49,161 bases of DNA from Clostridiales bacterium (lineage in GTDB: Bacteria > Bacillota > Dethiobacteria > Dethiobacterales > Dethiobacteraceae): the NCBI GenBank assembly GCA_018335855.1, contig JAGXRM010000011.1:1-49161 (forward strand). Reading direction: 5' to 3'. The translations under genes were made by a program, and so were the position numbers. Of the stretch, positions 1 to 49,161 are shown piece by piece (the first letter of the stretch is position 1; the number at the start of each line of letters is the position of its first letter). The notes under the pieces are model-generated. The model did not search any database. It was not told the origin of the DNA and worked only from the letters and a program-made list of their open reading frames with translations.

Positions 1-284
1 CAAGGCAGGCTACACTGTACACAGCGCGAACCGCATACAGGTTCTTCCCAAGCCGTAATCCTTTACCCACTACGGTAATCCACCACAAACTTGGGTCTCC
101 ACGGGGTAGGGTCAACGCCTACATGCCTTTGCAGATCGCCCCATCCCCTTAACTCCCAGCACCAGCCCCCAACTGGGCGTCGGAGGCCAGCACCACGAAC
201 TTCATCGATGTGCCCTTTACGGATTTTTAGGCCCGTCTTCGAAAGCGGCCGTACCAACTAGAATACTGCGCCACCTACGGATTC
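1..284 (-). ncRNA. OLE RNA (ornate large extremophilic RNA), 5' part, truncated by window edge
   Basis: No plausible gene lies here, yet the minus strand is rich in complementary segments. CCCAAG (95-90) pairs with CUUGGG (52-47) and encloses a UUACC/GGUAA hairpin. CCCAG/CUGGG and CUGCA/UGUAG stems lie further upstream. OLE RNAs are about 600-nt structured RNAs of anaerobic and extremophilic Firmicutes. They bind a membrane protein (OapA) and typically sit directly downstream of folD-xseA-xseB-ispA, which is exactly the arrangement here, with an extended -10 promoter of its own at 292-320. About half of the RNA should lie beyond base 1, followed by oapA and dxs. The identification rests on context plus structure; a covariance-model search was not possible. 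Confidence 0.65.
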
Positions 285-291
285 CATAATT

Positions 292-320
292 ATTGTAGCA
301 TATCTCACAATAACACACAA
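292..320 (-). promoter_or_regulatory. Extended -10 promoter for the OLE-type RNA
   Basis: On the minus strand a -35-like TTGTGT (320-315) is followed by a 17-base spacer and TGC-TACAAT (extended -10; hexamer 297-292). A start near base 284 would give an RNA beginning around GGAAUCC. The promoter lies after the ispA stop, so the RNA can be made independently of the upstream operon. Confidence 0.5.
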
Positions 321-430
321 ATGCTCCCCCAGGCTTCTTTTCCTGCTGGACAGCCGTATAAGGCTAACGGCTAACATTAGACGCACGCATACTAACGGCT
401 TTCGTCCGGTCACCGCTATACGCTGGCATG

Positions 431-1309
431 CTAATTTTCACGTTCAACAAGTTTTTGCGCAAGCCAAAGTAGCTTATCTGCCCGTTTGCCAAATATACGT
501 ACTTCCTCCCGGGCAGCTTGCAGACAGTCATCCGCCTTTTTCTTTGCGTTTTCCATACCAAAAAGCGCCGGGTAGGTCATCTTATGCTTACTTTCGTCAG
601 AGCCAATTTTCTTGCCTAATTTTGTCTCATCACCAATCACATCCAGGATATCATCAACAATTTGAAACGCCAATCCGATATGACCGGCAAAAGCTGTCAA
701 ACTGTCGATTTCATGAGTACTTGCACCACCTACCAATGCGCCGCTGCGGATACAGCAGGTAAATAGAGCACCGGTTTTATGCCGGTGGATATAGTCTAGA
801 ATCTCTGCATTTGGCGGTTGGCCTTCAGACTGTATGTCAACAACCTGGCCGCCGATCATACCGGCCGCTCCCGCTGCCCGCCCCAGTTCGGCCACAAGGC
901 GGACAACTGTGGCCGAGGGAAGTACTTTTACTCCTTCGACGGATAGAAGCTCAAATGCCCGGGTTAACAGGGCATCACCGGCCAGGATAGCCATGGCTTC
1001 GCCAAAAACCTTATGGCTGGACGGACGACCCCGTCTGAAATCGTCATTATCCAACGCGGGTAAATCGTCATGAATAAGTGAATAGGTATGGACGAGTTCG
1101 ATAGCGCAGGCCGCAGGCAACACCGCAAGGTCCGGCGCACCAAAGATTTTGGCCGTAGCCAGGGTCAGCATAGGACGGAGTCGTTTCCCGCCGGCAAAAA
1201 CACTATAGCGGACAGCTTCATGGATTTCCCGGGGAAATGTACTGGCGGGCGCCAAATACTCATTAAGCGCTGCGTCTACCATGGCTGTCGTTTTTATTAA
1301 GTCAAACAC
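431..1309 (-). CDS. ispA: Geranyl/farnesyl diphosphate synthase (short-chain polyprenyl synthetase)
   Basis: Cytosolic trans-isoprenyl diphosphate synthase that condenses isopentenyl diphosphate with allylic primers to make farnesyl diphosphate for quinone and undecaprenyl precursors. The 292-residue product has both Asp-rich metal sites: DDLPALDND near residue 80, followed by RRGRPS, and FQIVDDILD near residue 215. The GGKRLRP substrate-binding motif is near residue 41. The start is GTG, overlapping the xseB stop by one base (TAGTG), so the two genes are probably translationally coupled. It is the last protein gene of the folD-xseA-xseB-ispA operon and is followed by the OLE-type RNA. Confidence 0.93.
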   Translation of the reverse strand: MFDLIKTTAMVDAALNEYLAPASTFPREIHEAVRYSVFAGGKRLRPMLTLATAKIFGAPDLAVLPAACAIELVHTYSLIHDDLPALDNDDFRRGRPSSHKVFGEAMAILAGDALLTRAFELLSVEGVKVLPSATVVRLVAELGRAAGAAGMIGGQVVDIQSEGQPPNAEILDYIHRHKTGALFTCCIRSGALVGGASTHEIDSLTAFAGHIGLAFQIVDDILDVIGDETKLGKKIGSDESKHKMTYPALFGMENAKKKADDCLQAAREEVRIFGKRADKLLWLAQKLVEREN

Positions 1310-1551
1310 TACCGATCCTCCTCTGCTTCAAAAGGAGCGATTTGGCCCGATTCCTTTAACAGAATGGCTATTTTATTTTCAACGTCGGCCAGCTTTATCC
1401 GACTGTCCTTTACCAGTTCCATCCCTTCCCCAAAAAGCTCGAGAGCTTCTTCCAAAGGACAATCGGTCCGCTCCAGTTTGGCCAAAACCTCTTCCAGTCG
1501 CGATAGAGTCTCCTCGAATGTACGCTTTTGTTTTGTTGTTGCATCCGTCAT
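1309..1551 (-). CDS. xseB: Exodeoxyribonuclease VII small subunit
   Basis: An 80-residue helical protein that assembles in several copies on XseA to form exonuclease VII, which degrades single-stranded DNA to acid-soluble oligonucleotides. The family pattern FEETLSRLEEVLAKLE at the N-terminus, followed by CPLEEALELFGEGMEL, is clear, and the length is normal. The start overlaps the xseA stop by four bases (ATGA) and its stop overlaps ispA by one base, fixing it inside a tightly coupled operon. Confidence 0.93.
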   Translation of the reverse strand: MTDATTKQKRTFEETLSRLEEVLAKLERTDCPLEEALELFGEGMELVKDSRIKLADVENKIAILLKESGQIAPFEAEEDR

Positions 1552-2771
1552 GATTTTTCCTCCATGTTTACCTGTTTTACTTCCGTATCCAATGAGCCCC
1601 GCTCAAGCCGAATATTTACTCTGCGCCCGGGCAAAACTGTCGAGGCGTCACGAACCACATGACCCTCATCATCGACACAAATGGCAAAACCACGGGATAA
1701 AACTGCAGCCGGGCTCAGTGCCGCCAGCTTCCCGTCAACCAGATTGATGCGGGAAGTATATCCCTGTAACAAGTACGCCATACGGTTTTCCAGCCGTGCA
1801 GCCAAAGTATCGATAAATTGCTTATTCTGCTCTACCCGCTCCGCCGGCCGGATTAAAACCCGGGAGGAAGCAAGTCTTTCCAGGTACCGCTTATCATGTT
1901 CGAGCTTCCGGGAAAGCTGAGAGGCCATCCGTTTGGTAGCGGCCCCCAGGTACTCTCCAATCTCACGCTGGTCCGGCACGGCCAATTCCGCAGCCGCCGT
2001 CGGCGTTGCTGCACGAACATCCGCAGTAAAATCGGCAATGGTAAAGTCGGTTTCATGACCTACGGCACTAATCACGGGAATCTTTGACGCAAAGATTGCC
2101 CTGGCCACAATTTCCTCGTTAAATGCCCAAAGTTCCTCAATGGACCCACCGCCCCGCCCGGTCATGAGCACATCAACATCAGGAACAGTGTTTAAAAACT
2201 CAATCGCCTCAACAATCTGCCTCGGAGCCTCCGGGCCCTGTACAAGTACAGGTACAATCAAAACTTCCGCCTGGGGAAACCGCCTGCGCAGCGTCGTCAG
2301 AATATCGCGAAGCGCTGCCCCCGTCGGAGATGTTACCAGACCGATTCTGCCCGGAATCCGGGGAATAGCTTTTTTAAACTCCGCATCAAAAAGGCCTTCA
2401 GCCGCCAGCTTCTTTTTTAGTTCTTCGAAAGCGGCAAAAAGGCTTCCCACCCCTTCGGGCAGCATGGTCTCTGCGTATAGCTGGTACTGGCCGTCCCGCT
2501 CATAAATAGAAAGCCTGCCCCCGACAACGACCCGCATCCCGTCTCCGGGTCGGAAGGTGAGCCGGGCGTTTTGCGAACGAAACATGACGCAACGCAGGGA
2601 AGCGCCGGCATCTTTTACCGTAAAATACATATGCCCTGAAGAGTGATATTTGAAATTAGAAATTTCACCGCTGACCCGCAGCCTGTTAAGCTGTGAATCA
2701 GCGGCAAATAAATTTTTAATATATTGTGTTAATTGGCTTACGGTCAGTACGCGACCGTTTGACTCACCCAT
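1548..2771 (-). CDS. xseA: Exodeoxyribonuclease VII large subunit
   Basis: Catalytic subunit of exonuclease VII. The N-terminal OB-fold is visible from VLTVSQLTQYIKNLF and VSGEISNFKYHSSGHMYF (first 60 residues). The central nuclease domain contains the family signatures GLVTSPTGAALRDI, TGRGGGSIEELWAFN and SAVGHETDFTIAD, followed by a coiled-coil region and a small C-terminal domain. I chose the ATG at 2771, two bases after the FolD-like stop, because it gives the canonical 407-residue protein. The longer frame up to 2855 would lie inside the upstream gene and has no family resemblance. Confidence 0.92.
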   Translation of the reverse strand: MGESNGRVLTVSQLTQYIKNLFAADSQLNRLRVSGEISNFKYHSSGHMYFTVKDAGASLRCVMFRSQNARLTFRPGDGMRVVVGGRLSIYERDGQYQLYAETMLPEGVGSLFAAFEELKKKLAAEGLFDAEFKKAIPRIPGRIGLVTSPTGAALRDILTTLRRRFPQAEVLIVPVLVQGPEAPRQIVEAIEFLNTVPDVDVLMTGRGGGSIEELWAFNEEIVARAIFASKIPVISAVGHETDFTIADFTADVRAATPTAAAELAVPDQREIGEYLGAATKRMASQLSRKLEHDKRYLERLASSRVLIRPAERVEQNKQFIDTLAARLENRMAYLLQGYTSRINLVDGKLAALSPAAVLSRGFAICVDDEGHVVRDASTVLPGRRVNIRLERGSLDTEVKQVNMEEKS

Positions 2772-2773
2772 AT

Positions 2774-3610
2774 CTACATGCAGCACTGCATTAAGTTTGA
2801 GAGTATCATGGTTACCGTCATGGGGCCAACGCCGCCCGGCACCGGGGTAATCCACCCTGCAACCTGATTTGCGCTGTCGAACTCCACGTCTCCAACCAAA
2901 TGACCGGCTACGGCACTGCTACCCACATCAATCACGACAGCACCCGGTTTAATCTTCGAACCGGTAATCATCTCAGGATGCCCGGCAGCCACAATAAGAA
3001 TATCGGCTTGACGGGTTATATCTCCCATATACCAGGAACGGGAATGAACAAAGGAAACCGTGGCGTGTTGCTCCAGGAGCAGAAATCCGACAGGCAGACC
3101 CACATGGTGGCTGCGCCCGACAATCACGGCACGTTTACCCTTAATCTCAACTCCGGTCGATTCAATCAGCTTCATGATGCCGCGGGGAGTGAAGGGAATA
3201 TATTTCTTATCACCGATGAGGAAATTACCCATATTCATCGGGTGAATGCCTTCCACATCCTTAGCGGGGTTCAAAGCATGAAGTACTTTCTTGAAATCAA
3301 TATGATTGGGCATGGGATGAATGTTAATCCCGGTAATTTTAGGATCATTATTCAGCTTTTCAATCAGCGCAATCACTTCTGCCTCACCTGTATGCGCGCT
3401 TAGCGTGTGAACTTCACAGTAAATCCCCACACTGTCACACGTCCGTTTTTTCAGTTCGGCAATGCTCTTCCGTGCAACCGGGCTATTGACAACCACGATG
3501 GCCAGCCCGGGCGTTAAACCCTTTTTCGACTTCAGTTGGGCCACATCGTCCTTAATTGTTTTTTGCAATTCCTTAGCTACGGCTTCGCCGTTAATAATTT
3601 GGGCAGCCAC
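2774..3610 (-). CDS. FolD-like paralog with altered catalytic motifs
   Basis: A 278-residue homolog of FolD (methylene-tetrahydrofolate dehydrogenase/cyclohydrolase), directly downstream of a normal folD. The Rossmann-type NAD(P) half is preserved: VIVGRSHHVGLPVGFLLL, GAVVIDVG and TPVPGGVGPMT. The folate/catalytic half is not. Where the intact copy has AYVGNKEK (catalytic Tyr and Lys), this one has KSIAELKKR. QLPLP becomes IHPMP, so the conserved Gln is His, and KDVDGFHP becomes KDVEGIHP (Asp to Glu). GTG start with a strong GGGGGG Shine-Dalgarno. It probably no longer catalyses the standard reactions; it may bind a modified substrate or act as a partner of FolD. Function unknown. Confidence 0.85.
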   Translation of the reverse strand: MAAQIINGEAVAKELQKTIKDDVAQLKSKKGLTPGLAIVVVNSPVARKSIAELKKRTCDSVGIYCEVHTLSAHTGEAEVIALIEKLNNDPKITGINIHPMPNHIDFKKVLHALNPAKDVEGIHPMNMGNFLIGDKKYIPFTPRGIMKLIESTGVEIKGKRAVIVGRSHHVGLPVGFLLLEQHATVSFVHSRSWYMGDITRQADILIVAAGHPEMITGSKIKPGAVVIDVGSSAVAGHLVGDVEFDSANQVAGWITPVPGGVGPMTVTMILSNLMQCCM

Positions 3611-3623
3611 TGCGTAATCCCCC

Positions 3624-4481
3624 CTATTTTATATTATGCTTGCGTTTGAAAGCCTCCATGGTGTTTAGCATCAGCATTGTGATCGTCATGGGGCCTACAC
3701 CGCCGGGAACCGGGGTGATATAGGATGCTTTTTGGGCAGCACTTTCAAAATGAACGTCACCGACAAGCTTATCATTTACACGGTTAATACCGACATCAAT
3801 AACAACAGCGCCAGGCTTAATCATATCACCGGTAATCATCTCCGGACGACCTACAGCGACCACCAGCACGTCAGCCTCACGGCAGACCGCGCCTAAATCC
3901 GCGGTGCGGGAATGGCAAATGGTGACCGAAGCATGCTGTTGCAGTAGCAGCAAAGCCACCGGCTTGCCGACGATATTACTGCGGCCGACCACAACGGCAT
4001 TTTTGCCTTTCAGGTCAAAGCCGATATACTCCAGCATTTTCATGCAACCGTGGGGTGTGCAGGGGATATAGCAATCGTCCCCGATCATTAAATTGCCCAC
4101 GTTAATCGGGTGGAAACCATCCACGTCTTTTTCTACGGAAATAGCGTCAATAACGGCCTTCTCTTCAATATGATCCGGCAAAGGCAGTTGGACAAGAATT
4201 CCCTGGATATCATCATCGTTATTGTACGCATCAATCATTTTCAGCAGTTCTTCCTGGGTAGTCTCCACCGGCACACGCTGGACAACGGAGTTAAACCCTA
4301 AAGCCTTGCTTGTTTTTTCCTTATTGCCCACATACGCCTTGGAAGCAGGATCCTCCCCTACCAGAATTACAGCCAGACCTGGCACTTTACCGGTCTTTTC
4401 CTTTAAAGTCACCAGTTCCTCAGCAATCTGTTCCCGTATGGCCGCAGCCACTTCAGGCCCCTTAATCAATTTTGCACTCAA
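3624..4481 (-). CDS. folD: Bifunctional methylenetetrahydrofolate dehydrogenase / methenyltetrahydrofolate cyclohydrolase
   Basis: Cytosolic one-carbon enzyme converting methylene-THF to methenyl- and formyl-THF with NADP. All key motifs are present: DPASKAYVGNKEK with catalytic Tyr and Lys, GILVQLPLPDH, KDVDGFHP, VVGRSNIVGKPVA and TPVPGGVGPMT. I prefer the TTG start at 4481 (protein beginning Met-Ser-Ala-Lys-Leu), because a GGGAGGG ribosome site lies 6-7 bases upstream; the ATG at 4496 would place that site inside the coding region. Proximity to nfnAB suggests that NADPH balance and one-carbon flux are linked. Confidence 0.93.
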   Translation of the reverse strand: MSAKLIKGPEVAAAIREQIAEELVTLKEKTGKVPGLAVILVGEDPASKAYVGNKEKTSKALGFNSVVQRVPVETTQEELLKMIDAYNNDDDIQGILVQLPLPDHIEEKAVIDAISVEKDVDGFHPINVGNLMIGDDCYIPCTPHGCMKMLEYIGFDLKGKNAVVVGRSNIVGKPVALLLLQQHASVTICHSRTADLGAVCREADVLVVAVGRPEMITGDMIKPGAVVIDVGINRVNDKLVGDVHFESAAQKASYITPVPGGVGPMTITMLMLNTMEAFKRKHNIK

Positions 4482-4566
4482 ACAAATCCCTCCCATCTAC
4501 AATAGTATTAACCAATTTACCCATTTTTTCCTGCCTGAAAAGAAATTTAATTCACAATAATCCCAT

Positions 4567-4595
4567 AAACCGCGCAAAAAAAGATTGCGCGGTTT
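4567..4595 (-). terminator. GC-rich hairpin between nfnB and folD
   Basis: Perfect 11-base arms (AAACCGCGCAA at 4567-4577, TTGCGCGGTTT at 4585-4595) with a 7-base loop, located after nfnB and before folD in the direction of transcription. The following T-tract is short, so it may be a weak terminator or an mRNA processing/stabilising hairpin. Confidence 0.5.
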
Positions 4596-4695
4596 ATATT
4601 ACATCTTTAACCCCAACTTCCAGCATGCAAATCTCTTCCGACCCACAGTTGCGCTGGCCGTTCAAAGGCAAGCAGGACAAGGAACAAGAGCTTCC

Positions 4696-7094
<2,399 letters not shown>

Positions 7095-7190
7095 TAGCTC
7101 TTCCTCCCCTACATAAACTTCGTCTATATTGACATTTAACGTTTATTCGCCAAAATGAACGGCATTTCCTTTTTCCCCGTTTTAAAAAAT

Positions 7191-8120
7191 TTAAAATAAA
7201 TAGAATCTTTGGGCAAATAATGCGGCGCCTACGGCGTTGTCCCCGGCGAACCTGGGATCTGCGAAAGCAACGTTTTCACCGAACATCTCATTTAAGCAAC
7301 TGCTAATGTAACGGTTGGCTGCCACACCGCCGACAAAAAGAGTATGTTGCAAGCCGGACACCGCTCTTGCTTCGTTAACCAGCCGGCGAAGTGATTCTGC
7401 CACACAACGCTCCACGCCCCGGGCCACCGCAGCCGGTGAATGGGTTCCCCGTTCAATGGCGCGCTGAACATGGCTTTCCGGCCCGGAAAATGACGCGGTG
7501 AGCGCTGAGACAGACACAGGAACATCCAGCACGTCACCGCCCGCCTGACATGCCAACGCCTCCAGCGCCGGCCCGGCCGGAAACGGCAACCCCAGGCTTA
7601 CACCCACTCTGTCTATGAACTGACCAACATGGAGGTCGGCGGAACCGCCCAACTCCTGCACGGACATGGTATCCGCCATTGTTACGGCAAGTACATCGGT
7701 GGTGCCGCCGGAGATGTGGACAGCAAGAAAACGGCGCCAGTCCACGCCGGCAGACCAGATACCAGCCATGAGATGAGCTTCCTGATGGGAGAGGGGAATA
7801 AACGGGACGCCTGCGGCTGCGGCCAGCGTACGGCCGAAAGATTCGCCCACAGTAAACACAGGCATATAAGAGCCTGCTACAGGCCGGGGACGAACCGAGG
7901 CGGCCACAGCCTGAATTTCCCGGTCTGTCAGTTGTTCTGCCAGCTTTTCAGCCAGCACAGGCAGATTGCGCAGGTGCTGAAAAACACCTTCTGATTGCCT
8001 CAAGCCCCGTCCGCCGCGGGGAACTTCCAAAAGTTTTCTTTCTTCACCAAGCAAGCGTCCCTGATCGTCGATTACGGCCAGGGACGTGGTATAGCAGGAT
8101 GTATCCAATCCGAAAAACAT
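7191..8120 (-). CDS. TsaD/Kae1-like ASKHA protein (M22 family paralog)
   Basis: A 309-residue member of the TsaD (tRNA threonylcarbamoyladenosine) superfamily. It begins GLDTSCYTTSLAV, keeps the metal-binding pair in SHQEAH, and shows the phosphate-binding motifs HISGGTTD, VGGVAANRY and GDNAVGAA. It is shorter than true TsaD (about 340 residues) and lacks the classical HMEGH spelling, so it is probably a paralog rather than the housekeeping enzyme. The one-base gap after nusB shows co-transcription. Substrate unknown. Confidence 0.8.
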   Translation of the reverse strand: MFFGLDTSCYTTSLAVIDDQGRLLGEERKLLEVPRGGRGLRQSEGVFQHLRNLPVLAEKLAEQLTDREIQAVAASVRPRPVAGSYMPVFTVGESFGRTLAAAAGVPFIPLSHQEAHLMAGIWSAGVDWRRFLAVHISGGTTDVLAVTMADTMSVQELGGSADLHVGQFIDRVGVSLGLPFPAGPALEALACQAGGDVLDVPVSVSALTASFSGPESHVQRAIERGTHSPAAVARGVERCVAESLRRLVNEARAVSGLQHTLFVGGVAANRYISSCLNEMFGENVAFADPRFAGDNAVGAALFAQRFYLF

Positions 8121-8121
8121 G

Positions 8122-8541
8122 TTATTTCACCTCACCGTCGTCTTCTGTTCCCCGGGCGAGTTTGTCCAGTACGCCGTTTAAAAACTTGGCGGCTTCCTCG
8201 CTGTGAAATATTTTACTGATTTCCAACGCTTCATTGATGGCAACAGCGTTGGGGATATCTTCACGATAAAGAATTTCGTACGCTGCCAGCCGTAAAACAT
8301 TGCGGTCCACGGCGGCTAATCGGGAAAGTTCCCAGTTTACGAGAAATCGGGCCAAAACGATATCAATGGCCTCCTGATTTTGAAGTGTGCCGTCCACCAG
8401 GGTACGGGCAAATACTGCATTGTCACCGCTTAACCCGTTTTCCTCCAACAACCGGGAAAAGGCGGGCTCAACGTCATTGTCGCCAAAATCGAGTTGAAAT
8501 AGTGTTTTGAATGCGATTTCTCTGGCAAGGTGTCGGCTCAT
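8122..8541 (-). CDS. nusB: Transcription antitermination factor NusB
   Basis: A 139-residue all-helical RNA-binding protein that, with S10 (NusE), binds boxA and supports rRNA antitermination. Typical features: N-terminal REIAFKTLFQLDF, central VDRNVLRLAAYEIL, and VAINEALEISKIFHSEEAAKFLNGVLD. An AGGAGG ribosome site lies just upstream of the ATG. NusB commonly neighbours asp23 and xse/folD genes in Firmicutes, as here. Confidence 0.95.
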   Translation of the reverse strand: MSRHLAREIAFKTLFQLDFGDNDVEPAFSRLLEENGLSGDNAVFARTLVDGTLQNQEAIDIVLARFLVNWELSRLAAVDRNVLRLAAYEILYREDIPNAVAINEALEISKIFHSEEAAKFLNGVLDKLARGTEDDGEVK

Positions 8542-8553
8542 ACATGCCTCCTG

Positions 8554-8775
8554 TTAGTCGCTGTCGGGCCAGAACCTGGATAGTAAGCCCTGTAGTCGTT
8601 CATTACGGTCAAAAAGCTTGCCTGCAAATGTACCCAGAGCAATACAGAAAAAAACAAAAAGTGTCCGCCAAAACCCAAAAAGAATAATGGCCAAGCCTAT
8701 GATCAATCCTAACAGCCCGCCGATCACCTTTCCCCAATGTTCCGCGAGAAACTGACGAAATACCTGCTTGGTCAT
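8554..8775 (-). CDS. Small membrane protein of the DUF2273 family
   Basis: A 73-residue protein with two adjacent hydrophobic helices (roughly residues 14-31 and 35-52) and a basic C-terminus. DUF2273 proteins accompany AmaP and Asp23 in Firmicutes and are thought to belong to the envelope-associated alkaline-shock module. The ATG at 8775 has a GAAGGTG site 5 bases upstream and is preferred over the TTG immediately before it. Confidence 0.85.
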   Translation of the reverse strand: MTKQVFRQFLAEHWGKVIGGLLGLIIGLAIILFGFWRTLFVFFCIALGTFAGKLFDRNERLQGLLSRFWPDSD

Positions 8776-8795
8776 CAATACACCTTCTTTCTTCG

Positions 8796-9329
8796 CTAGC
8801 GAGCAGCCTTTACCGTTTCGGAGACAACATTTTCTACCATGACTTTTATCTCCGCCACAGTGCTGCCCGTAATACTTTCTACATAATCCTTCACTGCGGC
8901 CTGCAGTTCTGCTGTGACCTGAGGAATATTCTGATCAGGATGGGTAACGGCGCGCAAAAAGATGACCAGTCCGGCATCGGTGTGGACAATCCTTGTCTTC
9001 GTCTCCCGGATACCCTTGACCCCCCTGGCAGATTTTAAAACCAGGTTCTCCACAGCCTTAAAACAGATACGGACTTCCCCCAACGGTCCCTGCTGCAGCA
9101 GGGTCTCCACACACTCTCCCCGGCGTAGGCTGAGGAACAGTAAAAGAATCGCCAATACCAGCAGCACGGCAGCAAGTATTGCGAACTGAAGGCTTCCGTA
9201 AACCATCTCCAGGCTTGTCCCCAGTTGTTCCAGCGGTACCTGGGCCAGGGCGATAAAACCGAGTCCAACGGCGGCGGCCCCGATAAACAGGGAGAGTAAT
9301 GCCAGGTATAGTCTTTCACGGGCATTCAT
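8796..9329 (-). CDS. amaP: Alkaline shock response membrane anchor protein AmaP
   Basis: A 177-residue protein with two N-terminal transmembrane helices (about residues 7-28 and 47-68), followed by a cytosolic Asp23-like domain. In Staphylococcus AmaP tethers Asp23 to the membrane. The gene lies between asp23 and the DUF2273 gene in the usual order. Residues such as KAVENLVLKSARGVKGI match the alkaline-shock fold. Confidence 0.85.
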   Translation of the reverse strand: MNARERLYLALLSLFIGAAAVGLGFIALAQVPLEQLGTSLEMVYGSLQFAILAAVLLVLAILLLFLSLRRGECVETLLQQGPLGEVRICFKAVENLVLKSARGVKGIRETKTRIVHTDAGLVIFLRAVTHPDQNIPQVTAELQAAVKDYVESITGSTVAEIKVMVENVVSETVKAAR

Positions 9330-9419
9330 AGGCTATCCAACTCCTTCCGAACTGCTTTGGCGCAATATCCTTATACATCAGTAAAGGGAAGAAGCCCCTG
9401 TAAAGACAGAGGCCCAAAA

Positions 9420-9821
9420 TCACTTCACACGTACTTCCTCTTCTTCTTCTTCAGGCTTTCCAGTGCCGAAGCTGACTCCCTGCACATGAACATTTATTTT
9501 TAATATTTCCAGCCCTGTCATGGATTCAATGGCTTTTTTGACATTCTCCTGTATATTCCAGGCCACATCCGGGATGCGCGCACCGAATTTTACAACAATA
9601 TATACATCAATAGAAGCCTGTTTTTCACCGACTTCCACTTTGACCCCTTTAGAAAGGTTCCGTTTGCCCAGCATATCTGCAAGACCACCGGCAATACCGC
9701 CGCTCATTCCCGCGACACCTTCCACTTCCGTGGCTGCCAAACCGGCGATAATGGCTACCACTTCATCAGCAATCCTGATGTTCCCCAACTCCGTGGGAAT
9801 ATATTCATCCTGTACGGTCAA
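9420..9821 (-). CDS. Asp23/Gls24 family envelope stress protein
   Basis: A soluble protein of about 133 residues with the family patterns LGNIRIADEVVAIIAGLAA, TEVEGVAGMSGG and KGVKVEVG, then IVVKFGARIPDVAWNIQE. The C-terminus is an acidic Glu run. I chose TTG at 9821 because GGAGGTGG lies 6 bases upstream; the GTG at 9830 would sit inside that site. It probably polymerises near the membrane together with AmaP. The 89 bases between it and amaP contain no gene. Confidence 0.88.
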   Translation of the reverse strand: MTVQDEYIPTELGNIRIADEVVAIIAGLAATEVEGVAGMSGGIAGGLADMLGKRNLSKGVKVEVGEKQASIDVYIVVKFGARIPDVAWNIQENVKKAIESMTGLEILKINVHVQGVSFGTGKPEEEEEEVRVK

Positions 9822-9917
9822 GAATTCCACCTCCAGCGTTACATTACTACTGTAACGTTCATTATTATACCAAAAAAATCTTTTTAATACAATTCCATGT
9901 AGAAGGTTAATTTCCTG

Positions 9918-10457
9918 CTACCGGGAGTTATGTTCCACCACGGTTACTTCTTCCATTTTAACACCGGTTACCGTACTCACCATCTCCGCAATTTGCAAAA
10001 ATTCCTGTTCCGTCAGTTGCTCTGCCTGAACCACCACATTTACTAATCCTTCCTGATAGAAAAAGATGGCGTCTTTGTAACCATGCGCTTTGAGCATGTT
10101 CTCCACCAGCATCTCCTTTTCCATCATAGAAACCAGTTTTAATAACTGCTCTTCCGCCTGCTTCTTCCCTTCTGCCGACATATTGGGATTGTCTATCATT
10201 TGATTGAGCATTTCCACTTCACTGGCCCGGACCCGGTCGCGCTGCAGTCGGTACTCTATGAAAAAAGCTTTGAATTGATCCATATCCCAGCTTTCAGGAG
10301 TACTGTCCGTGTCGGGAATGATGCTGGGGATAGCCAGTTCTTCCTCGGTCAGGATTTCTATCCGGCTCACCTCCCTTTCCACCTGTACCAGCCACCAAAC
10401 GGCAACTACCGCGATTAGCAATAATGCCAGTGTGGACGTTCTTCTCTGCGAGTTCAT
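9918..10457 (-). CDS. spoIIIAH: Stage III sporulation protein AH
   Basis: A 179-residue mother-cell protein with one N-terminal membrane helix (residues 8-25) and an extracellular YscJ/FliF-like ring-building domain. It forms the channel with forespore SpoIIQ that supports late forespore gene expression. The helical middle region (EYRLQRDRVRASEVEML) and the C-terminal EGLVNVVVQAEQLTEQEF fit the family. Last gene of the spoIIIA operon, 13 bases after spoIIIAG. Confidence 0.9.
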   Translation of the reverse strand: MNSQRRTSTLALLLIAVVAVWWLVQVEREVSRIEILTEEELAIPSIIPDTDSTPESWDMDQFKAFFIEYRLQRDRVRASEVEMLNQMIDNPNMSAEGKKQAEEQLLKLVSMMEKEMLVENMLKAHGYKDAIFFYQEGLVNVVVQAEQLTEQEFLQIAEMVSTVTGVKMEEVTVVEHNSR

Positions 10458-10470
10458 TCTCTTCCCTCCT

Positions 10471-11064
10471 CTACTTCATCGGCAAGACGGTTATCCGGTG
10501 TGCCGGCAAGTGTAACGCGGACTGAAGCGCCAAAGTTATCCGCGTTTTCAGTTCAGGATCCTCCGCTCCCTTGGCAACAACCATCACACCACGCAGCATT
10601 GGCTCAATTTCCCGGGTAATGAGCGCTTGCTCACCGCTCCCGTCCCTGGTGACCACAATCTGCGTCCGCGTCGTCTGCTCCTCAATGGATCTGGTACCGC
10701 CCCCACCATCTTCCTCCCGCGTTGTCCTGTCGGTGGTATCCCTGTTCTCCCCATACTGGTACATAGGTCCACTGTCCAGTGTGACCAGAACGGCCACCTC
10801 ACCCACGCCCTTCACCCGACGCAAATGCTCTGTCAGCTCCTGTTCCAGCCTTTCCTTATAGTCCGGTTTTCTCAGTGGCGCCAGGGTTTCACTGCTTTTT
10901 TCCACAGGAGGCTGAACCACAGGGCCGCTATTTGGGTTGGCGCTGATAAACATAAAGATAATCCCCACCACCGCCAGCGCCAGAATAAACAGTGTGGACC
11001 AGGGACCCTTCATTTTCTCGCTGTCAAACCAACTGCCGGCCCGCTGCCAGAATCGGTCCGTCAT
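10471..11064 (-). CDS. spoIIIAG: Stage III sporulation protein AG
   Basis: A 197-residue single-pass membrane protein (helix about residues 22-42) whose extracellular domain builds a large ring in the SpoIIIA-SpoIIQ feeding channel. Family segments EQELTEHLRRVKGVGEVAVLVTL and GVMVVAKGAEDP are visible. The ATG at 11064 is chosen because AGGAGGTG lies 8 bases upstream; a TTG 24 bases earlier would include that site. The loop with a Gly run (EEDGGGGT) is typical of the variable beta-insert. Confidence 0.9.
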   Translation of the reverse strand: MTDRFWQRAGSWFDSEKMKGPWSTLFILALAVVGIIFMFISANPNSGPVVQPPVEKSSETLAPLRKPDYKERLEQELTEHLRRVKGVGEVAVLVTLDSGPMYQYGENRDTTDRTTREEDGGGGTRSIEEQTTRTQIVVTRDGSGEQALITREIEPMLRGVMVVAKGAEDPELKTRITLALQSALHLPAHRITVLPMK

Positions 11065-11115
11065 GCTAACTACACCTCCTGTAGACAAGCCATATGTTAA
11101 GAATATATGCCCGGT

Positions 11116-11715
11116 TCATTCTTTTAGCACCTTAACATCAACTTTTTGTTCGTTAATTCCCAGGGCAGCGGCCACGTCCCGGGCCAAAGCCGGATTTGAC
11201 TCCGTCTCATCTGTGCCGCCCCCGTCCCCTTCACCAATGATGATACGAATTTTTTCCACCGGACGCACCCCACCGTCCGCATCACCTCCGTGTGCCGCCA
11301 GCACAGACACGAACCTTGGCCTGCCAAACTCCAGATGATTTACTTCCTCTTCCAGATCCAGTTGTACGTCGATAAGAACCAAGCCTTTCTCCATTAAAAC
11401 AGCAGCAATTCTTTCCTTCATCAGAGAACGGTATCGCTCCAGTGTCATATCCCAGTTCATCTGCTCCAGTATCATATAACGGCGGTCCACGTCCGCCTGA
11501 GGAACAGTGGTCTCAAAATCAAAGACCGGTTCAAAGCTGCCCGGCATCTGTAAAACGGTGCGCAGGGGTGACAGCAGCATCAGCATCAGTACAAGTCCCA
11601 CAACCATATTAATAAAAGGCCTGAAGTCGCTGCGCGGCAGTACCAGTTCCAGGATGGTAGCCATGATAATCAGGACAACAATATTGCGGACCACTTCTGA
11701 CAACATATTGAGCAT
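11116..11715 (-). CDS. spoIIIAF: Stage III sporulation protein AF
   Basis: A 199-residue protein with two N-terminal membrane helices (about residues 8-24 and 33-50, the latter VVGLVLMLMLLSPL) and a soluble domain that resembles the ring-building domains of SpoIIIAG and AH. The family hallmarks at the N-terminus, VVRNIVVLIIMATILELVLP and FRPFINMVVGL, are strong. It sits in the conserved order between AE and AG. Confidence 0.9.
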   Translation of the reverse strand: MLNMLSEVVRNIVVLIIMATILELVLPRSDFRPFINMVVGLVLMLMLLSPLRTVLQMPGSFEPVFDFETTVPQADVDRRYMILEQMNWDMTLERYRSLMKERIAAVLMEKGLVLIDVQLDLEEEVNHLEFGRPRFVSVLAAHGGDADGGVRPVEKIRIIIGEGDGGGTDETESNPALARDVAAALGINEQKVDVKVLKE

Positions 11716-11723
11716 CGGGTCAC

Positions 11724-12902
11724 CTACCTTAACATGAACGACGTATTGCCTGCCCCGGCGATAATGGTGATACCCAGGTAAAAGATAACGCTGACTATGG
11801 CAACGGCAGCAAACACAAGAGCCAGGCAGTTACCCATGGTATTCAATGAATCACACAAATTCGTTTCTCCCAGTGGCTGAATCAGTGCTGCCGCCAGTTT
11901 ATAGATGAAAACCAAAGCCAGTATTTTCAGAAGGGGGAAGGCCACCATGTAAAATAGCAGTAGCACCCCGCCCAGATGCACACTGTTTTTTAAAATTAGC
12001 GTAGCACTGGCCACCGTTTCCACAGCGTCGGTGAGCATACCGCCGACCACAGGCAAAAAGGCGCCTGTCATAAATTTAGCGGTACGGATAGTTACAGCAT
12101 CTCCCACAGAAGATGCCACGCCGTGCACAGCCAGCAGTCCGGTAAAAATCGTCATCGACAGCCCCATGGTCCATACAGACACATTTTTTAACAACTCGGC
12201 CAATTTCCCCACGGTGACCCGGGGAGAGAAATGATTGGCAATCGATAGAATGGTGGTCAGGTAAATCAGGGGAAATACCAGGTCACGGGTCAGAGTAGCA
12301 AAAAAGTTTACAGCAAAGATAATCAACGGGCGAAAAATAGCCGCCGAGGCAAAATTGCCCAATGAGGCCAGAAGTGCCAGCAATAAAGGAATCAGAGCAA
12401 GAATAAATTCCACCATATTGTCTACTGTCTGCCGCCCCAGACCCACCGCCACGCTAAAGCTCTGCATAGCAATGACAATCAGTGCCAGGTAGACGATGGT
12501 CTGGGTCAGGGAAGCGATGGAGTCATTGGCAAAGGCTTTCTCTAAATTTTTTAACAGTGCTGCCACCACTGCCAAGAAAAGCAATCTGCCCAGTAAGCTC
12601 AGATTAAAATACACTTCACGCCAAAGAAAACGCCATAAGCCGTGTAACAGCTCGCCGGGCGACAGGCCGCCCCCTTCCCCGGGACGGAACCAGCTAAAGA
12701 TATCGCGCCAGCTAAAATCGGGCATAAATTCCCCGACTTCCCGCTGCAGTTCCGTCCAAAAGGCGTCAATATCAGACAGGTCGATTTTTTCTGCTTGCTC
12801 CCGCGCCAGTATTTCCGGGCTCTGCGCCCATACAGGCGCTACCGCAAACAATACTATGCAAAGCAGGCAAAATAGCGCCGTAATTTTTTTCATCCCAGCC
12901 AC
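11724..12902 (-). CDS. spoIIIAE: Stage III sporulation protein AE
   Basis: A 392-residue polytopic membrane protein with a signal-like N-terminus (KKITALFCLLCIVLFAV...WAQ) and about seven further hydrophobic segments. It is thought to form the inner-membrane export/translocation part of the SpoIIIA complex. The listed GTG start directly follows the spoIIIAD stop; an ATG three codons later is an equally reasonable start. Length and hydropathy match the family. Confidence 0.9.
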   Translation of the reverse strand: MAGMKKITALFCLLCIVLFAVAPVWAQSPEILAREQAEKIDLSDIDAFWTELQREVGEFMPDFSWRDIFSWFRPGEGGGLSPGELLHGLWRFLWREVYFNLSLLGRLLFLAVVAALLKNLEKAFANDSIASLTQTIVYLALIVIAMQSFSVAVGLGRQTVDNMVEFILALIPLLLALLASLGNFASAAIFRPLIIFAVNFFATLTRDLVFPLIYLTTILSIANHFSPRVTVGKLAELLKNVSVWTMGLSMTIFTGLLAVHGVASSVGDAVTIRTAKFMTGAFLPVVGGMLTDAVETVASATLILKNSVHLGGVLLLFYMVAFPLLKILALVFIYKLAAALIQPLGETNLCDSLNTMGNCLALVFAAVAIVSVIFYLGITIIAGAGNTSFMLR

Positions 12903-13289
12903 CTACGGTATGAATTTTAGAATCGTCTCCAGCACAGCCGCCAGCAAGGGCAGTGCCATTACCAGTATGATCAGCTTGCCGGCAAATTCCACCTTGCCGG
13001 CAATGGCACCTTCACCGGCATCACGGCAAACCTGGGAGCCAAATTCTGCTATATAGGCTATCCCTATAATCTTGAGCAGCGTATTCAGATACACCAGGGA
13101 AATATTTGCTTGCAGCGTCATATCTGTGAGCATCTGCAGCACCATGGCCAGATAGTGTATCATACGTAAAAAAATGACCACGCCGACAACGATGGAAAGC
13201 TGCATGGCCAGTACAGGCCTGTGTTCTTTCAAAACCATAATCAGAATTACGGCAATCAGCGCAAACGAAACAACCTGGATAATTTCCAA
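12903..13289 (-). CDS. spoIIIAD: Stage III sporulation protein AD
   Basis: A 128-residue membrane protein with three to four hydrophobic segments. The pattern IIGIAYIAEFGSQVCRDAGEGAIAGKVEFAGK is characteristic of SpoIIIAD. TTG start preceded by AGGGGGTGG. It is immediately adjacent to spoIIIAE, with no gap between them. Confidence 0.92.
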   Translation of the reverse strand: MEIIQVVSFALIAVILIMVLKEHRPVLAMQLSIVVGVVIFLRMIHYLAMVLQMLTDMTLQANISLVYLNTLLKIIGIAYIAEFGSQVCRDAGEGAIAGKVEFAGKLIILVMALPLLAAVLETILKFIP

Positions 13290-13320
13290 ATACCCACCCC
13301 CTCAGGACGCCTCAGCGGTG

Positions 13321-13527
13321 CTAAAAGAGATTGAAGATAGTCTTAATGCTGGAAAACAGCTCGTTAATCAGCTGTATCACCATTAAAAGCACAACGACAA
13401 CCCCGCCCAAAGTGAGCATCTGCGCCTGTTCTTCCTTACCGGCCTGTTTCAAGACGATATTCAGCACAGATATAAAAATTCCAATACCGGCAATACGAAA
13501 AATAATGTCTATATTAAAGCCGTTCAT
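13321..13527 (-). CDS. spoIIIAC: Stage III sporulation protein AC
   Basis: A 68-residue protein with two hydrophobic helices; the start motif IDIIFRIAGIGI and KQAGKEEQAQM are diagnostic of SpoIIIAC. The ATG at 13527 has a GGAGGAGAGGG site directly upstream and gives the standard family length. Any longer reading would run into spoIIIAB. Confidence 0.92.
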   Translation of the reverse strand: MNGFNIDIIFRIAGIGIFISVLNIVLKQAGKEEQAQMLTLGGVVVVLLMVIQLINELFSSIKTIFNLF

Positions 13528-13556
13528 TCTCCCTCTCCTCCCTGGCACAGATATAT

Positions 13557-14084
13557 TTATAACAGCAGGATGACAATGGCCAACCCGCCAAACACACCAA
13601 GATAACGCCACATTTTTTCACCCCGGCGGCATACTTCCGTTGCCTCCGTTGCCAGGGACGACAACTGTGCATCTGCCAGTTCCAACTGTCGCACCTGATC
13701 ATCCCGGCCCAGCGCGCCCAGTCCCGCCGCCACCCGTGTCAGTACCGCCCAGTCATCTGCCTCCAGCGCCAAGGTCTCCTGTTTGACCGCAGCGACCCGT
13801 GACCAGGCTGTGGACGCGTCATCCACCAGACCCGGCTCAGCCAGTTGTATCCGCACTTCAGTGAAGAAAGAACGGACGCCGGAACCTTTCAGGCGACTGG
13901 CAACATACTCCAGGGCACGGGGCAGGGGGGTAGCCGTGTAACCGATTTCCGCCATCAATAAACGCAACGCCAGGCGGAACTCTTCCAGTTCCACCACCCG
14001 CCGGCGCAGCCTGATCGCCTGCCTCTCCCCCCATGCGGCTGCAGCAGCCAGGACCAGCAATGCACCCAACCATTTAGCAAACAT
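13557..14084 (-). CDS. spoIIIAB: Stage III sporulation protein AB
   Basis: A 175-residue membrane-associated protein with N- and C-terminal hydrophobic helices (residues 4-17 and near 160-175) flanking a helical domain reminiscent of GspF/PilC proteins. Family signatures: RVVELEEFRLALRLLMAEIGYTATPLPRAL and VRQLELADAQL. Its start overlaps the spoIIIAA stop by 11 bases. Confidence 0.9.
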   Translation of the reverse strand: MFAKWLGALLVLAAAAAWGERQAIRLRRRVVELEEFRLALRLLMAEIGYTATPLPRALEYVASRLKGSGVRSFFTEVRIQLAEPGLVDDASTAWSRVAAVKQETLALEADDWAVLTRVAAGLGALGRDDQVRQLELADAQLSSLATEATEVCRRGEKMWRYLGVFGGLAIVILLL

Positions 14085-15066
14085 GGCTTTGCCCCCCTGC
14101 CTCTTTTGCCCTGTACAGCGCCTCCCCGGACAAAACTCCTTCCACCGTCCCCGGCCCCCTCGCCCTGCTTAGCAGAACCACCCGCTCAAAAAGACGATTC
14201 TCAATCAGCCAGGCCAAACTTGGCCGTTTTAACAACTCGGAGACACTCTGTCCGTGGGCGGACGCCAAAATGGATGCTCCCGTATTCACCACTTCCTCTA
14301 CTGCCCTGATATCCTCGGCCCGCCCCAGTTCATCTGTGACCACAACCTGTGGAGACATGGAACGAACGAGCATCATCATCCCCTCCGCTTTAGGACAACC
14401 GTCCAGCACATCGCTGCGTTGCCCTATATCCAACTGAGGCTGCCCCAGATAACAGCCTGCAATTTCGGAGCGTTCATCCACAATGCCTACCTTCAGCCCG
14501 GGGCGGCCCGTCCCTACATCTCCGTCGCTCAAAAGCCTGGCTAAATCCCTTAATAATGTTGTCTTCCCCGCCTGGGGCGCGGAGACAAGAAGCGTATGGC
14601 GGACCCTCTTATCTCTGTCGCAATAGAGATGGGTCAGCAATTTCTCCCCGGCACCCTTTACTTCCCGGCAGATACGAATGTTTATTCCGGAAATATCCCG
14701 CAGGAGCCGAACACTGTTGTTTTCCAGAACTGTCCGTCCACTAAAGCCTGCCCGGTGTCCTCCGGGCAGCGCCAGATAGCCCCTCCTCAGTTCCTCGTCC
14801 CGGGCATACATCGAATACTCCGTCATCAACAGCAGTACTTCCTGAATATCTGCCTGGTGCACGCGACAGGCTCCGCCCGCATCCACGATCCCTGCCGGCC
14901 CAAGAAAATATTCTCCCCGGCCACTGTGGACAAGCAGAGGTCGTCCAGTCCGTAACCGAATTTCCTCCAGCTCCCCGGTCACAGGCGCGTTCAGGTGATT
15001 CAATATTCCTCTGATTCGCGGAGGCAATAACGGTAAAATATGTTTTTTCCAGTGCGCTGCTTCCAT
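14074..15066 (-). CDS. spoIIIAA: Stage III sporulation protein AA (secretion-type ATPase)
   Basis: A 330-residue ATPase of the type II/III/IV secretion superfamily that should energise the SpoIIIA channel. The Walker A is SAPQAGKTTLLRD, with the usual first Gly replaced by Ser. Downstream are VGIVDERSEIAG, VVVTDELGRAED (Walker B) and ASAHGQS. First gene of the operon; a good sigma-E-like promoter lies just upstream (15082-15110). The N-terminal EEIRLRTGRPL motif is typical. Confidence 0.93.
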   Translation of the reverse strand: MEAAHWKKHILPLLPPRIRGILNHLNAPVTGELEEIRLRTGRPLLVHSGRGEYFLGPAGIVDAGGACRVHQADIQEVLLLMTEYSMYARDEELRRGYLALPGGHRAGFSGRTVLENNSVRLLRDISGINIRICREVKGAGEKLLTHLYCDRDKRVRHTLLVSAPQAGKTTLLRDLARLLSDGDVGTGRPGLKVGIVDERSEIAGCYLGQPQLDIGQRSDVLDGCPKAEGMMMLVRSMSPQVVVTDELGRAEDIRAVEEVVNTGASILASAHGQSVSELLKRPSLAWLIENRLFERVVLLSRARGPGTVEGVLSGEALYRAKEAGGQSHVC

Positions 15067-15081
15067 TTTGTCACCCCATAC

Positions 15082-15110
15082 ATCTTATGGGGACGAGCAC
15101 ACCTTTATGA
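15082..15110 (-). promoter_or_regulatory. Candidate sigma-E promoter for the spoIIIA operon
   Basis: On the minus strand TCATAAA (15110-15104) and CATAAGAT (15089-15082) are separated by 14 bases, close to the Bacillus sigma-E pattern TCATATT / CATACAAT. It lies right in front of spoIIIAA, which sigma-E controls in known sporeformers. The predicted leader is very short and overlaps the GGGGTGA ribosome site. Confidence 0.5.
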
Positions 15111-15150
15111 CACCAATAAGAAGCCTCGAAACCTGCAATATTCATAAATA

Positions 15151-15187
15151 GTTAAAAAAAGCCAGCCTTCGTGTTGAAGGCTGGCTT
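15151..15187 (-). terminator. Rho-independent terminator after the CD1247-like gene
   Basis: Perfect 11-base arms, AGCCAGCCTTC (15160-15170) and its complement (15176-15186), with a 5-base loop. On the minus strand the hairpin is followed by seven Ts. It separates the efp/CD1247 unit from the spoIIIA operon. Confidence 0.9.
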
Positions 15188-15263
15188 GAAGCATAATGAA
15201 AGATAAGATTGGGTGGACAAGTACCTGCCTGTCTCCTGAGAGTGCTGGCAAAGATCCCGTGTC

Positions 15264-15695
15264 TTATTCCTCTAACTCATCGTCATCAAAATCTACGTAG
15301 TCCTCGTCATCATTGACAAATACCACACGCTCGCAGTTAGGACAAAGAATTTCGACCACATCTTCATCTTCCAGCATATCGTCGTCAATATAGACGATCT
15401 CATGGCAGTCAGGACATTCTACGGAAAAAAGATCATCATCATCCTCAAGCAATAAATCATCTTCCAGCTCTTCTTCGTAAAAATCCTCTTCCAGTTCATT
15501 TAAATCTTCGTCAATCGCTTCGGTGTAGTCCACCAGCTCGTCAAACTCTTCCTGCAGTTCGATGACAGATTCAGAAAGCGCTTCAACCACATCGATCAGC
15601 TGGTTGAATAGTTTTCCCTCGCGGCTGCTTTCCTCCAGACCCAGACCGGCTGCCAATCCCTTTAGATATGCCACACGTGATTTCAGATCGTCCAC
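15264..15695 (-). CDS. Acidic zinc-ribbon protein, CD1247 N-terminal domain family
   Basis: A 143-residue, extremely acidic protein. The N-terminal helical domain (RVAYLKGLAAGLGL, then a coiled Glu/Asp-rich segment) matches the CD1247 family of Clostridia. A C-terminal zinc ribbon has two Cys pairs, ECPDCHE and LCPNCER. It is often found between efp and spoIIIA in Clostridia. No function is established. It is followed by a strong terminator. Confidence 0.85.
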   Translation of the reverse strand: MDDLKSRVAYLKGLAAGLGLEESSREGKLFNQLIDVVEALSESVIELQEEFDELVDYTEAIDEDLNELEEDFYEEELEDDLLLEDDDDLFSVECPDCHEIVYIDDDMLEDEDVVEILCPNCERVVFVNDDEDYVDFDDDELEE

Positions 15696-15734
15696 TGTGT
15701 TTTCCCTCCTTCTTTTTGATACGCTTTTACTTTA

Positions 15735-16292
15735 CTACACTCTCTCAATATACTCTCCCGACCGGGTATCTATACGCAGTACATCCCCGATGTTGATAAA
15801 GAACGGCACCTGAACGACTGCACCCGTTTCCATCGTCGCCGATTTGGAACCGCCGGAGGCGGTATCTCCTTTAATACCCGGTTCAGTTTCCGCCACTGCC
15901 AACTCCACAAAGAAAGGAAGCTCAATACCAACAATCTGTTCCTGATAAAACACCACCGATATATTCGTATTTTCTTTCAGGTACTTCACATCGTTGCCTA
16001 ACCGTCCCCTGTCAATGGTCATCTGCTCGTACGTCTCCGTATCCATGACAAATAAATCGTCACCGGAGTCGTACATATATTGCATTTCCCTGCGTTCCAT
16101 GATGGCCCGTTCCACTTTTTCCCCGGCCCGGAATGTCTTCTCCGTCACACCGCCTGTCTTTAAATTTTTCATTTTCGTGCGAACAAAAGCTGCTCCCTTA
16201 CCGGGTTTGACATGCTGAAACTCTACGATCACAAACAAATCGCCGTCCAACTCTATCGTCATACCTGTTTTAAATTCACTGGTTGTAATCAT
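15735..16292 (-). CDS. efp: Translation elongation factor P
   Basis: A 185-residue three-domain OB-fold protein that relieves ribosome stalling at polyproline. The KOW-like domain I ends in [16 protein letters not shown]; the conserved lysine in KPGKG is where modification occurs in many bacteria. [13 protein letters not shown] is the family motif of domain II, and [17 protein letters not shown] the C-terminal signature. The second ATG (16292) has GGAGGA at the right spacing and matches the usual N-terminus MITTSEF. Confidence 0.95.
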
Positions 16293-16305
16293 CTGCATTC
16301 CTCCA

Positions 16306-17379
16306 TTACAAACATAATAATTCCTTGGTACTCCCTGTTAAAATACGGCAACCTGTTTCTTCCACAACGACCACATCTTCAATGCGGACGCCGAATTCAC
16401 CGTCCAAATAGACACCGGGTTCAACAGTGACAACCATCCCCGGCACCAATTCTTCGTCGGAGACCGGAGAAAGACGCGGCATTTCATGAATTTCCCGCCC
16501 CACCCCGTGGCCGAGGCCGTGGCCGAAATGTCCCGCCAAACCCCGGGCTGCCAGGACACCCCGGGCCAGTTCATCCGCCTCCCGCCCGGTCATGCCGGCG
16601 CGGATTGATTGCAACGCAGTAAGCTGCGCATCTAAAACAGTCTGGTAAATCTCTCTCTGCTTCACAGAAACATCCCCGATAAAAACGGTACGGGACAAGT
16701 CCGAGCAATAATGACCCAGAATACACCCCAAATCCAGGACCACAGCATCCCCGGTCTCCAGCCGTTTTTCTCCTGCTACCCCGTGGGGTAGCGCAGACCG
16801 TTTACCCGAAGCGACAATAATCTCAAACGATACTCCGCTGGCTCCCCGCCTGCGCATAAAATACTCCAGTTCCAGCGCCGCCTCCCGTTCCCGGACCCCG
16901 GGCTTTAAAAAGCCCAATATATGTAGAAATGCTTCGTCGGCCAGCGTGACCGCCGCCCCGATCGCATCCTGTTCTTCCATACTTTTCACTTTGCGCAACC
17001 TGTTCACCGGAGAGGTTTCCGCTGTAACAGCCAATTCAGGGGCCTCTTCCAACAGCTTATTGTATACAGCCATGGTGACATGTTCGCCTTCCACAGTCAA
17101 AGCGGATATCCCTTCATCGGCAGCCAGTTCAGCTACCCTCTTCCAGACTGATGGACCTACATTGACAATCTCATATCCACCCGCCTGTTCCCGGGCTACT
17201 CCGAGATAGCGAAAATCAGTAAGAAGGTATGCACTCTTTGCTGTAACAAACACGTACCCTAATGTACCACTAAACCCTGTCAGATAGGCAACATTTACAG
17301 GAGTGCTGACCAGAAGAGCCTCAATCCCCTCCGATGCCATTTGTATCCGCAGAGCCGCCAAACGGCTGTCCCTAATCAA
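16306..17379 (-). CDS. Xaa-Pro aminopeptidase / M24 family metallopeptidase
   Basis: A 357-residue cytosolic proline peptidase. The N-terminal creatinase-like domain ([10 protein letters not shown]) precedes the pita-bread catalytic domain. The dinuclear metal ligands are visible: [19 protein letters not shown] (two Asp), GHGLGHGVG with His, VTVEPGVY (Glu) and VRIEDVVVV (Glu). TTG start overlapping the aroQ stop by four bases (TTGA). Frequently linked with efp in Firmicutes. Confidence 0.92.
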
Positions 17380-17813
17380 AGCTCCTCAGCCAGCAGTGCA
17401 ACAACGGCACGCAGCGCCAGCAGATAGCTGTTAAAACCCAAACCGCTAATCTGACCTTTGGCCGCGCCGGCTATCACCGACTGCTGACGAAAAGGCTCCC
17501 GGGCATGAATATTGCTCAGGTGTGCCTCCACCACCGGTCCGGGATAGTCGGCAACCGCATCCCGTAAAGAGTAGCTGTAGTGGGTCAGGGCACCCGGATT
17601 GATCACAATCCCATGGGCATCTGTCGTCTGGATAATATCAATCAGTTTTCCTTCATGGTTCGATTGAAAAGTTTCCAGAGTGACGCCCAACTCCACAGCC
17701 AATTCCAGCAAAGAGCGCTCTAGCTCCTTGAGCGTGCCGGCACCGTACTGTAATGGATCCCGCTGTCCAAGCCTGTTTAAGTTAGGGCCGTGTATTACAA
17801 GAACTTTATGCAT
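17376..17813 (-). CDS. aroQ: Type II 3-dehydroquinate dehydratase
   Basis: A 145-residue dodecameric enzyme converting 3-dehydroquinate to 3-dehydroshikimate in aromatic amino acid synthesis. Motifs: IHGPNLNRLGQRDP with active-site Asn/Arg, FQSNHEGKLID, INPGALTHYSYSLRDA, and VEAHLSNIHAREPFR with the catalytic His. The ATG at 17813 has AGGTGG 5 bases upstream and is preferred to GTG codons before it. Confidence 0.95.
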   Translation of the reverse strand: MHKVLVIHGPNLNRLGQRDPLQYGAGTLKELERSLLELAVELGVTLETFQSNHEGKLIDIIQTTDAHGIVINPGALTHYSYSLRDAVADYPGPVVEAHLSNIHAREPFRQQSVIAGAAKGQISGLGFNSYLLALRAVVALLAEEL

Positions 17814-17897
17814 TCGCACCACCTGTTCTCTATCCTTAGTATTTCGCCCCTGCGGTAAAAAAATCCTTCCCTAGCTAATATTACAATTCTATTAACG

Positions 17898-18407
17898 TTA
17901 CGAAATCACTCGAATGATTTCACTCACTACTACCAGTGGCGCTTTTTCTGTGGTATCAACGCGAACATGGGCTGCTTCCCTGTACAGAGCTTCCCGCTCT
18001 CTGTAGAGAGCTGCCAGGTCCGCCCCTCCGGCCAATAGCGGCCGCTCCGTATCTCCGGACAGTCTGTCAGCCAACGTATCCCCGTCTGCGTCCAACCAGA
18101 CCACATAACCGCTTTCCCGCAGCAGATTTACATTTTCAGTATTCAGCACAATACCACCGCCGGTGGCAATCACCAGTCCTTTTCGTACAGAAAGTTCCTG
18201 TATCAGTTCCTGTTCCTTCTGTCGGAAGTACGTTTCCCCACTGGAGGCAAAAATATCTTTTACTGACTGCCCTTCCCGCTCCACAATCACTTGATCTGTA
18301 TCTATCAGCCTGCGATTTAACGACTCAGCCAAAAGTCTGCCCACCTCGGTCTTGCCTGTCCCCATAAAGCCGATTAAGACCAGGTTTTTCCCTGAGATGT
18401 TTTTCAA
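17898..18407 (-). CDS. aroK: Shikimate kinase
   Basis: A 169-residue NMP-kinase-fold enzyme phosphorylating shikimate at O3. Walker A GFMGTGKTEVG, substrate motif LIDTDQVIVEREG, SGETYFRQKEQ and the shikimate-binding GGG in IATGGGIV are all present, as is the lid DTERPLL. TTG start with a GGGAGG site, overlapping the upstream signalling gene by four bases (TTGA). Confidence 0.95.
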   Translation of the reverse strand: MKNISGKNLVLIGFMGTGKTEVGRLLAESLNRRLIDTDQVIVEREGQSVKDIFASSGETYFRQKEQELIQELSVRKGLVIATGGGIVLNTENVNLLRESGYVVWLDADGDTLADRLSGDTERPLLAGGADLAALYREREALYREAAHVRVDTTEKAPLVVVSEIIRVIS

Positions 18408-19840
18408 TTTAAGGCCTCCCGTTTAGCGGAATCCACCTTTTTCTCAGTATATACTAACTGCCGCCCGGTATACAGGTCAACTTCAACAGTCCGGTTAAAA
18501 TCCGGGTGCCCGTTATTCTCTAAAATTGTTAACCGGGACCCGTTTGCCCGAAAGCCAACTCTGGCGTTCCTCCGGGTTAACCCCGCAGAAAGCCCGTCAA
18601 TAATTCTGATTAACCGCAGCATCGGCAAAAGATGCGAGGGAAAATCATCAGGCAAGTCCTCGTCTTTGTGGTGATGATAACGAATCAGCTGCACCACATC
18701 CTGCGGCTTTTTATAATACGTCTCCACAATATCCGCACTGCGTAACGCATGCAGTTCACTTTGTTCAAATACTTTCCGCGGATCCACCACCTGACCCACA
18801 TTCAACACCGGTTGCGACTTCCCCACATCGTGAAAAATCAAAGCCTGGACCAGTGTATCCTTATCCACGCCTAAAAGGGACATCATCCCTTTTTCATTCA
18901 AATCCGCCGCTACTTTAAGCGCGTTAACCACATGAAGATAGCCGCCGTCTTCTATCACTTCCGTCACTTCAATCATTCCTGTATCCGCATTATATATATC
19001 CCGGTATTCAGGAGTACTTTTCAACTTTTTTTCCACTCTGGAATTGGGCAGAGTCAAAGCAAACGCCTTCTCCAACTCGTCTCTCGTTTTTAATAACTGG
19101 AAGTGCATTTGTTTCACTTCGGTAATATCCGAAAATGTCTGCAATACACCTTCAACAGTACCGTTATCCATAATCGGCACGTTATTGGTCAAATATACTT
19201 TCCCCATACCGTTTTGTACCTCAACATTATACAGAGGCTCTCCGTTTTCCATCACCTTTCGTACCGGTGAATCAATTGCCATGTACGCCTTGGATTGCCG
19301 TCCCACTAACGCCTCCGCACTAAAACCGCTGCTCTCTTCCGCCGCCGGGTTAAGTTCACGGATGCAGTAGTCTTTATCAACGACCACCACCCCTTCCCGC
19401 ATGGAATTAATCAGCAGTGCGGCCTGTCTGGAGTGAAGCAACTCGTCTTTTGTCTTCTCCGCCTTTTCTGTCGTATACTTTAAAACCTGAGAAAGATTTA
19501 AGTAGCCCACCGGCACCTCATCTTTCACCACCGGCATTTGAGTAATCTGCTTTTCAGTAAGAATCCTTGCCACTTCATCTACCGGTGTATCCTGAAACGC
19601 AACGACTAACTTCGAACGCGGCGTCATGATATCTACCGCAGTTAGGCCATTCTTGCTTTCCGCCACCGCCCGGCGCAAATCAAACCCAGATACAAGCCCA
19701 ATCAACTTCCCCTCGCCATTGGTGACCATAACGTGAGACGCACTTCTTTTTAACATCTCCTGCGCTATCTCAACCGGTCCCGCATCAGACATCACAACGG
19801 GAAGTTCAGCATTCATGATCTCACTGGCTCGCACGACCAC
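18404..19840 (-). CDS. CBS-pair / PAS / HD-domain signalling protein
   Basis: A 478-residue soluble protein. Residues 1-125 form two CBS motifs (ASEIMNAELPVV, AVDIMTPRSKLVV), which usually bind adenine nucleotides. Residues about 140-250 form a PAS domain (NSMREGVVVVDKDYCIRELNPAAEE). Residues about 300-440 form an HD metal-dependent phosphohydrolase with His at HVVNAL, the HD pair in IFHDVGKSQP, His in ELHALRSAD, HHHKDE and the Asp in IIDGLSAG. The set of ligands looks complete, so it is likely an active phosphatase or phosphodiesterase of unknown substrate. Promoter-distal aroK overlaps it. Confidence 0.85.
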   Translation of the reverse strand: MVVRASEIMNAELPVVMSDAGPVEIAQEMLKRSASHVMVTNGEGKLIGLVSGFDLRRAVAESKNGLTAVDIMTPRSKLVVAFQDTPVDEVARILTEKQITQMPVVKDEVPVGYLNLSQVLKYTTEKAEKTKDELLHSRQAALLINSMREGVVVVDKDYCIRELNPAAEESSGFSAEALVGRQSKAYMAIDSPVRKVMENGEPLYNVEVQNGMGKVYLTNNVPIMDNGTVEGVLQTFSDITEVKQMHFQLLKTRDELEKAFALTLPNSRVEKKLKSTPEYRDIYNADTGMIEVTEVIEDGGYLHVVNALKVAADLNEKGMMSLLGVDKDTLVQALIFHDVGKSQPVLNVGQVVDPRKVFEQSELHALRSADIVETYYKKPQDVVQLIRYHHHKDEDLPDDFPSHLLPMLRLIRIIDGLSAGLTRRNARVGFRANGSRLTILENNGHPDFNRTVEVDLYTGRQLVYTEKKVDSAKREALN

Positions 19841-19919
19841 ACCTCCACAATCTAAACAAAAAAATAAACAGTATATAATGGCACTGTCTCCAAAATTTAC
19901 TCAATATCTTGCAATTCGA

Positions 19920-19967
19920 CAAAAAACAGAATTGCCCTGCCAACCAAGCTAGGAATCCTGTTTTTTT
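19920..19967 (-). terminator. Terminator of the type IV pilus operon
   Basis: Arms ACAGAATT (19926-19933) and AATCCTGT (19954-19961), one mismatch, followed on the minus strand by TTTTTT. The last codon and stop of the FimT-like gene lie immediately upstream, so the hairpin ends the minus-strand pilus operon. Confidence 0.65.
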
Positions 19968-20416
19968 TACGGCGGTTCCGAATCTATACGCACCCTCCCC
20001 GTCACGGGAGTGACAATTACATATAAACGATTCCCCTTTTGATCCTTTAATACCACATGCCCGCCCTGGTTCGGGGCCCCGGTATACCGGAAAGACAATG
20101 TCGGACGGTTATCCTTTAACGGAAAATTATTCCCCGCATAATTTACCCCTTCCGGCAACCAAACCCAGGTAATCCCCTCGGGGTAATCCAACTTGTATCG
20201 CCCACTAAACTCATAAAAAACAATAGTGCATGTCTGTCCGCTACTAATCGCCGTATGCCGGGTCTCCCGGATTCTCACCGCCAGTTCCGCCGCCGCCGTC
20301 CGCAGCGACCACCGCCCCATATGCTGATACAGTGGCACTACCGTCGCCGTAATCATCGCCATCACAACCAGCACCACAATCAGTTCTACAAGTACAATTC
20401 CCCGCACAGTCTTCAT
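19967..20416 (-). CDS. GspH/FimT-type minor pseudopilin
   Basis: A 149-residue minor pilin with a class III prepilin signal: a short basic leader, then G/IVLVELIVVLVVMAMI with Glu at position 5 after the cleavage glycine, and a FimT-like soluble domain (AAAELAVRIRETRHTAISSGQ). ATG at 20416 has AAGGTG 6 bases upstream. Last gene of the operon. Confidence 0.85.
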   Translation of the reverse strand: MKTVRGIVLVELIVVLVVMAMITATVVPLYQHMGRWSLRTAAAELAVRIRETRHTAISSGQTCTIVFYEFSGRYKLDYPEGITWVWLPEGVNYAGNNFPLKDNRPTLSFRYTGAPNQGGHVVLKDQKGNRLYVIVTPVTGRVRIDSEPP

Positions 20417-20420
20417 CCTG

Positions 20421-21515
20421 TCACCTTCTCGGCGAAAGATCAACCCAAGTCAGCACAAATTCAGTAAACGGCAGGAACAAGTCCTCCGGCAGTTCCCAAA
20501 ACCACTCAGAAACCGCACCCCCGTCAAACACCAGATCAAACTCACCCAGTTCCACATCCCCCGCCGCCATCATCGCCCCATGGAACAAGAACCGCGGTTT
20601 CAGGCCACTGCGCCTGTCCACAATACTTCCGCCACTGTAAAAGAAACAACTGCCCCCCGCAATATGTTCCCCCTGAGAACCGTCCACGGTAAAAGAAATA
20701 TCATCCTCCGCCAATAACACAAAATTCCCGCCAAAATCACCGCTATTCACATCCACACTCCCCCGGACCACCACCAACCCCTCAAAATCAAACACTCCAT
20801 GAATCACTAAATCCCCGGCTATAAAAATCTTTTGGTATATAAACTCGTCCACAAAATCATGGAAGACGAAAGGTGCTTCCCCGCCCCCGGCGAATAACCA
20901 ATCCCCCTCCTCCGCCACCCGCTTTTCGTATTCCTCAAAGTCAATTACAATCTCCGGCAGCTCACCAAGCTTTGCCTCTTTTCCTCCGTAAAGATATGAC
21001 CCTCCGTTTACACAACGAACAGAAGTATGGTACAAAATATCACCGGCAACTTCACTTTTACTGCAGCAAAAAGCAATCTCATCGGCCAAAATGTTCCCCT
21101 CAAGAATAACATCTGCCAACAATACCTCCCCACCGGAAATCAGCACATGTCCTCCCAGATGACAAATCTCTGCCACCACATCCAGCACCCTGGTTTTACC
21201 ATTCGCTTTGCCCACCGAATGAATCCGCTTCCGTATACCGTCACAACGAACATCCACTGTGAAATACGGCGGTTCTCCATCCCTCACCAATGTATCTTCA
21301 AACACAAGATACTCTCCATACGCTTTCGGCAAAAGTGCCACCGCCAGTTGCACCCCCGCCTCCGCCGCATAATATGCTTTGTCCGAATCAGCCAAATGCC
21401 GGCTGACCCGGTAATCGGACAGTGTAATACTAAGCAGGGCAAAACCCAATCCTGTAAACAGCAGCATCATCATCACCACAAACAGCAGAGCCAACCCTTT
21501 TTCTCCCTGCCTCAT
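20421..21515 (-). CDS. PilX-like minor pilin with beta-rich C-terminal domain
   Basis: A 364-residue protein. The N-terminus, EKGLALLFVVMMMLLFTGLG, and DYRVSRHLADSDKAYYAAEAGVQ match the PilX N-terminal family (a pilin lacking Glu5, typical of GspK/PilX). The remainder is rich in beta strand and Gly/Val repeats such as VVVRGSVDVNSGDFGGNFVLL, suggesting a beta-helix. It overlaps the PilW-like gene by four bases. Likely part of the pilus-tip initiation complex. Confidence 0.75.
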   Translation of the reverse strand: MRQGEKGLALLFVVMMMLLFTGLGFALLSITLSDYRVSRHLADSDKAYYAAEAGVQLAVALLPKAYGEYLVFEDTLVRDGEPPYFTVDVRCDGIRKRIHSVGKANGKTRVLDVVAEICHLGGHVLISGGEVLLADVILEGNILADEIAFCCSKSEVAGDILYHTSVRCVNGGSYLYGGKEAKLGELPEIVIDFEEYEKRVAEEGDWLFAGGGEAPFVFHDFVDEFIYQKIFIAGDLVIHGVFDFEGLVVVRGSVDVNSGDFGGNFVLLAEDDISFTVDGSQGEHIAGGSCFFYSGGSIVDRRSGLKPRFLFHGAMMAAGDVELGEFDLVFDGGAVSEWFWELPEDLFLPFTEFVLTWVDLSPRR

Positions 21516-21976
21516 TTTACATTCCTCGGCCTGACTGTCACACGCAATTCACTCCGCCTCCCCTGATCCTCCACCGTAACCGTAACCGTCAGCGTATCCC
21601 CCCGACCCAATTTCCCTTCCGGCTCCAAAACAAGATCCTCAATATACCCGGCCACCGGCACAGACACCCCTGCCGGCAGCCTCAGCAACAATTGCCTGTT
21701 AAGCTGGTAAAACCGGTAGCTTCGACAAACCCCGTCCACTTCTTTTTTGTACTCCACCGATCTCCCTGCCCCGTCAACCGTTACTTCACAAGCATACGTC
21801 AGTTCATTAACAAGTTCATCCGCAGCAACACGGGCGTGCTGCAGAATTTCCGTCTGCCAGGAGCCATCCTCCCAGTTCTTCACTCCCAGTGAATAAAATG
21901 ATGTTGTCACTGTTAATACCAGGGCCATCAGCGACAGCCCAACCAGCAGTTCCATCAGCGTTACCCCCCTGTCCAC
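21512..21976 (-). CDS. PilW-like prepilin
   Basis: A 154-residue type IV minor pilin: very short leader MDRG, then VTLMELLVGLSLMALVLTVTTSF with Glu5, followed by a small beta domain. GTG start with a GAGGTGAGG site. Probably a component of the tip complex together with its neighbours. Confidence 0.8.
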   Translation of the reverse strand: MDRGVTLMELLVGLSLMALVLTVTTSFYSLGVKNWEDGSWQTEILQHARVAADELVNELTYACEVTVDGAGRSVEYKKEVDGVCRSYRFYQLNRQLLLRLPAGVSVPVAGYIEDLVLEPEGKLGRGDTLTVTVTVEDQGRRSELRVTVRPRNVK

Positions 21977-21980
21977 GCCC

Positions 21981-22361
21981 TCACCTCCCTGCCAAAAAAG
22001 AAATCAACTCGCAGCTGCATTGCCTCTCATTCACCGACCATGTTACTTCCACAGTTATCTGCTTCACAGGCACTCCTTCAAGCAACGTCACAACCACCCG
22101 CCTGCTAAACGCCTCAAAACCACCCACCGCTGCCTCGTACTCTTCACCGGCAAAATCATATCCCGCACTCATAATTTCTTCCATCTTCTCCCTGGCCAGA
22201 TATGCTGCCGTCGTATGCTTCCTGGCACTGACATGATTTTGCCTGCCCCCGTGAAATAAATGTAACAAAGGCCCGGTAAGAATCGCCAACAGCAAAAAAG
22301 CCATCAATACTTCCAACAACAAATGCCCGCGCTCTTTTTTTAACTCTATCCACAAATCCAT
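21981..22361 (-). CDS. PilV-like prepilin
   Basis: A 126-residue minor pilin with leader ending KKERG, cleavage before HLLLEVLMAFLLLAILTG (Glu5 present), and the PilV-type segment AAYLAREKMEEIMSAGY. ATG at 22361 with GAGGTG 5 bases upstream. Four bases separate it from the PilW-like gene. Confidence 0.8.
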   Translation of the reverse strand: MDLWIELKKERGHLLLEVLMAFLLLAILTGPLLHLFHGGRQNHVSARKHTTAAYLAREKMEEIMSAGYDFAGEEYEAAVGGFEAFSRRVVVTLLEGVPVKQITVEVTWSVNERQCSCELISFLAGR

Positions 22362-22443
22362 TGGCACACCTCACCATAAAACGACAGGAAAACGCAAAAA
22401 AGCACCCGACTGTGTCTGGCGCCTATCTACCTCATTACTGCAA

Positions 22444-23184
22444 CTAAAGGCCGCTTATCCTAAAATACCAATCCAGCAACGGTTTGCCCCACATACTTAC
22501 CACAAACGAAGCCAGCACCAGAAACGGTCCAAAAGCAATGCCATCCTTCCGCTTTTTTAATCCCGTCAAAAGCAAGACACTGCCTATCAAACCACCCACA
22601 AAAAAAGCTAAAAACATCATTAAAAGCAATTGTACCCAGCCAAACCAAAAGCCAAGCACAGTCACCAGTTTAATATCCCCGCCGCCCATGCCGCCCCGGC
22701 TGACCAGTGCCAACCCGAGAAACACACCGCCGCCCAGCAACCCGCCAATAAGTGCCGTACCCCAAGGCTGCACTGGCCAGAAAACCTGCACCACCAAAGC
22801 AAAAACCAGAAGAACCAAAACCAACCTGTTCGGAATAATCTGCTTCTCCAGATCAATGAAAAAAATGACAATCATCACTCCGTAGAAAAAAGCCTGCAGA
22901 TAAAAGCCAACCCCAGTAAACCGTCCAAACAACAACACAAAAACCACAGCCGTCAACAGTTCCACAACGGGGTAACGCCACGACACTTCCCCGCCGCACC
23001 CCCGGCACTTACCCCGTTGCATAATAAAACTAACAACAGGAAGCAACTCTACCGCAGTCAAACAACGACCACACCCGGGACAATGGGAACGGGGAAAAAC
23101 AACAGACTCCCCTTCTGGAATACGACCAATACACACGTTTAAGAAAGACCCAATAAACAGGCCTACAATAAAAACCATAATCAT
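22444..23184 (-). CDS. pilD: Prepilin peptidase / N-methyltransferase
   Basis: A 246-residue polytopic membrane aspartic protease that removes prepilin leaders and methylates the new N-terminus. It has the N-terminal FIGSFLNVCIGRIP motif, the four-Cys zinc site (HCPGCGRC, GKCRGCGG), and the two catalytic Asp residues in FFIDLEKQIIP and GGGDIKL. It serves the pilins of both strands in this locus. The 82 bases downstream hold no gene. Confidence 0.93.
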   Translation of the reverse strand: MIMVFIVGLFIGSFLNVCIGRIPEGESVVFPRSHCPGCGRCLTAVELLPVVSFIMQRGKCRGCGGEVSWRYPVVELLTAVVFVLLFGRFTGVGFYLQAFFYGVMIVIFFIDLEKQIIPNRLVLVLLVFALVVQVFWPVQPWGTALIGGLLGGGVFLGLALVSRGGMGGGDIKLVTVLGFWFGWVQLLLMMFLAFFVGGLIGSVLLLTGLKKRKDGIAFGPFLVLASFVVSMWGKPLLDWYFRISGL

Positions 23185-24249
23185 CTAACGCAACGCCCTC
23201 TCCAACTCGACCCTGTTCACACTCCGGCTCAACGCTTCATCCCGGGAAACGATTCCCCGCAAACACAAATCAGCCAACGCACTATCCATGGTCTGCATAC
23301 CAAAACTGCGCCCTGTCTGCATCGCCGTATACAAATGATGCTCATTGCCTTCCCGAATCATGTTACTCACAGCAGGCGTGTTCATCAGCACTTCAATCGC
23401 TGCTACCCGCCCCTTGCCGTCCGCTCTTGGCAGAATCTGCTGAGCCAGTACAGCCTGCAGTGAACCAGCCAGTTGTAAGCGAATATAATTACGCAACGAG
23501 TCAGGGAATACATCAACAATGCGGTTAATCGCCAGCGGCGCCGTCTGGGTATGCAACGTGGAGAAAACCAAGTGGCCCGTCTCTGCCGCCGTCAGCGCAA
23601 TGGCGACACTCTCCTGATCCCGCATCTCACCAATCAGAATCACATCCGGGTCATGCCGCAGCATATGCTTGAGCGCTTCCCCAAATGAATGGGTATCACT
23701 CCCCACCTCACGCTGCCGGATAATAGATTTATTATGACTATGTAAAAATTCAATCGGATGCTCAATAGTAATAATATTCAACGCCCGCTCCTGGTTGATT
23801 AAGCCAATTATGGACGCCAGCGTCGTACTTTTACCGCTCCCCGTCGGACCGGTCACCAACACCAGACCCCGCGGCAAGCGAGCAAGATCCTTCACCACTG
23901 CCGGCAAACCCAAAGACTCCATCTTTGGAATATCCCAGGGCACCACCCGTAAGACCACATCCAGGGAACCGCGCTGAATCATAGCGCTGCCACGGAAACG
24001 ACTTAACCCCGGAACTGAATATGAGAAATCCAATTCCCAATCTCGTTCAATTTCCTCCCGCTGACGTTCTTCAAGAATCGGGTACACTAACTCTTTAATA
24101 TCTTCTCTTCTAAGTACCGGGTAATCTAAAGGCATCAATGTACCATACACTCTGACCATGGGGGGTTGCCCCACCGTCAGGTGCAAGTCCGAAGCTTCCG
24201 CCTTCACCGTTTTTTCCAGCAACTCCATCATAGTAAACGCACTACTCAT
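23185..24249 (-). CDS. pilT: Type IV pilus retraction ATPase
   Basis: A 354-residue hexameric ATPase that depolymerises the pilus and powers twitching. Motifs: GPTGSGKSTTLASI (Walker A), TIEHPIEFLHSH (Asp-box region), DPDVILIGEMRD (Walker B), HLVFSTLHTQTA (His box). It overlaps pilB by four bases and abuts pilD. Confidence 0.95.
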   Translation of the reverse strand: MSSAFTMMELLEKTVKAEASDLHLTVGQPPMVRVYGTLMPLDYPVLRREDIKELVYPILEERQREEIERDWELDFSYSVPGLSRFRGSAMIQRGSLDVVLRVVPWDIPKMESLGLPAVVKDLARLPRGLVLVTGPTGSGKSTTLASIIGLINQERALNIITIEHPIEFLHSHNKSIIRQREVGSDTHSFGEALKHMLRHDPDVILIGEMRDQESVAIALTAAETGHLVFSTLHTQTAPLAINRIVDVFPDSLRNYIRLQLAGSLQAVLAQQILPRADGKGRVAAIEVLMNTPAVSNMIREGNEHHLYTAMQTGRSFGMQTMDSALADLCLRGIVSRDEALSRSVNRVELERALR

Positions 24250-25946
24250 ACAATCACCCTCAATACTTCTTCGATTGACGTCATTCCTTGCCGGACTTTC
24301 GTCAAGCCGTCCTGTCGCAAGGTGACCATCCCCTGTGCCACAGCCATCCGCTTAATTTCCCGGGCCGAGGCCCTCTCCAGCGTCAGCTTCTGAATTTCCT
24401 CCGTCACCACCAGAAACTCATAAATCCCAAACCGCCCGGAATACCCAGTATTACTACAACGCATACACCCACCACTTTTGGGCCTATACAACTTTATCTT
24501 CTCTTCACCGGGCTTAAGTGGAAACTCAGGAATCTTCTGCGCCATTTCCCTGGTAATCGTATACTCTTCCGTACACTGCGGGCAAAGCCTCCGCGTTAAC
24601 CGCTGAGCCAATATCCCCACCACAGAAGATGCAGTCAAATAAGGCTCCACACCCATCTCCGTCAAACGGCTAATAGCACCCGCCGCATCGTTGGTATGCA
24701 GCGTAGTAAACACCATATGCCCCGTCAGCGCCGACTCAATGGCAATCCTGGCCGTCTCTTTATCCCGGATCTCTCCCACCATAACCACATCGGGGTCACT
24801 CCGCAAAATAGACCGCAATCCGGAAGCAAACGTCAACCCCGCCTTAGGATTAATCTGAATCTGGTTAATCCCCTCCATCCGGTACTCCACCGGATCTTCC
24901 ACGGTAATCACGTTCTTAACAACCCGGTCCACTTCCGCCAAACTGGCGTAAAGCGTAGTACTTTTCCCACTCCCCGTGGGCCCGGTCACAGGAATAAACC
25001 CATACGGCAGGTTAATCATCCCTTTAAACTTCTTTAAAATCTCCGGTGCCACACCCAGTTCTTCCAGGGTAATCGTCCTCGCCGTCCGCTCCAGTAACCT
25101 CAACGTCAGCCTCTCCCCGAAACTGGCCGGCAAAGAAGCCACCCGCACATCAATGGTCTTCCCCTCAATCTTCAACGTCATCCGACCATCCTGGGGAATC
25201 CGCCGCTCCGCAATATTAATATTGGACATAATCTTAATTCTGGAAACCAACGCCCCGTGCATTTGCTTCGGCGGCGTCATAATATCATGCAGCACACCGT
25301 CAATCCGAAACCGAACCCGCAAATTCTTTTCATACACCTCAATATGCACATCACTGGCCTTAGCCGTTACGGCCTGCGCCAAAATCACATTGGCCAACTG
25401 CACCGCGGGCCTGTCCGAACCCACATCATAAGAGGTCTCACCGGGATCCTGCCCCTCCTCAACCTCACTTTCATCCAGACTGTGCTCCACCCCAACACTG
25501 GACTGGCTGTAATTCTTAATGGCCGCTTCCAGTTCACTATCCGTAGCCACAACCGGCTTAATATTATACCCCGTTAATACCCGTAAATCATCCAACGCCA
25601 AAATATCCAAAGGCTGCTCCATGGCAACAACTAACCTGTCATCACTAAAGTCAATGGGCAGCGCCCTGTACCTCCGCGCCGACTCCGCCGAAACGGTAAC
25701 CATGGCCGCCGCATCCACCGGATAGTTCTCCAGGGAAATAAAAGGCACTCCTGCCCGTTCAGCAACCACCTTAGCCACATCTTCCTCGGTACAATAGCCC
25801 AGAGTAACAAGAACCCTCCCCAAAAGCCCTCTTTCACCCTTCTTCAGATCCTTATGCTGAAGAGCCTCATCCAACTGCTCCTGGGAAATAACTCCTTCCA
25901 AAACCAACCGTTTCCCCATCAGCTCATGCATTTTTCTCTGCTTCAC
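24246..25946 (-). CDS. pilB: Type IV pilus assembly ATPase PilB/GspE
   Basis: A 566-residue extension ATPase. N-terminal MshEN-like domain (residues 1-150), which in related proteins can bind c-di-GMP; linker; then ATPase core with GPTGSGKSTTLYASL, VEDPVEYRMEGINQIQ, DPDVVMVGEIRD and FTTLHTNDAAGA. A zinc-binding CxxC pair (CPQC, CMRC) lies near the C-terminus. GTG start with GGGGAG upstream. Confidence 0.95.
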   Translation of the reverse strand: MKQRKMHELMGKRLVLEGVISQEQLDEALQHKDLKKGERGLLGRVLVTLGYCTEEDVAKVVAERAGVPFISLENYPVDAAAMVTVSAESARRYRALPIDFSDDRLVVAMEQPLDILALDDLRVLTGYNIKPVVATDSELEAAIKNYSQSSVGVEHSLDESEVEEGQDPGETSYDVGSDRPAVQLANVILAQAVTAKASDVHIEVYEKNLRVRFRIDGVLHDIMTPPKQMHGALVSRIKIMSNINIAERRIPQDGRMTLKIEGKTIDVRVASLPASFGERLTLRLLERTARTITLEELGVAPEILKKFKGMINLPYGFIPVTGPTGSGKSTTLYASLAEVDRVVKNVITVEDPVEYRMEGINQIQINPKAGLTFASGLRSILRSDPDVVMVGEIRDKETARIAIESALTGHMVFTTLHTNDAAGAISRLTEMGVEPYLTASSVVGILAQRLTRRLCPQCTEEYTITREMAQKIPEFPLKPGEEKIKLYRPKSGGCMRCSNTGYSGRFGIYEFLVVTEEIQKLTLERASAREIKRMAVAQGMVTLRQDGLTKVRQGMTSIEEVLRVIV

Positions 25947-25958
25947 AACAGCACTCCC

Positions 25959-26717
25959 CTAATTATCTCCATTTAGCGCCGTAAACCGTAATCCCACTAA
26001 CACGCCTCCAGGATACCGCCTCTCCAAGCTCACCCGCACACCAGCCTCCCGGTCCTCATACGGACCGTTCTCCAGCCTCTGCACCAACTCTAAAAGCCTC
26101 CCCAGATCCTTACCATTCACAGTCACACTAACCGCCTGCTCCCGGCCAACCTGCTCCAGCCTAACCTCAGAATCACCATAAAAGTCCAACGTCCGCCCAC
26201 CCGGCACATTATCCCTTAAAACCCTTACGCCATCCTCAAAAATATCCAACCAACAACGCTCAGTCGTTACAATCCGCAGCTGTACACCATCAGTAATGTT
26301 CGGCTCCCCAGGTTCCGGGTCTACAGGAATTTCACCCGGATCCACAGGTTCCTCCGGCTCTACCGGAATCTCCGGCACAATCACCTCATTAGGAACCACT
26401 GCGAACGGATTCCGGCCTCCCGATTCCACCTCACCAGCTAAACGTTCCCTATCCGAACCATCTGCAACAACAAACGGATTCCGACCTTCCGCCTCCACAG
26501 CACTTACCACAACTTCGCTGCCCGATTCAGAAACAGAACCAGTCGCAAACGGATCTCTCTCCGGTGCCTGCAATTCCCGAATCTCAACTTCAACGGGCTC
26601 TGTTTGTTCTTCCACAGGAGCAGGCGTCAATATACCAGGTTCAACAACCTGCTTAGTAGTACACCCAACCAGCAGAAGTGTACATATTAAAATGAGAAAC
26701 GCCACATTTCGTTTCAT
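25959..26717 (-). CDS. PilP-like lipoprotein with three RxPF repeats and a RodZ-like C-terminal domain
   Basis: A 252-residue lipoprotein: basic start, hydrophobic stretch, lipobox LLVGC. Residues about 50-110 contain three spaced copies of a short motif (ERDPFA, GRNPFVV, GRNPFAVV), resembling the RDPF motif of PilP and the HR region of GspC. A Pro/Glu linker follows, then a domain (VTTERCWLDIFEDGVRVLRD ... VTVNGKDLG) that reads like the DUF4115 domain of RodZ. In pilMNO(P) operons this position is held by PilP, which links PilNO to the secretin; without an outer membrane it may instead contact peptidoglycan. ATG at 26717 with AAGGAG upstream. Confidence 0.65.
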   Translation of the reverse strand: MKRNVAFLILICTLLLVGCTTKQVVEPGILTPAPVEEQTEPVEVEIRELQAPERDPFATGSVSESGSEVVVSAVEAEGRNPFVVADGSDRERLAGEVESGGRNPFAVVPNEVIVPEIPVEPEEPVDPGEIPVDPEPGEPNITDGVQLRIVTTERCWLDIFEDGVRVLRDNVPGGRTLDFYGDSEVRLEQVGREQAVSVTVNGKDLGRLLELVQRLENGPYEDREAGVRVSLERRYPGGVLVGLRFTALNGDN

Positions 26718-26727
26718 CACAGTCTCC

Positions 26728-27261
26728 TTACTTAGCAGCATAAAAGGCACTGGCTCTGAGATTCACCGACATCTTCGCACTCTCCGCCCTAGGCGGGTCC
26801 AATCTTAGCTCATCCACACGAATCGCCCGCTCATAAGCATTTAGGTAATCGAGCAAATGAAGAATCTCATGGTAACTCCCTTCAAACACCAAATTGAGCG
26901 GCATTTCCTGGTATCCCTCTTTACTAACCCGCTCCCCAAACCGTATCTGAAACAAACCCATATCCGACAAATCCGCACCAGACTGTAAATCCACAATCAA
27001 ATCATCTTCCGCCGGACTCCCAGGTAAAAGTTGCGTTAACAATTCCAATTTCTCTTCCATCTCATCACTTTGCTCTTTTAGCTGAATCATAGACTGCAGA
27101 CGGGTTTGAGCCAAAGCAAGTAGCTGTTCCTCTTCCGCCAACCTGGCTTTTCCCTCATTTAACGAATTAAACTGCATCAGGATAAGCATCAGGCCAACAA
27201 CAAAAATAACCACAAAGAACAATATTAAAAGGGTGCTGTTCTGTTTCTTTTTCCCGGCCAT
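26728..27261 (-). CDS. pilO: Type IV pilus inner-membrane alignment protein PilO
   Basis: A 177-residue protein with one N-terminal helix (residues 9-27), a coiled coil (about 30-75) and a ferredoxin-like domain containing PLNLVFEGSYHEILHLLDYLNAYERAIRVDELRL, the hallmark of PilO. It overlaps pilN by one base. Forms the PilN-PilO heterodimer that links PilM to the pilus machine. Confidence 0.88.
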   Translation of the reverse strand: MAGKKKQNSTLLILFFVVIFVVGLMLILMQFNSLNEGKARLAEEEQLLALAQTRLQSMIQLKEQSDEMEEKLELLTQLLPGSPAEDDLIVDLQSGADLSDMGLFQIRFGERVSKEGYQEMPLNLVFEGSYHEILHLLDYLNAYERAIRVDELRLDPPRAESAKMSVNLRASAFYAAK

Positions 27262-27845
27262 TACTCATCCCCCCTTGCAAACGGGTCAAATTCTTCCCCG
27301 GTAATAACACCAGCCCTAATTTCAAACCGAACCAATTCATTACCATCCACAGTCTCCACAGCAGAAAAAACACTCCGAATGTTTGTCAGTCCCGGAATAT
27401 CATGCAACGTTGCCACCCAACGCGCCGTTGAAGGATGATCATATGTAACTCCCCGCATAGTCAACTGACCTTCTTCACCTGAAGAAACTAACGAAAAGTT
27501 AGTCAACCAAACGTTTGAGGGAATAAAGCTACCCATATCACTCAACACTTCACTCCACCCCATGGGTTTACCCATGGCTTTTTTAACCAATCCGTCTCTA
27601 ACATTCAAACTGGCCTGCAATTCCACATATGGTGCATACGTGGCCACCTCAGCTTCCACAACAGCCCGCTGTGCCGCCAAATCCATAACCCTTTTATTAA
27701 CCTGTAGCGTGGCCACAAGAAGCCCAGCCAAACCCACCACCAGCAAAACCACAATAATGCAAAACCCTTTAATCAACTGAACCTGTGCCGCTTTTCGTTT
27801 CCGTTCCGCCAATATCTCAGGAGGCAGTAAGTTAATTTTAATCAC
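27261..27845 (-). CDS. pilN: Type IV pilus assembly protein PilN
   Basis: A 194-residue protein with the conserved cytoplasmic start INLLPPEIL that docks into PilM, one transmembrane helix (about residues 24-48), a coiled coil and a periplasm-facing domain (VWLTNFSLVSSGEEGQLTMRG). Placed between pilM and pilO. Confidence 0.92.
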   Translation of the reverse strand: MIKINLLPPEILAERKRKAAQVQLIKGFCIIVVLLVVGLAGLLVATLQVNKRVMDLAAQRAVVEAEVATYAPYVELQASLNVRDGLVKKAMGKPMGWSEVLSDMGSFIPSNVWLTNFSLVSSGEEGQLTMRGVTYDHPSTARWVATLHDIPGLTNIRSVFSAVETVDGNELVRFEIRAGVITGEEFDPFARGDE

Positions 27846-27848
27846 TGC

Positions 27849-28871
27849 TTACACCTCCAAGCCGCGAAGAGCCAACCCCACGCTCACTGCGTAGTTCGGT
27901 CCTTCCAGATCCCAATTTATTCCCAAGTTACCCGATACTACCACATTAGAAACCGGATTTATCAGTTCCACAGCAACACCCAAATCTTCTGCCAGCAGTT
28001 CAGGCAACCCAATCACCTGGGCACCCCTCCCGCTCAGAATAATTCTGTCCACTTCACTGAAGTTATCCTGCTTCACATAATAACTAATGGAAGCGCGAAT
28101 CTCTGCCGCCACCGACAGACCCCACCTCCGGAAAATCTCATCCCCACTTCCCGTCTCTTTTGTAGCAGCCACAGCATCCTCACTGCCTACCATAAGCGAA
28201 GCTCCCAATCGACTCAAATACTGCTTTAACGCAACCGGCATCACCCTGGCAAAACGGGGTACCCCATCCAAAGATAACAATAAACTGCTCAATCCATTAG
28301 ATAACGCCACAATCACCGTCGTTCCCACCAGCTTATCCTCCGGCAGTGTCCTCAGCAACGCCAACGGAGTAGCATCTACAATCCTTGGTTTTAATTTGCT
28401 ATCCAATATAGCCTTCAAACTTTGCTCCAATTGAGCCTTTTTTGCCGCCACCAAAAGCACTTCATACTGCGGCCCATCTTCCCCGTCTATCTCACCCACC
28501 ACAGCAAAGTCCAATACCATTTGAGACAACGGAATAGGAAAAAACTCCCCCGCCTGCAATCGCAGCGCCTGCTCCAGTTTATCCTTCGGAACCTTTGGGA
28601 AGTTAATTAGTCTCATCAGAACACTTTGATTAAATGTACCCAATACAACATTTTTACTACCCAGCCCAGCACCGGACCACAGTTGCTTTAATGCCTGACT
28701 GACAGTCTCCACATCCAAAACAGCACCGTCACTCACAGCGCTTTCCGGTATTTCAACCTGCCCCGCAGCAACAATCCTGGCACTACCGTTTTTCCCCCGA
28801 ACCTCCACCGCCCGGATCACACCAGTATCTATTTCCAAACCCACAACACCTGAATCCCCAAACACACCCAT
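27849..28871 (-). CDS. pilM: Type IV pilus assembly protein PilM
   Basis: A 340-residue actin-like ATP-binding protein of the inner-face ring. Segments VGLEIDTGVIRAVEVRGKNG, LRLQAGEFFPIPLSQMVLDFAVVG and RIILSGRGAQVIGLPELLAE are typical. It lies three bases after the sigma-factor stop, so both are on one message. Confidence 0.92.
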   Translation of the reverse strand: MGVFGDSGVVGLEIDTGVIRAVEVRGKNGSARIVAAGQVEIPESAVSDGAVLDVETVSQALKQLWSGAGLGSKNVVLGTFNQSVLMRLINFPKVPKDKLEQALRLQAGEFFPIPLSQMVLDFAVVGEIDGEDGPQYEVLLVAAKKAQLEQSLKAILDSKLKPRIVDATPLALLRTLPEDKLVGTTVIVALSNGLSSLLLSLDGVPRFARVMPVALKQYLSRLGASLMVGSEDAVAATKETGSGDEIFRRWGLSVAAEIRASISYYVKQDNFSEVDRIILSGRGAQVIGLPELLAEDLGVAVELINPVSNVVVSGNLGINWDLEGPNYAVSVGLALRGLEV

Positions 28872-28873
28872 AC

Positions 28874-29602
28874 TCAGCCCCCCCGTTCCGTCTTATCCAA
28901 CCCCAACCATTTATACATCTGCTGTAAACTCTTATGTAATATCCTGGACACTTTCCTTTGACTAATCCCTAATTCATCCGCAGCCTCATTCTGTGTCATA
29001 TCCTTATAAAAAAGCAGGTAAACCACTCTCTTCTGCAGCTCACTCAACCTATTAATGGCCTGTTCCAAAACTATCTTATCTTCAATAGGCAACCGAAACG
29101 TCTCATATTTTAAATTCTTAATCTTCGTAACATCCAAGTCATCCAGCGACACCAACCCAGCCCGCATCGCCTGTACAATCCCCTCTTCCTTTACATTCAA
29201 AGTGGCCGCAATCTCACTCAAAGCCGGCGGCTCCCCCGTCACCTTCATTCCCTCTTCAATCAACCGCTCTACCCGACTCTGTAAGTCCACCACACTCCCC
29301 GGCTTATAATACGAAGCTTCCTTCCGGATAAAGTGCCGAATCTCCCCCATAATACAATGACTGGCATATGTAACAAAAGCATTCCCGCTCTCAGAATCAA
29401 ATCTGCTAACAGCCTTTAAAAGCCCTTCCATCCCCGCCTGCAGCACATCTTCCCCAGGCTTACCCGTATACAAACGAGCAAAATGATACACCAGCTTTCG
29501 GCCAGCATTCACAACACTCTCTAAATCATCTTCCCTACCGCTACTTCGATAAGCTAAAAAAAGATTCTCTATATTATCTGCCCGCTGTCGCGTCTCTATC
29601 AT
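28874..29602 (-). CDS. Sigma-70 family factor (SigF/SigB-like) inside the pilus operon
   Basis: A 242-residue sigma factor with region 2 (DVLQAGMEGLLKAVSRFD...FVTYASHCIMGEIRHFIR), region 3 (PPALSEIAATLNVKEEGIVQAM) and region 4 (LSELQKRVVYLLFYKDMTQNEAADELGISQRKVSRILHK). The order and spacing match the SigF/SigB/FliA-like group 3. It sits between pilC and pilM with gaps of 9 and 2 bases. I infer it may direct pilus gene transcription, for example the divergent pilin promoter. No anti-sigma gene is visible nearby. Confidence 0.88.
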   Translation of the reverse strand: MIETRQRADNIENLFLAYRSSGREDDLESVVNAGRKLVYHFARLYTGKPGEDVLQAGMEGLLKAVSRFDSESGNAFVTYASHCIMGEIRHFIRKEASYYKPGSVVDLQSRVERLIEEGMKVTGEPPALSEIAATLNVKEEGIVQAMRAGLVSLDDLDVTKIKNLKYETFRLPIEDKIVLEQAINRLSELQKRVVYLLFYKDMTQNEAADELGISQRKVSRILHKSLQQMYKWLGLDKTERGG

Positions 29603-29611
29603 TTTCTACCC

Positions 29612-30817
29612 CTATCCAATCTGTGTAATCACACCAAATATGGGTAAATACAAAGATATAACCATCACTGCAACAATGGCACCCACAAATATAATCATCA
29701 ACGGTTCAATTAAACTCGTCAGACCCTTTGTCATCGTAGCAACTTCCGCCTCATAAAATTCGGAAATCCGATTCAAAAGCGAAGGCATATCCCCCGTCTC
29801 CTCCCCAACAGATATCATCAATGTCACCATGGGTGGAAACAAGCCGCTTTCTTTCAATGGCTCCGAAATACCTAGCCCTTCCTGAATTCTCTCTCCAGCC
29901 TTACGTACCGCATCAGCAACAAGACTGCTTCCTGCCGCAGGACCTGCCGTCTCTAAAGCCTGCAGGACAGGAATCCCTCCCATCATTAACGTAGATAATG
30001 TCCTGGAAAAACGGGCAATCGCCGTCTTTTGCACTAAACTCCCAAATAAAGGTACACGAAACTTAATTCTGTCCCAAACTCTTTGACCCGCTTCACTAGC
30101 TATATAAAAACGGATACCCAAAACAAACACAATAAAAAACAGAATATATAAGTACCAATGGCTACGCATGGAATTGCTTAACCCAACAATAATTGATGTT
30201 AAAAAAGGTAATTTCGCACCCGGCGGGTAGAAACCCATAAATACCGGCACGATGAAAAGCAACATGCCAATCAACACTAAACAAGCAAAAGCAAGCACAA
30301 CCGAAGGGTAAAACATTGCTGTACGAATATTATCTTTTAGTACTTTTTCACTATCCAGTTGCTGAGACAAGCGCATCAGTACTTCCTCTAAGGTACCGCC
30401 CACTTCCCCAGCCTTCACCAAATCCACATACAATTTAGTAAATATTTCAGGATAAGCTCGTAAAGATTCTGAAAAACTCATCCCACCTTCAACATTTCGA
30501 CCAGTCTCAGCAATAACATTAGCCAGTGTCGGATTATCCGCCTGTTCCCCCAACGCATGAAGACAGCGTGTCAGTGGAATCCCGGCGTTTAGCATGGCCG
30601 CCAACTGCCGGCTAAATAAGCTTAACTCTCCCAAGCTAACTTTCCGCTTCAAAGAAAAAACCTGCTTTAACTGAGAGGTCTTCACCTCCCCCACATCCAT
30701 CGGAGTGTACCCCAGCTTTTTCAACCGGGCAGCAGCCGCTATTTCATTTTCCGCCTCCAGCTTACCCGTAGAAATAACGCCCTGTTTGTTTAACACCTGA
30801 TATGCATAAAGCGGCAC
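29612..30817 (-). CDS. pilC: Type IV pilus inner-membrane platform protein PilC
   Basis: A 401-residue member of the GspF/PilC family: two repeated GspF domains (FSRQLAAMLNAGIPL... near residue 70, ARFSRTLSTLMMGGIPVLQAL near 270) and three transmembrane helices. Start taken as GTG at 30817, because GGGAGG lies 7 bases upstream and the protein then begins Met-Pro-Leu-Tyr-Ala-Tyr, as in homologs. First gene of the minus-strand operon. Confidence 0.93.
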   Translation of the reverse strand: MPLYAYQVLNKQGVISTGKLEAENEIAAAARLKKLGYTPMDVGEVKTSQLKQVFSLKRKVSLGELSLFSRQLAAMLNAGIPLTRCLHALGEQADNPTLANVIAETGRNVEGGMSFSESLRAYPEIFTKLYVDLVKAGEVGGTLEEVLMRLSQQLDSEKVLKDNIRTAMFYPSVVLAFACLVLIGMLLFIVPVFMGFYPPGAKLPFLTSIIVGLSNSMRSHWYLYILFFIVFVLGIRFYIASEAGQRVWDRIKFRVPLFGSLVQKTAIARFSRTLSTLMMGGIPVLQALETAGPAAGSSLVADAVRKAGERIQEGLGISEPLKESGLFPPMVTLMISVGEETGDMPSLLNRISEFYEAEVATMTKGLTSLIEPLMIIFVGAIVAVMVISLYLPIFGVITQIG

Positions 30818-30866
30818 GTAATACCCTCCCACCATTAAAAATTGCAAATGTACATATTTATGGATG

Positions 30867-30872
30867 ATTATA
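30867..30872 (-). promoter_or_regulatory. Possible -10 box for the pilC operon
   Basis: A perfect TATAAT on the minus strand, 50 bases upstream of pilC, but without a good -35 at 17 bases. The surrounding 30,848-31,058 interval is very AT-rich and must also hold the pilin promoter on the plus strand, for which I could not fix hexamers confidently. A GGCAG/CTGCC hairpin lies at about 31012-31026. Confidence 0.3.
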
Positions 30873-31058
30873 CAATATTCTAGTTAATTTTCTCTACAAA
30901 TAACATAGTTCCTTCCCATAAAAATATTTTAATTCATATTAATAATTTATTAGCTTTTACTGTCTAAAAAATAATTCATCCGGTATAACAAAAATATAAG
31001 GCGCTTTAAGGCAGCGATTCTGCCATGCAACTTAATTAACCTAATAAGGAGGAAAAAA

Positions 31059-31451
31059 ATGTTTAAACTTATTGGAAAAGCTAAGAAGAATCAAAAAGGC
31101 TTCACGTTGGTTGAACTGATGGTGGTTGTGGTTATTATTGGTGTTTTGGTGGCGATTGCGGTGCCAATTTATGCAAATATTCAAGAGAGTGCCGCACAAA
31201 AAGCACATGACGCAAACCTAAGAACAATTGATGGTGCAATTGCCATGTATCAAGCAAATAACGGAGAAGCCCCAACCACAATGGCTCAGTTAACGGCAGT
31301 TGCAGCTGGTGGACCTTATTTGCAATCCACTCCCAAAATCCCCACTTATCTTTTAGGTAAATATGGAATAAATACGGATGCAGTGTATGGTATCACCTTA
31401 GGTCGTGCTACACCAAAAGGAAACTGGACTGGCGCTTATGGTGGCAGTTAA
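31059..31451 (+). CDS. pilA: Major type IV pilin (PilA/GspG-like)
   Basis: A 130-residue prepilin: leader MFKLIGKAKKNQKG, then FTLVELMVVVVIIGVLVAIAVPIYANIQ with Glu5, then a small globular domain in which KAHDANLRTIDGAIAMYQANNG resembles GspG/PilA of Gram-positive bacteria. A perfect AAGGAGG site lies 6 bases before the ATG. The divergent single-gene unit followed by a hairpin (31464-31490) fits an abundantly made major pilin. Confidence 0.92.
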   Translation: MFKLIGKAKKNQKGFTLVELMVVVVIIGVLVAIAVPIYANIQESAAQKAHDANLRTIDGAIAMYQANNGEAPTTMAQLTAVAAGGPYLQSTPKIPTYLLGKYGINTDAVYGITLGRATPKGNWTGAYGGS

Positions 31452-31463
31452 TACAACAATGGA

Positions 31464-31497
31464 GAGAGTACACAGCCAATGTGTACTCTCTTACTTT
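31464..31497 (+). terminator. Hairpin after the pilin gene (partial terminator)
   Basis: Perfect 11-base arms GAGAGTACACA (31464-31474) and TGTGTACTCTC (31480-31490) with a 5-base loop, followed by TTACTTTAATT. It probably ends most pilin transcripts while letting some read into the ligase-like gene. Confidence 0.7.
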
Positions 31498-31540
31498 AAT
31501 TAACTTGCTAGTTTTAATATTCTTCAAAGGGAAGGTCACT

Positions 31541-32737
31541 ATGAATAACAATACTAAACTTGTATCAATCTTTGCTTTGTTATTTCCTTTAATAGTTGTA
31601 CCAAATCCCAGTGACTACTACGCTTTACCCAGATATATTTTCTTGCTGATTTTCTCAGCTATCGCTTTTTTCTTATTATTCAGATATAGATACTATTTAT
31701 CCCATGACAGTATCTATAATCTTTTATTTATTTGGATTAGTGTCATTATCATATCATCGATCTTTTCAACTAATCCCCTAACAGCAACAATTGGACGAAC
31801 ATACAGACATACTGGAACGAGTACATATGTTGCACTGTCTATCTTACTTGTTTATTGCTCGCAGTTAATTCCCAAACAGCATGTCTCTATTTTGGTGAAA
31901 CAGATGATACTTTCTGCAGTTATTGTAGCAATACTGTCCATACTTCAGCATTTCGGCTTCAACCTAGTACCTGATGATTCGTATAGGGTAGCAAGGAGTT
32001 ATGGAACATTGGGCAACCCAAATTGGTTGGCAACATACCTTGTATTCATCATCCCTGCATCAATTTATTTCTATATATCAGAAAAAAATAGAAATTACTA
32101 TTTCGCCTCGGTTTTAATGTTTTCTGGCCTGATTGTATCTGGTACACGTGGTTGTCTAATTTCATTTGTCGTTTTATTTACCATAATAAGCTTTATGTAC
32201 AATAAGCAGAAAAAAATGTTAGCATACTTAGTTACAGGCTTCATGATTTCAACACTTGTTTTACTACCAACAAACAACAACATCATTCAGAAGCGAATCG
32301 GCAGTATCCCTCAGGAAATAACTGCTGCGGCCAGACTTCAGGATAATGCAGGTTCAAAACGTGTATACATTTGGAAAGAAACTGCGAAAATTATTACTGA
32401 ATATCCTATACTCGGTGTTGGCCTTGATAATTTAAATATTAATATGCCTAATAATGTTGTCATGGATAAGGCTCATAATATTTTTCTCGAAATATTGTCA
32501 ACATCTGGTATTTTTAGCTTCTTATTGTACGCATCCATTTTGCTCATTATTATTGCCAGAAGTCGTACGTATCCTGTATTATTCTTAATGATATTTTCAT
32601 ATCTTCTACAGGGATTATTTAACAATGATGTCATCATGATTCTACCCCTATTTTGGATCGTGCTCGGGCTTTCACTGACTAATATGCAAAATGACGAAGG
32701 TATGTGGTCTACGCAACATCCCCGTAGGGCCATCTAA
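31541..32737 (+). CDS. O-antigen ligase / Wzy-like membrane protein
   Basis: A 398-residue polytopic protein (about 10-12 hydrophobic segments) with the Wzy_C-type motif DKAHNIFLEILSTSGIFSFLLY near residue 310 and GTLGNPNWLATYLV near 150, both typical of the RfaL/WaaL/PglL superfamily. Members transfer lipid-linked glycans to lipid A cores, polymers or pilins. Being directly behind pilA, a pilin O-oligosaccharyltransferase (PglL/TfpO-like) role is my inference. The ATG at 31541 has a GGGAAGG site; earlier starts fall in the pilin terminator hairpin. Confidence 0.75.
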   Translation: MNNNTKLVSIFALLFPLIVVPNPSDYYALPRYIFLLIFSAIAFFLLFRYRYYLSHDSIYNLLFIWISVIIISSIFSTNPLTATIGRTYRHTGTSTYVALSILLVYCSQLIPKQHVSILVKQMILSAVIVAILSILQHFGFNLVPDDSYRVARSYGTLGNPNWLATYLVFIIPASIYFYISEKNRNYYFASVLMFSGLIVSGTRGCLISFVVLFTIISFMYNKQKKMLAYLVTGFMISTLVLLPTNNNIIQKRIGSIPQEITAAARLQDNAGSKRVYIWKETAKIITEYPILGVGLDNLNINMPNNVVMDKAHNIFLEILSTSGIFSFLLYASILLIIIARSRTYPVLFLMIFSYLLQGLFNNDVIMILPLFWIVLGLSLTNMQNDEGMWSTQHPRRAI

Positions 32738-33280
32738 ACACTGCTGGCTTTGGCACATTTGACATCCGACACGCACCCGCACGGAAAGCTAGAAATCCAA
32801 AAACAGGAGAAACACTCCAGGTTCCAGCCACGCCCTACCCTACCTTTCGTGCAGGAAAAACCCTGAAAGAAATTGCTGCTGCCTTCCAGGACGAAAAAAA
32901 TAACGTCAAAATGCAGTTTGCTGGAAACAGATAAAAAGCAAGGACAAAAACAAAAGCAGAAAAGCACTGCAGCAGGAGCTGTCAAAAAAGACTAACCCTG
33001 GTTTTGGTTGCACCAACCAAAAAAGGCCGTAGCAGCCCCTCAGTGAGCGTTTTCCGTCCTTGTCTGGCCCAAACTACTCCCCCTCAAAAAGTGCTCCAGA
33101 AAGGTCAAACGTGCGCCGCAAAATTTTGCCAGCCAGTCCCATTCTTTCGGAACCACTCACGGCAAAAAAAATAGTAATCTGAGTCCTAGAAAAAAGGCAT
33201 ACAAACCAAGCATTTACGAAAAAAACATCTTAGAAAACTCACTGCATAATGTTAATTCGGCAGTGAGTGCAAAGGTAAAT
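32738..33280. other. Degenerate stretch without intact genes
   Basis: About 540 bases after the ligase-like gene with many stops in all frames. Short A/C-rich translatable bits on the plus strand run towards the recombinase remnant. A perfect TTTTGGTTG-CAC-CAACCAAAA hairpin lies around 33003-33024. It looks like a decayed insertion scar; I could not identify a family. Confidence 0.4.
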
Positions 33281-33688
33281 ATGTTTCACAAAATGATGGG
33301 GCAAGGACACGCTTCCTTGGCTCAAAATCTTTTAGAAAGGAGCAACGACGTGTTAGCCAATGATATTGTCACCGAATATAAGCAATACCTTCTAAATGAC
33401 GGCAAGGCCCAGAAAACGCTTAATTAATACGTTGGGGATGTATTCGGCTTTCTAAAATAGCTTGAGTCCAAGGGAGTAAGCTCTAAGACCGATTTCTCAC
33501 ATTTTCACATGAGCAACTATAAGAAGTACCTCCTGGACAATGGGTTTAAGGACAACACTATCAACGATAAAATTAACAGCTTACAATCTTTTAACCATTT
33601 TCTAAATTACGACATAGCGAATGAACACACTGGCTGTAAGCTTAAAATGCCACCCTGGTGCTACGGGTCCACTCTACAGTTCTATTGA
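33281..33688 (+). pseudogene. Tyrosine recombinase/integrase remnant (N-terminal core-binding domain)
   Basis: One plus-strand frame reads through a SAM-like phage-integrase N-domain (DIVTEYKQYLLNDGKAQKTLN, YKKYLLDNGFKDNTINDKINSLQSF), with in-frame stops TAA at 33425 and TAG at 33458 and an end at TGA 33686. The catalytic domain is absent. A ribosome site (AAAGGAG) before GTG 33350 is a relic of the original start region. It splits the pilus locus and marks a former insertion. Confidence 0.7.
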
Positions 33689-33924
33689 CTAAACGGCCTA
33701 AGACAGGGTTGATGAGTCAAATATCATGATTTTAAACAGTGCCACCTTGCAGTGGGTATTACAAGACAGTAACGGTGAAACAACAGCCTCATTAAAAACT
33801 GAGCTCAAATACTATCTTGTAAGTTGGCCTGTCTCGCCCAACGGAAATAACTATGTGCTAACCAAGGATCTTAGGTTATATAATGACATTGTACGGCGCG
33901 TATCTTAATCCTTCCGTAAGGCAA

Positions 33925-33970
33925 TATACTAGGTTTCCGGAAGTGAATATACTAGGTTTATACTAGGTTT
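33925..33970. repeat. Three direct copies of TATACTAGGTTT upstream of the second minor-pilin operon
   Basis: Identical 12-mers start at 33925, 33948 and 33959 (spacing 23 and 11, about two and one helical turns), directly upstream of the -10 of the minor pilin gene at 34037. They may be activator sites or an att-like scar. The 33,689-33,924 interval before them contains only a 60-codon open frame of unknown nature. Confidence 0.6.
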
Positions 33971-33995
33971 TTCTTGATAATAATTACTCTATAAT
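33967..33995 (+). promoter_or_regulatory. Promoter of the second minor-pilin operon
   Basis: A perfect TATAAT at 33990-33995, 41 bases before the ATG at 34037. The -35 region at 17 bases (GTTTTT) is poor and lies within the last 12-bp repeat, consistent with an activated promoter. Confidence 0.45.
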
Positions 33996-34036
33996 GTACA
34001 ATTATAGGAAGAATATGCTATTCAGGAGGAATCTAT

Positions 34037-35164
34037 ATGATTTTTCGATGCAATAAGGGAATGGCGTTACCAGCGGTTTTAGTCGCTGTTTTGGTGCTTT
34101 CTTTGTTAGGCACCGTCCTTTGGCAGGTCAGTATGTCTGAAACTGTTCAAGCAGCCAATGAAGAAAAAAGGATGCAGGCACATTACATAGCAAGGTCAGG
34201 GGTAGATGCTGTCGGTGAATATATCCTTCGCAACCCTAACAACCTGGAATCGGCAGAATTGGGCGATTTTATTGACGGTTTGGTAAATGCGCCTGTCTCA
34301 GATTATGTGTATTTTGGGCAGGGAAAATTGAACGTAGAAGTAAAAAAACAGGGAGCTCAGATATTGATTATCGGCACAGGATATGTGGATCATATAAACG
34401 ATACTGTTACATTAAGCCTACTCGGTAACAGCATATTTGATCACGTTATTCACACAAATTCTTTTACCGAACCTCTTGATGTAACACCTCTTGCTAACAT
34501 TACCGGTCCTCTTTCTGCTAACGCAGATATTATTCATGATCCCGATTATCCTTACGATATAAATAAATATGCAAACGTTATTTACGAAACAGCCACCGCA
34601 CCTGAATGGGACGTTTGGCGTGGTAGCACACCTCACAATCAAAATGTTACTGTAGGTTTCGATGCCTCTGATACAGGGAAAAATTTGGTTTACGGCTATG
34701 ATCATTTACAAATTGGTTCCGGGGCTGTAAGAGTACTAACATTTGAGACCGAAGGACACGACATGATTATTGTGGCGAATGCTTTTACAGTGGGTTCTTC
34801 CGCTAAAGTAAGAATTAACGGCGGAGGTAGGGTACTGCTCTTTGTAGAAGGAAACGTAAATATCCATACAGGTCAGGCAAACTTTGAAAATGATCCCAAC
34901 CAGTTAATAATGTTTTTATCGGAGAACAGCACTGCTTCATTTTTATCAAATGCCGGGTTTAAAGGGTTTATCTATGGTCCTGATGCAACTGTACACATTG
35001 CCCAGCCAGGGACCGAAATTACCGGGGCTATGATAATTGATACCCTCTCTACTGGCATGAGTGTAAACAGTGGCAGTATTTATTTGGAGTCGTTAGGATT
35101 TACCGGCTTTGATTTAATTGAGCCTTATATCAACACCAGCTTACGGAAAGGTTTTTATCAATAA
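34037..35164 (+). CDS. PilX/GspK-like minor pilin with beta-helical domain
   Basis: A 375-residue protein. The N-terminus, CNKGMALPAVLVAVLVLSLLGTVLWQVS, followed by RMQAHYIARSGVDAVGEYI, is the PilX-type pilin helix without Glu5. A long beta-rich region (residues 110-360) with strings such as GGRVLLFVEGNVNIHTGQ and GFKGFIYGPDATVHI follows, recalling the polymer-forming domain of the PilX-like gene at 20421-21515. Strong AGGAGG ribosome site. It overlaps the next gene by one base (TAATG). Confidence 0.75.
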   Translation: MIFRCNKGMALPAVLVAVLVLSLLGTVLWQVSMSETVQAANEEKRMQAHYIARSGVDAVGEYILRNPNNLESAELGDFIDGLVNAPVSDYVYFGQGKLNVEVKKQGAQILIIGTGYVDHINDTVTLSLLGNSIFDHVIHTNSFTEPLDVTPLANITGPLSANADIIHDPDYPYDINKYANVIYETATAPEWDVWRGSTPHNQNVTVGFDASDTGKNLVYGYDHLQIGSGAVRVLTFETEGHDMIIVANAFTVGSSAKVRINGGGRVLLFVEGNVNIHTGQANFENDPNQLIMFLSENSTASFLSNAGFKGFIYGPDATVHIAQPGTEITGAMIIDTLSTGMSVNSGSIYLESLGFTGFDLIEPYINTSLRKGFYQ

Positions 35165-36639
35165 TGAAAGATATTAGAGGCCTTTTTCGTAACCAAATTG
35201 GTCTGACACTCGTTGAGGTTATAATCGCCTTTACGATATTAACTGTCGTCATATTTGCGTTCATTACCTTGCTAACATCAAGTTTTACGGGAATTATTTC
35301 GGCGGGAGAAAAAAGCTTCTTAAACTTTGACGCGCAGCAGCAGATGGAAAACCGAATCGCTGACAATGATGCTTATTTCACTCCTAATTTAACACTGGAG
35401 TTCTCTGATACACTTCAGGTAGCTGTACCGGGCGGTATTGTCGAAGTTGAAGTGCAAGACGGTAAAAGAAAATCTACCTTAACCACATTTTTGCCGTTTA
35501 CACCAACTCTTGTATTAAACGTCAATAGTCTTACTGTAGGCTATCAGAGCCTGACAGTGGATGGAATCGGGAATAATACAGATTTTCGTGATGACACCAC
35601 CCTTTCCATAATGCGATCTGACGGAATAGATATTTATGTGTCCCCGTTATCAGTTAGTTACTCTAATGATACCGTCTATGATGAAATAACCGGCAATGTT
35701 TCCTTTACGATTCCAGCAGGACTACCCGTTGAATACAGTCCTTATACCATTACGCTTACCACATCTTATGATGACAAACCTACTGAAACGGTGAAGGCCA
35801 TGTTAACGGTTAAGCGGATTCGCTTTATTGCTGTGGGAAACAGTGGCACAGTGCTGGTTTCACCGGACGGTTACTCCTGGGAAACCCGAGATGTAAGTAT
35901 TTACACAGATCTCCAGGGTGTAACTTGGGGTAATAACAGTTTTGTTGCTGTAGGCGACCAGACGACATTATTTCTTAATGATGTATACAATTATGAAAAT
36001 AACTATGTGGCAGATAATTTAAATGATGTAATCTGGGGCGGAGGTATATTTATCGCTGTAGGAAACGGTGGAGCCGCGCAAAGTTCCATCAACGGTAAGG
36101 ACTGGACCCCTATAAATACTGGAACAACAAAGAATCTATACGCCATTGATTATAGTGGCTCATTGTTCGTAGCTGTCGGTGAAGATGGCACAATCATTTA
36201 TTCCACAAATGGTACTGCCTGGTCTGAATCCAACAATACAGGTGCAACACTCTACGATATTGTTTGGGATGGCGAAGAACGCTTCACGGCTGTGGGCGAC
36301 TCTGGTACGGTTTTAATTACAACAGAAGCTGACCTAAACAACTGGCAGATTTGGTCAACAGGTAGTACCGCGAACTTAAAAGGCGTCAGTTGGGGAGATT
36401 TACGTTTTGTTACCGTTGGCATGTCGGGCGTCGGCCTTATCTCTAATTTTGATAACACTTGGTCGCCTGCATCACTTACTTTTAATGATCTTTATGGCCT
36501 AACTTGGGGATTTAACTTATTTGTTGCTGTAGGTGATAATTCTATTTATACGTTGCTTCATGGTGAGGATGAATGGATTGAGCAAGAATACGATGCAGTC
36601 GGTAGCATTTATCTAAATGCCGCCGCAGCAAGGCAATAA
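35164..36639 (+). CDS. PilV-like minor pilin fused to an Ig-like domain and a predicted seven-bladed beta-propeller
   Basis: A 491-residue protein. Residues 1-60 are a prepilin N-terminus (NQIGLTLVEVIIAFTILTVVIFAF, Glu5 present). About residues 115-215 form an Ig-like module (VLNVNSLTVGYQSLTVDGIG... ending TVKAMLTVKRI). From about residue 219 seven repeats follow, each with F-x-A-V-G and mostly a preceding W-G/D: FIAVGNSGTV, FVAVGDQTT, FIAVGNGGA, FVAVGEDGT, FTAVGDSGT, FVTVGMSGV, FVAVGDNS. This resembles YCF48/sialidase-type propellers. In Gram-negatives the pilus-tip adhesin PilY1 carries a propeller; here pilin and propeller would be one chain, suggesting a tip adhesin. Confidence 0.8.
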   Translation: MKDIRGLFRNQIGLTLVEVIIAFTILTVVIFAFITLLTSSFTGIISAGEKSFLNFDAQQQMENRIADNDAYFTPNLTLEFSDTLQVAVPGGIVEVEVQDGKRKSTLTTFLPFTPTLVLNVNSLTVGYQSLTVDGIGNNTDFRDDTTLSIMRSDGIDIYVSPLSVSYSNDTVYDEITGNVSFTIPAGLPVEYSPYTITLTTSYDDKPTETVKAMLTVKRIRFIAVGNSGTVLVSPDGYSWETRDVSIYTDLQGVTWGNNSFVAVGDQTTLFLNDVYNYENNYVADNLNDVIWGGGIFIAVGNGGAAQSSINGKDWTPINTGTTKNLYAIDYSGSLFVAVGEDGTIIYSTNGTAWSESNNTGATLYDIVWDGEERFTAVGDSGTVLITTEADLNNWQIWSTGSTANLKGVSWGDLRFVTVGMSGVGLISNFDNTWSPASLTFNDLYGLTWGFNLFVAVGDNSIYTLLHGEDEWIEQEYDAVGSIYLNAAAARQ

Positions 36640-36660
36640 ATTAAATTAAGGTGGTTTGGC

Positions 36661-37197
36661 GTGTTCAATCTCAGTCGTATACGTTGCAATAACAAGGGGT
36701 TAACTGTAATAGAGTTCATTATTGCGTTCGCATTACTGAATTTTGTTTTGATGCTCGTTTATTCTTCTTACTTTGTTGGTTTTAGAAGCTTCCAGTCCGG
36801 AGAAGAAAAGTCAAATGTCCAAAGAAATATTCGTATTGCGGTAACATTCATCACTAAAGAAATTCGTAATGCCACAGAACTTGTCCTTGTAGATGCGCCT
36901 CCGTCAACATCTGTTGGTGACGGCTATCACTATATTTATCTAGCTGAAGAAAAACCCGGACTGTATTCAATTCTTCACCGGACACCAGACGGAGAAATCA
37001 TATCCCGCATACAACCTGTTTTATCGGCTATAACTCCAATGTTTGAATTGAGCCAACTTGAAAATGGCGCCAATATCATCGCTCTTACACTTCAGGCGGC
37101 AAATTCAAATTATTACCTAGAGACTACTATAAATCTTAGAAACATATCAGGAATAACTGATGCGGGTGATCAGGTGATTAAATACCGAAAACCATAA
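36661..37197 (+). CDS. PilW-like prepilin
   Basis: A 178-residue minor pilin: leader ending NNKG, then LTVIEFIIAFALLNFVLMLVYSSYF with Glu5, then FQSGEEKSNVQRNIRIAVTFITKEIRNA, a PilW-type helix. GTG start with AAGGTGG 6 bases upstream. Last gene of the second minor-pilin operon. Confidence 0.82.
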   Translation: MFNLSRIRCNNKGLTVIEFIIAFALLNFVLMLVYSSYFVGFRSFQSGEEKSNVQRNIRIAVTFITKEIRNATELVLVDAPPSTSVGDGYHYIYLAEEKPGLYSILHRTPDGEIISRIQPVLSAITPMFELSQLENGANIIALTLQAANSNYYLETTINLRNISGITDAGDQVIKYRKP

Positions 37198-37582
37198 ACT
37201 GTAGTACATAAACAAAAACCGGCGAAATAAGCACAAGGGTTTTAATATTTGTAGCTTTTGTGCTGATTTCTGCATATAAAAACGTCTGGAGTTTTTTACC
37301 ATTTCAGGTTTAAAATGTCACCAAAGGAAATCGCCCTGCTGGGCGTATCAATACTACTGCTATCGCTGAGAATACGGGGTTAGTGTACGGGACATGGGAC
37401 AGGTTATTAGTCCCACTCAGTTCCTGCGTATTTCCGGGCAAATCCGGCATTCGGGAAAAAGCGGTCACCCTGCATATTTCGGTGCGGCAAGGACGATATG
37501 TTAATGTAAACTGTACCACGCTACTAATGGGGAGAGGCTCACTGGCTTCTTCCGGAATTTTAGGAGTTCTAAAAATCTCCTG
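37198..37582. other. Intergenic stretch before the T-box promoter
   Basis: About 385 bases with no supportable gene. It begins with an imperfect GCACAA...TTGTGC hairpin (about 37231-37263) that may end the minor-pilin transcript. A short plus-strand reading from ATG 37315 gives only 22 codons. Confidence 0.35.
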
Positions 37583-37617
37583 TTGACAAACGATCTTATT
37601 ATCTGTAAGATAATAAA
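37583..37617 (+). promoter_or_regulatory. Promoter of the T-box/trpB2 unit with an overlapping palindrome
   Basis: Consensus TTGACA (37583-37588), a 17-base spacer and TAAGAT (37606-37611). The -10 is embedded in a perfect palindrome, TTATTATCT-GTA-AGATAATAA (37597-37617), which could be a repressor operator on top of T-box control. Confidence 0.75.
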
Positions 37618-37635
37618 AAAGAAAATACTAAACTG

Positions 37636-37895
37636 TTGAATGAGAGTAGTAGCATAAATCACTTATCTTCAGAGAGCCGCAGGTGGTGGGATTGCGGTGG
37701 TAAACGTTTATTGCGAATGGACTCATGAAGGCGATGCAGAAACTCTATCGAGTAGTATGCGAGCCGGGAATTCCACCCGTTATCCATGGAACATGTATGT
37801 TTGTACATGAAGCGAGCGGCGTTTTACGCAACTTGGGTGGTACCGCAGAGACTAATGTCTTTGTCCCTTTGAGGACAAAGGCTTTTTTATTTTAA
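37636..37895 (+). promoter_or_regulatory. T-box leader, tRNA-Trp type
   Basis: All canonical parts are readable: the stem I base GAGAGUAGUAG (37642 on), the AGAGAGCC distal-loop region, the specifier in GCGAAUGGACUC with UGG (Trp) at 37718-37720, the T-box sequence ACUUGGGUGGUACCGC (37831-37846), and a terminator with arms CTTTGTCC (37859-37866)/GGACAAAG (37873-37880) followed by six Ts. Uncharged tRNA-Trp should stabilise the antiterminator and switch on trpB2. The acceptor-pairing bases are UGGU; with a tRNA-Trp discriminator G this would need a G-U pair. Confidence 0.88.
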
Positions 37896-37916
37896 AAAAA
37901 GAAAGGACTGACGATT

Positions 37917-39293
37917 ATGACAAACATCCCGTACAAAATTTATTTAACCGAAGAAGAGATGCCTAGGAACTGGTACAACTTGAAAGCTGTGATGAAGGAA
38001 CTTCCTACTCCCTTTATCCATCCTGGTACACTGAAACCCTGTACCGCAGATGATCTCAGGCCCGTATTCTGTGACGAGTTGGTTAAGCAGGAACTGAACA
38101 AAACGGATAAATATATTGAAATTCCGGAGGGAATCAGAGACTTCTATAAGATGTTTCGTCCTTCCCCTCTCGTCCGTGCTTATTGCCTGGAGAAATTACT
38201 GGATACACCGGCTGAAATTTACTATAAATTTGAGGGCAATAACACTTCCGGGTCTCACAAGCTTAACTCGGCAGCTGCACAAGTCTATTACGCTCAAAAG
38301 CAGGGATTGACATCGTTAACCACCGAAACCGGAGCCGGTCAATGGGGCACTGCACTTTCCATGGCTTGCGCCTATTATAACCTGGCGTTAACTGTCTTTA
38401 TGGTGAAGATATCATCCGAACAGAAACCGTATCGGAAAGCTGTTATGGAAACCTATGGGGCAAAAGTGATTGCCTCACCTTCCAACACTACGGAAGCAGG
38501 TAAAAAGATTTTAGCAGAAAGCCCTGAAACCGGCGGATCACTGGGGTGTGCTATATCTGAAGCTTTGGAAGTAGCTGTTAAGAGCGACAACTGCCGTTAT
38601 GTGCTTGGTAGTGTTCTGGATCACGTTCTCTTGCATCAGTCCATCATTGGTGAAGAAACTAAGATAGCCTGCGATAAATACAACATTCAACCTGACATCA
38701 TCATTGGCTGCGCCGGAGGTGGTTCTAACTTGGGTGGCTTAATCGCCCCGTTTATGGGCGACACGATTGACGGGAAAAATAATATTCAATATATTGCTGT
38801 AGAGCCTGCATCCTGTCCGTCTATGACAAGAGGGAAATATGCATTAGACTTTGGTGATACTGGAAAAACTACCCCGCTGATCAGAATGTACACGTTAGGC
38901 TCAGGGTTTATGCCAGCGCCAAACCATGCAGGTGGGCTAAGATACCACGGTATGAGTCCGATCATCTCTAAGCTGTACCACGACGGTTATCTGGAAGCCC
39001 GTTCCGTAGAACAAACAAAAGTGTTTGATGCGGCTACCATGTTTGCCCGCAGCGAAGGCATCCTTCCGGCTCCTGAATCTGCACATGCTTTACGGGTTGC
39101 TATGGACGAAGCACTCAAGTGCAAAGAAACCGGTGAAAAGAAGACGATTATATTCGGCCTAACCGGTACAGGCTACTTCGATCTGGGTGCTTATATGAGC
39201 TACAACGAAGGCACAATTAAAGATTACATTCCCACTGATGAAGATCTGGAAAAAGGCTTCGCCACCCTGCCAAACGTTAACGTCGAATTATAA
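37917..39293 (+). CDS. trpB2: TrpB2-type tryptophan synthase beta-like protein
   Basis: A 458-residue PLP enzyme of the TrpB2 subfamily (longer than TrpB1), making Trp from indole or phosphoserine and serine. The PLP lysine lies in NTSGSHKLNSAAAQVYYA, the Gly-rich phosphate loop is CAGGGSNLGGL, and the TrpB2-typical start YLTEEEMPRNWYNLKAVM and RPSPLVRAYCLE are present. No trpA or other trp gene adjoins it, so salvage of free indole is the likely job. The Trp T-box upstream supports the assignment. Confidence 0.93.
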   Translation: MTNIPYKIYLTEEEMPRNWYNLKAVMKELPTPFIHPGTLKPCTADDLRPVFCDELVKQELNKTDKYIEIPEGIRDFYKMFRPSPLVRAYCLEKLLDTPAEIYYKFEGNNTSGSHKLNSAAAQVYYAQKQGLTSLTTETGAGQWGTALSMACAYYNLALTVFMVKISSEQKPYRKAVMETYGAKVIASPSNTTEAGKKILAESPETGGSLGCAISEALEVAVKSDNCRYVLGSVLDHVLLHQSIIGEETKIACDKYNIQPDIIIGCAGGGSNLGGLIAPFMGDTIDGKNNIQYIAVEPASCPSMTRGKYALDFGDTGKTTPLIRMYTLGSGFMPAPNHAGGLRYHGMSPIISKLYHDGYLEARSVEQTKVFDAATMFARSEGILPAPESAHALRVAMDEALKCKETGEKKTIIFGLTGTGYFDLGAYMSYNEGTIKDYIPTDEDLEKGFATLPNVNVEL

Positions 39294-39393
39294 TCGAGTA
39301 ATGGTCCAATCCTTGATAGGTAGTTCTTTGCATTATTAAACTACCAGTGTTATACAATTTGTGATAGTGTTAGTACACCGCCAGCATAGTGAT

Positions 39394-39455
39394 ATGCTCC
39401 CTTTATGGTAGACAGTTGAAATAATAAAACTGTTACCATGAAGGGAGCATTTTTG
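39394..39455 (+). terminator. Terminator after trpB2
   Basis: A long near-perfect hairpin: left arm 39394-39417 (ATGCTCCCTT...ACAGTT), 10-base loop, right arm 39428-39450, followed by TTTTT. About 100 bases after the trpB2 stop. Confidence 0.8.
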
Positions 39456-39479
39456 TGAGAAGGAAAAGAATAAAACGCC

Positions 39480-39509
39480 AGGAGTTGAGACAATTTTGTC
39501 TCAACTCCT
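39480..39509. terminator. Bidirectional terminator between trpB2 and the metal operon
   Basis: Perfect 12-base arms AGGAGTTGAGAC (39480-39491) and its complement (39498-39509). T-rich runs on both sides (TTTGTTT on plus, CGTTTTATT on minus) suit the two converging units. Confidence 0.75.
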
Positions 39510-39560
39510 GTTTGTTTAACAGAAATATCTTTGTGACCCTGAATGGGTCCTCTACTCTGA

Positions 39561-39665
39561 TTATATTGAACCGTTAAGCAGATAATAGAGGACAATAATC
39601 AGCAATCCGCCACCGATATATAGTAGTGCTTTTGAAGGTTTACCGGAACCACAACATCCTCCCAT
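39561..39665 (-). CDS. 34-residue membrane miniprotein with N-terminal Cys pair
   Basis: A small frame beginning MGGCCGSGKPSKALLY and ending in one hydrophobic helix (LLIIVLYYLL). ATG at 39665 has GGAGGTG 8 bases upstream, and the gene begins 3 bases after the lgt stop. The Cys-Cys and single helix suggest a metal-related membrane peptide of the copper module. Function unknown. Confidence 0.65.
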   Translation of the reverse strand: MGGCCGSGKPSKALLYIGGGLLIIVLYYLLNGSI

Positions 39666-39668
39666 GAT

Positions 39669-40403
39669 TTAGGCACCTCCCTTCTGTGATACAAGAGAAG
39701 CTTTCCCTATTGAAAACAGAAGCAGGAGACCAGCCGTTGCCGCGAATATGCTGATATACTGTGCATTGGAAAATAAGGAGCCAGATGACCGGAAAAATTC
39801 AATGATAAACCTGTAGACGGAGTAGGCTACCACAAACAGCAAGAATATTTCACCAGTAAAACGCTGGTTCTTGCTTCTTTCTAATAGCAGAATGAAGATC
39901 AGATAACCTGCTAGAGCGGAGTAAAGCTGTACAGGATGTCTGATTACGCCACCCACTGATACCCCCCAAGGGATGCTTGTAATATTACCAAAGATATCGC
40001 AGCCTATACGACCAATTGCATAGCCAATCGCTAAGCCGGGAACAAGGGCGTCTGCAAGTTTAAGGAAAGAAATCCTGCACATTCGGGAGTAAAATAATAC
40101 AACGGTCGCACCGCCAATGATAGCACCGTGGATAGAGAGACCGCCTTGGTGAAGATATAGTATACTTATCGGGTTTTGCCCATAAATACGAATGTTTTGC
40201 AGAACATATAAAATTCTAGCACCAATGACGCCCCCTAAAAGCAAGTAAAGCATTAAATCCATAACGATTTCTTCACGTATACCTTTTTTTTCTGCCATTC
40301 TAACTGCGGTATATGCTCCGGAAAGAATGCCCAGAGCCACCATCACCCCGAACAGGTGAACAGAAAAGCCACCAATACTAAACAATTCTCTTGATATGGA
40401 CAT
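39669..40403 (-). CDS. lgt: Lgt-family prolipoprotein diacylglyceryl transferase paralog
   Basis: A 244-residue seven-helix membrane protein. It retains GGLSIHGAIIGG, RHPVQLYSAL and YRFIIEFFR of Lgt, but the signature GRIGNFxNxE reads GRIGCDIFGN, so the conserved Asn is Cys and the Glu is not in place. It is shorter than housekeeping Lgt (260-290) and sits in a copper-efflux operon, where Lgt paralogs of uncertain role occur. It may modify a metal-binding lipoprotein, or have changed activity. Confidence 0.8.
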   Translation of the reverse strand: MSISRELFSIGGFSVHLFGVMVALGILSGAYTAVRMAEKKGIREEIVMDLMLYLLLGGVIGARILYVLQNIRIYGQNPISILYLHQGGLSIHGAIIGGATVVLFYSRMCRISFLKLADALVPGLAIGYAIGRIGCDIFGNITSIPWGVSVGGVIRHPVQLYSALAGYLIFILLLERSKNQRFTGEIFLLFVVAYSVYRFIIEFFRSSGSLFSNAQYISIFAATAGLLLLFSIGKASLVSQKGGA

Positions 40404-40405
40404 AA

Positions 40406-40519
40406 TTAATTATCCCTTTCGTCTTTTTTGTGATGATGGTCTTTGTGCATACCACGCATCATGACAAAGTGCATAAGCGGGCAAAGCAAAAATATCAGAT
40501 AGGGTAAATAGCGTGCCAT
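40406..40519 (-). CDS. His-rich membrane miniprotein (DUF2933-like)
   Basis: A 37-residue protein, MARYLPYLIFLLCPLMHF followed by MMRGMHKDHHHKKDE: one helix containing CPLMH and a His-rich cytosolic or external tail, characteristic of small DUF2933-type proteins near copper genes. AGGAGGT lies 6 bases upstream of the ATG. Two bases separate its stop from lgt. Likely binds metal. Confidence 0.7.
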   Translation of the reverse strand: MARYLPYLIFLLCPLMHFVMMRGMHKDHHHKKDERDN

Positions 40520-40562
40520 ATTATTACCTCCTACATGCTGTAGTATTTGTGGGTAAAAAAAA

Positions 40563-40712
40563 TTAGCTTGTTTTGTTATGCTCGGAGTTATTAGGTCGCT
40601 GGGGAGTTTGCTCAGGCTTATTGATGGTGCAGCAATCCGGGTTTTGTCCCTGGAATTCTTTTTCGTTTGACTTTGCTAATTTCTCAAGAAAACGCATTAA
40701 AAATTTAAACAT
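40563..40712 (-). CDS. LDCC-motif-like putative metal-binding miniprotein
   Basis: A 49-residue protein, MFKFLMRFLEKLAKSNEKEF followed by GQNPDCCTINKPEQ. It matches the short family defined by an LDCC motif (here PDCC) after an amphipathic helix. ATG at 40712 has AGGAGG 7 bases upstream; longer readings have no such site. It follows copA in the same operon and likely handles a soft metal ion. Confidence 0.75.
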   Translation of the reverse strand: MFKFLMRFLEKLAKSNEKEFQGQNPDCCTINKPEQTPQRPNNSEHNKTS

Positions 40713-40801
40713 GTCGAAACCTCCTAGCATAGTTTCAATTATGATAATATCACAGTAATCCCATATAAACAATATGAATAAAGGGGATAGATGTGGAGAA
40801 G

Positions 40802-43351
40802 TTATGGAATCGGCAAGGCTAAGTCCGATTCATGAATGACGATGCTATTGTAGTCGGCATCAAAATTGTTACGACGCAACCGCAGAGAGTTCCAAACTAC
40901 ATTAACGGAACTCATACTCATGGCAGCCATACCGATCATTGGATGTAATAACCCCATGGCTGCAAAGGGAATTGCAATGGCATTATAGATCCAGGCCCAG
41001 AAATAATTTTGGCGGATTTTCTTGAATGTAGCGCGTGAAAGTTTAATGGCAGTTATTAGGCCGGCTAGATCACCACGAATGAGTGTGATGTCTGCTGCTT
41101 CAATGGCTATGTCTGTCCCTGTGCCAATCGCAATCCCTACATTAGCTTGTTTCAGCGCAGGTGCATCATTAATGCCGTCCCCAACCATGCCCACCATACC
41201 CAGCTTCTCTTGTAATCGTTTTATTTCTTCCACTTTGCCATCGGGCATAACTTCTGACACAACATGGTCAATGCCAAGAAGCTTCCCGATTGCAGCTGCT
41301 GTCCGCTTATTATCACCTGTAATCATCACTGTCTCTAGTCCTAATGATTTTAATTCGGACACAGCTAATTTTGCTTCTTCCTTTAGTGTGTCTGCAATGG
41401 CGATAATACCCGCAACTTTCTGATCTACAGCCACGATAACAACTGTTTTACCTTGTTCTTCAAGTTGCTCCATCCGCTCACCCAGCGCTCCGACCTCAAT
41501 CCCATTATCCTGCATCAGACGACGATTACCGACCAGTACGTGGTGTCCATCCACTTTTCCACCCACACCTTTACCAGTATGGGATGTAAATTCCAAGACT
41601 TCTTCGGGTTTAACGCCTTGTTCCTTAATCGCTTCCACCACAGCATGGGCAAGTGGATGTTCTGAGGCGGATTCCACGCTGGCTGCATAACTGAGCAGCT
41701 GTTTGTCCTCTAACCCACTAGTGACTTCCACTTCAGTCACAGCTGGTTTACCCTTCGTGAGAGTACCCGTCTTATCAAATGCAATGACTTTAATATCTTT
41801 CATCGTCTGAATTGCTTCACCGCGACGAATCAGCACGCCTTTTTCTGCGCCGATTCCACTCCCCACCATGAGTGCTGTTGGTGTAGCAAGACCTAATGCG
41901 CACGGACAGGATATTACCAGCACCGCAGCTGAAGCTAGATAAGCCAAGGTGAAGCGACCCACAGTTGGGTTTACCCAAGGTAGATAAGGTGCTGCGATAA
42001 CGAGTACATTACGCATGGAGTCGCCAAATAAGGCCCATGTTGTAAACGTGAGGATGGATAACACAATAATAGCCGGCACAAAGTAACCCGTAACTCGGTC
42101 AGCAAACTCCTGAATAGGAACTTTCGTTCCTTGCGCTTCCTCCACCATTTTAATTATCTGGGAGAGGAAGGTATCTTTGCCTACCTTTGTTGCCTCTACG
42201 TGTAAGAGACCTTGCTTATTGATGGTGGCACCAATCACTTCACTGCCGTTTTTCTTTTCAACGGGCAGGGACTCCCCTGTTGCCATGGACTCATCCACGG
42301 CACTATGCCCTTTAATTACGATACCGTCTGTCGGTATTTTCTCGCCAGGGCGAATAACCATCACATCGCCGGGTTGCAAATCTTCGATTGCAAGTTCCAC
42401 TTCTTCGCCATCACGTAGAACCTGCGCAGTTTTTGCTCCCATCTGTAAGAGCTTTTTAATGGCCTGGGAAGCTTGACCCTTGGCTCGAGCTTCCAGGTAA
42501 CGCCCAATCAAATGGAAGAACATAATGTTAGCACCCATCTCGATAAACGTAGTTACAGGGATGATAAAAGATGCCAGCCCGATTAGAAACGGTGGAATCG
42601 AACCCAGTGTCACTAATACGTCCATATTTGCACTACGGTGCCGTACTGCATTGAAACTGGATCTATGTGTTTTAGACCCGGCTACAAAGATGACGGGAAA
42701 TGCTAAAATTGCTATGATCGTTGTATAGAGATTAAAATTAATCATATACACAAACATATTAATAATCATCAATGTTATTATAGTAAGAGCAGGTACCCCA
42801 GCTATGATCATTCGTCTGCGGGCTTCCTTGACCTCTTTTTCTTCATCCTCTTCGGCTGCAGCAGCAGAAGAGTCCGCGGTTACATCCATTTTATAGCCTG
42901 CTGCGTCAACGAGTGCGTGTAATGCATTCAAATCCACTTTACCTGGGATATACGTGAGTGTTAGCTTATTAATGGCAAAGTTAACGTTTGCAGTAACTAC
43001 GCCTTCTGCACCAGTAAGAATTTTTTCAATTGACTGAGCACAACTAGCACAAGACATTCCAGTGACACGAAAAACCTCTGTTATTGGCCCTGCTGTACCA
43101 CTGGCACGCCGCTTTTTGCCAGCATCTACACCGTCCACTTCTATTACGGTAGCAGAATAGCCAGCACTTTCCACTGCCCTCATCAATGCTTCGGGGCCTG
43201 TTACACCGGTATCAAAAGTTACATATGCTTTTTGAGCGGGAAAATTAACGCTCGCCTCATTTACACCTTCTGTACTTTTTAATGCTTTTTCCACAGATTG
43301 AGCACAAGAGGTACATGTCATATCCCCAATTTTTAAAATAGCCTTACTCAT
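40802..43351 (-). CDS. copA: Copper-translocating P1B-type ATPase
   Basis: An 849-residue Cu(I) exporter. Two N-terminal heavy-metal domains with CxxC (MTCTSC near residue 13, MSCASC near 100), eight membrane helices, TGES actuator motif, CPC in [12 protein letters not shown] for metal transport, phosphorylation site [11 protein letters not shown] motif in SEHPLAH, and [12 protein letters not shown]. The C-terminal metal-site helix ([30 protein letters not shown]) fits CopA. First gene of the minus-strand metal operon. Confidence 0.95.
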
Positions 43352-43373
43352 GGTATCACCTTCTCCAATATAT

Positions 43374-43410
43374 TCTAGTACCCCTCCCCCGGGGGGTTGG
43401 GTATACTAGA
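43374..43410 (-). promoter_or_regulatory. Palindromic operator in the copA leader
   Basis: Arms TCTAGTA (43374-43380) and TACTAGA (43404-43410) flank a strongly C/G-biased core (CCCCTCCCCCGGGGGG). It lies just after the copA -10, consistent with a copper-repressor (CsoR- or CopY-type) site. No matching regulator gene is in the window apart from the ArsR-type protein. Confidence 0.5.
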
Positions 43411-43439
43411 AGCATATCATACTAATACTATTAAAACAA
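43411..43439 (-). promoter_or_regulatory. copA promoter
   Basis: On the minus strand TTGTTT (43439-43434), 17-base spacer, TATGCT (43416-43411). The putative operator begins at the predicted start of transcription. Confidence 0.5.
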
Positions 43440-43560
43440 TAGCTGACATCGTGATTAAAAATGGAGTAATAAATGTCGCTGCGTTCACTGAGAACCAATA
43501 AAACTGTCCAAGAAATAATCCTAATGTCACTGCGATCAATATAAAAAGTGATTGAAGCAC
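43417..43560 (-). pseudogene. Truncated arsenite/bile-acid-symporter-like transporter fragment
   Basis: A 47-codon frame (start GTG) reading VLQSLFILIAVTLGLFLGQ then ATFITPFLITMSAIVLIVLV, resembling the first two helices of ArsB/ACR3-type permeases, and ending at TGA. The copA promoter lies inside its 3' end, so copA seems to have been joined to the fragment by rearrangement. Weak identification. Confidence 0.35.
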
Positions 43561-43578
43561 GTTGGGCTCAGACGGTGC

Positions 43579-43607
43579 TTGCATATATCATGTTATTATG
43601 ATATATT
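43579..43607 (+). promoter_or_regulatory. Promoter and palindromic operator of the arsR-merT-copZ operon
   Basis: TTGCAT (43579-43584), 17-base spacer, TATATT (43602-43607). Overlapping both hexamers is a perfect inverted repeat, ATATATCAT-GTTATT-ATGATATAT (43583-43606), as expected for an ArsR/SmtB repressor site. The leader before the GGAGGTG ribosome site would be only a few bases long. Confidence 0.75.
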
Positions 43608-43629
43608 TTCGTCATGGAGGTGGGCTTAC

Positions 43630-43959
43630 TTGCAGGTAAAACAGCAGCAATTAATGAAGGCAGAAATCATTGCAAAGTTTTTTTCGGGTTTCTCCAATCC
43701 TGTTCGTTACAGGGTAATCGAAGCATTATGCGAGAAAGAAATGACGGTAAATGAGTTGGTTTCGCAGCTTGAGTGTTCACAAAGCCAAATCTCCAACCAT
43801 TTAAACTGCTTGCGGTGGTGCGGATTTGTATCAAACCGTCAGGAAGGTCGACATGTTTATTATCAGGTTACCAATCATAGGATTCATGAGATTCTTATTC
43901 TCGCCAAATCAGTTGTCTCAGAGAACAGCGCACAAATAAGTTCATGTACTAGAATGTAG
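43630..43959 (+). CDS. ArsR/SmtB-family metal sensor, CmtR-like
   Basis: A 109-residue winged-helix repressor: FFSGFSNPVRYRVIEALCEKEMTVNELVSQLECSQSQISNHLNCLRWCGFVSNRQEGRHVYYQV. The recognition-helix region has Cys60 and Cys64 (NCLRWCGFV), and a third Cys lies at 106 near the C-terminus. This is the arrangement of the Cd(II)/Pb(II) sensor CmtR (Cys57, Cys61, Cys102). TTG start at 43630 with GGAGGTG 7 bases upstream; an ATG at 43654 is possible but lacks such a site. It should repress its own operon through the palindrome at 43583-43606 until soft metals bind. Confidence 0.88.
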   Translation: MQVKQQQLMKAEIIAKFFSGFSNPVRYRVIEALCEKEMTVNELVSQLECSQSQISNHLNCLRWCGFVSNRQEGRHVYYQVTNHRIHEILILAKSVVSENSAQISSCTRM

Positions 43960-43974
43960 CAAGGAGAGAATTCT

Positions 43975-44274
43975 ATGAGAGAAAAGTTGTCCGGGCTTAG
44001 TTCAGTTATCGCCTCTTTTTTTGCCTCTATATGTTGACTGGGTCCACTGATTTTTATACCGCTAGGTCTTAGTGGTATCAGCGGCGTCTTAGCGGCATCC
44101 TTATCAAGGTACAGAAGTTTCTTTATCCTGTTTGCTGTCCTATTACTTAGTCTTGCTCACTGGCAAATGAGCACAAATGCCAGGCCAAGTAAAAGCAGCA
44201 AAATTGTGGTATGGGTATCCACGGTTCTCACTATTTTTATCTTGCTTTATAATCGCTTCCAGGGAGGTTTTTAA
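43975..44274 (+). CDS. merT: MerT-like mercury/heavy-metal transporter, candidate selenoprotein (TGA at codon 21)
   Basis: A 99-residue, three-helix inner-membrane transporter if TGA 44035-44037 is read as an amino acid. The sequence around it is FFASIC-U-LGPLIFIPLGLSG, matching the MerT pattern ASxCCLGPLxLxxLGxSG: the TGA replaces the second Cys of the pair that binds Hg(II) in helix 1. Helix 2 (SFFILFAVLLLSLAHW) and helix 3 (IVVWVSTVLTIFILLY) are intact, with stop TAA at 44272. The AAGGAG site is 6 bases from the ATG, 15 bases after arsR. A SECIS-like hairpin follows at 44056-44078. The second Cys pair of classical MerT is absent. Alternative: a fresh nonsense mutation, less likely given the hairpin and the intact rest. 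Confidence 0.8.
44056..44078 (+). other. Candidate bacterial SECIS element of merT
   Basis: In the mRNA AUACCGCU (44056-44063) pairs with AGUGGUAU (44071-44078) over all eight positions (one G-U), leaving a 7-base loop AGGUCUU. The first stem base is 19 bases, and the loop 27 bases, after the UGA, within the spacing known for bacterial SECIS hairpins. The loop contains AGGUCU, the same apical loop as in the E. coli fdhF SECIS that SelB recognises. A CUG/CAG pair can extend the stem below a bulge. Confidence 0.72.
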
Positions 44275-44619
44275 ATGTCCGACTGCTGTAATGTAAAAAA
44301 ATTAAATGCAACGGAAACGTTTTACTGTCCAAGGTGCAATAAAGCAGGCAAACCAGTGCAGATAATTACTTTAAAAAGCTTGTTGGTTCCGACAGCATGG
44401 ACAGACTGACCGAATACTGATCACCTGTTTTGTTCTGAGGCTAAATGCGAGACTGTGTATTTTGGCAGAAACGGCGATATTTTTTCTGTAACAGACATCA
44501 AAGTTGCCGTTTTCCAGAAAACAACGGGGGATGATTATCCCGTTTGTTATTGTTTCGGTTGGACAAATAAAAGAATACAAGATGAACTCAAAACGTCAAA
44601 TGTTTCTCTTCACGCTTAG
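44275..44619 (+). CDS. CopZ-type zinc/2Fe-2S metallochaperone domain, candidate selenoprotein (TGA at codon 45)
   Basis: A 114-residue protein if TGA 44407-44409 is decoded. Cys4-Cys5, Cys18-x-x-Cys21 (YCPRCN), Cys53 and Cys58 (LFCSEAKCETVYF) and Cys91-x-Cys93 (VCYCFGWT) match the N-terminal CopZ domain known from Archaeoglobus, where these residues bind zinc and a 2Fe-2S cluster. The AGGGAGG site is 7 bases from the ATG, directly after the merT stop. The frame is intact to TAG 44617 apart from the TGA, which lies in TAWTD-U-PNTDHLFC, not at an invariant Cys. A downstream hairpin is possible (GUUCU/AGAC with GC/GC and loop UAAAU) but weaker than in merT. It probably passes metal between MerT and a reductase or efflux protein. 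Confidence 0.65.
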
Positions 44620-44715
44620 CACCGCCTTGTATAATATTTCACGAGGAAGCGGGATTTCGTGAGGTAAAGTATGTGATTCTGCACGTTTTGTTATTTCCCT
44701 GCCATGTTTGGGGTA

Positions 44716-45030
44716 TTAGAGGATACGCTGCCAGTCGCGTCTTGCGTAAAGGATTCTCTCCACATCAACAACGTTTGACTTTTCGTCTATCGTAAAAAAG
44801 ACAATATAGTTCTTTACGGGTAGCTTGCGATATCCTAACATTGCAAGTCTTTCATCCGTCACATAAGAGCATTTTTGCGGCATAAGCGCCAGTCCCGCTA
44901 TCGCTTCGTCCATGGCATCCATCATCTTAATTGCCGTCATAGGTGCTGACAGTTGCGCGGAGATATATCGGACAATGTCGCGAAGGTCGTTTTCGGCAGG
45001 TTCAGATATGTCAACCCTATATCTTGCCAT
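44716..45030 (-). CDS. RelE/ParE family toxin
   Basis: A 104-residue toxin of the RelE/ParE fold: YRVDISEPAENDLRDIVRYI at the start and GYRKLPVKNYIVFFTIDE...VERILYARRDWQRIL at the end, which is the family core. It overlaps its antitoxin by 14 bases. The 96 bases to its left contain no recognisable gene. Confidence 0.9.
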   Translation of the reverse strand: MARYRVDISEPAENDLRDIVRYISAQLSAPMTAIKMMDAMDEAIAGLALMPQKCSYVTDERLAMLGYRKLPVKNYIVFFTIDEKSNVVDVERILYARRDWQRIL

Positions 45031-45289
45031 CTGTTATTTCCTGCCGGATGTCGCGCATGACATCTTCTAGCGGACGCTTCCTGCCCTCTTTTACCGCCGT
45101 CATTCCCTCATCAAGCAAACGGTAAAGTTCAAGCTTCCCGCTTAGCATCTCATAAACCTCCATGCTCATAACAGCCAAATCACCCTGTCCGTTTTTAGTA
45201 ATAAAGACAGGCTCCCTGCTTTCACGGCAGAATGTCGAGATTTCATTATAGTTATTCCTTAAGTCCGTACTGGATTTAATGTTTGGCAT
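45017..45289 (-). CDS. Phd/YefM family antitoxin
   Basis: A 90-residue antitoxin: STDLRNNYNEISTFCRESREPVFITKNGQGDLAVMSMEVYEML, the standard Phd/YefM DNA-binding half, with a C-terminal toxin-binding helix (EGRKRPLEDVMRDI). Forms a module with the RelE-like toxin and likely autoregulates. Confidence 0.9.
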   Translation of the reverse strand: MPNIKSSTDLRNNYNEISTFCRESREPVFITKNGQGDLAVMSMEVYEMLSGKLELYRLLDEGMTAVKEGRKRPLEDVMRDIRQEITDGKI

Positions 45290-45387
45290 AAAACCATCCT
45301 CCTCGCCTTATCTAAAGATATTATACACGAATTTCTTTAGGACAGCAAGCCTGATGGTATAGCAAGCTACTATTGTTGTGGTATCTA

Positions 45388-45627
45388 TCATAGCCGTATC
45401 ATTGCATGAAAAAACACAGAAAAGTTATCAACAAGCATCTGACGTAGTCCCAGTGCACATAGTTCCTCAGAATGTATTAACTTAATACGTTCCGGGAATG
45501 TATTAAGGGTTTCGATAGCGTCAGCTATTCCGTTATACTGCACCATGGCCGCTTCAGGTGCCTGCAGTACGCTTTTGTCGTTACTATTCAATAGGGATTT
45601 AGATATTTCCACAAGCCTGCCTGCCAA
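45388..45627 (-). pseudogene. Degraded RelE/ParE toxin remnant
   Basis: A 79-codon frame whose second half, DAIETLNTFPERIKLIHSEELCALGLRQMLVDNFSVFFHA, aligns by eye with the core of RelE/ParE toxins, while the start is unrelated and the C-terminal catalytic residues are missing. No antitoxin accompanies it. Confidence 0.5.
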
Positions 45628-45879
45628 TCACTAGATGTTTTCATAGGAGTACCTCCAGATAACTTCGGAGTAGTTTTGTGATGCGGAAGGTTTCGGCCAT
45701 CTGCATAAGCAAGTTCAGATTCTTGTCGCTTCTCCTTGCGTATGGATGAAATGCTTAAAAATATCATGCCACTCCTGAAAAAGTTACAGGTTGCTGAATA
45801 CTGGAAGCAATTTTTGAAAGTGTAGAACAAAAAGGGGAAATACAAAAAGGTTTATTTTACGGTGGGTGGTAAGAAAAAG

Positions 45880-46081
45880 AAATCGATATTGCCCTTAGAT
45901 GCTGTTCCAAGGGCGATTGTAAACCGTGACACAACGGGCGTATTTAAGTTAGTGGCCGATGCAAAAACATCAAAACTATTGGGTGTTCATATTAGCAGAA
46001 AATGCAGGAGATGTAATTTATGCGGCAACATTAGCGGTTAAATTTGGCTTAACAGTTGGGGTCGGTTCCTCACATCTTTAA
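45880..46081 (+). pseudogene. Mercuric reductase (merA) C-terminal remnant
   Basis: The plus strand reads [33 protein letters not shown], then after a one-base shift at 45994 [22 protein letters not shown]. These are consecutive conserved segments of the dimerisation domain of MerA. The N-terminal domains, the active-site CxxxxC and the final CC are absent. It suggests an original arsR-merT-copZ-merA operon later broken by toxin-antitoxin insertions. Confidence 0.78.
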
Positions 46082-46097
46082 AGCATTAAAGCACATG

Positions 46098-46124
46098 CCA
46101 GTCCTCAATTGAGGGCTGGTTTTT
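46098..46124 (+). terminator. Rho-independent terminator after the merA remnant
   Basis: Arms CCAGTCCTC (46098-46106) and GAGGGCTGG (46111-46119, one G-U pair) with a short AATT loop, followed by TTTTT. Likely the original end of the mer-type operon. Confidence 0.8.
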
Positions 46125-46264
46125 CATGCCCAAAAACAATCCAATAAATCTGATTGGTAATATAGTTTTTACCGTGCTGCCTTATCTCAATCCTTTTAGA
46201 TGAAAGAGCTGCCAGCTGACGGATACCTCATTATTAGTCATCTGCCACATTGTATATGCTGTGC

Positions 46265-46591
46265 CTACTCATGTTCAGAAATCTTAAACAAAGACTGCAA
46301 CCAATTTTGACGTCCGTGGAGTACGCGGGCAATAACTATTTTGTCATCCAGCACCCGATAGAAAATGATATAGGGATTTTGCACAATTCGCCTGTAGCCG
46401 CGCTCAGCGCCGGGAGCATCTTCCTCAGGCAAAACAGCACCTTTCTCCGGGAAATCACCAAGCTGAGCAATAGCATTGTAAAGACGCGACCGCAGCATTT
46501 CCGCCGCTTTTTTATTATCCTGTGAGATATAAGAGAAGATGCTGTCTATGTCATAGTAGGCAGCTTCAGAAAGAAGGATTTTTTTATGCAT
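46265..46591 (-). CDS. RelE/ParE family toxin
   Basis: A 108-residue toxin: KKILLSEAAYYDIDSIFSYISQDN at the start and GYRRIVQNPYIIFYRVLDDKIVIARVLHGRQNW at the end, including the terminal HGRQNW typical of ParE. It overlaps the antitoxin by eight bases. Confidence 0.9.
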   Translation of the reverse strand: MHKKILLSEAAYYDIDSIFSYISQDNKKAAEMLRSRLYNAIAQLGDFPEKGAVLPEEDAPGAERGYRRIVQNPYIIFYRVLDDKIVIARVLHGRQNWLQSLFKISEHE

Positions 46592-46874
46592 CTTCTATTC
46601 TCTTTTTTAGCGTCACAAAGGTTTCTTCAAAATCTCTTAGCTGCTTTCCTTCAGAGATTTCCCGGTCAACATCTGCCAACATCCTGCCTAATTGTTGCCT
46701 TGCGAGCATTTTTTGAAAAGCCTCATAACTCATCACCACCAAATCAGCCTCACCGTTCTTCGTAACAATTATCGGGGCTTGTGTTTCATGGCAGAGTTTG
46801 GAAAATGTGTTATAGTCATGGCGTATCGTGCTGGATGGCTTTATGTCCATAGCGAACGGTTCATATGGTTTCAT
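46584..46874 (-). CDS. Phd/YefM family antitoxin
   Basis: A 96-residue antitoxin: SSTIRHDYNTFSKLCHETQAPIIVTKNGEADLVVMSYEAFQKML. The ATG at 46874 is preferred; the longer frame would extend across the -10 of its own promoter at 46908-46937. C-terminal helix EISEGKQLRDFEET binds the toxin. Confidence 0.88.
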   Translation of the reverse strand: MKPYEPFAMDIKPSSTIRHDYNTFSKLCHETQAPIIVTKNGEADLVVMSYEAFQKMLARQQLGRMLADVDREISEGKQLRDFEETFVTLKKRIEDA

Positions 46875-46907
46875 TTTACCCACGTCCTTTGGTATTATTA
46901 TGACAAT

Positions 46908-46937
46908 ATTATACCATTCCTGCTTTATGTGATTCAA
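46908..46937 (-). promoter_or_regulatory. Promoter of the second toxin-antitoxin module
   Basis: On the minus strand TTGAAT (46937-46932), 18-base spacer, TATAAT (46913-46908), 34 bases before the antitoxin ATG. Upstream (to 47,070, minus strand) a helix-turn-helix-like fragment, EREEIAEKLGYKNPMSLDSF, can be read without a start. Confidence 0.6.
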
Positions 46938-47197
46938 GAGGGTGCTGCGGATTTAAGGTAAGCAAAGTGCCAAAACTGTCCAAGGACATCGGGTTTTTGT
47001 ACCCCAGTTTCTCTGCTATCTCCTCCCGTTCGGTTCCATCTATCGTTTTTCCCGGTGAAGGAGTGTATGTAGGACAACTAAGAGGTTCTCATAGCCTCAC
47101 CCATTATATTCTTATTTTTATTACCGCCTAAGTCAGGGTACTTCTTACATTACCACTGGTTAAACTTACTCCCAGTGGTGGTTGTTGCTCGTCAAGG

Positions 47198-48043
47198 TTA
47201 GGATGTAGTACTTCGCTTACCAAATACCGGTAATTTCCAACTTCGCTCGCCGCCTACCCGAATATCACGACGTAGGAAGAGCAGCCAAGCAACCGCGATT
47301 GCGAGTAGTACACATAACAGGAGACCTAGAAGCCAAGTTCCATTGAGCCCTTCGACAGCCAAGCCGCCCTGGTAGTAATATAGTGGGGTTAACTTCATGA
47401 GTGGCTTCAGTTTGTCATTAATATTGGACAATCCTAGCAGCAAAAAGTTTCCTACCAAAATTGCCCCGGTGAGCATGCCTGCAATGCGTGCCGCAGGCAT
47501 TATCATACTTAGTAAAACAGCTATTGCCGTAAAAAGCAGTAATACCACGAACAGAGGAAGAAATGGTAGTAATAACTGCAGCCAACTCAATTCGAGGCCT
47601 ACGCTGCCAGCGGGTATTGACCAGCTGAGCCACCCCGCCACCAGGATAGCAGCCAACGCAGCAGCAAGGCCTAAGAAACGGCCAAAAAACAAACTTGTCC
47701 GGCTCACCGGTTGCGCTAGCACGAGATCAAGAACGCCTTTTTCCTCGTCGCCAACGAGTAAACCAGCCCCTGTACCAATGGCCAGAATACCGATAATCAT
47801 GTGCATATAGGAAAAGAAGTAGACATCCATATATCCCATGGGCGTTCCGATAAGATAAATATTTTCAAAGAAAGCCATCATTGCCTCGGGGAACATGTTG
47901 ATATATTCATACATCACATCACCCATGTCTGCGATGCTTGGAAATAAGTATGCCATCATCAAGCCATAGGCCGCTACACCGCCAGCCCAACCGACAATCT
48001 GCCAGCGCAGGCGACGTAGAGTGTGTTTAAATTCAGCCCACAT
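47198..48043 (-). CDS. ABC-2 type transporter permease
   Basis: A 281-residue membrane protein with six hydrophobic segments; GLLVGDEEKGVLDLVLAQPVSRTSLFFGRFLG is the hallmark of ABC-2 permeases of drug/antibiotic exporters. It overlaps its ATPase by one base (TAATG). Substrate unknown, and its partner ATPase is damaged. Confidence 0.85.
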   Translation of the reverse strand: MWAEFKHTLRRLRWQIVGWAGGVAAYGLMMAYLFPSIADMGDVMYEYINMFPEAMMAFFENIYLIGTPMGYMDVYFFSYMHMIIGILAIGTGAGLLVGDEEKGVLDLVLAQPVSRTSLFFGRFLGLAAALAAILVAGWLSWSIPAGSVGLELSWLQLLLPFLPLFVVLLLFTAIAVLLSMIMPAARIAGMLTGAILVGNFLLLGLSNINDKLKPLMKLTPLYYYQGGLAVEGLNGTWLLGLLLCVLLAIAVAWLLFLRRDIRVGGERSWKLPVFGKRSTTS

Positions 48044-48618
48044 TATTGTGTCCCCCCCTCTTTGTCTTCTTTATAATACGCCAAGAAAACTTCTTCCAAC
48101 GACAAGTGATCGGATTGAAGGTCACTTACCGGGAAGGCACCCAAGGCTTTGACTAAGTGGTCCACGTCCCCCTCCACTTGCAGTATAATGTCCAAGTCAC
48201 TTGTCTGTTGAACTAGCGATACTCCAGCTAACGAAGTTAATGATGATAGGTTTACCGGCTCTCGAAACCGTAGTCGGAAGCGTCGCACAGACATGTTGAG
48301 CAAACGGTCGGGTTCAGCTTCTTCGACAATAACGCCCTGGCGGATAATTGCCACACGTTCAGCGATGGCCTCTACTACACGGGCACGAACGCCAACGGGA
48401 TCTTTTCTCGGATCGATGCCCAGAACCTGCATATTTCCGGCTTGGGGTCTAATTAGATCCAGCAAGCACCGGATGGTTGTCGTTTTCCCCGCACCATTGG
48501 GACCAAGAAAGCCCAGCATCTCACCTCTCCTTACGTTCAGATTTACACCTCGCAGTGCTTGCATTGAACCATAGGTTTTGGTTAAGCCTTCTATTTCAAT
48601 TGCCAAAGCACAAACCAT
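48043..48618 (-). pseudogene. ABC transporter ATPase with internal in-frame deletion
   Basis: A 191-residue frame starting normally (IEGLTKTYGSMQALRGVNL, Walker A GPNGAGKTTT near residue 40) and ending normally (ERVAIIRQGVIVEEAEPDRLL onward). The two are joined at about residue 85 without the Q-loop, LSGGQ signature, Walker B or H-loop: roughly 100 residues are missing. Typical members are about 300 residues long. It cannot hydrolyse ATP in the usual way. The frame is kept, so the deletion may be recent, or an assembly artefact. Confidence 0.75.
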
Positions 48619-48781
48619 TGTTCTGCTCCTTTCAGTGCTAATTAATTACCAACCAAAGCGATGCTTTCAAGCCAGACCACTGATTTGAACGTTTTAATTC
48701 CATAGATTGATAATGGATGGGTGGAATTTACTTTTGCATTTCAAGAGTATATTACTTTCGGCCGCTCTAATTTAGTTCCGC

Positions 48782-48810
48782 TTGTATTTTCTGCTCGTTT
48801 GACATATAAT
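48782..48810 (+). promoter_or_regulatory. Promoter of the AbrB-VapC module
   Basis: TTGTAT (48782-48787), 17-base spacer, perfect TATAAT (48805-48810), 45 bases before the antitoxin ATG. The rest of the 48,619-48,854 interval shows no gene. Confidence 0.7.
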
Positions 48811-48854
48811 AAAGTAAGGAATACATGGAATTCCAATCAAATGGAGGTGTCAAA

Positions 48855-49112
48855 ATGGAATTGGCTAAAATTACGGGCAAAGGGCAAATCACACTGCCGA
48901 TCAATATCCGCAGAGCATTAAACTTAAAAGACGGCGATAAGGTAGCGTTTATCGAAAAAGATGGTCAATATGTCCTTGCCAACCCGGTTTCCCTTGCCAT
49001 CCGTGATGTCCAAAAAGGCTTTGAAGGCGAAGCGGAGCGTCTTGGCTTGAAGGATATAGACGATGTTGTGGGATTGGTGAAAGAAATACGCAGAAGCAGG
49101 GAAAATAAGTAA
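48855..49112 (+). CDS. AbrB/MazE-type antitoxin (SpoVT-AbrB domain)
   Basis: An 85-residue protein starting MELAKITGKGQITLPINIRRALNLKDGDKVAFIEKDGQYVLAN, the swapped-hairpin AbrB DNA-binding domain, with a helical C-terminus (DIDDVVGLVKEIRRSR) that should bind the toxin. ATG at 48855 with GGAGGTG 6 bases upstream. The toxin gene follows directly. Confidence 0.9.
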   Translation: MELAKITGKGQITLPINIRRALNLKDGDKVAFIEKDGQYVLANPVSLAIRDVQKGFEGEAERLGLKDIDDVVGLVKEIRRSRENK

Positions 49113-49161
49113 ATGCGTATAATGCTTGACACCAATGTCCTAATCTCCGTATTCATATTTA
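49113..49161 (+). CDS. PIN-domain toxin (VapC-like), cut by window end
   Basis: Sixteen codons are visible, reading MRIMLDTNVLISVFIF, the standard N-terminus of PIN nucleases with the first catalytic Asp in LDTNVLIS. It begins immediately after the antitoxin stop. Confidence 0.8.
   Translation, partial: MRIMLDTNVLISVFIF

Follow-up and report, generated by a model that had tools for sequence, protein, structure and literature searches.

Here we report that a 49,161-nucleotide stretch of DNA from a Clostridiales bacterium (hereafter, the window) very probably carries a MerT-family gene for a true selenoprotein, in which selenocysteine (Sec) would be decoded at UGA44035 and the resulting Cys20-Sec21 pair would take a soft metal, most likely Hg(II). 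The reading of UGA44035 as Sec in a MerT-like protein, already proposed in a first-pass annotation of the same DNA, is strongly supported by comparative sequence evidence: the position of the TGA, the hairpin behind it, the sel genes of the genome, homologs carrying the TGA together with a covarying hairpin, and Bacilli homologs, in which TGC or TGT stands at this codon and the stem is incomplete. All features discussed below are listed in Table 1.

Table 1. Coordinates of the features in and around the merT locus (window numbering).
Feature	Position	Strand	Remarks
Heavy-metal P-type ATPase	40802..43351	-	Two HMA domains; divergent neighbour
Inverted repeat	43583..43606	.	ATATATCAT-6-ATGATATAT (9-6-9); before repressor gene; candidate operator (putative function)
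ArsR/SmtB-family repressor, CmtR-like	43630..43959	+	CxxxC in recognition region, C-terminal Cys; TTG start picked from ribosome site
MerT-like selenoprotein gene	43975..44274	+	99 codons, then TAA; predicted Cys20-Sec21 in helix 1
In-frame TGA read as selenocysteine	44035..44037	+	Codon 21; sole TGA within the merT frame
SECIS-type hairpin	44056..44078	+	Stem 44056-44064/44070-44078, loop GGUCU; from fold, covariation and leave-one-out model
CopZ-N-terminus-like (zf_CopZ / [2Fe-2S]) frame	44275..44619	+	Starts directly after merT stop; TGA-interrupted
Second in-frame TGA	44407..44409	+	In CopZ-like gene, codon 45
Frameshifted remnant of Bacillus-type merA	45865..46057	+	About residues 446-510; 72-74% and 75-87% identity in two frames

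Translation, together with an AAGGAG ahead of the ATG, bore out the earlier description of merT as a complete frame with one internal TGA and a good ribosome site. With the TGA taken as a residue, the protein matched Pfam MerT (PF02411) at 39.9 bits (5.1e-10), above the gathering score of 32.9 bits, and NCBIfam merT_RC607 (NF033560) at 77.2 bits (9.4e-22), below the cut-off of 130 bits; its hydropathy is compatible with a few membrane segments. Alignment with Bacilli MerTs placed the TGA codon at the second Cys of ACCLGPL, which confirmed the suggestion that it occupies the second position of the helix-1 CC pair, and the vicinal soft-metal-binding pair expected of this helix is present as Cys20-Sec21. 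Cys directly precedes Sec (CU) and Ser stands at position -3; C20 is the only Cys of the protein. Tn501-type MerT has a second, cytoplasmic Cys pair, which is absent here. A gene caller without TGA recoding would stop at codon 21, and merT is therefore easily lost in annotation.

The first-pass annotation had proposed to compare this codon among homologs, and related anaerobes proved to have TGA followed by a conserved, covarying hairpin. Homologs with one TGA each occurred in a further genome of the family and in two more of the class, and in an even sample of the phylum matches were found in 27 of 398 genomes, with one TGA inside 31 of the 34 matching places. The tblastn comparison showed that the homolog TGA falls at the same codon as that of the window, and it could be aligned in 28 distinct homologous sequences, in which Cys was always present at either -1 (CU) or -3 (CxxU) of Sec. 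TGC or TGT occupied the Sec codon in the Bacilli homologs, where merA follows, as well as in L056 and L126, two copies from the phylum sample. A search of plasmids returned 21 records, all with less than 60% identity; they came from Enterococcus, Paenibacillus and other Gram-positive genera. As merT was absent from the single same-genus genome compared, it is an accessory gene.

The hairpin becomes convincing when relatives are considered. It follows the UGA by 27 nt and has a stem of 9 bp if the closing pair A44064-U44070 is counted; the 8-bp hairpin with loop AGGUCUU described earlier is the same structure. As in a SECIS element, it lies just 3' of the UGA, has G at the first two loop positions and is kept in relatives. 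AGGUCU is the loop motif of the fdhF SECIS, and the apical loop of this Escherichia coli element is shared by the window hairpin. Taken alone, the fold was mildly unusual (z -1.6 to -1.7), and fewer than 1% of the TGA triplets in the window were followed by an equally long stem at a permitted distance (11 of 1600 reached 10 bp with wobble pairs allowed). Its significance rests on the comparative data, that is, covariation and the leave-one-out model, and not on the fold alone. A stem was found at the same distance in all 28 distinct TGA-containing sequences, with GGTCT as the loop in most and GGTTT, GGGTT or similar in the rest. In the hairpin alignment of the TGA-containing homologs, 79.5% of cells paired, and covariation reached 0.384 as compared with 0.226 (sd 0.020) in shuffled alignments and at most 0.270 when the hairpin was slid; the closing pair appeared as CG, AU, GC and UA across homologs. 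These statistics changed little when the window sequence was omitted. Moreover, a covariance model built without the window scored 44035-44088 at 54.6 bits (E 1.9e-13); the second-best match in the window reached 9.9 bits. Just two to five of eight stem positions paired in Cys homologs (three to five in those of Bacilli), whereas the window copy was fully paired; Bacilli Cys homologs scored 19-28 bits on a model that included the window, the score being partly plain sequence homology. The Rfam model SECIS_1 had no match in the source genome and likewise none in 14 control genomes, and an Rfam scan of the region gave only chance-level matches to unrelated families.

The source genome (G000; 2.96 Mb, 99.5% complete) encodes the machinery for Sec insertion, as a search advised in the first-pass annotation detected selA, selB, selC (tRNA-Sec) and selD. 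The selD assignment concerns the frame adjoining selB, which reads GGUAAK ... ATDISGFGLLGH, was recognized by eye as SelD and has a GCACAGGTTCTGTGC hairpin. SelD is itself a selenoprotein in this genome (GGUAAK); its TGA lies on the minus strand of L009, a little upstream of 1399, and the gene stands beside selA and selB.

Sec-containing MerT is a known but unstudied family, of which the window gene is a further, well-supported member. The reviews PMC9312934 and PMC13188914 list a putative Sec protein for mercuric transport (PF02411, ABB16073.1) and credit it to Zhang and Gladyshev 2007; a table of 2026 gives the motif as C/SxxU, and Sec-containing MerP appears in a 2008 survey. Like the window protein, the ABB16073.1 type belongs to the MerT family and has a helix-1 Sec with a nearby Cys, but its motif is C/SxxU, whereas the window protein has CU with Ser at -3. 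NCBIfam NF045683 (MerT/CopZ fusion-like heavy metal transport selenoprotein) also describes a Sec MerT joined to a metal-binding domain; it is, however, a fusion of 235 positions, whereas the window merT is a separate gene that scored 28 bits against a cut-off of 375. The best-scoring model was that of the Bacillus RC607-type MerT (NF033560), which shares length and fold with the window protein but has Cys-Cys in place of Cys-Sec, no complete SECIS-type stem and a merA operon. The window MerT clearly exemplifies a membrane transporter in which Sec probably serves as a metal ligand and not as a redox catalyst.

The gene, the place of its TGA, the conserved covarying hairpin and the Sec machinery are evident from sequence; from there we infer that Sec is inserted, what is transported, in which direction and to which partner. 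SelB and tRNA-Sec would decode UGA44035 at the hairpin 44056-44078 and thereby place Cys20-Sec21 in transmembrane helix 1. If the protein works as MerT does, this pair may pick up a soft, thiophilic metal ion on the outer side, most likely Hg(II); the ion would then be passed inward to a thiol acceptor, which in relatives could be the CopZ-like protein of the adjoining gene. Mercury as the substrate is suggested by the CmtR-like ArsR repressor, the CopZ-like neighbour, the Sec-MerP and MerB-like partners in relatives and the merA remnant. The first-pass annotation had described a Cys-Sec MerT tuned for mercury; the Cys-Sec MerT stood, whereas tuning for mercury is here kept as a proposal, since no intact merA was found among MerA-profile matches in the genome and the cluster looks partly degraded.

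The repressor encoded upstream of merT contains a CLRWC motif, scored 84.1 bits against the ArsR/SmtB superfamily model NF033788 (cut-off 55) and 59 bits against the model of CmtR, a Cd(II)/Pb(II) sensor, below the equivalog cut-off of 150; its relatives in PDB are SmtB and CmtR. It is 67% identical to the ArsR that precedes Sec-merT in locus L101, and probably controls the merT operon. The divergently oriented P-type ATPase (TIGR01525, 650 bits; TIGR01511, 588 bits; both over the cut-off) may be a candidate member of the merT system. Beside it lies a gene for an LDCC-motif mini metal-binding protein (40566-40712, minus strand; NF040898, 52 bits).

It seems rather unlikely that this Sec-containing MerT-fold protein carries a cargo other than mercury, such as Cd, Pb, Cu or a sulfur/selenium compound. 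Such a cargo would agree with the resemblance of the regulator to Cd/Pb-sensing CmtR (59 bits), with the copper type of the divergent P-type ATPase and with the sister CxxU type, which is tied to rhodanese and not to mer genes; however, close CU relatives adjoin Sec-MerP and a MerB-like lyase, and CC relatives precede merA. In L101 the cluster consists of ArsR, MerT(U), a lipoprotein MerP with Sec (GFTUASC) and CopZ, and in L107 of ArsR, a ferredoxin-like protein, MerT(U), MerP(U), a MerB-like lyase and CopZ. MerP-like lipoproteins directly downstream of Sec-merT were found in L101, L105, L107 and L109; in each, the first Cys of the HMA motif is replaced by an in-frame TGA (GFTU-ASC or a similar sequence), and stems come after the MerP TGAs of L101 and L107 as well. 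Several other CU genes are solitary among unrelated genes.

The CxxU genes showed a different arrangement: all 13 (L102, L104, L106, L108, L110, L112, L113, L115, L116, L121, L124, L125 and L127) had a frame for a rhodanese-like lipoprotein within 37-136 nt downstream, as did none of the 17 CU genes including that of the window, these being counts of loci examined that ignore kinship, with some CU contigs short. Genome G144 has a CxxU-type Sec-MerT with a rhodanese gene behind it, and several genomes contain both types together. When the motif columns were kept, CxxU formed one group in 76% of bootstrap trees; when they were omitted, CxxU took 4 changes in the tree of the same short proteins, and a single CxxU clade had an AU p of 0.13. 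The arrangement suggests that the CxxU type has a role other than mercury and, with it, that not every Sec-MerT is a mercury transporter. We tentatively propose two functional classes, in which Cys-Sec proteins would move mercury-like ions with Sec-MerP and CopZ-like partners, and Cys-x-x-Sec proteins, always before a rhodanese lipoprotein, would handle sulfur/selenium species and not mercury. If this were true, the published 'mercuric transport' selenoprotein would be partly misnamed. The split is apparently new, as the accessible portions of the open-access literature contained no description of it. The CU, CxxU and CC forms and their neighbours offer a direct route to testing what Sec adds to soft-metal transport.

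The locus also shows signs of decay. A classical mer operon needs an intact merA, whereas the window cluster has just a frameshifted remnant. Search of the source genome with MerA profiles gave no match over the cut-off and no intact merA, and for MerP nothing was obtained beyond P-type ATPase HMA domains and one small HMA frame on contig C55; a MerB search of the same genome had no match, and neither had the control. With no intact merA over the cut-off and no recognizable MerP apart from HMA domains, the classical route of Hg(II) import and reduction seems to be incomplete in this genome, and the local metal-resistance cluster looks partly decayed. An in-frame TGA in the next gene, the merA fragment downstream and the lack of merT in the same-genus genome would all suit the view that the mer cluster is decaying and that merT is one of its pseudogenes, with TGA 44035 a plain nonsense mutation. 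We consider this very improbable, as the same codon is TGA across the phylum and a model based on other species gave the window sequence 54.6 bits; furthermore, merT keeps an otherwise intact frame and a fully paired stem, which speaks against its having been caught up in the decay.

The TGA of the CopZ-like gene, which the first-pass annotation had overlooked, has a different character from that of merT. The frame was assigned from PF18423 (1.4e-18) and NF047645 (88 bits against a cut-off of 100). The column of TGA 44407 is variable across 36 homologs and never Cys, confident CopZ-like homologs had no internal TGA (one 24-bit match with three stops lies outside this set), and no hairpin followed it (z 0.10 and -0.22, best permitted stem 5 bp, no covariance-model match). 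On these three grounds, TGA 44407 is probably a nonsense mutation or a sequencing error and not Sec. Although the frame stays open for 69 codons past this TGA with a conserved CYCFGW motif, and CopZ-family selenoproteins exist, it is scarcely credible that both TGAs encode Sec, which would make the neighbour another selenoprotein (Sec at codon 45), because the known Sec motifs of the family are CU and GxUC while the N-terminal pair here is CC, Cys occurs in 0 of 36 homologs in the aligned column, confident homologs lack the TGA, and fold, stem count and model all failed to reveal a hairpin.

Two small gene pairs in the list of open reading frames (44716-45289 and 46265-46937, minus strand) resemble RelE/ParE-type toxin-antitoxin modules; they are interspersed with the CopZ-like frame and the merA remnant.
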